The position numbers and the translations under genes were made by a program. A stretch of DNA of 58,981 nt from an uncultured Pelagibacteraceae bacterium (GTDB taxonomy: Bacteria > Pseudomonadota > Alphaproteobacteria > Pelagibacterales > Pelagibacteraceae): contig CACNXU010000002.1 of assembly GCA_902624585.1 (NCBI GenBank), positions 1-58,981 of the forward strand, read 5' to 3'. A model generated the notes under the pieces. It was given only the letters and a program-made list of their open reading frames with translations. It did not search any database and had not been told where the DNA came from. Shown piece after piece: positions 1-58,981 of the stretch (within the stretch, counting starts at the first letter, position 1; each line of letters begins with the position of its first letter).

Positions 1-77
1 AAATATCATAATAAAAGTTGATAATTCCATGTTGTATTTTTGCCCTTATAAACTAATATATTTAAATGCAGCTGGTT

Positions 78-1577
78 ATGAATAAATCAATACTACTTTT
101 GATTGTGGTTTTTTTTTTGCATTTTCAACCATCGTATTCCGAAAACTTTAATTCAGATATTAGGATTATCAGAGCAGAAATTAACAGAGATAATTTAACT
201 GAAGCAATCAATAAATTAAAAAAAATAAAAATTACAAACGAAAATGAACAAGAAAAAATTGATCTTTTATTTGGCGATATATACTTAAAGATAAATAAAC
301 TTGATAAAGCTGAGGAATTTTATCAAAAAAACTTTTTTACATCTAACGAAGATATAGAAGCCTTAACATTTATAGGTTTTGCAGAAGTAAGACTAGCTCA
401 AGGTAAAATTAATGATGCAATTAAATTTGCAGAACAATCAATTAAAATTAATTCAAACAATATAAGACCAAAAATAATTTTAGCTATTGCTAAAACTAGA
501 ATTGGAGAGGGAAAAGAAAGCATAAAAATCTTAAATGAATTGTACGACAATAGAAAAGATGATGAAGTGGCTCTTGCAATTTCTGACTATTACATTGCTT
601 TTGATGATACAACGCAAGCAATACAAATATTAGAAGAATTTATAAAAAGAGACCCTAAAAATATCAAAGTTTTAAATCAATTAGCTAACCTTCATTTATT
701 CAGTGGAAATAAAGATAAAGCAATTGAGTATAAAATAATTGTTTATAAATATCATAAGTTTAATCGTAATAAAAAAAAACAAAATCAAGCTAAAGCATGG
801 ATATTGTCAGTAAATCCAAATTATTTTGACAAACCAATAAAAGTTAAAAAAAAGGAAAAAGAAAAACAAAAAGAATATGAAGAAGAGGAAATTTCAAATT
901 ATGATGAAAATAAAATAACACCTATTTATGAAGAATTTGCTTTTGCACCAAATGGGCATGGTAGTGGTTTTATAGTTGGAGAAGGTAAATATGTAATAAC
1001 TAATCATCATGTGATTGAGGGTGCTAAAAAAATAGCTGTAAGGAATGGTACAGGAAAAGTAACTGAAGCAACTGTAGCTGCTTTTTCAAAAGATTATGAC
1101 TTAGCAATACTAGAACTTACTACACCCTATCCTAAAAGTTTCTCTATAGACTCTAAAAGTTTTGAAACACCAAAAGCTGGTGATGATGTTATTAGTATTG
1201 GTTATCCTGGTATAGGTATAACATTTGAACAACCCACAATTACACAAGGAATTATTAGTAAGGTTTTTGATGACGAAATGGGAATCTTTTTAACTACGGC
1301 AGCAATAAATGCAGGAAACAGTGGAGGTCCATTATTTAATCTAAATGGTAAATTAGTTGGTGTAAGTTTTGCGGCTTTAGATAAAAAAAAATGGTTAGAT
1401 GAAATGGGACAAATTCCAACAGACATGGGATATGCTATTAAAAGCAATATGATTAAAAAAGTTTTTGAACATAAACAAAGTGTTCCTGTTAAATCAGCTA
1501 AATTTAATAAAGCAAAACTATATGAAAAAATGCTTCCAAGTATAGCCTTGGTAGTAGTATTACTTGATGAAAATTAA
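78..1577 (+). CDS. Exported TPR-repeat protein with C-terminal trypsin-like (S1C/HtrA-type) serine protease domain
   Basis: N-terminal hydrophobic signal (MNKSILLLIVVFFLHFQPSYS); TPR-like helices; triad motifs TNHHVI (His), YDLAILEL (Asp), GNSGGPLF (Ser). ORF track starts at 66, but the ATG at 78 places the signal peptide better. Confidence 0.88.
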   Translation: MNKSILLLIVVFFLHFQPSYSENFNSDIRIIRAEINRDNLTEAINKLKKIKITNENEQEKIDLLFGDIYLKINKLDKAEEFYQKNFFTSNEDIEALTFIGFAEVRLAQGKINDAIKFAEQSIKINSNNIRPKIILAIAKTRIGEGKESIKILNELYDNRKDDEVALAISDYYIAFDDTTQAIQILEEFIKRDPKNIKVLNQLANLHLFSGNKDKAIEYKIIVYKYHKFNRNKKKQNQAKAWILSVNPNYFDKPIKVKKKEKEKQKEYEEEEISNYDENKITPIYEEFAFAPNGHGSGFIVGEGKYVITNHHVIEGAKKIAVRNGTGKVTEATVAAFSKDYDLAILELTTPYPKSFSIDSKSFETPKAGDDVISIGYPGIGITFEQPTITQGIISKVFDDEMGIFLTTAAINAGNSGGPLFNLNGKLVGVSFAALDKKKWLDEMGQIPTDMGYAIKSNMIKKVFEHKQSVPVKSAKFNKAKLYEKMLPSIALVVVLLDEN

Positions 1578-2365
1578 TGATTAAGAAATTAATTTTAATT
1601 TTTTTATTAATAATAACTCCTTTAAAAGCAGAAATAGTTACCGAGAAAGGAAAACATAGACATACAGGTAACGTTTCAAATAATAAATCATGTAAAATTG
1701 CTGAACAAAAAGCTAAAAAAAATGCAATAATCAAATCAATAGGACAAACAATATCTTCTGATGTTGTTTCAAACTGCTCTGAGGTTGATGGTGAATTTGA
1801 ATGTGAAAGAAATCAATTATCATTATTTGAATTAAATGGTGTAATCACTTTTTCAAAAAGAGTTGGTAGACCAAATTATGGAGAAGAACTTGGTAGTGAA
1901 GGAATATTTTTCTGTGAGGTAACTATTAGGGCTAATGTAGAACCAGTAAAAAAAAACTTAGATCCTACGTTTCAATTTGATGTAAAACTTAATCAAGAGA
2001 TATTTCGATCAGGTGAAAACATGGAAATCGAAATAAATACATCAAAAAAAATGTATATGACTATTTTTCAATGGCTCCCCTACGGAGGTAAGAAATTCAA
2101 TATAATTACAAAAATATTTCCAAATAAGGAATATAACAAAAATATAAATAATTTAATTGACGGACAGTTGGTATTAAAATATCAGACCTATTTTCCTGAA
2201 GAAATCAAAGAGAAAAAGGTTGATGAATATTTAATATTTGTAGCTTCAGAAAAAGATATTAATTGGCTGAAAAATTATTCACAAATTGAGAGTTTAAAAA
2301 GAGAATTTACAAAAACAAACATCTTGATGGAAAATCATTATTCTGGTTATATGTTGATTAAATGA
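1577..2365 (+). CDS. Exported DUF4384-like protein
   Basis: Signal peptide; C-terminal region (FDVKLNQEIFRSGENMEIEINTSKKMYMTIFQW...IFPN...) resembles DUF4384; start overlaps the stop of the upstream gene. Confidence 0.65.
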   Translation: MIKKLILIFLLIITPLKAEIVTEKGKHRHTGNVSNNKSCKIAEQKAKKNAIIKSIGQTISSDVVSNCSEVDGEFECERNQLSLFELNGVITFSKRVGRPNYGEELGSEGIFFCEVTIRANVEPVKKNLDPTFQFDVKLNQEIFRSGENMEIEINTSKKMYMTIFQWLPYGGKKFNIITKIFPNKEYNKNINNLIDGQLVLKYQTYFPEEIKEKKVDEYLIFVASEKDINWLKNYSQIESLKREFTKTNILMENHYSGYMLIK

Positions 2366-3624
2366 TATCTAAAAATATATCAAAATTACTAATAGTAATT
2401 TTTTCAGTATTTATATTAAGCATTTCAAGCTTAAATTATTCATACGCCGACAATCACCTTTCAAAAAAAGAAATAATAAAAGAACTTAAAAAAGAAATTA
2501 CTGATTTAGGTGGTACACCAGTTAAAAGAAAGCATTTACTGTCTTCACTTCAAAAATGGATAGATGAATTAAAATTACAATTAGAAAAATTGAAAAAAGT
2601 TGAAGCATTAAAAGCTGAACTTAATAAAGAATTAGAAGATTTAGGGGAAACTGTAGAAAGCAAAGAGAATAAAGAAATTGAGGCTGATGAGCAAATTATT
2701 GCCTTAAGAAAACAGATTGAAGAAGTTAAAGCTAAGAAAAAAGCTGCTGAAGAGAAAAAGAAGAAAGATGCTAAGATTGCAGTAGCTATTGAGATGCTTA
2801 AAGATGAGCTTGCAGCTTTGGGTGAAGAACCAATAATTGACACTAGCGATATAGATTCAGACGAGGATATCAAAGCTCTTAAAAAACAAATAAAAGATAT
2901 TAAAGAAAAAAGAAAAGCTGAAAAAGCTGAAGCTGAAAAAAAAGAAGCAGAGGAAAAGAAAGCTGAAGAGAAAAAACAAACAAGATTAGATGCTATTGAA
3001 AAGGTAAAAAAAGAAATTTTATTTATGGGTGAAACTCCAATGTCAGAATATGAGTTTACCACTGAAGATGAATATATAGCGGCGCTTAGAAAACAAGTTG
3101 AAGAAGTAAAAAAACTTAAAGAGGCAGAAGAATTAAAAATTAATGCTGAAATTCCTGAGTGGTATGTTTCAATGCCTGCAAGCTCTGAAACAATTATGTA
3201 TGCTAGAGGAAGTGCTATTTCAGCAGATCTAGATAATTCAGAACAAAGAGCTGTTGAAAATGCTTTAATTAAATTATCTACACAAATGCAAAACCGAATT
3301 AGCAGCAAAACTAATTTAGTTATAAAAGAAGCGGGTGTTGATGCAGATCTAACTTTAAAAACTGAAATGCAAAGAATTTCTAATGTAGTAGTAAAAGATG
3401 CAACTATCAGAGGTTACAAAATTTTTAAAACAAAAATGGCTGCGATAGCAGATGGTAAATATAGAACTTTTGTTGTAATAGAGTTCCCTGTAAGTCTTGC
3501 TTATAAAAACTTTATAGCTGAAATAGATAATAGTTTAAGTGTTAAAGCGGAAGTTAGTAAACTAAAAAATACAGATGCTTTTAAAGAACTTGAGCAGTAT
3601 GTTGCTGAATTCACTGGCGCTTAA
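2362..3624 (+). CDS. Exported coiled-coil repeat protein with LPP20-like C-terminal domain
   Basis: Signal peptide; four K/E-rich repeats; C-terminus IPEWYVSMPASSETIMYARGSAISADLDNSEQRAVENALIKLSTQM resembles LPP20-family domains; ATGA overlap with preceding ORF. Confidence 0.65.
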   Translation: MISKNISKLLIVIFSVFILSISSLNYSYADNHLSKKEIIKELKKEITDLGGTPVKRKHLLSSLQKWIDELKLQLEKLKKVEALKAELNKELEDLGETVESKENKEIEADEQIIALRKQIEEVKAKKKAAEEKKKKDAKIAVAIEMLKDELAALGEEPIIDTSDIDSDEDIKALKKQIKDIKEKRKAEKAEAEKKEAEEKKAEEKKQTRLDAIEKVKKEILFMGETPMSEYEFTTEDEYIAALRKQVEEVKKLKEAEELKINAEIPEWYVSMPASSETIMYARGSAISADLDNSEQRAVENALIKLSTQMQNRISSKTNLVIKEAGVDADLTLKTEMQRISNVVVKDATIRGYKIFKTKMAAIADGKYRTFVVIEFPVSLAYKNFIAEIDNSLSVKAEVSKLKNTDAFKELEQYVAEFTGA

Positions 3625-3657
3625 TAAATCAATTTTTTATTTGCTTAATAAAACTTT

Positions 3658-4599
3658 TTAATTTAAAAGTTTGCTTTTTGCTCGCTCATACTCTTCTTTA
3701 TCTAAAACGCCTTCGTCATATAATTTTTTTAAATTTTTGATTTGTGTTGCAATACCTGGTTCAGAATTAATTAAATGATTATCACCATTGATAATAATTA
3801 CTTCATCTAAATCAAGTTTGTGATGATCTTTAGCTTTCCATTGAATCTCAAACTCTTTGTGTCGTTTTGCTGACAGAGAAACAAAATCATCAATAAACTT
3901 TTTAAACTTTGGATGGTCATTAATATTTGTCCTATGATACTCACTTGACTCTTCGGTAAAATATTTTTCTTTTGGGCCGCCATAAGCAACTGGGTTGATA
4001 AAATAGTAAACACCTGGACCATTATCAGTCACAACTGGGGCAAAATATTCATGAGTAGCTACTAATAAAATTTTAGGTTTAGTAATATTGTTTTCATTTA
4101 TCCATTTTCTCAATACAGGCCTTATTCCTCCAACATCATCAGGATCATCAGGATAATTCATTTCTTTATCAAAATCTATATGTCTAATTCTAAAACAATT
4201 TGTAGAAGTGCCTTTTAGAAATAATTTGGCATAATAATATTCTGGTCTCAGAGTGCAACTATCGTACTCTCCTCTTTTATAATAATGATTCAATTCTTTT
4301 GCGAGATAACCAAGATATTTTCCACCTGTTCTCATTTCGCACATTCTCATTAGTGATTTGAATAATCTTCCTTCTTTAAGTACAAAACTTTTGCAAGAGT
4401 ACCCAAACCCACCATACCACCATGAACTTTGTTTAATGTATTGCCATTTACCAGCTGGTAAATCTATCTCCAATTTTTTCCATTTGATGTTTCCTTCATA
4501 AAAATCGCCTTTTATAAATCTTGTTTTTGCACTTACCTCTTGATTAGAAAATAATACTAAACAAAATAAAATAAGAAAAATTTTTGTAAGTTTATACAT
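3658..4599 (-). CDS. Exported hypothetical protein with C-terminal SHOCT-like motif
   Basis: Signal peptide; C-terminus QIKNLKKLYDEGVLDKEEYERAKSKLLN matches the SHOCT pattern. Confidence 0.7.
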   Translation of the reverse strand: MYKLTKIFLILFCLVLFSNQEVSAKTRFIKGDFYEGNIKWKKLEIDLPAGKWQYIKQSSWWYGGFGYSCKSFVLKEGRLFKSLMRMCEMRTGGKYLGYLAKELNHYYKRGEYDSCTLRPEYYYAKLFLKGTSTNCFRIRHIDFDKEMNYPDDPDDVGGIRPVLRKWINENNITKPKILLVATHEYFAPVVTDNGPGVYYFINPVAYGGPKEKYFTEESSEYHRTNINDHPKFKKFIDDFVSLSAKRHKEFEIQWKAKDHHKLDLDEVIIINGDNHLINSEPGIATQIKNLKKLYDEGVLDKEEYERAKSKLLN

Positions 4600-4669
4600 A
4601 TAACATCTTTAACTTTCTATCGTAGATAATATATCTATTTAACTTATAATTTTATAATTAAATTTTGTC

Positions 4670-4740
4670 AAAAAAAACTAATTAATACTTTATCTGAATT
4701 TCCTAACAAAGATAAGCTACGAAACTCTAACGAAGAATGT
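4670..4740 (-). pseudogene. Decayed remnant of a caspase-gene 3' end
   Basis: Minus-strand translation ...SLEFRSLSLLGNSDKVLISFF* aligns with the caspase C-termini ...NPSLAGDPDKVLISYR*; the DNA actaattaatactttatctgaatttcc parallels actaattaaaaccttatctggatcacc of the adjacent intact gene. Confidence 0.6.
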
Positions 4741-5949
4741 TTATCTATAACTAATTAAAACCTTATCTGGATCACCTGCCAGTGATGGATTTTGTTCTCT
4801 GCCTAACTCAAGAGCTTTATTTGACACATTTTGATCCATATAGGAAAGTAATTCACTATTAGTTATTTTTTTATCTTTATTTAAATCAGCATTACCTTCA
4901 AGACCTTTCATTAAATAATAACTAAATATTCCATGCTCAGCGCCATCTAATCCAGATGATATTTGATCCAGCTGAGATGCAGAGAAAATTGTAAAATTTT
5001 CTGGTATTCCATTTTGTTCATCAGCAATTATCCTAATGGGTCTTGCAGATGCTAATAAAGTTTGTTCATCCCTACTAATTCCGCTGAAACAAGTGTCAAA
5101 AAACATGGTAACTGATTTAGGCTTTAAATCTAAAATTGTTTGAAATAATTCGTTCCTAGATAAAGCAGTTCTATTTAACAAATCAGGATCACTATCTTGA
5201 GAAAGCAAAAAAAGTTCTTCACCGTTGGTAGACGCTAAACCATGACCAGCAAAAAATAAAAATAATTCTGTGCTATCTCGTTTAATTTTACCAGGTAACC
5301 ATTTATTTATAGCAGTTATTGTGCCAACCAGGTCAGCATTATCATTAATTAAAAGCTTTAAATTACTATCAGATATACCAAATACATTATTTAAATATTC
5401 ATAAAAATATTTTGCATCCATATTGGCGAAATCCGCTGAGGGTGCTTTTTCATATTTATCGATACCAATGACAATACCAACTTTATCATTAGTATTTATT
5501 GATTTAATTTTGGATGGATTTAAAGGTTCTAAAGATTTTGTTAATTTTTTATCTTTAGAATTAATAACTATATTTATTATTTTAGGACTTGATTTATTTC
5601 CCCATTGGTCAATTGCAACAATTTCTATCTGCTCATCAACTGGACTAAATCTTTTTATTTTAAAAATGCCATTATTAGCCTCTATTGTATCATTATCTAA
5701 TATTACAAATAATTTTTCTGATTCATCTAACAATTTTCCTTCAATAACGTACGAGCTAGATTCTACGGTTATAGTATCATTTATTAAAATTTTAGGAGGA
5801 TTTGAGTCTTTTGACTCATTAACTAACTCAATTTTTTTTTCATTATCTTGATTGTTTGAATTTTTTTTCTTTTTAATCCATTTGGTATCAGCAAAGGATA
5901 CCAACATAATATTAAAAAAAAATATAATTAAAAAAAATAATTTAAACAT
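4741..5949 (-). CDS. Exported caspase-like protease (peptidase C14 / orthocaspase type), paralog C
   Basis: Signal peptide; Ig-like segment; VGIVIGIDKYEKAP, FLFFAGHGLAS (catalytic His), TMFFDTCFSG (catalytic Cys), EF-hand-like loop DLNKDKKITNSE. Confidence 0.88.
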   Translation of the reverse strand: MFKLFFLIIFFFNIMLVSFADTKWIKKKKNSNNQDNEKKIELVNESKDSNPPKILINDTITVESSSYVIEGKLLDESEKLFVILDNDTIEANNGIFKIKRFSPVDEQIEIVAIDQWGNKSSPKIINIVINSKDKKLTKSLEPLNPSKIKSINTNDKVGIVIGIDKYEKAPSADFANMDAKYFYEYLNNVFGISDSNLKLLINDNADLVGTITAINKWLPGKIKRDSTELFLFFAGHGLASTNGEELFLLSQDSDPDLLNRTALSRNELFQTILDLKPKSVTMFFDTCFSGISRDEQTLLASARPIRIIADEQNGIPENFTIFSASQLDQISSGLDGAEHGIFSYYLMKGLEGNADLNKDKKITNSELLSYMDQNVSNKALELGREQNPSLAGDPDKVLISYR

Positions 5950-5951
5950 TT

Positions 5952-7010
5952 TTAATTTAAATTTCTAAATACATTTGTATAAAATCCAACTTCAAATAAA
6001 ACACTATTAGACTGTTCTTCACAAGTAATATTAATTTCATTTCCGTTAATATACATAAAATAATCACTAGTTACTTTTGTATTTTTTGCAGGCAATCGTA
6101 ACGCTCTATCTGAAATATTATTTAATAATTTTAACAAATAATTAAAAAGTTTATTTTTTTCATCAATACATTTATCTTTGTTTCCAAAATATTTTGCAGC
6201 CCTTAAACCTATTATATTATATTTATTGTCATTATATTTCATTGAAATAGCTAACTCATTATAAATTTCTAAATCATCCAGGTATTTTATAGAATATAAA
6301 TTTTTATTATGGTTCATTCTTATTTTTTTAAATGTCTCTATTTTACTTTCTGGAATATGTTTTAGTAAACTTTCATTAATTGTAAAATTTTCTATTTCAA
6401 AATCATTTAATTTATTATCCTCTACTATTTTTAAAGCATCTTTTGATAACCATTTATTAAATTTTCTAGAGTTTAATCCAATAGTAAATAGAAATCGTGG
6501 GCTATTACCCCACTTAACTGAAGGATCATTTTTAAAATCATAGCATTGAACTTTTATTAGGTCATCGTTATTTAAGATAATTGTGTCAGAGTCATATTTT
6601 CCATAATCAATTATTTTTTCTTTTCCATCTATTACATTTTTTATGTCGTTAGTAAAATTCGAATAAATTTCATTTAAAACATTCTTTTGTTTTTTTAAAC
6701 AAACCTCATAGTTTTTAATTTTCTGGTGTCCATAAATTGCTTGAATTAGTTTTTGTTCATCTTCCCATTCAAACGATAAAGTTATTTCCTCATATGTTTT
6801 TAAATTGTAATTAATTTTATCAAGAACTATTGAAGCATATTTTTTGTCTGGGTAATTAAAACTTATTGGAACATTATTAATATTATTAATATGCTTTGAA
6901 ATTTTTTCATTTAATGAATAATTTTCAATTTCAAATGAATTAGAATAAACAGTTTCGCTTATAAAAAATGAACATAAAATAATATTAATTAATGTAATTT
7001 TAAATTTCAT
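5952..7010 (-). CDS. Exported hypothetical protein with two copies of a two-Cys repeat domain
   Basis: Signal peptide; internal duplication, SFEIENYSLNEKISKHI...EVCLKKQ...VQCYDF versus DFEIENFTINESLLKHI...DKCIDEK...ITCEEQ. Confidence 0.75.
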   Translation of the reverse strand: MKFKITLINIILCSFFISETVYSNSFEIENYSLNEKISKHINNINNVPISFNYPDKKYASIVLDKINYNLKTYEEITLSFEWEDEQKLIQAIYGHQKIKNYEVCLKKQKNVLNEIYSNFTNDIKNVIDGKEKIIDYGKYDSDTIILNNDDLIKVQCYDFKNDPSVKWGNSPRFLFTIGLNSRKFNKWLSKDALKIVEDNKLNDFEIENFTINESLLKHIPESKIETFKKIRMNHNKNLYSIKYLDDLEIYNELAISMKYNDNKYNIIGLRAAKYFGNKDKCIDEKNKLFNYLLKLLNNISDRALRLPAKNTKVTSDYFMYINGNEINITCEEQSNSVLFEVGFYTNVFRNLN

Positions 7011-7012
7011 AA

Positions 7013-7600
7013 TTAATCCATATATTTTAGCCAGTTGGAGTATTCACCAGATTTAAAAACGACACTGAGTCTATCTTTACTTCTTGTATCCTTTTTTGAA
7101 AAATCATAACAAGTAATATGCATTTTTGAATTTTTACTTGTATAAAATGTTACATCTTTCAAATAACTATCACCATTTGGATAAGATTTATTTTTTACTA
7201 TCCCTGTCTCTAACTTTTCAGATGTTAATAGTGTTTTTTCTAAATCTTCTACTATGAATTCTTGTTGTCTAAAACATTCATCTATTTTATTTTTAAAAAA
7301 TTTTCTGGCTTTTATTTGTTTTATTTTATACCTGCTATCTCCTGATTTAAAATATAGAATAACAACATCATATGTATCATTGTTCTTTTTTTTGTAGATT
7401 TTTTGATATTCATTAATTTTTTTTTTTCCAAATTTTAAATCACTTTTTTTCTTTTCGATATATTGTTGACTATAAATTTTTAGCAAACTGTCTCCTATAG
7501 ATAGACCCTCAACTTCAAAATCATTTATATCATCCGCTTTAACACTAATTAGCATTCCAAAACAAAGTAGCATGAACAAATATGCTAACAAGCGTTTCAT
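7013..7600 (-). CDS. Exported hypothetical protein, single copy of the same two-Cys domain
   Basis: Signal peptide; NDFEVEGLSIGDSLLKI...DECFRQQ...ITCYDF matches the repeats in the ORF at 5952-7010. Confidence 0.75.
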   Translation of the reverse strand: MKRLLAYLFMLLCFGMLISVKADDINDFEVEGLSIGDSLLKIYSQQYIEKKKSDLKFGKKKINEYQKIYKKKNNDTYDVVILYFKSGDSRYKIKQIKARKFFKNKIDECFRQQEFIVEDLEKTLLTSEKLETGIVKNKSYPNGDSYLKDVTFYTSKNSKMHITCYDFSKKDTRSKDRLSVVFKSGEYSNWLKYMD

Positions 7601-10122
7601 TATCTATAAGTTATCAAAACTTTGTCAGGATCACCAGCTAGAGAAGGATTTTGCTGTCTACCAAGCTCTGCTGCTTTTTGTGATACATTTTCATCCATAT
7701 AAGCAAGAAGTTCACCATTTGTAATCTTATTATCATTGTTTAGATCTGCATTACCTTCCAACCCTTTCATTAAAAAGTATGAAAAGATACCGTGTTTAAC
7801 TTCTTTTAAACCTGATGAAATTTGATCAAGTTGTGAGGCTGAAAATATTGTAAAATTTTTTGGTGTACTTTTATTATTTGCAATTATTCTTACTGGTCTA
7901 GCAGACGCAAGTAGAGTTTGTTCGTCTCTAGAAACTCCACTGTAACAAGTGTCTAAAAATATCGTTACATTTTTTGGTGAGTATTTAAGTATGGTATCGT
8001 GTAGCTCAGTTCTTGATATTCCAGTTCTTGCTAACAAATCACTATCACCATCTTGTGGTAGAATGTATAGCTCTTCACCATCTAGAGAAGCTAAGCCATG
8101 TCCTGCAAAATAAACTATTAATTCTGTTTTATTTTTCTTTATTTTTCCAGGTAACCATTTGTTTAAAGCACCTAGTGTATCAATTAAGCTTGCCTGATCA
8201 TTTACAAGTAATTTTATATTTTCATCTTTAACACCAAAGACATTTTTTGAATATTCATAAAAAAATTCGGCGTCTAAATTAGCAAAGCTTGCCTTTGGGG
8301 TTTTTTGATAATTTTCTATACCTATTATCAAAGCAACTCTGTCTTCTATTTCTTTAATTTTATTAACTAATGGATTAAGTTTATCTAGTTTTTTAGCTAA
8401 TTTTTTTTTCTTTTCTATTTTGACACTAATTGATTTTGGTTCTGATCTATTTCCCCATTTATCAATCGCTACAATTTTTATTTCTTCATCAACAGGGCTA
8501 AACCTATTAATTTCAAAATTTCCCTCTTTTGTTTCAGAGAGAACACCATCCACTTCAATATAAATTGGACCAGAAGAATTATCTGTAACCATCCCTTTTA
8601 TTGAGTAGCTACTGTTTTTAAATGTAAATTTATCATCAATTTTAATTATTGGAGGATTTTTATCTTCAAGTTTTCCTGGTTTAAATTCATCTTGTTTCTT
8701 AACAACTTGAGTTTCGATTGGCTTGTTGCTTTGAACATAAAGTTGACTGAAATCAAATAGCGGTAATTGTTTTGATTTTTCTTGATTGATAGAAATTTTT
8801 TTAATTGAATTATAATAATCTTCTAATAACCAAAAATCTTTTTGAAGAATTTTTTGTCTTTTTTTCCATTCATCAGTATTTTTTTCATATTTGATCAAAT
8901 CAGTAATATCACTTTGATGTCCTGAGTCATGATCTATTAAATATTCAACATATTCTTTTTGCTCAACTAAATACGCTATTCTAAGTTCCATTTTAGAACT
9001 AACTATTTTTGGAGTAATTTCTAGTGATTTTACATCAGAGTCATCATAATCATAACTTTCATTAAAATTTTTATGCGATACATAATCTATTCTAATTTTT
9101 TCATTAGGTTTAGACTCTTTAATCAATTGAACAAATCGAAAATGATTATTTGAAGGAACATTATTCACTTTTATAATTATGTCATTTTTTTCTAAATTTG
9201 TTTCAATAGCAGGTAAATTCTCCTGGAATCCAACTATTTGAATCCCTTTTTCATTTGGAAGATTTTTAGTTTCAATTCCAATCATTAATCTTACACCATA
9301 AATGTGTGAAACGTCTTTTTTATGAAGATTAATTTCTTTGACATCTCCTTTGTCATTAAAAAAGACATTAGCAAATTTAGAATCTGGATCAAAAACTTTA
9401 CAATTTTCATAAATACCAAAAACTTCTTGCTTTGCTCTTTTTTTATTTTTTTCTAGATACCTAACTAAACCATGTTTGATGCAATCATTCTCATAATAGG
9501 CATCAATTATATAAGGAGTTTTATTTTCGTCCTCTAACTCTCCACTGAAGCTATTAAATCCAGTTGCTTGTATTAAAGGTTTGGTACTATCTTGATCATC
9601 AAATTTTTGATCTTCTTTACTTGCAATAAGTTTATCTTTACCAGTTAATTTTAAATATTGTTCATATGTAATTTTATTTTTTAAAAAAACATTTTCTTTG
9701 ATGTAATCAATTTCAAATTCTTTTGCTGGTCTGAATGTAGTTTTATTTATTATTGGTAGGCCATTCGAATCTTTTTTTGGTTTATTTTTTTCTATATATT
9801 CATATGTTTCATAACTTACGTCTCCATTAATTATCCACGCTCCATCTCTCAAAGTTCCATTATGAAAATATCCAGCAAAAATACCTCCATCAACAAATCT
9901 CATTATTCCATAACCATTTTGTAATATTAATTTTTTTTGTCCAACGTATGTAACACCATCTTTTCTTGGTTTTTGTTTTTTTTTATTTTTAATATTTTTA
10001 ATTTTTTCTAAATGTGAGAGCTCTGACGAATTTATATAAAGATTCTCTGCGTAGAGTAATTTTGAATAAAACAAAGAGAATATAAAAACAATTACTATTT
10101 TTATTAATTTAAATTTATTCAT
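7600..10122 (-). CDS. Exported MORN-like/PDZ-like/caspase-like multidomain protease, paralog B
   Basis: Signal peptide; MORN-like GYGIMRFVDGGIFAGYF; PDZ-like GIQIVGFQENLPAIETNLEKNDIIIKVNNVPSNNHFRFVQLIKESKPNEKIRIDY; YFAGHGLAS and FLDTCYSG dyad; EF-hand-like loop DLNNDNKITNGE. Confidence 0.88.
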   Translation of the reverse strand: MNKFKLIKIVIVFIFSLFYSKLLYAENLYINSSELSHLEKIKNIKNKKKQKPRKDGVTYVGQKKLILQNGYGIMRFVDGGIFAGYFHNGTLRDGAWIINGDVSYETYEYIEKNKPKKDSNGLPIINKTTFRPAKEFEIDYIKENVFLKNKITYEQYLKLTGKDKLIASKEDQKFDDQDSTKPLIQATGFNSFSGELEDENKTPYIIDAYYENDCIKHGLVRYLEKNKKRAKQEVFGIYENCKVFDPDSKFANVFFNDKGDVKEINLHKKDVSHIYGVRLMIGIETKNLPNEKGIQIVGFQENLPAIETNLEKNDIIIKVNNVPSNNHFRFVQLIKESKPNEKIRIDYVSHKNFNESYDYDDSDVKSLEITPKIVSSKMELRIAYLVEQKEYVEYLIDHDSGHQSDITDLIKYEKNTDEWKKRQKILQKDFWLLEDYYNSIKKISINQEKSKQLPLFDFSQLYVQSNKPIETQVVKKQDEFKPGKLEDKNPPIIKIDDKFTFKNSSYSIKGMVTDNSSGPIYIEVDGVLSETKEGNFEINRFSPVDEEIKIVAIDKWGNRSEPKSISVKIEKKKKLAKKLDKLNPLVNKIKEIEDRVALIIGIENYQKTPKASFANLDAEFFYEYSKNVFGVKDENIKLLVNDQASLIDTLGALNKWLPGKIKKNKTELIVYFAGHGLASLDGEELYILPQDGDSDLLARTGISRTELHDTILKYSPKNVTIFLDTCYSGVSRDEQTLLASARPVRIIANNKSTPKNFTIFSASQLDQISSGLKEVKHGIFSYFLMKGLEGNADLNNDNKITNGELLAYMDENVSQKAAELGRQQNPSLAGDPDKVLITYR

Positions 10123-12914
10123 CTATAACTAATTAAAACCTTATCTGGATCTCCTGATAACATTGGTTCTTGAGATCTGTTTTGAGAAAATGCTTCTTGA
10201 GTAACATTATTTTTTAAATATGAAATTAATTCACCATTAGTGATTTTTTTATCTGAATTTTCATCTGCTTTACCTTCTAAACCTTTCATTAAGTAATATG
10301 AAAAAATACCGTGTTCAGCTTCATTTATACTTCCTGAAGTTTGATCATAGTTTGAAGCTGTGAATATTGTAAAATTATTTGGTGTATCTTGTTCATCAGC
10401 AACTATTCTAACTGGTCTTAATCCTGCTATTAGCATTTGCTCAGATCTTGTTTGGCCACTGTAACAAGTATCAAAGAACATAGTTACTGATTTAGGATTA
10501 ACTTTATTTATAAGATCAAACATTTCAATTCTTGATAAAGCTGTATCTTCTAAAAGAATTGGATCACCGTTGTGAGGTAATATGTGTAAATCTTCTCCAT
10601 TATCAGATGCTAGACCGTGACCAGCAAAGAAAATATAAATATCTTTTTCTTTTCCTCTTGTTATCTGCGGCAGCCATATTTTAAGAGATTTTAATAATTC
10701 TCCCCTGGTTGCATCTTCATCAATTAAAACTTTCAAATTATTGTTAGGAATGCCCAAAGCTATGTTTGCATATGCCTTAAATGCCTTAGCGTCTCTATTT
10801 GCATAAGGTGCATCAATATTATTAAGGTTTTGATATTTCTCTATACCAATAATAATCCCTATCTTGTTATTATCTTTTTTGACTTTTATTTTACTAGGAT
10901 TTGGTTTCTCATAAGATCGAAGATCTGCTACCTGTTTAATTTTAACCTCAACATTAATTACTTTTTCAGATTTATTTTTCCATCTATCTATTGCAACAAT
11001 TTTTAATTGTTCTTTCGAGTCAATTGCAAAACCTTCAAATTCAAATTCACCATTTTTGTTAACTTTAATAGGTCTGCCATCTATTTCTAAAAATAGTTTA
11101 CTTTTATCTTTCACCTTACCTTTTAAAGTATATGCTTGACTATCAACTGTAATATTTTGAGCTACCTCTATTACAGGTGCATCATTATCAATATCTTTGT
11201 TCTCTGGCTTAAATTCCTCTTGTTTGGGTTTTTTTGCTACTTTATTCTTGGACTTTATTGTTGTTTCTTGTTTGGCAATTTGGGTTTTATTACTTAAAAC
11301 ATAAAACTGGTCAAAATCTAGTTCTGGTAATTTATCAGTTTTTAATTCAGCAATTGATAAATAATATTTATATAAACTATTAAAATCTTTTTTTAATAAA
11401 TCCTGTCGTTCTTGCCACTCTTTAGTATTTTCTTTTAAAAATACTTCATCAGGTAGAATACTTTCTCTGCCGCCTGAAGAAAAATGTTTATAAATTGTTT
11501 CAAGATATTTTTTTTCTTTCGGAAAATAAATTAATCTAAGTGTAGTTTTTGTATTTTCATTTTTAGGAGTAATATAAGTAGTTTTTATATCTGATACATT
11601 GTAATCAAATTTATCAGTTATTTTGTCTGAAGGAACATAATCAATTTTTATTTTTTGATTTGTTGAAGCCTCTTGAACTAATTTTATGAAATTTTGCATG
11701 CTATTTACTTGAAAATTATTAATTCTAATTATTATATCATTTACATTAAGACTGCTTTTCTCTGCAGGATAATCTTTAAGAATACCTTTGACAATTATAC
11801 CATTATTATTTTCTGTGTCTTGGATATCTAGGCCGATATATTTTTGCTTTCCATAAATATGAGTAACATCTTTCTTATCTAAAATAACCGTAGAGACATT
11901 TCCTTTTTCATCAAAATAAATTCTTGCAAGTTTTGAATTTGGGCCCAACCTATTACAATCTGAATATAAACCAACAATACGTTGGCTTACCATTTCGGTT
12001 TTAGGACGGATATAGGAGATTGAACCATATAACGGACAATCATTTTTATAGTATGTTGCTAAAACAACTGGTTTAGTTTTTTTATCGTCTAACCAATGAC
12101 TGCTAGTAATAAAACCATTTTTAATTTCTTTTCCATTAGTCACTTTCTGTGTTTCACTTGCTTCTGCTTTAGCGATTTCTGTTCCGTAAGAATTGTTACT
12201 AATTATTTTTTTAAGTTCATCTTCATTAATAAATTCTTCTTTAGCAAACTTAGGATATTTTTTATCATTCGAGTAGATTGTTTTTCTTTTAATAATTTTT
12301 CCTGAAACAGTTTTAACTACATCTACTCTTTTATCAGATTTATATAAAAAATATCCATAACCATGTCTATCTGCCCATTTAAATTGTCCTATATATTTAT
12401 TCCCACTAGGATATGTCATTATCCCCTTTCCATCAGGGTGTCCATAACTCAACTCACCAAAGTATATATTTCCATTTTTATAAACTTTTTTAACGAACGT
12501 ATTATTATTGTGATCTGTTTTAGCGATTTGGGTCGTTTGCTTTAATAATGATTTTTTGTGTCTTATTTTTGAAAATTTCTTATCTTTTAATTTCCACCTT
12601 TTTATATGTTGTTCAGCAACTGGTATTTTATGATCACTCAAGTTTGTTTTAAGTAAATAAGGCCATTTATCTGTGATCTCTCTATATTTTTTTGGATGTT
12701 TGTCCTCATATACAAATATTGAACATAAATTTTCTAAATTATTCACTTCTGTAGCCCAACCAGATTTACTTGTTCCTACAAATACTGTGCCATTGCCAAC
12801 ATCTTGAAAACATATAAAATTTTTGTCATAAGAATACTTTGCTGAATTAGCATTAACACCAAACATTAACCCCAAACCAAGAACGATGAACAGATATACT
12901 AGTAAGCGTTTCAT
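10119..12914 (-). CDS. Exported MORN/PDZ-like/caspase-like multidomain protease, paralog A
   Basis: Signal peptide MKRLLVYLFIVLGLGLMFGVNA; MORN repeats NGNIYFGELSYGHPDGKGIMTYPSGNKYIGQF; PDZ-like region; FFAGHGLAS and FFDTCYSG dyad; EF-hand-like loop DENSDKKITNGE; 4-bp overlap with paralog B. Confidence 0.88.
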   Translation of the reverse strand: MKRLLVYLFIVLGLGLMFGVNANSAKYSYDKNFICFQDVGNGTVFVGTSKSGWATEVNNLENLCSIFVYEDKHPKKYREITDKWPYLLKTNLSDHKIPVAEQHIKRWKLKDKKFSKIRHKKSLLKQTTQIAKTDHNNNTFVKKVYKNGNIYFGELSYGHPDGKGIMTYPSGNKYIGQFKWADRHGYGYFLYKSDKRVDVVKTVSGKIIKRKTIYSNDKKYPKFAKEEFINEDELKKIISNNSYGTEIAKAEASETQKVTNGKEIKNGFITSSHWLDDKKTKPVVLATYYKNDCPLYGSISYIRPKTEMVSQRIVGLYSDCNRLGPNSKLARIYFDEKGNVSTVILDKKDVTHIYGKQKYIGLDIQDTENNNGIIVKGILKDYPAEKSSLNVNDIIIRINNFQVNSMQNFIKLVQEASTNQKIKIDYVPSDKITDKFDYNVSDIKTTYITPKNENTKTTLRLIYFPKEKKYLETIYKHFSSGGRESILPDEVFLKENTKEWQERQDLLKKDFNSLYKYYLSIAELKTDKLPELDFDQFYVLSNKTQIAKQETTIKSKNKVAKKPKQEEFKPENKDIDNDAPVIEVAQNITVDSQAYTLKGKVKDKSKLFLEIDGRPIKVNKNGEFEFEGFAIDSKEQLKIVAIDRWKNKSEKVINVEVKIKQVADLRSYEKPNPSKIKVKKDNNKIGIIIGIEKYQNLNNIDAPYANRDAKAFKAYANIALGIPNNNLKVLIDEDATRGELLKSLKIWLPQITRGKEKDIYIFFAGHGLASDNGEDLHILPHNGDPILLEDTALSRIEMFDLINKVNPKSVTMFFDTCYSGQTRSEQMLIAGLRPVRIVADEQDTPNNFTIFTASNYDQTSGSINEAEHGIFSYYLMKGLEGKADENSDKKITNGELISYLKNNVTQEAFSQNRSQEPMLSGDPDKVLISYR

Positions 12915-13050
12915 TGTATTACTTTACCAAATGATTAAAGGATTTTATAGGACAACTTGAAGTAAACTTGAAGCGACATTAAAATTTATAAAAAAAACAG
13001 TTCTGTTTTTTTGTTGAATTTTACAATTATACTTATAAAACCTTGCTCAC

Positions 13051-13140
13051 GGAGAGATGGCTGAGCGGTTGAAAGCACCGGTCTTGAAAACCGGCAAAGG
13101 GGCAACTCTTTCCTGGGTTCGAATCCCAGTCTCTCCGCCA
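13051..13140 (+). tRNA. tRNA-Ser(TGA)
   Basis: Class II cloverleaf ggagagatggctgagcgg...cttgaaa...ggttcgaatcc...tctccgcca; anticodon TGA; CCA encoded. Confidence 0.95.
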
Positions 13141-13404
13141 CTACTTTTTACCATACTCAAAATTTTTAAATAATTCTGTTACATTATTCTCCTCAATAAC
13201 AATATCAGTCTCTAGGTCATTTAAGAAATTATATAAATTTGAATCATCTATATTTAACAATTTTTCCAGTTTAAATAAATCATCATCACTTAACTTATCA
13301 ATATACGTTTCAGTAAAAGCTCCTAAAAGTTTATCCATTTCTTTAGTGCCCCTGTAATTTGATCGATAAATAATTTTTTTTTTTAATTCATCTATATTCA
13401 TCAT
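13141..13404 (-). CDS. sdhE: FAD assembly factor SdhE (DUF339) family protein
   Basis: Motifs IIYRSNYRGTKEMDKLLGAF and LSDDDLFKLEKLLNIDDSNLYNFL. Confidence 0.8.
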   Translation of the reverse strand: MMNIDELKKKIIYRSNYRGTKEMDKLLGAFTETYIDKLSDDDLFKLEKLLNIDDSNLYNFLNDLETDIVIEENNVTELFKNFEYGKK

Positions 13405-13426
13405 AATTAATAGAATATATTCGTTA

Positions 13427-15481
13427 TTGATGAATAATAAAACAAATTATGAATATTTATTGTCAGATTTAAGTGTTTTAAAAGGTGTAGGAGAAAAAAC
13501 TAAAAATTTATTAAAAAAGAAAAATATAAATAATTTATTCGATTTATTATGGAAACTTCCAAAATCTTATACTGACAGAAGTTTATCAGTAAAAATAAAA
13601 GATTTAAAAATTGGTGAAACTCAAACTGTAACTATTACACCACAAAAATATAACTTTCCAAGAGTAAGGAAATTACCAAATAAAGTTTTATGTAAGGATG
13701 AAACTGGTCAAATAGATTGTATTTTTTTTAATAGCTATGAAGGTTATGTAAAAAAAATATTACCTTTGGGTAAAGAAATTACTATTAGTGGTAAAATAGG
13801 TTATTTCAGGAATAAATATCAAATTACAAACCCAAAATACATTTCTGAGGATTCTTCGTTAATTAAAAAAACTCATAATAAATACTCATTAACAGAGGGT
13901 ATTACTGAAAAAATATATAATAAAATAATAAATCAAATTATTGAAAATTTACCTGAATTTGAAGAGTGGCATTCAAAACATATTTTGTCAAAATTTAAAA
14001 ATATTAGCTGGAATAATTCAATTAAAGAATTACATAAAGCTGAAAATATCGGAAATTTTAAATCAAATTTTTATCAAAGACTTGCCTTTGATGAAATATT
14101 TTCAACATTTCTTGTAAATTCAGAAATAAGAAAAAAAATAAGAAAAATTAAAAAAAAGAATAAAATTATTAATTTTAATAAGCAAAAATCAATAATAAAT
14201 AAGTTAGATTTCTCACTTACAAACGATCAAATTAAATCACTTAATGAGATAAATATAGATTTGAGCTCTTCAAACAAAATGTTTAGACTTTTGCAGGGAG
14301 ATGTTGGTAGTGGAAAAACAATAGTATCACTTTTGGGTGCAGTAAATACAGTAAACTCTGGATTTCAAGTTGCATTTATGGCTCCAACAGAAATTCTTGC
14401 AAGACAACATTTCAAACTTGCAAAGAAAATATTTCCTTCCTTTATCAATATAGAATTAATTTCTGGTAAATCTGAATATAAGGATAAAAAAGAAATACTT
14501 AAAAAATTAGAAAATAAAAAAATTGATATTGTTTTTGGAACACATGCTATATTTCAAAAAAAAGTAATTTTCAAAAAATTAGGACTAATAATCATAGATG
14601 AACAACATAAATTTGGTGTAAATCAAAGAAAGAAATTATCTGATAAAGGCGGAGTAGATTGTGATGTTCTATTGATGACAGCAACACCTATACCGAGAAC
14701 CTTAACTATGACTATCTATGGCGATATGGATATTTCCATAATTCGCGAAAAACCTAAAAATAGAAAACCAATTAAAACATATAGTAAATTGGATGCTAAG
14801 ATTGAGGATGTTTTAAAATTTATAAAAAAAGAAATACAAATGAATAATCAAATTTTTTGGGTGTGTCCTTTAATAGAAGAGTCGAAAAAATTAGATCATA
14901 CATCAGCGGTAAAGAAATTTGAATATCTTAAAAAAAAATTTCCCAATCAGGTATGTTTACTTCATGGTAAAACAGAATTAGATGAAAAAAACATTATACT
15001 TAGTAATTTCTTGCAAAATAAATTCAAAATATTAGTTTCCACAACAATAATTGAAGTAGGGATTGATTTTCCAAATGCAAATGTGATTGTAATTGAAAAT
15101 GCAAATAAATTTGGTCTCTCTCAACTTCATCAATTAAGAGGTAGGGTTGGACGTGGCGATAAAGATTCTACTTGTATACTAATGTTTAAATCTAATTTGA
15201 GTGATAATGCAAAAAAAAGAATTAAAATTTTGAAGGAAACAAATGATGGCTTTTTAATTTCTGAGGAAGATATGAAATTAAGAGGTTTTGGAGATATTTT
15301 AGGTTTTAAGCAAAGTGGAATTAAAATTTTCAAATTAGCTGATCCTATTCAAAACGAAGACCTTTTCGCACTCGCTGAAAAAGAGATGAGAAGAATTGAA
15401 AATTCTAGCGAAGATATAGGAAAGTTCAAACCTTTAATAAAATTATATGATAGAGCCGATATAATTAATGATATTGCTTAA
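13427..15481 (+). CDS. recG: ATP-dependent DNA helicase RecG
   Basis: Wedge domain; LLQGDVGSGKTIVSL, DEQHKFGVNQR, LLMTATPIPRTL, GRVGRGDKDSTCIL. Confidence 0.97.
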   Translation: MMNNKTNYEYLLSDLSVLKGVGEKTKNLLKKKNINNLFDLLWKLPKSYTDRSLSVKIKDLKIGETQTVTITPQKYNFPRVRKLPNKVLCKDETGQIDCIFFNSYEGYVKKILPLGKEITISGKIGYFRNKYQITNPKYISEDSSLIKKTHNKYSLTEGITEKIYNKIINQIIENLPEFEEWHSKHILSKFKNISWNNSIKELHKAENIGNFKSNFYQRLAFDEIFSTFLVNSEIRKKIRKIKKKNKIINFNKQKSIINKLDFSLTNDQIKSLNEINIDLSSSNKMFRLLQGDVGSGKTIVSLLGAVNTVNSGFQVAFMAPTEILARQHFKLAKKIFPSFINIELISGKSEYKDKKEILKKLENKKIDIVFGTHAIFQKKVIFKKLGLIIIDEQHKFGVNQRKKLSDKGGVDCDVLLMTATPIPRTLTMTIYGDMDISIIREKPKNRKPIKTYSKLDAKIEDVLKFIKKEIQMNNQIFWVCPLIEESKKLDHTSAVKKFEYLKKKFPNQVCLLHGKTELDEKNIILSNFLQNKFKILVSTTIIEVGIDFPNANVIVIENANKFGLSQLHQLRGRVGRGDKDSTCILMFKSNLSDNAKKRIKILKETNDGFLISEEDMKLRGFGDILGFKQSGIKIFKLADPIQNEDLFALAEKEMRRIENSSEDIGKFKPLIKLYDRADIINDIA

Positions 15482-16095
15482 GAATTGTTATTAGAAGTGC
15501 CTGCCGAAACAATGAATTTAGATGCTTCCTCAAAAGACATATTTAAATATATAACGTCTTCAACTGGAAACATTAATAAAAAACCACTTGTTGGATTTGG
15601 AGTTGTCGGTACAAATACGTTAACTAAATTTTTACCTGTCTTTTGTGCCATCTCACCTTTATTTTCTTTGGTAGCAAAACCAACTGCCCAAACACCTTTT
15701 CTTGGATATTCAATAAGAACAACACTTTTTTTAGCATCATCTTTTTTTGAAAAAGTTTCAGTCATTTGAACTATTGCTGAATAAACAGTTCTTAAAAATG
15801 GAATTCTTTTAAACAGATCATCAATTAATTTGAGAATTCTTCTTCCAAAAAAAGATAATGATAGTCCTCCAACTATAGTTATAAGTAAAATTGAAATAAT
15901 TATTTCAACTCCAGGAATGTTAAAAGGTAAATAACTATTTGGATTAATATTTTTTGGGATTAAATTAGACGAAATACCAATTAAAATTTTTGTAAGATAT
16001 AAAGTAAAACCAATTGGTATTAAAACAACAACGCCTGCAATAAAATAATTTCTTAAAGTTAGTGAAAACGATTTTTTTGATGCTTTTTTTGCCAT
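15478..16095 (-). CDS. DUF502 family membrane protein
   Basis: Two TM helices, IPFLRTVYSAIVQMTETFS, FVPTTPNPTSGFLLMFP; next to recG as in many alphaproteobacteria. Confidence 0.88.
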   Translation of the reverse strand: MAKKASKKSFSLTLRNYFIAGVVVLIPIGFTLYLTKILIGISSNLIPKNINPNSYLPFNIPGVEIIISILLITIVGGLSLSFFGRRILKLIDDLFKRIPFLRTVYSAIVQMTETFSKKDDAKKSVVLIEYPRKGVWAVGFATKENKGEMAQKTGKNLVNVFVPTTPNPTSGFLLMFPVEDVIYLNMSFEEASKFIVSAGTSNNNS

Positions 16096-16101
16096 ATAAA
16101 T

Positions 16102-16179
16102 TTAACTATAACTAGCATATATAACAAAAAGAATTGCAATGATAAATAATACAATTAAGATTTTGTTATTAAGATTCAT
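16102..16179 (-). CDS. Possible 25-aa hydrophobic peptide MNLNNKILIVLFIIAILFVIYASYS
   Basis: Intact ATG-to-TAA frame in the gap upstream of the DUF502 gene; single TM-like stretch; below the ORF-track size cutoff. Confidence 0.3.
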   Translation of the reverse strand: MNLNNKILIVLFIIAILFVIYASYS

Positions 16180-16209
16180 AATGAATATTAATATCAATTT
16201 TAAATAGTA

Positions 16210-17037
16210 ATGGATAGAAGAAAATTTTTAACATATGTGGGTTGTGGTTGTGGAACTCTTTTTTTGCAAACTTGTACCACAGCACCTATTACCGATAGAA
16301 AACAATTAAAAATTATTCCAGAGGCAAAATTGAATGCTAAAGCTGCACAAATTTACGAAAAAGTAAAAGAAAAAGAGAAGATGAGTGATGATTTAAATAA
16401 GTTAAATGAAATTAAAGAAATTGGAAAAAGGATGGAAGACTCAATTAGTGAATATTTTTATAGAGCAAATTTAAATGACCCAACAGCAAATTTTGATTGG
16501 GAGTATATTTTAATTGATAACAAAAAAGTAAGAAATGCTTGGTGTATGCCTGGTGGCAAAATAGCTGTTTATACTGGTATTCTTGATGTTACGAAAAATA
16601 CAAATGGTTTAGCTGCCGTAATGGGTCATGAGGTGGCTCATGCAGTGGCTAAACATTCTGTAGAAAGAGCAAGTCGAGGAGTGTTGTTGAATACAGGAGC
16701 AAGAATAATTGACATAGCTAGTGGTGGAGTGTTATCAGATATTAACAGAACAACAGGAATGGACACAGTTGGTATGCTTGCCCAACTTGGAATAATGAAT
16801 CCTTTTAACAGGAAACAAGAGAGTGAGGCTGACTATCTTGGTATGATTTTTTCCTCACTTTCAGGGTATGATATTAGAGAAACGGTAAAAATTTGGGAAA
16901 GAATGAAAGAATTTAATAAAGGCAAGGAACCTCCACAATTTATGAGTACTCATCCTTCTTCAGACACACGAATTAAAAAATTAAATGAATGGATGAACGA
17001 AGTGATTTTAGATTATCCACCTATTAATTTAAGTTAA
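16210..17037 (+). CDS. M48-family metalloprotease (putative lipoprotein)
   Basis: HEVAHAVAKHSVER zinc motif; downstream QESEADYLG; N-terminal MDRRKFL...LFLQTC with a possible lipobox. Confidence 0.92.
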   Translation: MDRRKFLTYVGCGCGTLFLQTCTTAPITDRKQLKIIPEAKLNAKAAQIYEKVKEKEKMSDDLNKLNEIKEIGKRMEDSISEYFYRANLNDPTANFDWEYILIDNKKVRNAWCMPGGKIAVYTGILDVTKNTNGLAAVMGHEVAHAVAKHSVERASRGVLLNTGARIIDIASGGVLSDINRTTGMDTVGMLAQLGIMNPFNRKQESEADYLGMIFSSLSGYDIRETVKIWERMKEFNKGKEPPQFMSTHPSSDTRIKKLNEWMNEVILDYPPINLS

Positions 17038-17048
17038 TTGAATATATT

Positions 17049-17124
<76 letters not shown>

Positions 17125-17208
17125 CCAGATTATTCAAATTGAATAATTGTTATATACAGATTTATTATATTTTTTCAAATGTCAATTTTAGCTTAATCTC
17201 TATACGTT

Positions 17209-18321
17209 CTACAACTTATCAATGTATTTATTATGAAATTGATCAAAAGTACCGTCATTAATATTTTTTCTGATCAAGGCCATTAATTCTTGATAAAAAT
17301 TAATATTATGTAGAGTGAGTAACATTGAAGCAAGAATTTCATTGGTATTAAATAAGTGATTCAAATAGTTTTTTGAATATTTATTTAAATTAAGATTTTC
17401 ACAGTGTGGATCTAGAGGGGTGTTATCATTTTGATATTTATTATTTTTAATATTTATTCTTCCTTGCCAAGTAAATGCTAAACCTGTGCGCCCTGATCTA
17501 GTTGGCAAAACACAATCAAACATATCTATACCTCTTTTGACAGCACCCAAAATGTCCGATGGTGTTCCAACACCCATTAGATAATGTGGTTTTTCATTAG
17601 GCAGATGATCTTTTATATCATCTAAAACACTAAACATTTCATTTTGTGTTTCACCTACTGCTAATCCACCTACAGCATATCCATCAAAACCAATTTTAAT
17701 TAATTCTTTAAGAGATTTTAATCTTAAATCTTTAAAAAGACCTCCTTGAACGATGCCAAATAAAGCTTTATGAGGATTATCACCGAATGCTATTTTAGAT
17801 CTTTCAGCCCAGTATAGTGAAAGATCCATTGATTTCTTTATAACATCATAATCATTTGAATTTTTGGGACACTCGTCCATTATCATTACGATGTCTGAAT
17901 TTAAGCCCAATTGTATCCTTATGCTCTCTTCAGGACTTAGGTAAAATTTTTTTCCATCAACATGAGAATTAAATATTGCGCCCTTTTCTCGATCAATCTT
18001 ATTTAATTTTGATAGAGACATTACTTGAAAACCACCAGAGTCGGTCAATATTGGGAGATCACAATTCATAAAATTATGAAGTCCACCTGCTGATTTAATT
18101 CTTTCTACACCAGGTCGAATCATTAAATGATAGGTATTCGAAAGTATAATTTCTGAACCAGTTTTTTTTATATCATCTATTGTACAAGCCTTTACGGTAG
18201 CCTGTGTTCCAACAGGCATGAAAGTAGGTGTATGTATATTTCCACGATGAGTTTCAATTAAACCACATCGGGCAAATTTATCTTTTGTTAAAATGTCAAA
18301 GGCAAATTTTTTCAATGCCAT
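17209..18321 (-). CDS. tgt: tRNA-guanine transglycosylase
   Basis: HTPTFMPVGTQATVKA, ILTDSGGFQVMSLSKL, YAVGGLAVGE, MGVGTP. Confidence 0.97.
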   Translation of the reverse strand: MALKKFAFDILTKDKFARCGLIETHRGNIHTPTFMPVGTQATVKACTIDDIKKTGSEIILSNTYHLMIRPGVERIKSAGGLHNFMNCDLPILTDSGGFQVMSLSKLNKIDREKGAIFNSHVDGKKFYLSPEESIRIQLGLNSDIVMIMDECPKNSNDYDVIKKSMDLSLYWAERSKIAFGDNPHKALFGIVQGGLFKDLRLKSLKELIKIGFDGYAVGGLAVGETQNEMFSVLDDIKDHLPNEKPHYLMGVGTPSDILGAVKRGIDMFDCVLPTRSGRTGLAFTWQGRINIKNNKYQNDNTPLDPHCENLNLNKYSKNYLNHLFNTNEILASMLLTLHNINFYQELMALIRKNINDGTFDQFHNKYIDKL

Positions 18322-18329
18322 TAATAAAA

Positions 18330-18890
18330 TTATTGTAATTTGAAACTAATAATTTTATCTGGATCAGTCACAGAACCATTATTATTTTGGTCACCTCTTT
18401 TAATTTTATCAACAAATTCCATTCCTTCTAATACTTTTCCAAAAACAGTGTATTGATTATCTAAAAAAGGCGCTGGCTGAAAACAAATAAAAAATTGGCT
18501 GTTTGCACTGTTTGGATCAGAAGATCTTGCCATTGATAAAGTTCCTCTATCATGTGGCAAACTATTAAATTCTTGCTCTAAATCTGGAAGATCTGATCCA
18601 CCCATACCCGCTCTTCTTAAATCAAAATCTTTTGTCTCTGAATTACCAAATTTTACATCACCTGTTTGTGCCATAAATCCATCTATCACTCTATGAAAAA
18701 CTACATTATCGTATTTACCGCTATTTGCTAATTCTTTTATTCTTTTGACATGGTTTGGTGCCACATCTTCAAACAATTCAATTTTAACATCACCATCTTT
18801 TAGTTTTAATATCATTATATTCTCCTTAGCTATTGATTGATTAGTAATTAAAATAAAAAAAATAAGTAGTTTAATATAAAATTTACTCAT
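18330..18890 (-). CDS. Cyclophilin-type peptidyl-prolyl cis-trans isomerase
   Basis: VVFHRVIDGFMAQTGD, SANSQFFICFQPAPFLDNQYTVFGKV; signal peptide. Confidence 0.95.
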   Translation of the reverse strand: MSKFYIKLLIFFILITNQSIAKENIMILKLKDGDVKIELFEDVAPNHVKRIKELANSGKYDNVVFHRVIDGFMAQTGDVKFGNSETKDFDLRRAGMGGSDLPDLEQEFNSLPHDRGTLSMARSSDPNSANSQFFICFQPAPFLDNQYTVFGKVLEGMEFVDKIKRGDQNNNGSVTDPDKIISFKLQ

Positions 18891-19377
18891 ATTTATCTTT
18901 CAATGATTTGATTGTACTTTTGGTAGTAAATTTTTTTATATTACCTTTTAATTTAACTATATCTTTTACAAATCTTGATGAAATAATTTGATTTTCTACA
19001 TCAGACATTAAAAATATCGTTTCTATGTTTTGGTTTAATTTTCTATTCATACCAGCCAATTGAAATTCATATTCAAAATCTGATACAGCTCTTAAACCTC
19101 TCAAAATAATATTTGATTTATATTTTTTGCATAAATCAGTAGTTAAGGATCCAAAAGTAACTACTTTTATTTTTTTTTTGTTTAACTTCAGATCTTTAAA
19201 TAATGCTTTATTGACTATCTCTATTCTTTCAACTGAACTGAATAGATAATTTTTGTTACTTTCATCTGAAACACCAACTATTATTTTATCAAATAATTTT
19301 AATGATTTTTTAATAACATCTATATGCCCAAAAGTTATAGGATCAAATGTTCCAGGATAAATAGCTGTTTTATTCAT
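18883..19377 (-). CDS. coaD: Phosphopantetheine adenylyltransferase
   Basis: AIYPGTFDPITFGHIDVIKKS; ISSRFVKDIV. Confidence 0.97.
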   Translation of the reverse strand: MNKTAIYPGTFDPITFGHIDVIKKSLKLFDKIIVGVSDESNKNYLFSSVERIEIVNKALFKDLKLNKKKIKVVTFGSLTTDLCKKYKSNIILRGLRAVSDFEYEFQLAGMNRKLNQNIETIFLMSDVENQIISSRFVKDIVKLKGNIKKFTTKSTIKSLKDKYE

Positions 19378-21956
19378 TAAATCAAATTATCATCAATTTT
19401 GATCGAAGAAACAACTTTTTCTTCCCCTGACAACTTGATTATTCTGACACCTTGGGTGTTTCTACTAGCAGTTCTAATTTCTTTTACCGCAACTCTTATA
19501 ACTCTGCCTTTATTAGTAGAAATTAAAATTTCATCTCCCTCATAGACTGGAAATGAGGAAGTGATATTACCATTTCTTGGTGAATTAACGATTCCTATAA
19601 TTCCTTTCCCCCCCCTATTTGTAACTCTATAATCTATATGAGATGTTTTTTTTCCATAACCATTTTCACTTATTGATAAGACAAATTTCTCTTTTGCTTT
19701 TATTTCAGATTTTTCATCTTTTGATTTTTTTCCATTATTTTTTGTTTTATAATTATCTATTACAGACAAAGATACAATTTGATCATTTGGGGCAAGTTCT
19801 ATCCCTTTAATTCCTTTAGATGATCTTCCTTTAAATACTCTTAATTTTTTGGCCTCAAATCTTATACATTTCCCAAAATTAGTGCTTAAAATTATATCTT
19901 GATCATCTTTACATATTTTTACACCAACAATTTTATCATTATTATCTAATTTCATTGCTATTTTACCCGAAGCATTAATCGATGAAAAATCTTCCAAACT
20001 ATTTTTTCTCACTTTTCCATGTGCTGTTGCAAAAATTATTTGATAATTTTTTAGGTCTGTTTCATCTTCAGGCATTGGCATTATTGAAGTTATTGCCTGG
20101 TGACTCTTTAAAGGTAATATATTAAATAAAGACTTACCTTTAGATGATGATGAGCCCTCTGGAATCTTCCACGCTTTAATCTTGTAAACTAAACCCTCAG
20201 TAGAAAAGAAGAGAACTGCGGTATGAGTATTTACTGATAATGTTTGAACAACAGAGTCTTGATCTCTAGTTGTTATACCTGATTTTCCCTTACCACCTCT
20301 TTTTTGCTTTTTAACTCCATCTAAAGAACCTCTTTTTATGTATCCTTGTAATGTAACTGTAATTATTACTGATTGTTTTTGGATAGTTTCTTCAATATCG
20401 TAATTTAAAACAGCATCAATAATTTTAGTTCTTCTTGGTACAGCAAATTTTTCTTTGATATTTTTTAACTCTTCACTTATTACTTTTAAAAGTTCTTTTT
20501 TTGAAGAAATAATTTTTTTATATTTAGCTATTAGTTCAGCTAATTTTTTAATTTCAATTTCAATTTCATTTATTCCTAATGCAGTCAATTTTTGAAGTCT
20601 TAATTCTAAAATAGCTAAAACTTGTGGTTCAGATAAAGAGTAAAGATTTTTACCCTTTTTTTCCTCTACTAAAGAAATTAATTTTTGTGATTTATTTACT
20701 TTCCATTTAGTTTTTAGAATTGACATTTTTGCATCATCAGGATTTTTAGATGATCGAATAATTTTTATTATTTTATCTAAATTTTCAACTGAAACTGATA
20801 ATCCTATTAGTATATGAGCACGTTCTTCTGCTTTCCGAAGATCATATTTGGTTTTCTTGATTACTACATCTTCTCTAAAAGTTAAAAAATTGGATAAAAA
20901 ATCTTTTAGGTTGCAAGTTTGAGGTTTTCCTTCAACAATTGCTAAAGTATTAAAACCAAATGAACTCTCTATTTGAGTATTTTTATATAATTGTCTCTTT
21001 ATGGTTTCTGGTTCTACACCGTTTCTTAAATCAATTGCTACCCTTATACCTTCTCTGTTAGACTCGTCTCTAATATCTCTTATTCCCTCTATTTTTTTTT
21101 CTCTTACTAACTGAGCGATCCTCTCGTTTAAAACAGATTTATTAACTTGATATGGTATTGAAGTTATTACCAGTCTTTCACGTCCATTTTTTTGTTGTTC
21201 AATAGAGATTTCACCTCTTATTTTAAAGGATCCTCTTCCATTGTTATAGCCTTGTTTAATTATATCTTTACCTATAATTACACCACCAGTCGGAAAATCT
21301 GGACCAGGTATATGTTTCATTAACTCTCTAATCTTAATATCTTTATTATCTATTAAGGCCAAAGTTCCATTTATAATTTCACCTAAATTGTGAGGAGGTA
21401 TACTTGTTGCCATACCAACAGCAATACCACCAGCTCCATTTACTAATAAATTTGGAAACTGTGCTGGTAAAACACCAGGTTCTTTCTCAGTTTCGTCGTA
21501 ATTGCTTTTGAAAGTAATTGTGTTTTTTTCAATATCATCAATCAGATATTGAGAAACTTTCGACAAACGAGTTTCTGTATATCTCATTGCTGCAGCAGGA
21601 TCGCCATCTATAGAGCCAAAATTTCCTTGACCTTGAATTAATGGTAAACTCATAGAAAAATCTTGAACCATTCTAACTAAAGCATCATAAACAGATTGAT
21701 CACCGTGAGGGTGATATTTACCAATAACGTCTCCGACTATTCTTGCAGATTTTCTAAATTGTTTAGACCAATCATATCCGCCCTTATACATTGCATATAA
21801 AATTCTTCTATGAACTGGTTTTAATCCATCTCTTACATCAGGAAGAGCTCTACTAACAATTACGCTCATTGCATAAGATAGATATGATGAGCTCATCTCA
21901 TCATGCATTGAGATTAATTTTATATTTTTATCTTTAAACTCTTCAGTATTTTTCAT
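19377..21956 (-). CDS. gyrA: DNA gyrase subunit A
   Basis: [35 protein letters not shown]-terminal beta-pinwheel repeats. Confidence 0.98.
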
Positions 21957-21961
21957 AGAAA

Positions 21962-22411
21962 TTAAAATGGAATTTCATCGTCCATATCTGAAGCTTGTGA
22001 AGAATCCTCATTGATATCTTGTTGTGTTGTGTCATTTTGAATTCCACCACCAGAATTACCTGCACCCAACATTGTAAGAGAAGAATTATATCCTTGTATA
22101 ACTATTTCAGTTGAGTATTTATCTTGTCCTGATTGTTCATCTTTCCATTTTCTTGTTGTAAGCTGTCCTTCAATATAAACTTGAGCACCTTTTTTTAAAT
22201 ATTGTTGGACAACATTTACTAAACCTTCGTTAAATACAACTACACGGTGCCATTCAGTTTTCTCTTTTTTTTCTCCTGTGTTTTTATCTTTCCAGGATTG
22301 ACTTGTTGCAAGGCTTAATCTGGCAACGCTTTTTCCATTTACCATTTGCTTAATTTCTGGATCTGCGCCCAAACGACCAATTAATAATACTTTATTTAAA
22401 CTTCCAGCCAT
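21962..22411 (-). CDS. ssb: Single-stranded DNA-binding protein
   Basis: OB fold ([14 protein letters not shown]...WHRVVVF) and acidic C-terminal tail DMDDEIPF. Confidence 0.97.
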
Positions 22412-22499
22412 AATATTTAATATTTGTTAAATTAGTTAATTAGAATTATATCACAATTCTTCTGAATATTAATTTTATTAACTCAAAGCAACTAAAATT

Positions 22500-25352
22500 A
22501 TGATGAAAAAGATAGTTATTAAGGGCGCTAAAGAACATAATTTGAAGAATGTTACTGTAGAGATTCCAAAAGACAAATTTGTGGTCATAACAGGTCTATC
22601 TGGATCTGGAAAATCATCATTAGCTTTCGATACCATCTATGCAGAGGGTCAAAGAAGGTATGTAGAGAGTTTATCTGCCTATGCGCGTCAATTTTTAGAT
22701 AAAATGAAAAAACCCAATGTTGATTTAATTGAGGGATTAAGTCCAGCTATTGCAATAGAACAAAAAAACACCTCAAAAAACCCAAGGTCTACTGTAGCAA
22801 CTGTAACTGAAATTTACGACTATATGAGAGTGTTATATGCTAGAGCGGGAATTCCATATTCTCCATTTACAGGAAAACCAATAACCTCTCAAACAATTAC
22901 ACAGATAGTAGATTTAGTTAAAAAATTACCAAAAAAATCAACAATATATATTTATGCTCCAGTAGTAAGAGGTCGTAAGGGTGAATATAAAAAAGATATT
23001 TTAAGTTACAAAAGAAGAGGTTTTAGAAAAATTAAAATTGACAATATTTTATATGATATAGAAAAATCACCCAATCTAGATAAAAAAATTAAACACGATA
23101 TTTCAATCTTGGTCGATAGAATAGTTTTAAATTCAAAACTTGGTAATAGGTTAGCTGAAAGTATTGAAACAGCTGTAAATTTAGCTAATGGTTTAGTTTT
23201 TGTAGAATATGAAGACGAAACACTTCCTCAAAAATTTAGAAAAATTGAAAAATTAATTTACTCAACCAAATTTGCTTGCCCCGAGAGTGGTTTTACAATC
23301 GAAGAAATTGAGCCAAGACTTTTTTCATTTAACAGTCCTTACGGAGCTTGTGAAGAATGTGAGGGAATAGGGATGAAACTAAATGTTGATCCAAATTTAG
23401 TCATTCCCGATGAAAGAAAAAGTTTAGCAGATGGAGCAATTGAACCTTGGTCAAAATCAACTACATTATATTATGCACAAACTTTAGCATCTTTAGCTAA
23501 ACATTATGGTTTTTCTTTAGATGAAAAATGGAAAAAATTACCAAAAAAAATTAAGGATATTATTCTTTATGGTTCTGATGAAGATGAAATTAAATTTAAT
23601 TATGATGATGGTTACGAGAAATATTCTTACAAAAAAACTTTTGAAGGCGTAATTAATAATCTAGAAAGAAGATTTTTAGAATCTGATAGTGAATGGAAAA
23701 GAGAGGCAATTGCAGAATATCAATCTGATACACCTTGTGAAGCATGTAACGGTGATAGGCTAAAAGAAGAAGCTTTATGTGTAAAAATTAATAATCTTAA
23801 CATCAGTGAAGTGACAAAAAAATCAATCTTGGATGCTGCTGAATGGTTTAAAAGTCTAGATAAAAATCTAGATAAAAGGCAATTCAAAATAGCAGAGCAT
23901 GTTTTAAAAGAAATAAATGAAAGGTTAAATTTTCTTTTAAATGTTGGCTTAGATTATCTTACTCTATCAAGAGAGTCCGGTACATTATCAGGTGGAGAAG
24001 CGCAAAGAATAAGATTAGCTTCACAGATAGGATCTGGTTTAACAGGTGTGTTGTATGTTTTAGATGAACCTTCAATTGGATTACATCAAAAAGACAACGT
24101 AAAGCTTATTAATGCTTTAAAAAGATTACGAGATCTTGGTAATACTGTAATAGTAGTTGAACACGATACTGAAACTATGGAAAATGCTGATCATATAATT
24201 GATCTAGGTCCTGAAGCTGGAAGTAATGGTGGTCAAATCACTTCACAAGGTTCTTATGAGGAAATTAAAAAAGATAAAAATAGTATAACTGGTCAATATC
24301 TTTCTAATAAAAAAACCATTGAAATTCCAAAAATAAGAAGACTAGCAAAAAATGGAAGATTTGTAGAAATTAATGGAGCAAGTGGAAATAACTTAAACAA
24401 TGTTAATCTTAAAATACCTACTGGTACTTTTACATGTGTAACCGGTGTTTCAGGCAGTGGTAAATCAACATTAATATTACAAACTTTATTTCATGCTTTA
24501 AATTTAACTTTAAATAATAAAGCTAAAAAAGCACCAAAATCTTTTAAAGGTTATAAAGGAGTAGAATTAATTGATAAAATTATTGATATAGATCAATCGC
24601 CTATTGGAAGAACTCCTAGATCAAACCCTGCTACATATACAGGCGCGTTCGGTCCTATAAGAGATTGGTTTACAAGTTTACCTGAGTCAAAAACAAGAGG
24701 TTATAAACCTGGAAGATTTTCTTTTAATGTTAGAGGTGGAAGATGTGAGGCATGTGAAGGTGATGGTGTAATTACATACGAAATGCATTTTTTACCAGAT
24801 GTTTATATACAGTGTGATGAATGCAAAGGAACAAGATATAACAAAGAAACTTTGGAAATTAAATTCAAAGGCAAAAGTATTGCAGACGTTTTAGATATGT
24901 CAGTTGATGAAGGTTGTGAATATTTTGAAAATATTTCAAATATCAAAACAAAATTGTTAACTTTAAAAAAAGTTGGATTAGGTTATATAAAAATAGGTCA
25001 GCAAGCTACTACTCTCTCTGGAGGTGAGGCACAAAGAATTAAACTTGCGAAAGAACTCTCAAAAAGATCTACCGGTAGAACTATGTATATTTTAGATGAA
25101 CCAACAACAGGTTTACATCAACATGATATTAAAAAACTTTTAGAAATACTTCATACATTTGTAAAACTTGGAAATACCGTTGTTGTAATTGAGCATAATT
25201 TAGATGTAATTAAAACAGCTGATTATATTGTCGATATGGGACCTGAGGGTGGCGTTAAAGGTGGTAATATTGTCGCCGAAGGTAAACCAGAGGAAGTATG
25301 TAAAGTTAAAGAGAGTTTTACAGGCCAATTTTTAAGACCTTTACTTAATTAA
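22500..25352 (+). CDS. uvrA: Excinuclease ABC subunit A
   Basis: Two ABC modules ([46 protein letters not shown]), Zn-finger CEACEGDG, two LSGGEAQRI motifs. Confidence 0.98.
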
Positions 25353-25474
25353 TTATTAAATTACCTTTTTTTAAATTTCTTGATAATCATTGGAATTATT
25401 TAAATAAAATTACATTATTATTGAAAAATCAGAGAAATTACTTAATAAAGATCTAGAAATTATTAAAAGTTATT

Positions 25475-25615
25475 ATGTTAAATAAAATAAATAAATTTAT
25501 TTTTAAAAAAAAAACCAATAAATATTTGATAATGGGAAGTTTCTCGTTTTTTTTTATTAAGGGTTTAATTTGGCTAGGGATATTTTTTTTCGCTGGTTTT
25601 AATTTAATAAATTAA
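25475..25615 (+). CDS. 46-aa small membrane protein MLNKINKFIFKKKTNKYLIMGSFSFFFIKGLIWLGIFFFAGFNLIN
   Basis: Frame checked codon by codon from ATG to TAA; basic N-terminus and one TM segment; below the ORF-track size cutoff. Confidence 0.55.
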   Translation: MLNKINKFIFKKKTNKYLIMGSFSFFFIKGLIWLGIFFFAGFNLIN

Positions 25616-25625
25616 AAATTAATGA

Positions 25626-26039
25626 ATGAATGATCAATTAAATAACAATTCTGAATTTAAAATTTTTGGAACTACGATAGAAACATTTTCTGTATTTTAT
25701 GGAACTTTTTTAGTTTTTTGGGGAGTAATTGTAAGTTTTATAAGTGGAAGTACTTCTTTAACATCTTTTATTCCATCTTTAATAGGTTTGCCAATACTAA
25801 TCTTTTCAAATTTATCTATTAAATTTACTCACAAAAAAAAACTCTTTATGCATATCGTAGTTTTTTTTGGTTTAATAGCTTTTCTGGGAGGTTTAGACTT
25901 TTTAAGATCTATTTTAGGTGGAACACTTTTTCAAAATTTTTGGGCTGATGTTTCAAAGTTAATATTATTAACTACAGGTGGATATTTCTTATATCAATGT
26001 ATAAGTTCATTTATATTTGCTAGGAAAAATAAAAATTAG
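25626..26039 (+). CDS. Hypothetical membrane protein (about four TM segments)
   Basis: Intact ORF with several hydrophobic segments, 10 bp downstream of the 46-aa ORF. Confidence 0.6.
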   Translation: MNDQLNNNSEFKIFGTTIETFSVFYGTFLVFWGVIVSFISGSTSLTSFIPSLIGLPILIFSNLSIKFTHKKKLFMHIVVFFGLIAFLGGLDFLRSILGGTLFQNFWADVSKLILLTTGGYFLYQCISSFIFARKNKN

Positions 26040-26044
26040 GTCTA

Positions 26045-26635
26045 TTAATCTAAAAGGGATTCTACATATTCCCAGTTAATTAGATTATCTACAAATTTAT
26101 CCAAGTATTCTGGTCTTCTATTTCTATAATCGATATAATAAGAGTGCTCCCAAACATCACAACCTAGGATTGGTTTCATATTATCAATTAGTGGATTAGA
26201 TGCGTTTGCGGTTTTTGTTACAACAAGCTTACCGTTGTTAATTGAGAGCCAACACCATCCAGAACCAAATTGTGTAATTCCCGCTTGTTTAAATTCGGCT
26301 TTAAATTTATCTATACTTCCAAAATCTGAAACAATTCTTTTTTCAAGTTTTGAAGGCATGTTTCCACCACCTTTTGGTTTCATGCATTTCCAAAAAAGGT
26401 TATGATTCCAATGTTGACTGGCATTATTAAATATTCCAGCTTTAGAAGTGTCTTTAGAACTATTTAAAATAATATCTTCAAGTGACATCTCTGCCATTTC
26501 TGTATCTTTTATGAAATTATTTAGATTAGTAATATATGTTTGATGATGCTTTCCGTGGTGAAGATCTAAGGTTTCTTCAGACATAATTGGCGATAAAGCA
26601 TCCTTTGAATAATCTAATTTTGGTAATTCATGCAT
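26045..26635 (-). CDS. sodB: Superoxide dismutase (Fe/Mn)
   Basis: LDLHHGKHHQTYITNLN, FNNASQHWNHNLFWKCM, DVWEHSYYIDYRNRRPEYL. Confidence 0.96.
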   Translation of the reverse strand: MHELPKLDYSKDALSPIMSEETLDLHHGKHHQTYITNLNNFIKDTEMAEMSLEDIILNSSKDTSKAGIFNNASQHWNHNLFWKCMKPKGGGNMPSKLEKRIVSDFGSIDKFKAEFKQAGITQFGSGWCWLSINNGKLVVTKTANASNPLIDNMKPILGCDVWEHSYYIDYRNRRPEYLDKFVDNLINWEYVESLLD

Positions 26636-26689
26636 AAAATTTAAAATATAAAATCTTTTAATCTATTTTAGCTATTAATTCAAATACAT

Positions 26690-28651
26690 TTAATATTTTA
26701 ATTCTTTTAAATTTTTAAATTGATACAAAGACTCTGGATTTACTAAAGCCTCTTTATTTTTTATTTTTTTACCTTCAATAATATTTTTAACACTTAATTC
26801 TACAATTTTTCCACTCTTTGTCCTGGGTATATCATTTATACTAATAATTTTTTTTGGAACATGTCTAGGTGATGCATTTTTTCTGATTTTTAATTTTAAT
26901 TTCTTTATTAGATTCTCATTTAATTGATATTTTGGATTTAAAATTACAAATAATATAATTCTGATATCATTATCCCAGGATTGTCCAACAACTAAAGACT
27001 CTTTAATTTCTTTAAATTGTTCTATTTCAGAATAGATTTCAGCTGTACCAAGTCTTACGCCACCAGGATTTAAAGTAGTATCTGACCTACCATAAATTAC
27101 AAAGCCTTTATTATTTGTTATTTTTGCATAATCTCCATGATGCCATATATTTTTATATTTATTAAAATATGTTTTTTTAAATTTTTCATCATTGTGATCG
27201 TTCCAAAATCTCAATGGAATTGAAGGAAAAGGATTCACACAAACAAGTTCACCTTTCTGATTTAAGACTGATTTTCCTTTCTCATTAAATACCCGAACAT
27301 CCATACCTAATCCTTTACACTGAATTTCGCCAGAATAAACAGATTGGTATAAATTACCTAAAACAAAGCAAGAAACAATATCTGTACCGCCTGAGATAGA
27401 TGCTAAATGTAGATTTGTTTTAATATTTTTATACACATAATTAAAGCTATTCTCTGACAAAGGAGATCCTGTCGAACAAATTGTTCTTAGTCTTGAAAGC
27501 TTATAAATATTTTTATAATTTTTTTTTGTTTTTCTTAATGTATCGATATACTTTGCACTAACGCCCAACAATGTTATTTTTTCTTTGTTAGCAATTTTCA
27601 AAAGCAAATCTTTATTTTTAAACAATGGAAAACCATCGAATAAAACAATCGATGCTTTTGAGGCTAAAACTGAAATCAACCAATTCCACATCATCCACCC
27701 ACAAGTAGTAAAATAAAAAACGTTGTCATTTTCTTTTATATCACAATGCAACTGGTGTTCTTTTAGATGTTGCAAAAGTACTCCACCACTTTTGTGACAA
27801 ATACATTTAGGTTTACCAGTGGTTCCACTAGAGTAAAGAATTGACAAATCATGTTCGAAATCAAATTGATAATACTTAATAACTGGAAATTTTTTTTTGA
27901 TTAAATTTTTCCAGTTATATGTTTTGATTTTGTTGAATTTTGGAAGTTTTTTTAAATTTGGTTGTCCTGGATATTTTGAAATTACTACATGTTTTATTGA
28001 AGGAATTTTTTTTACAATTTCAGGAACTCTTTCCAATACGTTAATTTTTTTTCCTGCATAAAAGTATTTATCAGTAACAATTAAAACTTTAGGTTTAATT
28101 TGAGAAAATCTCTCAACTATACCATTAACTCCAAAATCTGGGGAACATGACGACCATATGGCTCCAATAGCAACCGTTCCTAAAAAAGCCTCAACTGTTT
28201 CAGAAGTATTAGGCATATAAGCCGCTACTCTATCTTTAGATTTTATATTTATTTTTTTTAAAAAATAAGAGATATTTTTTACATTTTTATTCAATTGTTT
28301 CCAACTTCTGGTCTCACGAAAACCATTTTCACTTATAAAGGTTATAGCCTTTTCTTCTGTATTCTTTGACAATAAGTTTTCGCAAAAATTCAATTTGGAA
28401 TTTGGTAGAAAAATATTTTTAAAGAATTTTTTTGACTTTTTAATTTTTTTATTACTTTTAATACCTTTAACTTTTGAAAAATCCCAAACACTTTCCCAAA
28501 AATCTTCAGGATTATTGACTGACCATTTATGAATATTTTCGTAATTTCCTTTAAATTTTCTTGAATATCGATCAGATAAAAAATTTTCAAATTTAAATAA
28601 GTTTGAATTTTTTTTTAATTTATTTGATGGATCCCAAATTTTCTTATTCAT
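26690..28651 (-). CDS. Acetoacetyl-CoA synthetase
   Basis: ANL superfamily motif LYSSGTTGKPKCICH; full-length resemblance to acetoacetate-CoA ligase (WSVNNPEDFWESVWDFSKVKG); C-terminal PRTKSGKIVE. Confidence 0.9.
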   Translation of the reverse strand: MNKKIWDPSNKLKKNSNLFKFENFLSDRYSRKFKGNYENIHKWSVNNPEDFWESVWDFSKVKGIKSNKKIKKSKKFFKNIFLPNSKLNFCENLLSKNTEEKAITFISENGFRETRSWKQLNKNVKNISYFLKKINIKSKDRVAAYMPNTSETVEAFLGTVAIGAIWSSCSPDFGVNGIVERFSQIKPKVLIVTDKYFYAGKKINVLERVPEIVKKIPSIKHVVISKYPGQPNLKKLPKFNKIKTYNWKNLIKKKFPVIKYYQFDFEHDLSILYSSGTTGKPKCICHKSGGVLLQHLKEHQLHCDIKENDNVFYFTTCGWMMWNWLISVLASKASIVLFDGFPLFKNKDLLLKIANKEKITLLGVSAKYIDTLRKTKKNYKNIYKLSRLRTICSTGSPLSENSFNYVYKNIKTNLHLASISGGTDIVSCFVLGNLYQSVYSGEIQCKGLGMDVRVFNEKGKSVLNQKGELVCVNPFPSIPLRFWNDHNDEKFKKTYFNKYKNIWHHGDYAKITNNKGFVIYGRSDTTLNPGGVRLGTAEIYSEIEQFKEIKESLVVGQSWDNDIRIILFVILNPKYQLNENLIKKLKLKIRKNASPRHVPKKIISINDIPRTKSGKIVELSVKNIIEGKKIKNKEALVNPESLYQFKNLKELKY

Positions 28652-28711
28652 AAAAAATCACATTAAACTCTTTATTATAATGTAATTTTTAAATATTAGT
28701 TATTAATTTTA

Positions 28712-29602
28712 TTATTTTTGAATGTCTTCTCTTAAGACTGTTTTTTGAGAAACTCTTAATCTTACTAAAACAGTATTAGCTATATAAATAGAAGAATAAG
28801 TTCCAAAAACAACACCAAGTATCATTGCAAGTGAAAATCCTTTTAATATCTCTCCACCAAATAAATAAATTGCTAGCAATGCAAGTAAAGTAGTAGCTGA
28901 CGTTATAATCGTTCTAGACAATGTTTCATTAATCGAAATATTAGTTAATTCAAAAATCTTAATATCTGAATATTTTCTTAAATTTTCACGAACACGATCA
29001 AATATTACTACAGTGTCATTCATAGAATATCCAACTATTGTTAAAACGGCTGCGATAATTGATAAATTTATTTCTAAACTAAATAACGAAAAGACCCCTA
29101 AAGTTACAATAACGTCATGAAACAACGCTAGAATTGCCCCTAAACTAAACTGCCACTCAAATCTTATCCATATATAAATAAGCATTAAGGTCAAAGCCAA
29201 GGATATTGCAATTACTCCTGATTTTAATAGTTCAGCACTTACTTTTGGACCAACATTCTCAACTCTTCTAAAATCATAGTTATTACCAAAGGATTTATCT
29301 AAATTTCTTTTAATTTCTTGAATAATATTTTTCTTATTGTCTTTATTTTCAAATTTAACAAGAAAATCAGTATCATTACCAAACTTTTTAACAGAAACGT
29401 CTCCTAAATCCATTTGGTTAAACCTATCTCTTAAAGAGCTAACATTGATGTTGGAATCTGATGCTCTCACTTCAATTAATATACCTCCTTTGAAATCAAT
29501 TCCAAAATTAAGTCCTTTAAAAATTAGTAATAATAATGAAACAAAAATTAAAAATGAAGATAAAAAATTAAAGTGGTTATAATATTTATTAAAAGCAATC
29601 AT
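28712..29602 (-). CDS. secF: Protein translocase subunit SecF
   Basis: GIDFKGGILIEVR; NDTVVIFDRVREN. Confidence 0.97.
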   Translation of the reverse strand: MIAFNKYYNHFNFLSSFLIFVSLLLLIFKGLNFGIDFKGGILIEVRASDSNINVSSLRDRFNQMDLGDVSVKKFGNDTDFLVKFENKDNKKNIIQEIKRNLDKSFGNNYDFRRVENVGPKVSAELLKSGVIAISLALTLMLIYIWIRFEWQFSLGAILALFHDVIVTLGVFSLFSLEINLSIIAAVLTIVGYSMNDTVVIFDRVRENLRKYSDIKIFELTNISINETLSRTIITSATTLLALLAIYLFGGEILKGFSLAMILGVVFGTYSSIYIANTVLVRLRVSQKTVLREDIQK

Positions 29603-31155
29603 TAAATTAATTTTTCCCTATGTTTATTTCTAGCAACATAGATACTCGTAAATAATCTTGCTATAAAATAAACTGAAAATAATGTTGTAAATATTCCAAC
29701 TCCTAAAGTAACAGCAAAACCTTTTACAGGTCCTGATCCCATAAAAAATAAAATAATTGCAGCTAATAATGTGGTAATATTAGCATCTAAAATAGCAGTT
29801 CTTGATTTAGTATAACCGCCATCAAAAGCTAAAATATTGTTAGTTTCGTCTTTTAATTCTTCTTTGATTCTCTCAAATATTAAAACATTAGCATCAACCG
29901 CCATACCGACAGTCAAAATAATTCCTGCAATACCCGGTAAAGTTAAAGTAGCTTCAAACAATGTCAAAACACCTAAAAGTATAAATAAATTAATTATAAG
30001 AGTTACATTAGTAATTAATCCAAAAAATTTATATTTAACAAACATAAAAATTATTACCAAAATAAATCCTATTGCTAAAGCTATCATTCCTGCATTAATT
30101 GAGTCTTGACCAAGGTCCGGACCTACTGTTCTTTCTTCGATTATTTCCAATGGTGCTGGTAATGCTCCCGATCTCAATAATAAAGCTAAATCTGTAGCAG
30201 ACTGAAAAGTAAATCCTCCACTTATTTGACCAGAACCACTTGCAATAGTATCTCTAACAACTGGAGCACTAATAATTTTACCGTCTAACACAATAGCTAA
30301 TTTTTTTCCAATACCTGTTGAAGTAGCTTTACCAAATCTTTTTGCACCTACTCTATCTAATGTAAAAGAAACAATAGTTTGATTTGTTTGTGGATCCATT
30401 TTTGGTTGAGCATCTAGTAAATTTTCACCACTAATTATTATTCTTTTACTAACCATAGCTTCGTCAAGTCCATTTTCAAATTTTATTTTTTCTATTCCAA
30501 AACGATCTGTTTCATCATTTGTTACAAATCTAAAAGTTAGATTAGCAGTTTTTCCAAGTAATGATTTAATCCTCATAGGATCATCTAAACCAGGAAGCTC
30601 TACTAAAATTCGATTGTTTCCTCTCTTAAGTATATTGGGCTCATTGGTACCAACTTCATCTACTCTTCTTCTAACTATTTCTATAGCTTGATCTTGAGAG
30701 GAGGTTTTAAGTTTAATTAAACCTTGTTTCGAAAAATTAACTTTAAAATTAAATCCTGTATCTTCAATTTCTAACTGATGAGATTTAAATCTTGGGTAAT
30801 ATGGATTAAGTTCACTATTTTCATCCTGAAAAACATCTAAGACAGATTGTTTTTCATTATCACTTACATTAAAAGATATATTTTGATTTTCTATTTTTAT
30901 ATTACTGATTTTGATATTCTTTTCTTTAAAATAGTTCCTGATTGTAGTAGTTAAGTTCTGCAATTTTTGCTCAATTACAGGTTCATTATCAATTTCAAGT
31001 AATAGATAAGATCCTCCCTGAAGATCTAATCCTAGATTAATTTTTTTATCAAAGAAACTATCATCAAATTTAAAAAGATTTGATAAAGAGATTAAAATAA
31101 ATAAAACTGAAAAAAAAATTATAAATATAATTCTTAACTTAGAGAAATAAAGCAC
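29602..31155 (-). CDS. secD: Protein translocase subunit SecD
   Basis: NLGLDLQGGSYLLLEID; GMAVDANVLIFERIKEEL. Confidence 0.97.
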   Translation of the reverse strand: MLYFSKLRIIFIIFFSVLFILISLSNLFKFDDSFFDKKINLGLDLQGGSYLLLEIDNEPVIEQKLQNLTTTIRNYFKEKNIKISNIKIENQNISFNVSDNEKQSVLDVFQDENSELNPYYPRFKSHQLEIEDTGFNFKVNFSKQGLIKLKTSSQDQAIEIVRRRVDEVGTNEPNILKRGNNRILVELPGLDDPMRIKSLLGKTANLTFRFVTNDETDRFGIEKIKFENGLDEAMVSKRIIISGENLLDAQPKMDPQTNQTIVSFTLDRVGAKRFGKATSTGIGKKLAIVLDGKIISAPVVRDTIASGSGQISGGFTFQSATDLALLLRSGALPAPLEIIEERTVGPDLGQDSINAGMIALAIGFILVIIFMFVKYKFFGLITNVTLIINLFILLGVLTLFEATLTLPGIAGIILTVGMAVDANVLIFERIKEELKDETNNILAFDGGYTKSRTAILDANITTLLAAIILFFMGSGPVKGFAVTLGVGIFTTLFSVYFIARLFTSIYVARNKHREKLI

Positions 31156-31168
31156 TTAACTAAAACAA

Positions 31169-31462
31169 TTATTTTTTAACTTCTTGAGTATTTGTATTTA
31201 CAAGACTTTGAATACCAGTTGATTTAACAATCTCTACTTTTACGTTTTCGGCAATTTCTACTTCAACTTTATCATTATCTATCAGTCTCTCAACTGTGCC
31301 TGTAATTCCACCAGAAGTGACGACCTTGTCCCCTCTCTTAAGGCTTTCAACCATTGCTTTATGTTCTTTAACTTTTTTTTGCTGTGGTCTGATTAAGAAA
31401 AAATAAAAAATAACAAAAATTAAAATTAACGGTATAAATTGCCCTATTCCTGAACCTTCCAT
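31169..31462 (-). CDS. yajC: Preprotein translocase subunit YajC
   Basis: FYFFLIRPQQKKVKEHKAMVESLKRGDKVVTSGGITGTV. Confidence 0.96.
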   Translation of the reverse strand: MEGSGIGQFIPLILIFVIFYFFLIRPQQKKVKEHKAMVESLKRGDKVVTSGGITGTVERLIDNDKVEVEIAENVKVEIVKSTGIQSLVNTNTQEVKK

Positions 31463-31517
31463 AAATCTCCTTATAAATTATGAGAATATTTATACTATCT
31501 ATTTAATTAAAACAACT

Positions 31518-32777
31518 TTATTTAGCTGAAATCAATTCCAAATTATTCATATACGGTCGCAGTACCTTAGGAACAATAATCGAACCATCTTTTTGTTGAT
31601 AGTTTTCTAGTATAGCAATTAAAGTTCTGCCGACTGCCAAACCGCTTCCATTTAAAGTTCCAACAAAAACGGTTTCTTTGTTTTTATTTTTATATCTTGA
31701 TTTCATTCTTTGCGCCTGAAATGTTGAACAAGAAGAACAAGATGATATTTCACGATACTTGTTTTCTGATGGTAACCAAACTTCAATATCATATGTTTTT
31801 TCAGCACTAAAACCCATATCACCTGAACATAAAATTACTTTTCTATAAGGTAGCTCTAACTTATCAAGAATATCTGTCGCACAATTAGTCATTCGTTCTA
31901 ATTCCTCTAGGCAATTTTCTTTTTCCACAATACTAACCATTTCAACTTTATAAAATTGATGTTGTCTAATCATTCCTTTGGTGTCTTTCCCATAACTGCC
32001 CGCTTCTTTTCTAAAACATGGTGTCGAGGCAACAAACCTCATAGGTAAATCTTTTTGATCAACAATTTTATTTTTAACGATATTGGTTAATATTACTTCG
32101 GCTGTTGGAATTAAAAATTTTCTATCAGATCCTTCATCAAATTTTATCTCAAATTGATCGTTTTCAAATTTTGGTAATTGTCCAGTTCCATACATTGTGT
32201 TTTCAGAAGCTATCAATGGAGGAGAGATTTCTTGATAACCATTTTGAATAATATGAGTATCTAACATAAAATTAGATAAAGCTCGTTCTAATAACGCCAG
32301 CTCTTTTTTAACAAATACAAACCTTGATCCTGTTGTCTTTGTTGCAAGATCAAAATCAAGCATGCCTAAATTTTCTCCAAGTTCATAATGTGATTTAGGT
32401 TTAAAATTAAATTTAGGGACTTTCCCAGCTTTCAAAACTTCAAAATTATCTTTTTCATCTTTTCCATTTGGAACATCTTGATGAGGTATGTTTGGTATAC
32501 TAGATAAAATATTATCTAATTCATTTTTAGAATTTTTTTGTTTCTCAGAAATCTTTTCTAATTCTAAGGATATTTCCTTTGACTTTTTGAATAAACTTTC
32601 ATCTTTAGATTTAGAAATATTCTTTTTTTCTTTTTCTAAATTTTCCTTCTTTTGAATTAAATCTCTATTTAACTCATCAAGTTTTTTTAAATTATTAAAA
32701 TCAATTTTAACTGAACGTTTTTTAAGATCTTTTTCAAATTTTGAAAAATCTTTTCTAATTTCTTTTAAATTATGCAT
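31518..32777 (-). CDS. serS: Seryl-tRNA synthetase
   Basis: N-terminal coiled coil; class II motifs GTGQLPKF, RFVASTPCFRKEAGSYGKDTKGMIRQHQF, NGSGLAVGRTL. Confidence 0.98.
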   Translation of the reverse strand: MHNLKEIRKDFSKFEKDLKKRSVKIDFNNLKKLDELNRDLIQKKENLEKEKKNISKSKDESLFKKSKEISLELEKISEKQKNSKNELDNILSSIPNIPHQDVPNGKDEKDNFEVLKAGKVPKFNFKPKSHYELGENLGMLDFDLATKTTGSRFVFVKKELALLERALSNFMLDTHIIQNGYQEISPPLIASENTMYGTGQLPKFENDQFEIKFDEGSDRKFLIPTAEVILTNIVKNKIVDQKDLPMRFVASTPCFRKEAGSYGKDTKGMIRQHQFYKVEMVSIVEKENCLEELERMTNCATDILDKLELPYRKVILCSGDMGFSAEKTYDIEVWLPSENKYREISSCSSCSTFQAQRMKSRYKNKNKETVFVGTLNGSGLAVGRTLIAILENYQQKDGSIIVPKVLRPYMNNLELISAK

Positions 32778-33540
32778 CAGTCTTTTCTAAATTTTTGTTT
32801 TCAATAAATTTTACTGAAAATATTGATAATTCATATAAAATTAATAATGGAATTGCTAAACCTATTTGAGTAATTGGATCTGGTGGTGTTAATAATGCAG
32901 CAGCAGCAAATATAATTACTACAACATACTTTCTTCTTTCTTTTAGAAATTGACTATCAACAACACCTATTCTTGCTAACAAACTTAAAACTATTGGGAG
33001 TTGGAAACTTATTCCAAATGCAAAAATTAACTTCATAACTAGTGATAGGTATTCATTTACCTTAGCTTCTAATTGAATTGGAAGACTTGTTGACATTCCT
33101 GTACTTTCAAATGATAAAAAGAATTTGATAGCTAGAGGCATTATCAAATAATAAACAAGCATTCCCCCCAAAAAGAAAAGGATGGGAGTTAATATTAGGT
33201 ATGGAAGTATGGCAACTTTTTCATGCTTATATAAACCTGGTGCAATAAATTTCCATATTTGCATTAGAATAAATGGACAGGTTACAAAAAAAGCAGTGAA
33301 AAAAGATACTTTAATATATGTTAAAAAAGTTTCTTGTAAGGCTGTAAAAATAAGCCTTCTGTCAGATCCATCTTCTTTTACAGCTTGTGCAAATGGATCA
33401 ACTAAGAAACCGTAGATGTGTTCTGCAAATATATAACAAATTACAAAAAAGATTATTAGAAATACAAAACTATGTATTAATCTTTTTCTTAGTTCTGTTA
33501 GATGGCTGACAAATCCACCTTCATTTTCTTCATTACTCAT
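32770..33540 (-). CDS. tatC: Sec-independent protein translocase TatC
   Basis: FVSHLTELRKRLIHSF; six TM segments; tat gene order. Confidence 0.97.
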   Translation of the reverse strand: MSNEENEGGFVSHLTELRKRLIHSFVFLIIFFVICYIFAEHIYGFLVDPFAQAVKEDGSDRRLIFTALQETFLTYIKVSFFTAFFVTCPFILMQIWKFIAPGLYKHEKVAILPYLILTPILFFLGGMLVYYLIMPLAIKFFLSFESTGMSTSLPIQLEAKVNEYLSLVMKLIFAFGISFQLPIVLSLLARIGVVDSQFLKERRKYVVVIIFAAAALLTPPDPITQIGLAIPLLILYELSIFSVKFIENKNLEKTDA

Positions 33541-33751
33541 CTTTTTTAGTTTCTTTTTTTATTTCTTTATCAATTTTTTCTTCATCAATTTCTAAATTAG
33601 AAACTTCATTTTGAATGTTGCTTACATATCTTTTAGCAGTTCCTATCCATGAACCAGCTTTCTTCAGCATGATTGGAAAATCTTTTGGGCCAAGAACAAC
33701 AATTGCAATACCAACAATAATTAATATCTCAAACCAACCAATAGTAGGCAT
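33533..33751 (-). CDS. tatB: Sec-independent protein translocase TatB
   Basis: IGWFEILIIVGIAIVVLGPKDFPIMLKKAGSWIG. Confidence 0.9.
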   Translation of the reverse strand: MPTIGWFEILIIVGIAIVVLGPKDFPIMLKKAGSWIGTAKRYVSNIQNEVSNLEIDEEKIDKEIKKETKKDE

Positions 33752-33756
33752 GTGAT

Positions 33757-33957
33757 TTAATCTTTGTTTTCTGAGTCTTTATTTTCGTCGGATATATTTT
33801 TTGGCTCTGTATCGTCAGTAACATCTGACGCCATCCCTTTTTTGAAACTTTTAATTCCCTTAGCTACATCACCCATCAGACTAGAGATTTTACCTCGTCC
33901 AAATAATAAGACTACTAATATAACTACGATTGCTATTTGCCAAATTCCTATGCTCAT
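33757..33957 (-). CDS. tatA: Sec-independent protein translocase TatA
   Basis: [40 protein letters not shown]. Confidence 0.93.
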
Positions 33958-34004
33958 GAAAAACTTATAACCTTTTTATGATTAATTTAAAAGTTACTTT
34001 TTTA

Positions 34005-34706
34005 TTAATCTTTATCTTCTCTATCAAGAGTGCTGTTTATCATCTCATCAATATTAGAATAAATATCCTCTTTTTTTTCATTTTGTTTTTCTTTGTAGAA
34101 TTTACCAGTTCCAAAAATTGCATTATCAATACTTGAACTATCAATTAAACCAGCTGCACCTAATTCATCAATTGTGGGCAAATCTGACAATTTTTGTAGA
34201 TTAAAATGACTTAAAAATTCATCGGTTGTGACATATTGAATTGGTCTACCTGGCACATCTTTTCGGCCACCTGGATTCACCCAGTTGAGCTCCATCAATA
34301 TTTCAAGAGTGTTTGTTCCAAATGCAACTCCTCTTATTTCTTCAATCTCAGCTCTAGTAACTGGCTGGTGATAAACAATAATTGCTAAAGTCTCTACAGC
34401 AGCTCTTGAAAGTTTTTTTTCTACCGTCTTTTCTTGTGACATAATGCTTGATAAGTTAGGAGAAGTCCTAAAAGACCATTTATTTTTTATGCATACGAGA
34501 TTGATTCCACGTTGAGTATATTCTTTCTGTAATTTTTCTAATGACTTAATAACACTACCCTTTTTTGTAATTTTACTTTCAATTGTATCAACATCTAAAG
34601 GTTCTGCGGCAGCAAAAATAACTGCTTCGATTTCTTTTTCTAAATCAGTTAATTTAGAAGGAAATTTTACAATATTATCTTTTGTGATTTTTTCTTTTTT
34701 AATCAT
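34005..34706 (-). CDS. scpB: Segregation and condensation protein B
   Basis: AVETLAIIVYHQPVTRAEIEEIRG; adjacent to scpA. Confidence 0.95.
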   Translation of the reverse strand: MIKKEKITKDNIVKFPSKLTDLEKEIEAVIFAAAEPLDVDTIESKITKKGSVIKSLEKLQKEYTQRGINLVCIKNKWSFRTSPNLSSIMSQEKTVEKKLSRAAVETLAIIVYHQPVTRAEIEEIRGVAFGTNTLEILMELNWVNPGGRKDVPGRPIQYVTTDEFLSHFNLQKLSDLPTIDELGAAGLIDSSSIDNAIFGTGKFYKEKQNEKKEDIYSNIDEMINSTLDREDKD

Positions 34707-35442
34707 TGTTTTCCTTTACATAAATATCATCAAACAATTTATCCTGTTTCATAGTTAAATTTCCTTCTTTAACTAACTCTAAGGAACCCGCAAATATTCC
34801 TGCTTTACCAGTACGTTTATATTTTGAGCCGTTTTTAAAATTTTTGGGAATTAAATCATCTAATTTTTTCCACTCGATTAGTTTACCAAAAAACTCTCTT
34901 ATTGTTTTAATTCCATCCTCAGCAGTAAATACTGGTAATTTGGGAATATTCATTTTTTGAAAGTCTTTGGTCATAATAATTGTTGAATATGACTTTAGAA
35001 GCTCAAATAAACTTAAATTATATTCTGTGCTATAAATAGATCTTATATTTCCCTTCATTCCTCTTGATCGAATTTCTCTTCCTAATCTTTTTCTTTTAAG
35101 CATTTGTTCGGAAAGCAATCTGATCAATTCTAATTTTTTAAGCTGTAATTTTAATTTTTCAGCAACTTCTTGAACTTTAAATTCCTCTTCTGGTGTACCT
35201 GGGAGTAATAATTTAGATTTCAAATATGCTAACCAGGTTGCCATCAATAAATATTCTGAGGCAATTTCTAAATTTAAATCTTTTTCCTTTGTTATATAAT
35301 CATGAAACTGATCTGCTAATTTTGTAATAGATATCTCTTCAAGATCCACCTTTTGAGCTTTGGCCAAATCTAATAGCACATCTAAAGGACCGTTATAATT
35401 ATTTATATCAACATTAAATAACTTGGAATCAGAAATAGTCAT
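34699..35442 (-). CDS. scpA: Segregation and condensation protein A
   Basis: YNGPLDVLLDLAKAQKVDLEEISI; ASEYLLMATWLAYLKSKLLLP. Confidence 0.95.
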   Translation of the reverse strand: MTISDSKLFNVDINNYNGPLDVLLDLAKAQKVDLEEISITKLADQFHDYITKEKDLNLEIASEYLLMATWLAYLKSKLLLPGTPEEEFKVQEVAEKLKLQLKKLELIRLLSEQMLKRKRLGREIRSRGMKGNIRSIYSTEYNLSLFELLKSYSTIIMTKDFQKMNIPKLPVFTAEDGIKTIREFFGKLIEWKKLDDLIPKNFKNGSKYKRTGKAGIFAGSLELVKEGNLTMKQDKLFDDIYVKENND

Positions 35443-35451
35443 GCTGAGATA

Positions 35452-36402
35452 TTAACTTAAAATTTTGTAAAATTGCGATGTTTTTTTAATAATAAAGTTA
35501 CTAACGAATGGTGAATTATCACCAACCACCATCATTTCAGACAATTTACCATTGCAGTGAAGAGCAATATTACAACCTGCACTAAATGTTTTGATTGTAT
35601 TAGTTTTTAAATCATCTTTTAAACTTTTCATTGATAAATCATCTGAAATCAAAATGTTTTTAAAGCCAATTTTTTTTCTAATTAAATTTATAATTTTTTT
35701 AGAGTGTGTAGCTGTATTTAACTTATCGATACTTCGGTATATTACATGAGCTGTCATTGCAAAATAACTCTGTTTTTTCTTGAATGGAAAAAAATCATTT
35801 TTATTCAAATAATTTAAGTTTTTTGTAACTACAGGAGTAAATTTATGACTATCTACCTTAGCTAATCCATGACCTGGTATGTGTTTCATCACAGTTCCAA
35901 TGGAATTTTCATGAAAAAAATCAATACAAAAATCTCCAATTTTAGAGATATTTTTTTTATTTTTTGAAAAAGACCTATCACCAATAATGTTGCTAGCTCC
36001 TTTAACTCGAATATCTAAAACAGGAACAGTATTTATATTAACACCAATTGATTTAAGCAAATATGAAGTTTTATCGATGAATAATTTATAAATAATATTA
36101 AATTTTTTCTTATCTTTTGTGAATAAATTACCAAAATATTCAGAGGTTAAATTGTCAAATGAAATAATTTTACTTAATCGATTTACTCGGCCACCTTCTT
36201 GATCAATTAGTATTGGGTATTTTTTATCTTTAAATATCTTTTTTATTTTATCAGTTAATTTTTTAGTTTGTTCAATTGAACTTATGTTTCTTGAAAATAA
36301 AATAACTCCCCATGGTTTATATTTATTTAAAAAAGTAATCTCTTTGTTTGATAATTTTGATGATTTTAAACCAACAATAAAAGCTCTTCTATTCTTAATC
36401 AT
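35452..36402 (-). CDS. nagZ: Beta-N-acetylhexosaminidase (GH3)
   Basis: PILIDQEGGRVNRL; MKHIPGHGLAKVDSHKFTPVV; ILISDDLSMKSL. Confidence 0.93.
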   Translation of the reverse strand: MIKNRRAFIVGLKSSKLSNKEITFLNKYKPWGVILFSRNISSIEQTKKLTDKIKKIFKDKKYPILIDQEGGRVNRLSKIISFDNLTSEYFGNLFTKDKKKFNIIYKLFIDKTSYLLKSIGVNINTVPVLDIRVKGASNIIGDRSFSKNKKNISKIGDFCIDFFHENSIGTVMKHIPGHGLAKVDSHKFTPVVTKNLNYLNKNDFFPFKKKQSYFAMTAHVIYRSIDKLNTATHSKKIINLIRKKIGFKNILISDDLSMKSLKDDLKTNTIKTFSAGCNIALHCNGKLSEMMVVGDNSPFVSNFIIKKTSQFYKILS

Positions 36403-36655
36403 TCTCTAAAAGTTTCCAAAAATTAAACTTTTTTTTCTTTTTTTTGTTTGTTTGCTTAACGTATTCTATTACATTTTGTGTATCGTTTTCCAAAACAGGT
36501 AAATTTTTTGAATATAATTTAATTTTTTCATTATTATTTTTATAAGATCTGTATGATTTCTTCTTATTTTCATCTGAAAAATAATATCTACCAGTCAAAA
36601 ATATAAATAAAGCAATTACAATAATAAAGATTAAATACTTAATTTCTTTTAGCAT
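36395..36655 (-). CDS. Small membrane-anchored hypothetical protein between argS and nagZ
   Basis: One N-terminal TM and a K/N-rich tail; in the position often occupied by a SPOR-domain gene. Confidence 0.6.
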   Translation of the reverse strand: MLKEIKYLIFIIVIALFIFLTGRYYFSDENKKKSYRSYKNNNEKIKLYSKNLPVLENDTQNVIEYVKQTNKKKKKKFNFWKLLEND

Positions 36656-38388
36656 TACATTTTATCTGGTGAATCTACGCCAACTATATCCATTCCTGAT
36701 TTTACAACGTTAGATATTGCTTTTAAAAAAATTAATTTATCTGCAGAAACTGTTTTTTGATCATTAATAAATCTTTTTTCTGGGTTTTGTTTACCAAGAT
36801 TCCAATACGAGTGAAATTCTGAGGCAAGTTCATATAAATAAACAGGTATTCTATGTGGTTCTAATTTTGAACTAGCAGCATCGATACATTTTGGCCATTC
36901 TGAAATCTTTTTTAAAATTTTGATCTCGTCATTTGAATATTCAAAACTAAAATCATCTAATTCAATCTTTGAATTTAAATCTTTATCAATATGTCTAAAG
37001 ACAGATGAAATTCTAGCATAGCAATATTGAACATAGTATAATGGATTATCTTTAGATTTTTCTTTTACAGCATCAAAATCAAAATCTAATTCCACATCAC
37101 TACTTCTGTTAAGCATTATAAATCTGGTTGCATCTTTTCCTACTTCTTTAATTAGATCATCAACTGTTATGTAATCACCTTTTCTTTTAGACATCTTAAA
37201 TGGTTTGTTATCTTTAATAAGTTTAACAAGCTGACTAATTTTACATATTAATTTATCTTTTTTTCCTGACAAAGCCTCAACTGAAGATGAAATTCTTTTG
37301 ATATAACCGGCATGGTCTGCACCAAGAATATTTATTAAATAATCAAATTTACGGTCAACTTTGTTTTTATGATAAGCAACATCACTTGCAAAATAAGTCC
37401 ATGCCCCATCTGATTTTTGCAATACTCTATCTTTATCATCACCAAAATCAGTAGATTTAAAAAGTAACTGTTCTCGTTCTACCCAGTTTTTATCCTCTTC
37501 TCCAGCTGGAGCTTTAATTTTTCCTTTATATACAAATTTATTTTTTTCTAAAAATTTTATTACACTTTCTACTTCTTTGTTTAAAACAATGCTTTTTTCA
37601 CTAACAAAATTATCGTGGTTAATTCCTAAACTCTTAAGGTTTTTTTTAATTAAAAGCAGAGCTTGTTCTATAGATAAAGCTGTTAAATTATCGCTTATTT
37701 GATCATAATTATCAAAATTTAGATCTGAATTATCTGAAACTATATTTTTTGCAAAATCGATTAAATAATCTCCTGGATACAAATCAGGATTATCTTGAGG
37801 AAAAGTTTCGTTAAACTTTAATTCTCTAATCCTGAAATATACAGACTTTGTAAAATTTATAATTTGATTACCATAATCATTTACATAATACTCTTTTGTA
37901 ACTTTGTGTTTATTAAATATTAACACATTGGATATAACATCGCCTAAAATAGCTCCTCTACAGTGACCAACATGCAAAGGTCCTGTTGGGTTGGCTGATA
38001 CAAATTCAACTAAATAATTATTTTTTTTCTCTTTCTCATTAATTCCAAATTTTTCAGCGTTATCAATAATTTCTTTAATAAAGTTTGACCAAAAAGATGG
38101 CTTAAATTTGATGTTTATGAAACCAGGTTTAGCAACGGATATATTGTCTATTAGATTATCGCTATTTTTTATTTCAGGTGCAAGTTTTTCTGCCAATACT
38201 ATTGGTGAGGTTTTATTTAGTTTAGATAAAACCATTGCAACATTAGTTGAAATATCACAATCAAATTTTGAAGGTGGTATTTCTGCATTAATACCATTGA
38301 AACTTTCTGGAACAATGAGTTGATTTTTTTTACTAAGCTCTACAATAATAGATTTAATTTTATCTAAATATAATTCAAAAATGTTCAT
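36655..38388 (-). CDS. argS: Arginyl-tRNA synthetase
   Basis: EFVSANPTGPLHVGHCRGA; FKMSKRKGDYITVDDLI. Confidence 0.98.
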   Translation of the reverse strand: MNIFELYLDKIKSIIVELSKKNQLIVPESFNGINAEIPPSKFDCDISTNVAMVLSKLNKTSPIVLAEKLAPEIKNSDNLIDNISVAKPGFINIKFKPSFWSNFIKEIIDNAEKFGINEKEKKNNYLVEFVSANPTGPLHVGHCRGAILGDVISNVLIFNKHKVTKEYYVNDYGNQIINFTKSVYFRIRELKFNETFPQDNPDLYPGDYLIDFAKNIVSDNSDLNFDNYDQISDNLTALSIEQALLLIKKNLKSLGINHDNFVSEKSIVLNKEVESVIKFLEKNKFVYKGKIKAPAGEEDKNWVEREQLLFKSTDFGDDKDRVLQKSDGAWTYFASDVAYHKNKVDRKFDYLINILGADHAGYIKRISSSVEALSGKKDKLICKISQLVKLIKDNKPFKMSKRKGDYITVDDLIKEVGKDATRFIMLNRSSDVELDFDFDAVKEKSKDNPLYYVQYCYARISSVFRHIDKDLNSKIELDDFSFEYSNDEIKILKKISEWPKCIDAASSKLEPHRIPVYLYELASEFHSYWNLGKQNPEKRFINDQKTVSADKLIFLKAISNVVKSGMDIVGVDSPDKM

Positions 38389-39503
38389 TTATTATCGTTA
38401 TAAAGGTTAATTGCATACCTATCAGTCATACCAGATATAAAATCTGAAATAGCTCTATATTTGTCTTTAGTCAATTGCTCTTTAGTTAGAAATTTTCTAG
38501 GATTTGATTTAATTATTTTAAATAATTTCTTAATTATCATTTTACCTCTTTGATTCTTATCAAGTACCGATTTATTGTCATACATTCTATGTCTTAAAAA
38601 TGATCTGATTTCTTGTTCTGAATTTTGTATTTTATCTGAAAAAGAAACTATTAATTGATTTGATTTTGACACATCTTTTAATGATTTAATTTTGAATTTT
38701 TTAATATTTTTTTCTGTACTACTTAGTAAATCTCTAATCATAATATCTATTGAATCTCTGATAATTTGATAAATAGCAATTTTATAATTTTTTTTATTAA
38801 TTTTTTTTTTATATTTTTGATAAATGTTTTTAAAAAAATCTAATTCAACTAATTCCTCAAGTTTAAATAAGTTAGCTTTAATTCCATCCTGAATATCATG
38901 ATTATTATATGCAATATCATCTGATATAGCTGAAATTTGAGCTTCTAATGATGGATAGGTATTAAAATTAATTTTATTTTTGAAAACTTTTAAACCAATC
39001 AGTTTGTTGATCATACTTAGATCATCTGCTGGTCCGTTATGTTTTAAAAGTCCTTCTAAAGTTTCAAGTGTTAAATTTAGTCCAGCAAATTTGAAATATT
39101 TGTTTTCTAAAAACATGACGATTCTGAGTGTTTGAAGATTATGATCGAAACCACCATAATCTTGCATACATTCATCTAGCGCATCCTCTCCTGCATGTCC
39201 AAAAGGAGTATGACCTAAATCATGAGCAAGACTTAAGGTTTCTGCTAAATCTTCATTTAATTTAAGGTATTTTGCAATTGACCTTGCTATTTGAGCAACT
39301 TCAATTGAGTGAGTGATCCTTGTTCTAAAATGATCCCCTTCTGTATTAACAAATACCTGGGTTTTATGCTTTAATCTTCTAAATGATGCACTATGAATTA
39401 TACGATCTCTGTCACGTTGAAAAGGAGATCTATATTTTGAATTATCTTCTTTATTAAGTCTCCCCTTACTTTTAAATACGCCTAACAAAGTGTCTTTTTT
39501 CAT
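38385..39503 (-). CDS. dgt: Deoxyguanosinetriphosphate triphosphohydrolase-like protein (HD domain)
   Basis: FRRLKHKTQVF, TRITHSIEVAQIARS, SLAHDLGHTPFGHAGEDAL. Confidence 0.95.
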   Translation of the reverse strand: MKKDTLLGVFKSKGRLNKEDNSKYRSPFQRDRDRIIHSASFRRLKHKTQVFVNTEGDHFRTRITHSIEVAQIARSIAKYLKLNEDLAETLSLAHDLGHTPFGHAGEDALDECMQDYGGFDHNLQTLRIVMFLENKYFKFAGLNLTLETLEGLLKHNGPADDLSMINKLIGLKVFKNKINFNTYPSLEAQISAISDDIAYNNHDIQDGIKANLFKLEELVELDFFKNIYQKYKKKINKKNYKIAIYQIIRDSIDIMIRDLLSSTEKNIKKFKIKSLKDVSKSNQLIVSFSDKIQNSEQEIRSFLRHRMYDNKSVLDKNQRGKMIIKKLFKIIKSNPRKFLTKEQLTKDKYRAISDFISGMTDRYAINLYNDNK

Positions 39504-39553
39504 CCTTTAATTTAAATAATTAAGTATTATATTAGTAATATCAGTGTTCAGAC

Positions 39554-39871
39554 ATGATTAAAGAAATTAAATTTACGGATAAAGCTTTAAAACAAATAGA
39601 TAATTTGTTGGCAAAAAAAGACAAAGGATCATTCTTCAGAATCGCTATTAAAGGTGGAGGATGCTCTGGTTTTCAATATGAATTTACTTTTGATAAATCA
39701 AAACAAGATGATGATTTAAATTATCAAAATATTTTAATTGATAAAACCTCAGCTGATTTACTTAAAGGATCTGAGGTTGATTATGTTTCTGAACTTATAG
39801 GTGAACAATTTAAAATTTCCAATCCACAAACCAAATCTTCATGTGGTTGTGGAGTTTCTTTCTCTCTTTAA
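39554..39871 (+). CDS. HesB/IscA-family A-type iron-sulfur carrier
   Basis: IKGGGCSGFQYEF and C-terminal SSCGCGVSF. Confidence 0.95.
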   Translation: MIKEIKFTDKALKQIDNLLAKKDKGSFFRIAIKGGGCSGFQYEFTFDKSKQDDDLNYQNILIDKTSADLLKGSEVDYVSELIGEQFKISNPQTKSSCGCGVSFSL

Positions 39872-40647
39872 TGCTCATTTCATCTTGGAATGTAAACTCG
39901 GTACGAGCAAGAATTGAAAATATTAAAAGCTATTTATTAAAATATAAGCCAGATATTTTAATGATGCAGGAAATCAAAACTGAAGATGTAAATTTCCCAT
40001 ATGATGATTTTTCATCAATGGACTATGAAAGTCATGTGTTTGGTCAAAAAAGTTATAATGGTGTGGCAATCATCTCAAAAATTAAATTAAAAAATATCAA
40101 AACGGATTTGATTAAGGATAAGTTAAAACAATCAAGAATAATTTCAGCAGAATTAGAATATAAGAAAAAAAATATACAATTGATTAATATTTATACACCA
40201 AATGGTAATCCAGTTGATACAGAAAAATATGATTATAAAAAAAATTGGCTTGATCAATTAATAAAGCAATTAAAAACTTTATCTAAAAAAAATTCAAAAA
40301 TTATTTTAGCAGGCGATTTCAATATAATCCCTTCAGCTGAGGATGTTTACAATGTTAAAAGTTTTGAAGACGATGCTTTATACAGACTTGAAATAAGAAA
40401 AAAATTTAGAGAAATGATTAATCTTGGTTTTAATGATGTCTACAGGCATTTTCATGAGGATAAAGAAGGATATACATTTTGGGATTACATGAGAGGTGCT
40501 TGGCAAAAAAATAATGGCATGCGTATTGATCATTTTTTAGTGTCAAACTCAATAATTGATCAAATTAAAGATATTAATATTAATAAAGATCCACGTGGTA
40601 GAGAAAAACCCTCTGATCATACACCTATTGAGATTAATTTAGCTTAA
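39871..40647 (+). CDS. xthA: Exodeoxyribonuclease III
   Basis: SWNVNSVRARIENIKSYLLKYKPDILMMQEIKTED; LAGDFNIIPS; GMRIDHFLVS; SDHTPIEI. The ATG at 39871 (TAATG overlap) fits better than the track start at 39841. Confidence 0.96.
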   Translation: MLISSWNVNSVRARIENIKSYLLKYKPDILMMQEIKTEDVNFPYDDFSSMDYESHVFGQKSYNGVAIISKIKLKNIKTDLIKDKLKQSRIISAELEYKKKNIQLINIYTPNGNPVDTEKYDYKKNWLDQLIKQLKTLSKKNSKIILAGDFNIIPSAEDVYNVKSFEDDALYRLEIRKKFREMINLGFNDVYRHFHEDKEGYTFWDYMRGAWQKNNGMRIDHFLVSNSIIDQIKDININKDPRGREKPSDHTPIEINLA

Positions 40648-41637
40648 AGATTTAATTTTATTTACTAATTCTTCGTTAATATTTCTTGGGCCAGTATCCA
40701 TTCTATTCTTATGACGTCTTTCTCCAGGTAATCTTACTTCGCCCATTGATTTCATTTTTTCAAAAAATTCTTCTGCATGTTTTTGCCAATTAGTACCTGA
40801 TGTTTTATCTGGATTAATGGCTAGTATGAATTCACCACCACTTGGAGGACCACCATCATTATTATCTTTAGCAGCAGTTTCAAAACTAAAATTATCTCCA
40901 ACTAGTGCTCCTGCTAATAACTCTACCATCATTGCAATTGCAGATCCTTTATAACCACCAAAGGGTAACAAAACTCCGCCGTCAGCAATTTCTGCTGGAT
41001 CTGTTGTTTCTTTACCATCTTTAGTTAAACCAGTTCCAAGTGGAACTTTGTGCCCTTCTCTTTTAGCGACTTGAACTTCACCCATGGCCATTGAAGCAGT
41101 TGCCATATCATAAACAACGGGTGTTTTACCTGGACGTGGCCAAGCAAATGAAATTGGGTTTGTTCCAAATAATGGTTTTATAGCACCAGCAGGTGCTACA
41201 GCAGGCTTATAAGATGTACAAGCAAATGCTACCAAACCCTCATCTGCTAACTTTTCTGTTTCAGGCCACATAGCAGCCATATGATGTGAATTATTAATTG
41301 CTAATACCGCAACACCATTTTCTTTTGCAGCCATTGCTAATTCAGGCAATCCTTTATTTAATACAACAGGTGCTAAACAATTATTTCCTTCGACTTTAAT
41401 TACAGATGAAGATATTTTTTTTACTTCAGGTTTCCCTTTTCCATTTATCTTTCCACTTTTAAGTCCTGTCACATATGCTGGTAATCTAAACAAACCATGT
41501 GATACCGAACCATCTCTTTCAGCATTTCTAATTAAGTCTGATAAAATTGATGCTGTTTCATCATCACAACCATTTGCCAAAAGTGTTTTTTTAGATAGTT
41601 CAAATATTTCGTCTAAGGTTAATGAAACTGTACTCAT
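40639..41637 (-). CDS. Ldh2-family malate/L-lactate/ureidoglycolate-type dehydrogenase
   Basis: NNSHHMAAMWPETEKLADEG; FGTNPISFAWPRPGKTPVVYDMATASMAMGEV; LPFGGYKGSAIAMMVELLAGAL. Confidence 0.9.
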   Translation of the reverse strand: MSTVSLTLDEIFELSKKTLLANGCDDETASILSDLIRNAERDGSVSHGLFRLPAYVTGLKSGKINGKGKPEVKKISSSVIKVEGNNCLAPVVLNKGLPELAMAAKENGVAVLAINNSHHMAAMWPETEKLADEGLVAFACTSYKPAVAPAGAIKPLFGTNPISFAWPRPGKTPVVYDMATASMAMGEVQVAKREGHKVPLGTGLTKDGKETTDPAEIADGGVLLPFGGYKGSAIAMMVELLAGALVGDNFSFETAAKDNNDGGPPSGGEFILAINPDKTSGTNWQKHAEEFFEKMKSMGEVRLPGERRHKNRMDTGPRNINEELVNKIKSLS

Positions 41638-42035
41638 TATTTTGATTTACATTTTTTACATAAACCAAAAAATTCTAAATTATATTTGCTATATTTCATT
41701 CCTGAACTGTCTGAAAAATTAGATAAATATTTTGAAAGTTTTGAATTACTTATTTCGGATACATTTTCACAACTTTCACAAATTGAAAATACAGTAGCTT
41801 TTGAGACCTGACAGCTAGAATTTTGACAAGCAATAAAAGCATTTCTACTCTCAATCTTATGAATTTTTCCAATTTCAACTAACTTATCTAGTGCTCTATA
41901 AACTTGCAGTGGTGCTTTAATTCCTTTTTTTTGAACATTAAATAAAATTGAATAAGCTTTCATTGGTCCACGAGATTTATCAATAAGATCAAAAATAATT
42001 TTTTGATTTTTAGAAAGATTATGTTCTTTTTGCAT
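41637..42035 (-). CDS. zur: Fur-family regulator, probably zinc uptake regulator
   Basis: Winged-helix N-terminus; FSICESCENVSEI and FFGLCKKCK metal-site cysteines; downstream of znuCB. Confidence 0.88.
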   Translation of the reverse strand: MQKEHNLSKNQKIIFDLIDKSRGPMKAYSILFNVQKKGIKAPLQVYRALDKLVEIGKIHKIESRNAFIACQNSSCQVSKATVFSICESCENVSEISNSKLSKYLSNFSDSSGMKYSKYNLEFFGLCKKCKSK

Positions 42036-42059
42036 TTTTAAATTCTTATCAATATGTTA

Positions 42060-42863
42060 TCAGTTTTTCAATTTAATCGATTGTTTTATGTTAAGTAAAG
42101 ATAATATAAATAATATTAAAGCTGCCATTATTATTGAAGGCCCAGATGATGTATTAAATTCTAATGAAGAAAACAAACCTAATAAAACAGATAAAAGACC
42201 ACCAATTATTGAGAATAATACCATCTTTTGTGGACTGTCTGATAAGTTTCTAGCCATAGCAGCAGGTATAATCAGCATTCCTGTGATTAATAATAGTCCA
42301 ACCATTTTAATTGATATGGCTATTACAGCAGCCATAAGAATTGTAAAAATAGCTTTTGCTCTATCAGGGTTTAAACCTTCTGCTTCAGCTAATTCATAAT
42401 TAACTGTAGATGCAAACAATGGTTTCCAAATAAATTTTAGAACTAATAAAATTAATGCTCCTCCTGTCCAGATAATTAACAAATCATCAGTTGTAACAGC
42501 TAAAATATCCCCAAATAATAGACCCATAATATCAAAACGGATAAATGTTAAAAAACCTATAACCACTAGTCCAACAGCTAAAGAAGAATGTGCTAAAAGA
42601 CCAAGCAAAGCATCTCCTGGTAAATTAGTTTTTTTTTGTAACTGAATTAATATTAAGGCAACTACAGATGAAATTAAAAATACAGATAATGCAATATTAA
42701 TTTCAAATGAGTACGCTATTGTTACTCCTAATAAAGCTGAATGCGATAATGTATCACCAAAATAAGATAACCTTCTCCACACAACAAAACAACCAAGTGG
42801 TCCTGTTACTAAAGCAATACCTAGACCTGCAATTAACGCTCTTATAAAAAAATCATCAAACAT
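42060..42863 (-). CDS. znuB: Zinc ABC transporter permease
   Basis: GPLGCFVVWRRLSYFGDTLSHSALLGV; multiple TM segments. Confidence 0.95.
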   Translation of the reverse strand: MFDDFFIRALIAGLGIALVTGPLGCFVVWRRLSYFGDTLSHSALLGVTIAYSFEINIALSVFLISSVVALILIQLQKKTNLPGDALLGLLAHSSLAVGLVVIGFLTFIRFDIMGLLFGDILAVTTDDLLIIWTGGALILLVLKFIWKPLFASTVNYELAEAEGLNPDRAKAIFTILMAAVIAISIKMVGLLLITGMLIIPAAMARNLSDSPQKMVLFSIIGGLLSVLLGLFSSLEFNTSSGPSIIMAALILFILSLLNIKQSIKLKN

Positions 42864-42864
42864 A

Positions 42865-43611
42865 TTAATTCTTCTTTATTTCACCTTTGTCTGAATGAAC
42901 GTGATCATGTTTGTGTTCATATACGGAAAGAATTTGAGATGCTTGTTCACCAAATAAAGTTTTATATTCATTGTTTTTAGCGACATCCATCGGAGTGCCT
43001 GAACAACATACATGACCATTTAAACAAACAACATGATCTGTTGCGGTCATGACTGTATGTAAATCATGAGATATTAGTAAAATTCCACAATTTAGCGTGT
43101 CAGAGATTCTTTTAATTAATTCATATAAAGCAATCTCACCAGTGTAATCTACACCTTGAACTGGTTCATCAAGAACCAATAGTTCTGGTTTTTTGGAAAT
43201 TGCCCTTGCAATTAAAACTCTTTGAAATTCACCGCCTGACAAATTTCCTAAGTTTTTATTCTTAAGGTGTATAACTCCAGTTAAGTTAAGAGCTTCATCT
43301 ATTGCATCATCTTTAATATTTTCTGTTAAAAGCATAAAATCATGAACTCTAAGTGGAAGTGTCCAATCAATTAATATTTTTTGAGGAACATAACCAACCT
43401 TGTTTGTGTATTTCTCAACACTTCCTTCTATGTTTTTGTAAATTCCTAATGCAATTTTGGCTGTAGTACTTTTTCCAGAACCATTAGGTCCGATAAGGGT
43501 AACGATTTTTCCTTTTTCAACAGTTAAAGAAACACCTTCTACTAGCCATTTATCATTTTGTTTAAAACCAGCGTTATTTAATTTTACTAATGTACTATTT
43601 TTTAAACTCAT
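42865..43611 (-). CDS. znuC: Zinc ABC transporter ATP-binding protein
   Basis: Walker A GPNGSGKSTTAK; LSGGEFQRVLIARAI; LLVLDEPVQGVD. Confidence 0.95.
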   Translation of the reverse strand: MSLKNSTLVKLNNAGFKQNDKWLVEGVSLTVEKGKIVTLIGPNGSGKSTTAKIALGIYKNIEGSVEKYTNKVGYVPQKILIDWTLPLRVHDFMLLTENIKDDAIDEALNLTGVIHLKNKNLGNLSGGEFQRVLIARAISKKPELLVLDEPVQGVDYTGEIALYELIKRISDTLNCGILLISHDLHTVMTATDHVVCLNGHVCCSGTPMDVAKNNEYKTLFGEQASQILSVYEHKHDHVHSDKGEIKKN

Positions 43612-43630
43612 AAATTACTTGACTTGTAAA

Positions 43631-43645
43631 TGTTATATTATTACA
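43631..43645. promoter_or_regulatory. Candidate Zur box 1
   Basis: TGTTATATTATTACA, near-palindromic, in the znuA/znuC divergent spacer. Confidence 0.55.
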
Positions 43646-43648
43646 TAA

Positions 43649-43663
43649 TGTTATATTATAACA
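43649..43663. promoter_or_regulatory. Candidate Zur box 2
   Basis: TGTTATA-T-TATAACA, perfect 7-bp inverted repeat in the znuA/znuC divergent spacer. Confidence 0.65.
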
Positions 43664-43682
43664 ACCAATTAAATTACTTATT

Positions 43683-44735
43683 ATGAAAAATATTAAAAAA
43701 ATACCACTTATATTCTCAATATTATCAATTCTAACATTCTTTACACCAGCAAACGCTGAAATAAAAGTAGTTGCTTCTATTAAACCAATTCATTCATTAG
43801 CCAGTTATTTGATGGACGGTATTGCTAAGCCTGATCTCATAGTTGATGGATATGCATCTCCGCACGGATTTGCAATGAAACCTTCCCATGCAAAAATGCT
43901 CCAAAATGCTGATCTAATATTTTGGGTAGGTGAAGATTTAGAAAATTTTTTAGAAAAACCACTAAGCTCAATTGCAAAAAAAGCAGAAAAAATTGAACTA
44001 ATGGAAACTAAAGGATTACAGGTATTAAAATTTAGAGAAAGAAATATTTTTGACGAACATGATCATGACGATCACGGACATGACGATCATGGTAAAAAAG
44101 AAGATGATCACGACGATCATGGACATGATGACCACGGTAAAAAGGAAGATGATCATGACCATGATGATCATGGTAAAAAAGAAGACGATCATGACGACCA
44201 CGGACATGACGATCATGATGGACATGCGCATGGTGAATTTGATCCACACATTTGGTTGGACCCAATTAATGCAAAAGCTATGTTAAATGAAATGGCTGAA
44301 CACCTAATTGAAAATGATCCAAAAAATGAAGCTAAATACAAAAGTAATTTAGCTAAAGCTTTGCAAGAAATCGATAAACTTACAATTGATGTAATGACAG
44401 ATTTAAGTAACAGTGTTTCTTCAATTGTATTCCATGATGCTTATCAATATTTTGAGGAAAGATTTAATGTTAAAGTATTAGGTGCATTTACTGTTAATAC
44501 AGATGTAATGCCTGGAGCTGAACAACTTGCTGAAATTAGAGAAATTATCGAGCATGATAAAGTTGCTTGTGTATTCTCAGAACCTCAGTTTAATCCTGAT
44601 ATTATAAATGCAGTTGCAAAAGATATGAAGATTAAAACTGGTGTTCTAGATCCATTAGGCGCAACATTAGACTCAGGTAAAGATCTATATTTCAATTTAA
44701 TTAGAAATATGTCCGCATCTTTCAAAGGCTGCTAA
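43683..44735 (+). CDS. znuA: Zinc ABC transporter substrate-binding protein with His/Asp-rich loop
   Basis: Signal peptide; VVASIKPIHSLASYLMDG; HGEFDPHIWLDP; long (DDHGH...) insertion. Confidence 0.95.
   Translation: MKNIKKIPLIFSILSILTFFTPANAEIKVVASIKPIHSLASYLMDGIAKPDLIVDGYASPHGFAMKPSHAKMLQNADLIFWVGEDLENFLEKPLSSIAKKAEKIELMETKGLQVLKFRERNIFDEHDHDDHGHDDHGKKEDDHDDHGHDDHGKKEDDHDHDDHGKKEDDHDDHGHDDHDGHAHGEFDPHIWLDPINAKAMLNEMAEHLIENDPKNEAKYKSNLAKALQEIDKLTIDVMTDLSNSVSSIVFHDAYQYFEERFNVKVLGAFTVNTDVMPGAEQLAEIREIIEHDKVACVFSEPQFNPDIINAVAKDMKIKTGVLDPLGATLDSGKDLYFNLIRNMSASFKGC
44052..44235 (+). repeat. Imperfect tandem repeat encoding the ZnuA His/Asp-rich loop
   Basis: Repeated units gatgatcatggtaaaaaagaagatgatcacgac... 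encode DDHGKKEDDHDDHGH. Confidence 0.85.
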
Positions 44736-44760
44736 TTTAAAGGAATAAAAATTAAGATTT

Positions 44761-44817
44761 TAGTTTCCTCTATAATTGTAATAAATTTGTAACATAAATT
44801 ACATATAGAGGAGACTA
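44761..44817 (+). promoter_or_regulatory. Long inverted repeat overlapping the Shine-Dalgarno of the arsC-aquaporin operon
   Basis: TAGTTTCCTCTATA-at-TGTAAT (44761-44782) pairs with ATTACA-TATAGAGGAGACTA (44798-44817), one G-T wobble and a 2-nt bulge; SD gaggag is inside the 3' arm. Confidence 0.7.
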
Positions 44818-45038
44818 TGTTTATTAAAAAATATCTAAAATGGATTAGTACAGCTCTTGTTTTAACAGGAATATTGTTAACTAATTTAAATATCTACCCT
44901 GTCAATATTTACTTTCACGGATTAGGAGTTGTGGGTTGGACTATTGCAGGATTTATATCAAAAGATAAGGCTATATTAACTAACTTTGGATTACAAATAC
45001 CATTGTTTATAATTGGAATTTATAAAATTATTTTCTAA
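44817..45038 (+). CDS. Small membrane protein (hypothetical)
   Basis: SD gaggag 3 nt upstream; two or three TM segments; directly abuts arsC. Confidence 0.75.
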   Translation: MFIKKYLKWISTALVLTGILLTNLNIYPVNIYFHGLGVVGWTIAGFISKDKAILTNFGLQIPLFIIGIYKIIF

Positions 45039-45472
45039 TGAAAAATATATTATTCGTTTGTACAGGTAACTCAGCTAGAAGCATAATAGCTGAAAGCATT
45101 ATAAATAACGAATATTCAAATAAATTTAAAGCTTATAGTGCTGGAAGCAATCCAACAGGAAAAATTAATGAAAATATCAAATTATATCTTACTAAAATAA
45201 AAAATTTTAATCTTGAAAATTGTTCTTCAAAAAATTTTGATATATTTTTAAATAAGAAATTTAATATAGATCATGTAATAACAGTGTGTAATAACGCAAA
45301 TAAAGAAGTTTGCCCTGTATGGCCAAATAATAACCAAATTATTCATTGGGATATTGAAGATCCTGTATCAAAATTTCAAAATTCAAATGAAAAGCAGATA
45401 AACGAAATTATTAGTGAGACTTACGATATAATAAGTAAAAAAATAGAAATTCTGTTAGAAAATGAAAATTAA
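45038..45472 (+). CDS. arsC: Arsenate reductase, low-molecular-weight phosphatase family
   Basis: P-loop LFVCTGNSARSIIAE (CX5R) and AYSAGSNPTGKIN; HWDIEDPV. Confidence 0.88.
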   Translation: MKNILFVCTGNSARSIIAESIINNEYSNKFKAYSAGSNPTGKINENIKLYLTKIKNFNLENCSSKNFDIFLNKKFNIDHVITVCNNANKEVCPVWPNNNQIIHWDIEDPVSKFQNSNEKQINEIISETYDIISKKIEILLENEN

Positions 45473-46112
45473 AAAAAACATACTTATTGGCGAATTTTTA
45501 GGAAGTTGTTTTCTTATAATGATTATCGTTGGTTCTGGTATCATGGCAGAAAATCTAACTAAAGATGATGGTATTAAGCTTTTAGCCAATACAATTGCTA
45601 CTGGAGCTGGATTATTTGTTTTAATTACAGCCTTTGCTGATATTTCAGGAGCTCATTTTAATCCTTTTGTAAGTTTAGCGATGTTTTTTAGAAAAAAAAT
45701 TAAAAGTGATCTTTTAAAATATTATATTCCTGCACAAATATCTGGTTGTTTATTTGGAGTAATGTTAGCTAATGTTTTTTTTGAACACGCTCTTTTAGAG
45801 TTATCAACTAAAAATAGAGATGGATTGCATATATTTTTTTCAGAAATTGTTGCTACCTTTGGCCTGATATTTGTTATTTTTGCAACTTTAAAGGATGGAA
45901 AAATAATAGTAGCCATTAGCGTAGCAACATATATTTCTGCAGGTTATTGGTTTACTTCTTCAACATCTTTTGCAAATCCAGCTGTATCTATAGCTAGAAC
46001 ATTTACTGATTCTTTTACTGGAATTAATTATCTTAATACACCAACCTATATTTTAGCTGAATTTATTGGATTAATTTTAGCAGCGTATATTCTTAAAATT
46101 ATCTATAAATAA
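45462..46112 (+). CDS. Aquaporin-family (MIP) channel
   Basis: Two NPA-type motifs, SGAHFNPFVSLAMFF and TSFANPAVSIARTF; six TM segments; overlaps arsC. Confidence 0.9.
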   Translation: MKIKKNILIGEFLGSCFLIMIIVGSGIMAENLTKDDGIKLLANTIATGAGLFVLITAFADISGAHFNPFVSLAMFFRKKIKSDLLKYYIPAQISGCLFGVMLANVFFEHALLELSTKNRDGLHIFFSEIVATFGLIFVIFATLKDGKIIVAISVATYISAGYWFTSSTSFANPAVSIARTFTDSFTGINYLNTPTYILAEFIGLILAAYILKIIYK

Positions 46113-46266
46113 CACAACTTATATATGTAAATTATATTAAAATTTTATTTACATAATTTTAAAATATTATATTTAAATCGAATCCGCATAAGGTTTCTCA
46201 AAATAAAATAATTCACTTATAGACTTCTCTTTAACTTATACTAAAGATTGATGAATCTTCTCTTTG

Positions 46267-46302
46267 ATTCTCAAATAAATAAATTTATTTGTAGAATTTT
46301 TT
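46267..46302 (+). terminator. Intrinsic terminator-like hairpin upstream of the PiT-like gene
   Basis: ATTCT-CAAATAAA loop TAAA TTTATTTG-t-AGAAT followed by a run of T. Confidence 0.55.
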
Positions 46303-46371
46303 ACCTTTAATGAATATTTACTTTCTCAAGTCATGAAACGGAACCGAAAACAATAATATATAGGAGAAAAA

Positions 46372-47337
46372 ATGGATATGACTTTAGTATACACAGTTAT
46401 AGGGTTTGCCCTAGCTGGATATAGCGTAATCGCTAATGACTCAATTCAAACACTTGGTACCTTTATAGCCTCAAAAAAGAAGTGGTTTAAATGGTATATA
46501 CTAGCTGGATCAGCATCTGCTGTTATGATTTTAGCGTTAGCTTGGGGATGGTATGCGTATGATGGTGATATTTCTTACGGAAGATTAACTAGAATACCTT
46601 ATCAAGAGATTCAATGGTATCATGCAGTAGCACCTGCGATACTGTTATTATTAACAAGAATTGGAATACCGGTATCAACAACCTTTTTGGTTCTTTCAGC
46701 ATTTGCTTCAACAGTTGTGTTAGAAAAAATGTTGTTAAAAAGCGTTGTAGGTTATGGATTAGCAGCAATGGTTGCTTATATAGCCTGGATAGCAGTATCA
46801 AAGTTCATTAATGAAAAATTTGATGAAGTAGACGATAAATGGAGAGGATTTTGGAGAAACTCTGTTTGGATTTCATCAGGTTGGTTATGGTGGGTTTGGT
46901 TATCTCACGATGTAGCTAACATTGCAGTATATCTGCCTAGGCAATTAGATTTATCATTACTTTTAATTGTAATGGCTTATTTTACTTCTTTGTTATTTTA
47001 CATTTTCTACATTCAAGGTGGACCAATTCAAAAAGTTGTTCTTGAAAAAACAGGAACAAGATATGCAAGATCAGCTACAATTATTAATGTTATTTATGCT
47101 GCTGTTTTATTCTACTTTAAAGAGCTTAATGATTTACCAATGTCAACAACATGGGTGTTCGTTGGGTTATTGTGTGGTAGAGAACTTGCAATATCAACCA
47201 TGAATAAAGACTATAAATTTAAGTATGTCTTTCCTCTTATTGGTAAAGACTTTCTTAAAATGATTTTTGGATTAAGTGTTTCAGTAGGTATCGTTTTAGC
47301 GATCCACTACATTATTATCCCAAATAACTGGTTTTAA
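46372..47337 (+). CDS. PiT-family-like inorganic phosphate transporter
   Basis: Two inverted-repeat-type halves: IANDSIQTLGTFIA / SHDVANIAVYLPR and GIPVSTTFLVLSAFAS / DLPMSTTWVFVGLLCGRELA. Confidence 0.75.
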   Translation: MDMTLVYTVIGFALAGYSVIANDSIQTLGTFIASKKKWFKWYILAGSASAVMILALAWGWYAYDGDISYGRLTRIPYQEIQWYHAVAPAILLLLTRIGIPVSTTFLVLSAFASTVVLEKMLLKSVVGYGLAAMVAYIAWIAVSKFINEKFDEVDDKWRGFWRNSVWISSGWLWWVWLSHDVANIAVYLPRQLDLSLLLIVMAYFTSLLFYIFYIQGGPIQKVVLEKTGTRYARSATIINVIYAAVLFYFKELNDLPMSTTWVFVGLLCGRELAISTMNKDYKFKYVFPLIGKDFLKMIFGLSVSVGIVLAIHYIIIPNNWF

Positions 47338-47361
47338 ATAAATCTTTATGGTCGTATTATA

Positions 47362-48567
47362 TTATTTAACACGGCCATACACATCCTGATATCTAACAAT
47401 ATCACTTTCTTTCAAAATTGAGCCAATTTGAGCTTCAAAAATTTTAACAGGTTTTTTTCCTGGATTTTGAACTCTATGAATGGCCTCTAAAGGAATGAAT
47501 ATATGTTCTCCAGGTTTTTTAGTTATAATATTTTTATTAAGGGTTATTTTGGCATTTCCTTGAGTGACTAACCAATGTTCAGCTCTATGATGATGTTTTT
47601 GTAAACTCAGGATGCCTTTTGGTTTTACATGTAGTTCTTTTATTAAAAACTCTTTTCCTTCAAATAAATTAGTGTATCTACCCCATGGACGGTAATATAC
47701 GTTTTTTTTCTTAATATATTTATTTTTATTTTTGTCATACATTTTCAGTATTTCTTTCCAACTACCAAGATCTGACCAAGGAATATCTAATTTGATAGCG
47801 TTAATTTGTTTAGTTTTTTCTAAAATTGCATAATCAAAAGATTTAGCAGTCGCTTTTATAAATGAATGTTTATTTAGATAATATGTGTTTGCCTTATATT
47901 TTGCTTTGCTAACTGCATTTAAACAATTTCTGTAAATTTTAGGCTGATATTTTTTAAAGTTATTAACTATGGAATCTTTTCGAAGATAAAACATTCCTGA
48001 ATTCCAATAACCTTTTTTCTTTATAATTTGTTTTGCTTTAGATTCTTTTGGTTTTTCAATAAATCTTGTTACTTTATTAATATTCCCTTTAATTTTTTTT
48101 GTTAAAAAATAACCATATTCACTAGATGGTGAGGTTGGTTTTATCCCAAATATAAATATATTTTCTTTATTAAGATTTGATTTATTTTTATTAATTGCCT
48201 TATTAAAAATACTCATTTTTTCAATTAAATGGTCTGCTGTAAAAAACATTAAAGGTTGATTGTCGGGTATATCTTTAATTAAAGCCGTGCTTAATATAGC
48301 TGGTGCAGTATTTCTTTTTGCTGGTTCTAGAACAATTTTATATTTACTTATTTTAAGTTTTTTAAGATGTTGTTTTACTTGTTTAAGATATTTTTTGTTT
48401 GTACTTATAACTGGAGCATCAAATATTGATGCTTTTGTTCTATCAAGTGTTTTACCAAGCAAAGTCCAATTACCAAAATCTATGAACTGTTTAGGTTGAT
48501 GATTTTTAGCAGTTGGCCAAAGTCGAGTTCCAGCACCTCCACATAAAATAACTGGACGAATTTTCAT
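47362..48567 (-). CDS. Mannose-1-phosphate guanylyltransferase
   Basis: PVILCGGAGTRLWPTAKNHQPKQF; FIEKP; C-terminal cupin with PWGRYTNLFEG...LSLQKHHHRAEHWLVTQG. Confidence 0.92.
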   Translation of the reverse strand: MKIRPVILCGGAGTRLWPTAKNHQPKQFIDFGNWTLLGKTLDRTKASIFDAPVISTNKKYLKQVKQHLKKLKISKYKIVLEPAKRNTAPAILSTALIKDIPDNQPLMFFTADHLIEKMSIFNKAINKNKSNLNKENIFIFGIKPTSPSSEYGYFLTKKIKGNINKVTRFIEKPKESKAKQIIKKKGYWNSGMFYLRKDSIVNNFKKYQPKIYRNCLNAVSKAKYKANTYYLNKHSFIKATAKSFDYAILEKTKQINAIKLDIPWSDLGSWKEILKMYDKNKNKYIKKKNVYYRPWGRYTNLFEGKEFLIKELHVKPKGILSLQKHHHRAEHWLVTQGNAKITLNKNIITKKPGEHIFIPLEAIHRVQNPGKKPVKIFEAQIGSILKESDIVRYQDVYGRVK

Positions 48568-50285
48568 TAAATCTCTGAATAATCCTTAACTTCTTTTTTC
48601 TTACCAGGGTGTGTTGGTGCTCCTAGATATGCTGGTCCAACTGTTTGTGCATATTTCCATAAAGTACCAGATCCAAAATCTGATTTTCTAGCTTTCCATT
48701 TTCTTTTTCTTGCAGCCATTTCTTTTTTAGAAAGCCTTACATTAATAGTTCCTCTTTTTGCATCGATATCAATTATATCTCCTGTGCGTAAAAGGCCTAT
48801 AGGACCCCCTAGAGCGGCCTCAGGGCCCACGTGACCGACACAAAAGCCTCTTGTAGCGCCAGAGAACCTACCATCAGTTATAAGGGCTACTTTCTCACCT
48901 TTTCCTTGTCCGTAGATTGCACCAGTTGTTGATAACATTTCTCTCATACCTGGACCTCCAACGGGTCCTTCGTATCTAATTATAATTACATCACCATCAT
49001 TATACTTTCTACTTTGAACAGCTTTCATTGCGCTTTCTTCATTATCAAAGCATCTTGCTTTTCCAGTAAATTGCAATTTCTTAAGTCCGGCAACTTTAAC
49101 AATTGCACCTTCTGGAGCTAAATTTCCTTTTAATCCAACAACACCTCCTGTTGGTGATAATGGATTTTTATAAGATCTCATTACTTTTTGTTTTGGATTA
49201 AATTTAATACCTTTTAAATTTTCCTTCATAGTTTTTCCAGTAACAGTCATACAATCACCATGAATATATCCACCTTCATATAAGGTTTTTAATAACATTG
49301 GAACACCACCTGCTAACCACATATCTTTAGCAACATATTTTCCGCCTGGTTTTAAATCTGCAAGATAAGGTGTTCTTTTGAAAATTTTAGCAACGTCCAT
49401 TAAGTCAAATTTAATTCCTGCTTCATTTGCAATAGCTGGTAAATGTAAACCTGCATTTGTAGATCCACCAGTTGCAGCAACAACTGTTGCAGCATTTTCT
49501 AAAGCTTTTTTTGTTACAATATCTCTTGGTTTAATTCCTTTTTTTAAAAGGTTCATAACCATTTTACCGCTAGCTTTTGCGTATTTATCTCTTTCTTCAT
49601 ATGGAGCAGGTGTTCCAGCAGAATAAGGTAAAGCTAATCCAATAGCTTCAGATACACATGCCATTGTGTTTGCTGTAAATTGTCCTCCACAAGCACCCGC
49701 ACTTGGGCAAGCAATTAATTCTAATTTTCTAAGTTCTGCAGCTGACATTTGACCAGAAGAATGTTTTCCAACCGCTTCAAATACATCTACTACTGTTACG
49801 TCTTTACCTTTATATCTACCTGGTAGAATTGACCCACCATATATAAATACACTTGGTACATTTAATCTAACCATCGACATCATTAGACCTGGTAAAGATT
49901 TATCACACCCAGCTATACCAACTAATGCATCATAACAATGGCCTCTAACTGTAAGTTCAGCTGAATCTGCTATTACTTCTCTAGATATCAATGAAGACTT
50001 CATCCCTTCATGACCCATCGCAATACCATCAGTGACGGTAATTGTACAAAATTCTCTTGGAGTTCCACCATTAGCTCTAACACCTTTTTTAACTGATTGA
50101 GCTTGTCTCATAAGCGCAATATTACATGGGGCTGCTTCATTCCATGTAGAAACCACGCCAATAAATGGTTTTGCTACATCTTTCTCAGTTTCTCCCATAG
50201 CATAATAAAAAGATCTATGCGGAGCTCTGTCTGCTCCTAATGATGTGTGTCTACTTGGAAGTTTCTTTTTGTTAAATTTAGCCAT
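48567..50285 (-). CDS. ilvD: Dihydroxy-acid dehydratase
   Basis: [69 protein letters not shown]. Confidence 0.98.
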
Positions 50286-52912
50286 TATATACCCTTAATT
50301 GTTACTGATATTTTCTCAATATCATTCTTTAAATTATTATAATTATTTTTTTCTTGTTCAACAATCTCTTTTGGAGCGCGGTCAATAAAACTTTTATTCT
50401 CTAATCTTTTAGAAATATTATTCATCTCTTGCTCTAATTTACTTTGTTTATTTATTAAATTTTCTTTTATTAATTTTAAATCAACATCTTTATCAAAATA
50501 AATCTTAAACAAATCCCCAGAAACAACCATTGTTGCAGCTGGTTTATCTAAATCCTTATCCAATATGCTATTAATTCTGCCTAGTTTTTTCAGAATAATT
50601 TCATTTGTATTAATAAAGACTTTTTGATTTTTATTAATATTACTTATCGATACATCAATAAATGAGCCTGGACTTACATTTAACTCATTTTTAAATGATC
50701 TAATTTCTGAAATAATGTTGATGATATTCTCAACCTGTTCAATACTGCTATCCTTATTTACCTCACCAGATAACCAATTTTTAAGCATCAAATAATCATT
50801 ACCATCATTATCAAATTTGTTTTTTAGCCAAATTTCTTCAGTAACAAAAGGAATAAAAGGATGTAGTAAAATCAAAATTTGTTTGAATACAAAAGATGAT
50901 ACTTTTTTAACCTCTACTTTAGCTTTTTCATCATCTGAAAAGAGTATAGTTTTAGATAGTTCTAGATACCAATCACAATATGAATGCCATGCAAATTGAT
51001 AAGCATTTTTGGCAGCTTCATCAAATCTATAATCTTTAAGATTTTTTTCTATTTTATTTTTAGTTTCAACAAGTTCTGAATAAATCCATTTGTTTATATT
51101 TATATTTAAACTTGGAACTTTATCTATATCTATAAAATCACATTCATTAGTAATTAAAAAATTATTAGCATTCCATAATTTGTTTAAAAAATTTCTATAG
51201 CCTTTAACTCTGTCTTCAGAAAGTTTAACATCGGTTCCTGGTGATGCCATAGATAACAAAGTAAATCTAAGTGCATCTGCACTATATTTTTCAATTAAAT
51301 CTAAAGGATCAATTACATTACCTTTGGACTTGGACATTTTCTGTCCCTTCTCGTCTTTAACTAATGCATGAACATAAATATCTTTAAATGGTTCTTTATT
51401 TAAAAATTCTGTGCCAAACATAATCATTCTAGCAACCCAGAAAAATATAATATCAAAACCTGTAACCAATACTGATGTTGGATAAAATTTATCTAAATAT
51501 TTATTATCATCAGGCCAACCAAGTGTAGCAAAAGGCCATAAGCCAGAGGAGAACCATGTATCTAAAACATCTGGATCACGATTTAATCCTACATCTTTAC
51601 CATAATGTCTTTTAGCTTGCTGTTTTGCATCATCTTCATTTTCTGCAACAAAAATTTTTTCATCAGGACCATACCAAGCAGGTATTTGATGTCCCCACCA
51701 AAGTTGTCTTGAAATACACCATGGCTCAATATTATTCATCCATTGAAAATAAGTTTTTGACCAATTCTCAGGAAAGAAATTTGTCTTTTTTGAATTAACA
51801 ACTTCTTTAGCTTTAACAGATAATTTACCTGCATCAGCAAACCATTGTTCTGTTAGGAAAGGTTCAATTATTGAATTGGATCTATCTCCATAAGGAACTT
51901 TATTTTTAATATTCTCTTCTTTTACAAAAAATTCTTTTTCTTTAAGTTCTTTTAAAATTTTTTTTCTTGCTTCAGACCTATCAAGACCTATGTAAGTTTG
52001 TGGAGCATTTTCATTTATTTTACCTGCGTCAGTAAAAATATTTATGATTTCAAGTTTGTTTCTTTGCCCAACTTCATAGTCATTAAAATCATGAGCTGGA
52101 GTTATTTTTAATGCTCCAGTTCCCTGTTCAGGATCCGCATAATCATCTTCAATAATTTTTATCTTTCTTCCAACAATTGGAATAGTAACTGTTTTTCCAA
52201 CAAAGGTTTTAAATCGGTCATCTTTTGGGTTAACAGCAATGGCGGTATCACCAAGCATTGTTTCAGGTCTTGTTGTTGCAATTGTAATAAATTCTTCAGT
52301 CCCATTTATTGGATATCTAATGTAATAAATTTTAGAATTTACCTCTCTTTGATCTACTTCTAGGTCTGAAATAGCTGTTTTTAAAACTGTATCCCAATTA
52401 ACTAATTTTTTATCTTTATAGATTAGACCTTTGTTGTAAAGATCTACAAAAACCTTAATTACTGATTTAGATAAATTTTCATCCATAGTAAAAGCATTTC
52501 TTGACCAATCACAGGAGCAACCAAGTTTTTTTAATTGATTAATTATTATATCTCCATATTGCTCTTTCCATTCCCAGACCTTTTCGATGAATTTTTCTCT
52601 TCCAATTTCATTTTTGTTAATTTTTTCAGAAGTTAATTTTTTTTCTACTAAAGCTTGGGTAGCTATACCTGCGTGATCTGTACCTGGTTGCCATAATGTT
52701 TCAAAATTATTCATCCTATGATAACGAACTAATAAATCTTGAATAGAATTATTGAGTGCATGACCCATATGTAAACTACCAGTTACATTTGGTGGTGGAA
52801 TTACAATTGAGAATTTTTTTGAATTTTCCTTTGGTTTAAAAAGACCATTTTTTTCCCAATACGAATAAATTCTAGTTTCTACATCAGAATGTATATATTT
52901 ATCACTACTCAT
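50285..52912 (-). CDS. valS: Valyl-tRNA synthetase
   Basis: [40 protein letters not shown]-terminal coiled coil. Confidence 0.98.
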
Positions 52913-53036
52913 TGATGTTAAAGTTTATAATTTAATAATCTAAATTAACAATAATCAATTTGGATCGTTATTTAATAGACTAATAGAAAAAATTTAATAT
53001 AAAAAGGCATCTGTAGCTATTAACTAAAAATAAGAT

Positions 53037-53110
53037 GGCAACGTGGCGGAATGGTTACGCAGAGGATTGCAAATCCTTGTATCCCGGTTCGATTCCGGGC
53101 GTTGCCTCCA
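53037..53110 (+). tRNA. tRNA-Cys(GCA)
   Basis: ggcaacgtggcggaatggttacgcagaggattgcaaatcctt...cggttcgattccgggcgttgcctcca; anticodon GCA. Confidence 0.95.
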
Positions 53111-53160
53111 AAAAAAATCTTGTTTTAGTTATAAAAAAAAGTAAGTTGGCTTTTTTACAT

Positions 53161-53236
53161 TCCTCGGTAGCTCAGTTGGTAGAGCAGTTGACTGTTAATC
53201 AATTGGTCGCAGGTTCGAGTCCTGCCCGAGGAGCCA
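53161..53236 (+). tRNA. tRNA-Asn(GTT)
   Basis: tcctcggtagctcagttggtagagcagttgactgttaatcaattgg...ggttcgagtcctgcccgaggagcca; anticodon GTT. Confidence 0.95.
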
Positions 53237-53291
53237 GAAAAATCAAATAGTTATAAAAAAAAATTAATATGGGGTCAGAGACAAATTAATT

Positions 53292-53663
53292 TTAAACTGC
53301 TTTTGAAATATTAGATCCTGATATTTGTAAAGATTTATTAAATTTCAGTTTTTGATCAGCATTAAGTTCTGAATATAATTTTACTAAAAAATTATAATTA
53401 ACATTCATGTGACCCTCTTGAGATCTTTCTAAATTTATTAAGTATTCTGAAAAATCTTCAAAAAAATAATTAATTGGTACTTTTAAGTAATTAGAAAGTT
53501 GTAGTAATCTAATTGAACTTACACCATTAGTACCTTTTTCATATTTTTGTATTTGTTGAAATGTAACGTTTATAGCTTTCGCCACTTTAGTCTGCGTTAA
53601 ACCCAAAGCTAATCTTCTTAGCTTAAGCTTATTGCCTAAGTGTTTATTGAAATTATCTTCCAT
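53292..53663 (-). CDS. XRE-family helix-turn-helix transcriptional regulator
   Basis: LRRLALGLTQTKVAKAINVTFQQIQKYEKGTNGVSSIRLLQLSNYL. Confidence 0.92.
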   Translation of the reverse strand: MEDNFNKHLGNKLKLRRLALGLTQTKVAKAINVTFQQIQKYEKGTNGVSSIRLLQLSNYLKVPINYFFEDFSEYLINLERSQEGHMNVNYNFLVKLYSELNADQKLKFNKSLQISGSNISKAV

Positions 53664-53851
53664 TAAGACCCCTCTTAATTAAATTTTAAAATACCATTGA
53701 ACATATTTATTAATGTTACTGCAATAGAAAAATTTATTATTTTTTGCAAGAAATTTAGAAAAACCCAAACATTGTCAAGCATTAGTTGGATGCAAAATAA
53801 ACATATTTAGATTGTGTAATTTAGAATTATCTCTAAATTATTATATATTTT

Positions 53852-54586
53852 TTATAATATTTGACTTAAAAACAGCTTAGTCCTATCGCTCTTAGGGTTA
53901 GCAAAAAACTCTTTAGTTTCAGCTCTTTCAACAATCATTCCTTCATCCATAAAAATAACTTCATCGGCTACCTCTTTAGCAAATCCCATCTCATGTGTTA
54001 CAACTATCATTGTCATTCCTTGATTTGCTAAATCTACCATTACATCCAAAACTTCTTTAATCATCTCTGGATCAAGAGCTGATGTAGGTTCATCAAATAA
54101 CATTATCTTTGGCTCCATACAAAGTGCTCTAGCAATTGCAACCCTTTGTTGTTGACCACCTGACAATTGACCTGGAAATTTTTGTGCTTGATCAAGTATT
54201 TGAACTCTTTCTAAATGTTTTAAAGCTAATTCTTCTGCTTCTTTTTTTGGCATTTTCTTTACCCAAATCGGTGCAAGCGTACAATTATCTACAATTGATA
54301 AATGTGGAAATAAGTTAAACTGTTGAAATACCATTCCAACTTCCGCTCTAATTTGCTCAATATTTTTTGTATCTTCCGTCAATGTGTTTCCATCAACGAT
54401 AATATCGCCTTGCTGATGTTCTTCTAACCTATTTATACATCTAATTAATGTAGATTTACCAGATCCTGAAGGGCCACAAACAACAATTTTTTCTTTTGCT
54501 TTAACCTCTAGATTAATATCTTTTAAAACTTGAAAATCACCAAACCATTTATTCATATTTTTTATTTGAATAATACTGTCAGACAT
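53852..54586 (-). CDS. aapP: General L-amino acid ABC transporter ATP-binding protein
   Basis: [40 protein letters not shown]; aap gene order. Confidence 0.93.
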
Positions 54587-54589
54587 AAT

Positions 54590-56032
54590 TTATCGTTCTG
54601 TTTTATATTTCTGTTCTAGATTATAGCTATACTTACTCATTGCATAACAAATAATCCAGAAAATTATTGCAGCAAATACATAGCCTTCCATTGCAAATCC
54701 TAACCATTTAGGATTGGTTTTTGCTAAATTTAACATTCCTACTATTTCTAAAAGACCAACCACAAATATTAGAGGTGTATCTTTTACCAAAGCCAAAAAT
54801 GTATTAGCAATCCCTGGAATAACAAGTTTTAAAGCTTGGGGTAAAATTACAAATATATGCATTCGCCAATAACCCATTCCAAGTGATTTTGCAGCCTCAT
54901 ATTGGCCACGTGGCAGAGCTTGTAAACCACCTCTAATAACTTCTGCAACATAAGCGGCTTCAAATAATGAAATAGCTATTATGCATCTGACTAATTTATC
55001 TATAAAAAAATCTGCAGGCAAAAACATTGGAAACATCACTGCAGACATAAATAAAACTGTAATTAATGGAACCCCTCTCCAAAATTCAATAAAACCAATC
55101 GATATATATCTTATTAATGGAAAATCTGATCTTCTACCTAAAGCAAATGCCATTCCAATTGGAAAACAGAAAATTAAACAGAAAAATGAAATTATAAATG
55201 TCAATGATAATCCTCCCCAAGCTCCAGTCTCAACCCAATTTAATCCTTCTAATTTACCTAGTTCAATCAATTCCTCATAAAAAACAAAATATTTTAAAAC
55301 TATATACAAAGTAATAGGTACAAATATAAAATAATAAAATTTAAATTTACTTGGAATAAAAAAACCAATAATTATAGAAATTACTGCTGCAATTATTCCA
55401 TAAGAGAAATCAAAAAAAATAGGACCACCTGATATAAAAAAGAAAATAAATAAAAATGCAATAAAAGGATAAATTATAACGTAATATAAAGTTAAATATT
55501 TTTTATACTTTTCTGTTGCAAAATATCCAACGGAACCTAAAAGAGTTAACGCTATAAAAGATAAATTTATTCTCCATTGCTCAGCATTAGGATACATTCC
55601 ATACATAAATCTTCTAAACCAGACTTTGATATAAGTCCAACAAGCTCCTGTACCAGAACAAACATCTTTACTATCTCCAGCAAAACTTGCATCGACAACA
55701 AACCAACTTAAAATTGGCGGTGTTGCTTTAATAATTATAAAAATGATTAATAGCGATAAAATTGCATTAAAATTATTTGTATTTATGTTTTTATTTACTT
55801 GGTCTAAAAACTTATAACCACTGTGCTCAATTCTTATAAAATATAATCCTATAAATCCTAATATAATTGGAATTATAAAACTTAAAGATGAGGGTAAAAA
55901 TCCTGTTATATTTAAACTAAAAAATGAATTAAGAAAAACATCTATAACACTAATAACAAATAAAAATGAACCAATATATAAAAAGGTAGTCAAATTATCT
56001 TTATCTGGTTTTAAAAAATTAATTTTTGACAT
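54590..56032 (-). CDS. aapM: General L-amino acid ABC transporter permease (AapM type)
   Basis: DVCSGTGACWTYIKVWFRRFMYGMYP; EAAKSLGMGYWRMHIFVILPQALKLVIPG. Confidence 0.9.
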   Translation of the reverse strand: MSKINFLKPDKDNLTTFLYIGSFLFVISVIDVFLNSFFSLNITGFLPSSLSFIIPIILGFIGLYFIRIEHSGYKFLDQVNKNINTNNFNAILSLLIIFIIIKATPPILSWFVVDASFAGDSKDVCSGTGACWTYIKVWFRRFMYGMYPNAEQWRINLSFIALTLLGSVGYFATEKYKKYLTLYYVIIYPFIAFLFIFFFISGGPIFFDFSYGIIAAVISIIIGFFIPSKFKFYYFIFVPITLYIVLKYFVFYEELIELGKLEGLNWVETGAWGGLSLTFIISFFCLIFCFPIGMAFALGRRSDFPLIRYISIGFIEFWRGVPLITVLFMSAVMFPMFLPADFFIDKLVRCIIAISLFEAAYVAEVIRGGLQALPRGQYEAAKSLGMGYWRMHIFVILPQALKLVIPGIANTFLALVKDTPLIFVVGLLEIVGMLNLAKTNPKWLGFAMEGYVFAAIIFWIICYAMSKYSYNLEQKYKTER

Positions 56033-57184
56033 TTATTTTTCCTTAATAGCAATTTTTTTATTATACCAATTCATTAAAATAGAAATTGAAATACTTAAGC
56101 TTAAATAAGTAAGCATCGTAATTGATACTATTTCAATTGCTTTACCTGTTTGCATAAGCGCCGTGCCAGCAAAAACTAATACTAAATCGGGGTAAGCTAT
56201 AGCAGCTGCTAAAGAAGAATTTTTAGTTAAATTTAAATATTGATTGGTTGTTGGTGGAATAATAATTCTTAAAGCTTGTGGCATCACAACCAACTTTAAA
56301 ACTTGGTTAGGATTTAAACCAATTGATGCAGCGGCTTCTTTTTGACCTTTTCCTACTCCTTGGATTCCAGCTCTAACACACTCAGCTATAAAAGTGGCTG
56401 TATACAATGCCAATGACAAAGTTAAAGCTATTAACTCTGGAGGCAAGCTTACACCACCTTCATATATAAATGAGGTTGTTGCTAATTGTTTTAATTTTGG
56501 TATTTCAAAAGATAGGCTAACACCTCCTATTAAAAAGCTTAATAATGGTAAAATAAAAATTAAACCTATAGCTATCCAAAAAACTGGTAGCTGCTTTCCT
56601 TGTGTCTCCTGAACCTTTCGGGCATGAATTCTTATTACAACAATCGCAATAATTGCAGCAATTAATGAATATAAAAACACATTTAAATTTTCCCAAATAA
56701 ACGCTGGAACATATAAACCTTTTATTGTTAAATAAAAAACACCCAAAATTGCATCCGCATCCTGAGGTAATGGTAGTGCCCTTAAAGCAGCAAAATACCA
56801 AAAAAATATTTGTAAAAGTAATGGTATATTTCTAAAAAATTCTACATAGAAAGCCGCAAATTGATTTATTAAATAGTTTGGAGATAATCTTGCTACACCA
56901 ACTATAACACCTAAAATTGTTGCAAAAATAATTCCAATTACAGAAACTAAAATAGTATTAAGTAATCCTACCAGGTATGCTCTGAAATAAGAGTGCGATC
57001 CATCATATTCAATAAGAGAAAACTGAACGTCAAATGAAGACTCTTGTGAAAGAAACCCATAACCAAAATCAATACCTCTATTCTCCATATTGATTTGGGC
57101 GTTATATGTAAAAAAACCAAAAACCAACACTACAACTAAAACGGTAATTAATTGGGGAATGATTTTTTGTAATTTAAGGTTCAT
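56033..57184 (-). CDS. aapQ: General L-amino acid ABC transporter permease (AapQ type)
   Basis: FGYGFLSQESSFDVQFSLIEYDGSHSYFRAYLVGLLNT; EAAASIGLNPNQVLKLVVMPQALRIIIPP. Confidence 0.92.
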   Translation of the reverse strand: MNLKLQKIIPQLITVLVVVLVFGFFTYNAQINMENRGIDFGYGFLSQESSFDVQFSLIEYDGSHSYFRAYLVGLLNTILVSVIGIIFATILGVIVGVARLSPNYLINQFAAFYVEFFRNIPLLLQIFFWYFAALRALPLPQDADAILGVFYLTIKGLYVPAFIWENLNVFLYSLIAAIIAIVVIRIHARKVQETQGKQLPVFWIAIGLIFILPLLSFLIGGVSLSFEIPKLKQLATTSFIYEGGVSLPPELIALTLSLALYTATFIAECVRAGIQGVGKGQKEAAASIGLNPNQVLKLVVMPQALRIIIPPTTNQYLNLTKNSSLAAAIAYPDLVLVFAGTALMQTGKAIEIVSITMLTYLSLSISISILMNWYNKKIAIKEK

Positions 57185-57200
57185 TTGAACGCTTATAAAA

Positions 57201-57228
57201 AAAAGGGCTAGAAAAATCTAGCCCTTTT
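57201..57228 (-). terminator. Strong hairpin between aapJ and aapQ
   Basis: AAAAGGGCTAGA-AAAA-TCTAGCCCTTTT, perfect 12-bp stem, T-tract on the minus-strand transcript. Confidence 0.85.
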
Positions 57229-57247
57229 TAATTAGTTATATATGCAA

Positions 57248-58288
57248 TTATCTTGCAGGTGGTACATAAAGAATTCCACCTTTAGTCCATAATTCATTTG
57301 GACCTCTGTCAGGTAAAATTCCAGTGTCAGCTATATTTCTTTTATAGCTTTCACCATAGTTACCAACTTGCTTAATAATTCTTAAGCTCCACTCATTGTC
57401 TAAGCCAAAAGCAGCACCTAATTCACCTTCAGCACCAACTAGTCTTTTTACTGCTGGATTATCTGAAGTTTTCATTGAGTCTGCATTTGCAGAAGTAATT
57501 CCATACTCCTCTGCTTCGATCATAGCGTTTAAAGACCACCTAACGATATCTTCCCAAACAGAGTCACCTTGTCTTACAACTGGTCCTAGAGGCTCTTTAG
57601 ACACCGTTTCAGGTAACACAATGTGTTCATCTGGATTAGACATTTTAGTTCTTTGTGCAGCAAGACCTGATTTATCAGTAGTGTAAGTATCACATCTACC
57701 AGCATCATAAGCAGCTACAACTTCATCAGCTTTTTCAAAAGCAACTGGCTCATAAGAAATTCCTTTAGAGTTAAAGAAGTCTCTCATGTTTAACTCAGTT
57801 GTTGTACCAATATTAGTACAAGCTGAGATACCATCTTTGAATTGGCTCGTTGAAGTAATACCAGAACTTTTTCTAACCATGAAACCTTGACCATCGTAGA
57901 AGTTTACTCCAACGAAAGTAAGTCCGATATCAGCATCCCTTGAAAGAGTCCAAGTTGTGTTTCTTGACAAGATATCGATCTCACCAGAAGTTAAAGCTGT
58001 AAATCTTTCTTTAGCACTTAATGGTGTAAACTTAACTTTGTTTGCATCACCTAGTACTGCAGCAGCTACAGCTCGACATACATCAACATCAATACCAGTC
58101 CAATTTCCAGCAGCATCAGCATTAGAAAATCCTGGAAGACCTTGAGATACTCCACATCTTACAAAACCCTTCTTTTGAGTGTTTTTAAGTGTTTTAGATT
58201 TTTTAGCAGCCATAGTTTCTGTTGTAAAAGTAAACAACACTGCAACCATAGCAACTAAAGAAGTTAATTGTTTTAAGTATTTAAACAT
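57248..58288 (-). CDS. aapJ: General L-amino acid ABC transporter substrate-binding protein
   Basis: Signal peptide; GFVRCGVSQGLPGFSNADAAGNWTGIDVDVCRAVAAAVLGD; NTTWTLSRD. Confidence 0.94.
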   Translation of the reverse strand: MFKYLKQLTSLVAMVAVLFTFTTETMAAKKSKTLKNTQKKGFVRCGVSQGLPGFSNADAAGNWTGIDVDVCRAVAAAVLGDANKVKFTPLSAKERFTALTSGEIDILSRNTTWTLSRDADIGLTFVGVNFYDGQGFMVRKSSGITSTSQFKDGISACTNIGTTTELNMRDFFNSKGISYEPVAFEKADEVVAAYDAGRCDTYTTDKSGLAAQRTKMSNPDEHIVLPETVSKEPLGPVVRQGDSVWEDIVRWSLNAMIEAEEYGITSANADSMKTSDNPAVKRLVGAEGELGAAFGLDNEWSLRIIKQVGNYGESYKRNIADTGILPDRGPNELWTKGGILYVPPAR

Positions 58289-58464
58289 TATTCTTCCTTT
58301 ATGTTATTTTTATTTGTTAACAAATAATTCAAAATTACTTTTGAATATTTACAATTTAAACATGTAAGAAAATACTGTTCAAGAAAAATTAATTTAAAAT
58401 CAATTTATATATAAAATGACGTCAAGCTTAATTTTAAATAATTAGTTGTTAAATAAGTAAGAAA

Positions 58465-58541
58465 TGGCGCGCCCTGGAGGATTCGAACCTCCGACCCTCG
58501 GTTTAGAAAACCGATGCTCTATCCAGCTGAGCTAAGGGCGC
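58465..58541 (-). tRNA. tRNA-Arg(TCT)
   Basis: Reverse complement gcgcccttagctcagctggatagagcatcggttttctaaaccgagg...ggttcgaatcctccagggcgcgcca; anticodon TCT. Confidence 0.94.
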
Positions 58542-58570
58542 AAAATTAATGAATATATATTACTTAATTA

Positions 58571-58981
58571 CTATTTAAAAAGAAATTTTTTAGCTATTAA
58601 TAATAAAGATAAAAGTTCAACTCTCCCGATTATCATAAAAAATATAAGAAAATATTTAGTAAAAAAGTGTAAATTTTGAAAATCAAAGTCAGATACTCCA
58701 TATGCTGTTGAATTAACTGTATTCATTAACGTTAATACAGCTAGTTTAAAGGAATATTCAAATTGAATATTAGATAATGACAATAAAGTAACTAAGGAAA
58801 AAAGAGAAATAACGAAAATTATTATTGTTAAAAAATATTTATTTATATCGTTAGTAACAAAATTAATCTTAGAAAAAGCAAGTTTATTCATAAATACATT
58901 TTTTGGCTTACTAAAAGAAAGAATTTGATTAATAGAATATTTGGTCAAAGAATATATCTTTAAAAATCTTAAACCTGAGCT
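58571..58981 (-). CDS. C-terminal part of a TrkH-family potassium transporter, truncated by the window edge
   Basis: The frame stays open to the window edge (SSGLRFLKIYSLTKYS...); C-terminal FFMIIGRVELLSLLLIAKKF is TrkH-like. The track's start at 58948 is a TTG inside the gene. Confidence 0.7.
   Translation of the reverse strand, partial: SSGLRFLKIYSLTKYSINQILSFSKPKNVFMNKLAFSKINFVTNDINKYFLTIIIFVISLFSLVTLLSLSNIQFEYSFKLAVLTLMNTVNSTAYGVSDFDFQNLHFFTKYFLIFFMIIGRVELLSLLLIAKKFLFK

Follow-up and report, generated by a model that had tools for sequence, protein, structure and literature searches.

A tRNA-bounded island of caspase and trypsin genes that looks like a mix-and-match protease system outside the cytoplasm of a Pelagibacteraceae bacterium

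Genes and boundaries of the island

The window analyzed here, 58,981 nucleotides of contig CACNXU010000002.1 from an uncultured Pelagibacteraceae bacterium (assembly GCA_902624585.1), begins at a contig end, which cuts a gene island. Contig C27 (L019) probably carries the far end of this island together with a fourth caspase. All nine island open reading frames (9/9) were found at the coordinates given in the initial annotation. These genes are indeed adjacent, but they do not form a single operon, being organized as two converging transcription units and a separate SHOCT gene. The plus strand carries a conserved operon for a TPR-trypsin (66..1577), a DUF4384-like protein (1577..2365), and an LPP20 protein (2362..3624). 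On the minus strand are the genes for an apparently exported protein with SHOCT at its C terminus (3658..4599), caspase A (4741..5949), a two-copy R195 protein (5952..7010), a single-copy R195 protein (7013..7600), caspase B (7600..10122), and caspase C (10119..12914), with junctions as tight as originally described: overlaps of 4 bp at 10122/10119 and 1 bp at 7600, and 2-bp gaps at 7013/7010 and 5952/5949.

Pfam returned the domains that had been proposed, namely Trypsin_2 with TPR (5e-27), LPP20 (2.8e-7), SHOCT (5.7e-9), PDZ, MORN, and Peptidase_C14 in two of the three reported caspases; the third, caspase C, is recognized by the NCBIfam model caspase_w_EACC1 (2.4e-15, below the model's cut-off). 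The DUF4384-like call fared less evenly, as the window protein scores 19.4 bits against a Pfam cut-off of 27, whereas its magnetospirillum orthologue (L157) exceeds that cut-off at 32.5 bits. The two "repeat-domain proteins" are both present but belong to one family, defined by an R195 domain of ~195 amino acids: 7013..7600 has one copy, and 5952..7010 has two, as indicated by BLAST matches of two of its regions to R195 paralogues.

Beyond caspase C, a direct repeat, AACTTGAAG..AACTTGAAG (12954..12973, no strand assigned), is followed by an intact tRNA-Ser(TGA) (13051..13140, plus strand; ARAGORN), which serves as island boundary and attachment site, and by a conserved flank (13141..15481) of sdhE (13141-13404, minus strand; Pfam Sdh5 and synteny with relatives) and recG (13427-15481, plus strand; synteny with relatives). 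The site of insertion lies between this tRNA gene and rarD: sdhE, tRNA-Ser, and rarD are contiguous in the island-free genomes compared, and a 39-nt Ser half marks the far border on C27 near rarD. Such 39-nt tRNA halves bound cassettes, including small ones of 2.6-2.7 kb with one caspase gene each (L112), and 19 of 19 truncated copies end at position 39, the edge of the anticodon loop. Arrays of these cassettes provide a readable record of single-gene acquisition by streamlined genomes. Repeats comparable to the AACTTGAAG pair lie beside other tRNA halves, and the pair itself is a candidate integrase arm-type site. Searches with Pfam, NCBIfam, and PADLOC detected no integrase among the nine island genes. 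Tycheposons and related tRNA-integrating islands (PMC10872708) and the tRNA-Leu att sites of pelagiphages (PMC3861242) offer parallels in their tRNA-bounded insertions and partial tRNA copies, but cassettes of the island type are often small, carry no integrase of their own, and have copies that end exactly at the anticodon loop.

Contamination was rejected as a source of these observations because most of the related loci belong to assemblies of single cells (AG- records), the flanks of the island are native SAR11 genes, and the tRNA halves match the host tRNA. Common phage cargo was also considered; a scan of viral contigs gave only one distant caspase relative and no match to R195, integrase, or attachment junction, and therefore carriage of the system is not common among the contigs scanned.

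The caspase family is rare in the genus (15/399 genomes), which disfavors a core housekeeping role. Its patchy presence and module turnover would suit an arms race, and the island could serve as an envelope defense against phages or other elements, in which contact with a phage or a damaged envelope would be detected through the modules, leaving the caspases to kill or block the cell. Consistent with such a role are the placement in tRNA insertion hot spots, the HEC-05/DUF262-like and Cas4-like proteins in a tRNA-Leu cassette (L064), an element of G325 that encodes an integrase, a primase, and RusA and adjoins the Ser half, and the recurrence of caspase and trypsin domains in conflict systems (PMC7159879). 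A hot spot, however, fits any flexible cargo equally well, the PADLOC models give only weak caspase and trypsin matches among the island genes, and the conflict-system caspases of PMC7159879 are mostly cytoplasmic or membrane-proximal, so that defense is a doubtful reading, if one with some claim to attention.

Constant caspase halves and variable N-terminal modules

The island caspases share a C-terminal half composed of an Ig-like and a metacaspase/paracaspase-like domain. In caspase A (Peptidase_C14 1.8e-12), almost no N-terminal module separates the signal peptide from the Ig-like domain (~5560-5802), which precedes the caspase domain (~4750-5493). Caspase B (C14 8e-14) interposes a module with a PDZ domain (~9082-9282; PDZ_2 2.2e-6) and a linker, and caspase C, a chimera of 931 aa, combines a signal peptide that is a shared leader (MKRLLVYLFIVLGLGLMF) with MORN (~12399-12464), PDZ (~11691-11849), Ig-like, and caspase domains.

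Active-site conservation in the constant half is strict. The p20 His-Cys dyad typical of metacaspases and orthocaspases (clan CD, C14) is present, and H236, C287, and the predicted S1 acids D178 and D285 (caspase A numbering) are invariant across 84 sequences. Both acids align with those of the metacaspase Yca1, the nearest solved chain by sequence, and cleavage after Arg/Lys is predicted. By fold, the nearest solved chains to caspase A (Foldseek; AF2 model pLDDT 86.5) are MALT1 and metacaspases. The paracaspase MALT1 shares the caspase fold, the predicted acidic S1 residues, and an Ig-like domain beside the caspase; the island enzymes differ in being bacterial, in having a signal peptide and no death domain, and in possessing just one Ig-like domain, immediately ahead of the caspase.

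That the island proteins are exported, as first proposed, is suggested by two types of evidence. Signal peptides, scored by a simple rule for n-, h-, and c-regions and not by SignalP, are predicted for 9/9 island genes versus 3/40 other genes of the window (Fisher p=1e-7). Natural fusions of caspases to ABC-transporter solute-binding domains also occur in related loci and, since these domains are normally periplasmic, further support caspase export.

Variation is concentrated at the N terminus. The 44 SAR11 caspases fall into 13 N-terminal groups, with up to 95% caspase identity alongside unrelated N termini, and caspase front halves have been swapped between genomes. The DNA of caspase C is itself chimeric, its 5' 572 nt being 91.8% identical to L057 and its 3' 1123 nt 92.0% identical to L125. 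All recognized modules, SBP_bac_8 (twice), OpuAC, PDZ, MORN, Sel1, and TPR, are binding or scaffold domains.

A constant caspase combined with a wide choice of other domains, those of periplasmic binding proteins among them, is also a property of the EACC1-caspase two-gene system (System 4 of Kaur et al. 2020, PMC7159879), and NCBIfam NF047832 matches all three window caspases, at 57-64 bits against a cut-off of 140 bits. By that logic the variable part would be read as an effector, and the caspase as a constant autoprotease that frees the N-terminal module as functional cargo. Polymorphic toxins use caspases as processing peptidases (PMC3482391), and the linker between module and caspase is rich in Lys (24% versus 14% and 10% in the adjoining domains). 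Yet none of the recognized modules is a toxin, caspase A has almost no module to release, and the caspase is C-terminal, the position in which PMC3482391 places the toxin and not the processing versions; release of cargo is thus unlikely. The EACC1 systems differ further in having the caspase N-terminal and the variable domains C-terminal, whereas the island enzymes, apparently exported, have the reverse order, and in their 5' neighbor, an EACC1 domain with a single TM helix, as opposed to the TPR-trypsin/DUF4384/LPP20 operon. No EACC1 domain was matched among the nine island proteins (Pfam, NCBIfam).

The trypsin operon and the R195 family

The TPR-trypsin, which has a predicted signal peptide, shows the trypsin fold and H-D-S triad of HtrA/Deg proteases (H315, D345, S419, kept in 11/11 orthologues); conservation of this triad and of the caspase dyad among orthologues favors the initial assignment of both as proteases. 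Profile comparison places it nearest to Do/DegS, although it scores below every HtrA model cut-off, has no PDZ match in Pfam, and carries its TPR N-terminally. The second protein of the operon, DUF4384-like at its C terminus, appears from its sequence pattern to be LPP20/FlgT-like at its N terminus; a comparison of 89 loci, which overlap in part, found it in 44. The third combines a coiled coil with its LPP20 domain and has an orthologue in G325 that is 97% identical. These two partners resemble, we presume at the domain level, FlgT, FlgO, and FlgP of the flagellar outer-membrane ring, and also LPP20/GNA1162-like lipoproteins; outside SAR11, LPP20-domain and GNA1162-like partners make up a comparable gene trio. 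The island partners differ from both in being linked to trypsin and caspases.

The trypsin was found in 11/399 genomes of the genus, all 11 among the 15 caspase-family carriers (Fisher p=1.5e-18) and always on the caspase-bearing contig, so the two halves of the island belong together, as had been supposed. Of the three outcomes that would have counted against the initial reading, none was seen: the halves co-occur, signal peptides are predicted (by the simple rule), and orthologues retain the catalytic residues. The linkage recurs outside SAR11, in SAR116, magnetospirilla, and Comamonadaceae. Among 37 non-SAR11 caspase loci, one or more operon partners lie within 8 kb in 12, and all three do so in 5; in the majority no partner was found within that distance, with contig ends limiting the search. 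Several add a GNA1162-like TPR lipoprotein. Two SAR11 loci, L133 and the one represented by both L098 and L139, encode a caspase and the DUF4384-LPP20 pair with no trypsin there, and the trypsin may therefore be dispensable. Trypsin, p20, and DUF4384 are also found in single chains of alphaproteobacterial proteins, the pseudo-orthocaspases of PMC6426788; those have a degenerate QC dyad, whereas the island has an intact dyad and encodes the domains in separate genes.

The kinship of the trypsin with Do/DegS, and solute-binding modules that could sense osmolytes or polyamines, raise the prospect of envelope quality control or of a nutrient or stress response, with an HtrA-like protease and caspases remodeling periplasmic proteins through substrate-binding modules and no role in conflict. 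The rarity and patchiness of the system in the genus, its mobile-element site, and the fast turnover of its modules make this account improbable.

The tandem R195 genes encode an unnamed domain, apparently exported, that is more common in caspase genomes (7/15 versus 1/45, p=1e-4) and occurs in divergent tandem arrays, with 13 matches in G301. Alignment identifies two conserved Cys, compatible with a periplasmic location, that are present in the single-copy protein (AF2 pLDDT 88.6). Such arrays might be inhibitors or immunity proteins in a surface or interbacterial conflict in which the caspases strike neighboring cells. A constant caspase domain needs no divergent immunity proteins, however; R195 was undetected in 8/15 caspase genomes, and no dedicated secretion system appeared among the window genes scanned. 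We regard this as very unlikely. Foldseek matches of R195 to PsbP-like proteins were weak (E 3e-3, TM about 0.3) and were not taken as an assignment.

A proposed sensor-gated protease system

Taken as a whole, the island looks like a mix-and-match protease system outside the cytoplasm, and we tentatively propose, with a little less than even confidence, that it encodes sensor-gated proteases with a shared trypsin/LPP20 partner. Each caspase would be exported by Sec, after which its N-terminal module would bind a ligand or envelope target, the modules thereby acting as sensors. The Lys-rich linker and Ig-like domain may couple the module to the constant domain, a predicted Arg/Lys cutter. The operon would supply a common partner, its TPR-trypsin activating the caspase or amplifying the response and its two LPP20/DUF4384 proteins providing an envelope scaffold. 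A triggered module could then switch the caspase on, via dimerization and/or cleavage, so that envelope or periplasmic proteins are cut, and new specificities would arise from module swapping and from caspase cassettes added at tRNA anticodon loops. A bolder version is a periplasmic innate-immunity-like repertoire of exported caspases with swappable recognition modules, all sharing a single trypsin/LPP20 hub, for which a trans-acting integrase would gather small cassettes at tRNA anticodon loops. We give this version little credence; if true, it would place such a repertoire in bacteria whose genomes are among the smallest of any free-living cells.

Putatively exported caspases with intact active-site residues, exchangeable modules, and a trypsin/LPP20 operon offer a concrete, testable case of regulated extracytoplasmic proteolysis in abundant ocean bacteria. 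No description of this gene set was found in the openly accessible journal literature searched. Natural fusions also bring components of the system together in single proteins: one joins the N terminus of the LPP20 protein to a caspase (L136 7365-9074), and another combines Sel1, trypsin-like, Ig, and caspase domains (L149 3231-6392).

Nine putatively exported proteins and their distribution in the genus

Domain searches on the nine genes of the island at 66-12914 identify the plus-strand products as a TPR-trypsin, a DUF4384-like protein, and an LPP20 protein, and the minus-strand products as three caspases, two of which carry PDZ/MORN modules, a protein with a SHOCT domain, and two members of R195, an unnamed exported domain family of about 195 residues. 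The coordinates and tight junctions of the initial annotation match exactly, and signal peptides, which it had claimed for all nine proteins, are recognized by a simple n/h/c-region rule in 9 of 9 island genes versus 3 of the 40 other window genes (p = 1e-7).

The two protease types are also associated in other genomes of the genus. In a sample of 399 genomes, with the caspase family counted by strong matches, 15 carry caspases. The trypsin is found in 11 of these 15 and in none of the remaining genomes, and it lies on caspase contigs (p = 1.5e-18), so that the comparison across SAR11 genomes proposed earlier finds the trypsin always in company with a caspase. The three plus-strand genes (trypsin, DUF4384-like, and LPP20) are retained together beside caspases at most of these loci. 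The trypsin gene is absent at two loci, L098 (6948-12936) and L133 (5160-11542), though the DUF4384-LPP20 pair and a caspase are present.

R195 genes are found in 7 of the 15 caspase genomes versus 1 of 45 other genomes. The window encodes one copy of the domain at 7013-7600, for which no Pfam or PHROG match was found, and two copies at 5952-7010; a single genome, G301, contains 13 matches. At locus L102 (4499-11531), about ten divergent R195 genes lie in tandem, each with its own signal peptide.

A constant caspase half and variable N-terminal modules

The C-terminal half of the caspases consists of an Ig-like domain followed by the caspase itself (AF2 model, pLDDT 86.5), with a fold nearest to those of MALT1 and metacaspases; by sequence, the nearest solved chain is the yeast metacaspase Yca1. 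Loss of catalytic residues in orthologues, raised earlier as a potential objection, is not observed: H236 and C287 (numbered as in the caspase at 4741-5949), along with D178 and D285, are unchanged in 84 of 84 sequences, and the H-D-S triad of the trypsin (66-1577) is complete in 11 of 11. D178 and D285 line up with positions of Yca1 that we take, as in metacaspases and MALT1, to form the acidic S1 site. The caspase family also conserves a loop resembling an EF-hand, DxNxDxxITxxE.

The N-termini of 44 complete SAR11 caspases fall into roughly 13 groups, a number that is approximate because the 19-member group is joined partly via common linker or repeat sequence. Pfam modules at this end include SBP_bac_8 (two proteins), OpuAC, MORN, and PDZ in SAR11, and Sel1, TPR, and MORN in caspases from other organisms. 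In the gene at 10119-12914, the 5' 572 nucleotides are 92% identical to one genome and the 3' 1123 nucleotides 92% identical to another, and the DNA encoding signal peptides (54-66 nucleotides) is 83-93% identical between genes whose mature parts are unrelated. The caspase linkers are rich in lysine (24%) and plausibly represent a putative cleavage region. A further array of constant leader and variable body is found at locus L058 (3524-6027), where five tandem genes just downstream of tRNA-Leu share near-identical pilin-like N-termini (GFTLIELLVVVAIIGILAAVGVVAYSGYT) and differ in their bodies.

Proposed function and related systems

Natural fusions, in which trypsin-like parts and LPP20 parts are each joined to the same caspase, together with published single chains combining trypsin, p20, and DUF4384 (PMC6426788), support the view that the trypsin, the LPP20/DUF4384 proteins, and the caspases form one functional unit. 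The favored interpretation is of sensor-gated proteases outside the cytoplasm, in which the trypsin would activate the caspases and the LPP20/DUF4384 proteins would provide a scaffold. At locus L149 (3231-6392), an Ig-caspase carries a fused trypsin-like domain that is probably inactive, judging from the replacement of GNSGGP by GNGGGP, and probably serves as a binding module.

The nearest described system is EACC1-caspase, a two-gene conflict system that likewise pairs a constant caspase with variable modules (PMC7159879), but the island system differs from it in orientation and partner gene and scores below the model cut-off, and is therefore not classed as a member.

A scan of named genomes yielded 73 loci. 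Many come from single cells of uncultured Pelagibacteraceae, and relatives at 40-47% identity occur in SAR116, magnetospirilla, Oxalobacteraceae, and Comamonadaceae, among other groups. Thirty-seven loci were counted as lying outside SAR11; 12 of them have one or more operon partners within 8 kb, and 5 have the full set of three. Several of these loci have an extra TPR lipoprotein between the DUF4384 and LPP20 genes, GNA1162-like in those examples above the Pfam cut-off. The contig at L118, titled Crocinitomicaceae RS467, agrees in gene layout and gene lengths with L114, from Pelagibacteraceae AG-914-P22, with nearly equal profile scores, and is for these reasons probably a misassigned SAR11 contig.

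Insertion site and cassettes bordered by tRNA halves

In island-free relatives (among those listed, L203-L208, L210, and L216-L218), sdhE, tRNA-Ser, and rarD are adjacent; in carriers, tRNA-Ser and rarD flank the island. The window itself starts at a contig end. Contig C27 (L019) is probably the remainder of the island, across a putative join: it carries rarD and a Ser half together with a SHOCT-like protein and a caspase that would be the island's fourth, in a gene order matching that of locus L103.

Partial copies of tRNA-Ser/Leu, 19 in all, share one end point: position 39, where the anticodon loop ends on its 3' side. Arrays of small cassettes occur at L112 (3870-9273), L023 (10625-14934), L026 (5364-12338), L064 (9047-13378), and L066 (4936-9456), bordered by exact 39-nucleotide 5' halves of tRNA-Ser(TGA) or tRNA-Leu(TAA) that end at the anticodon-loop edge. 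At L112, the stretch from tRNA-Ser to rarD contains two Ser halves, which separate off two cassettes of about 2.6-2.7 kb with one caspase each. Cargo across the arrays includes caspases, R195, DUF262-like proteins, and unknown exported proteins, and no integrase was recognized in most of their cassettes. An element with an integrase (phrog_1), a primase, and a RusA resolvase (L057, 1061-8369) adjoins a tRNA-Ser half beside a caspase in genome G325 and is a possible source of integrase working on the cassettes.
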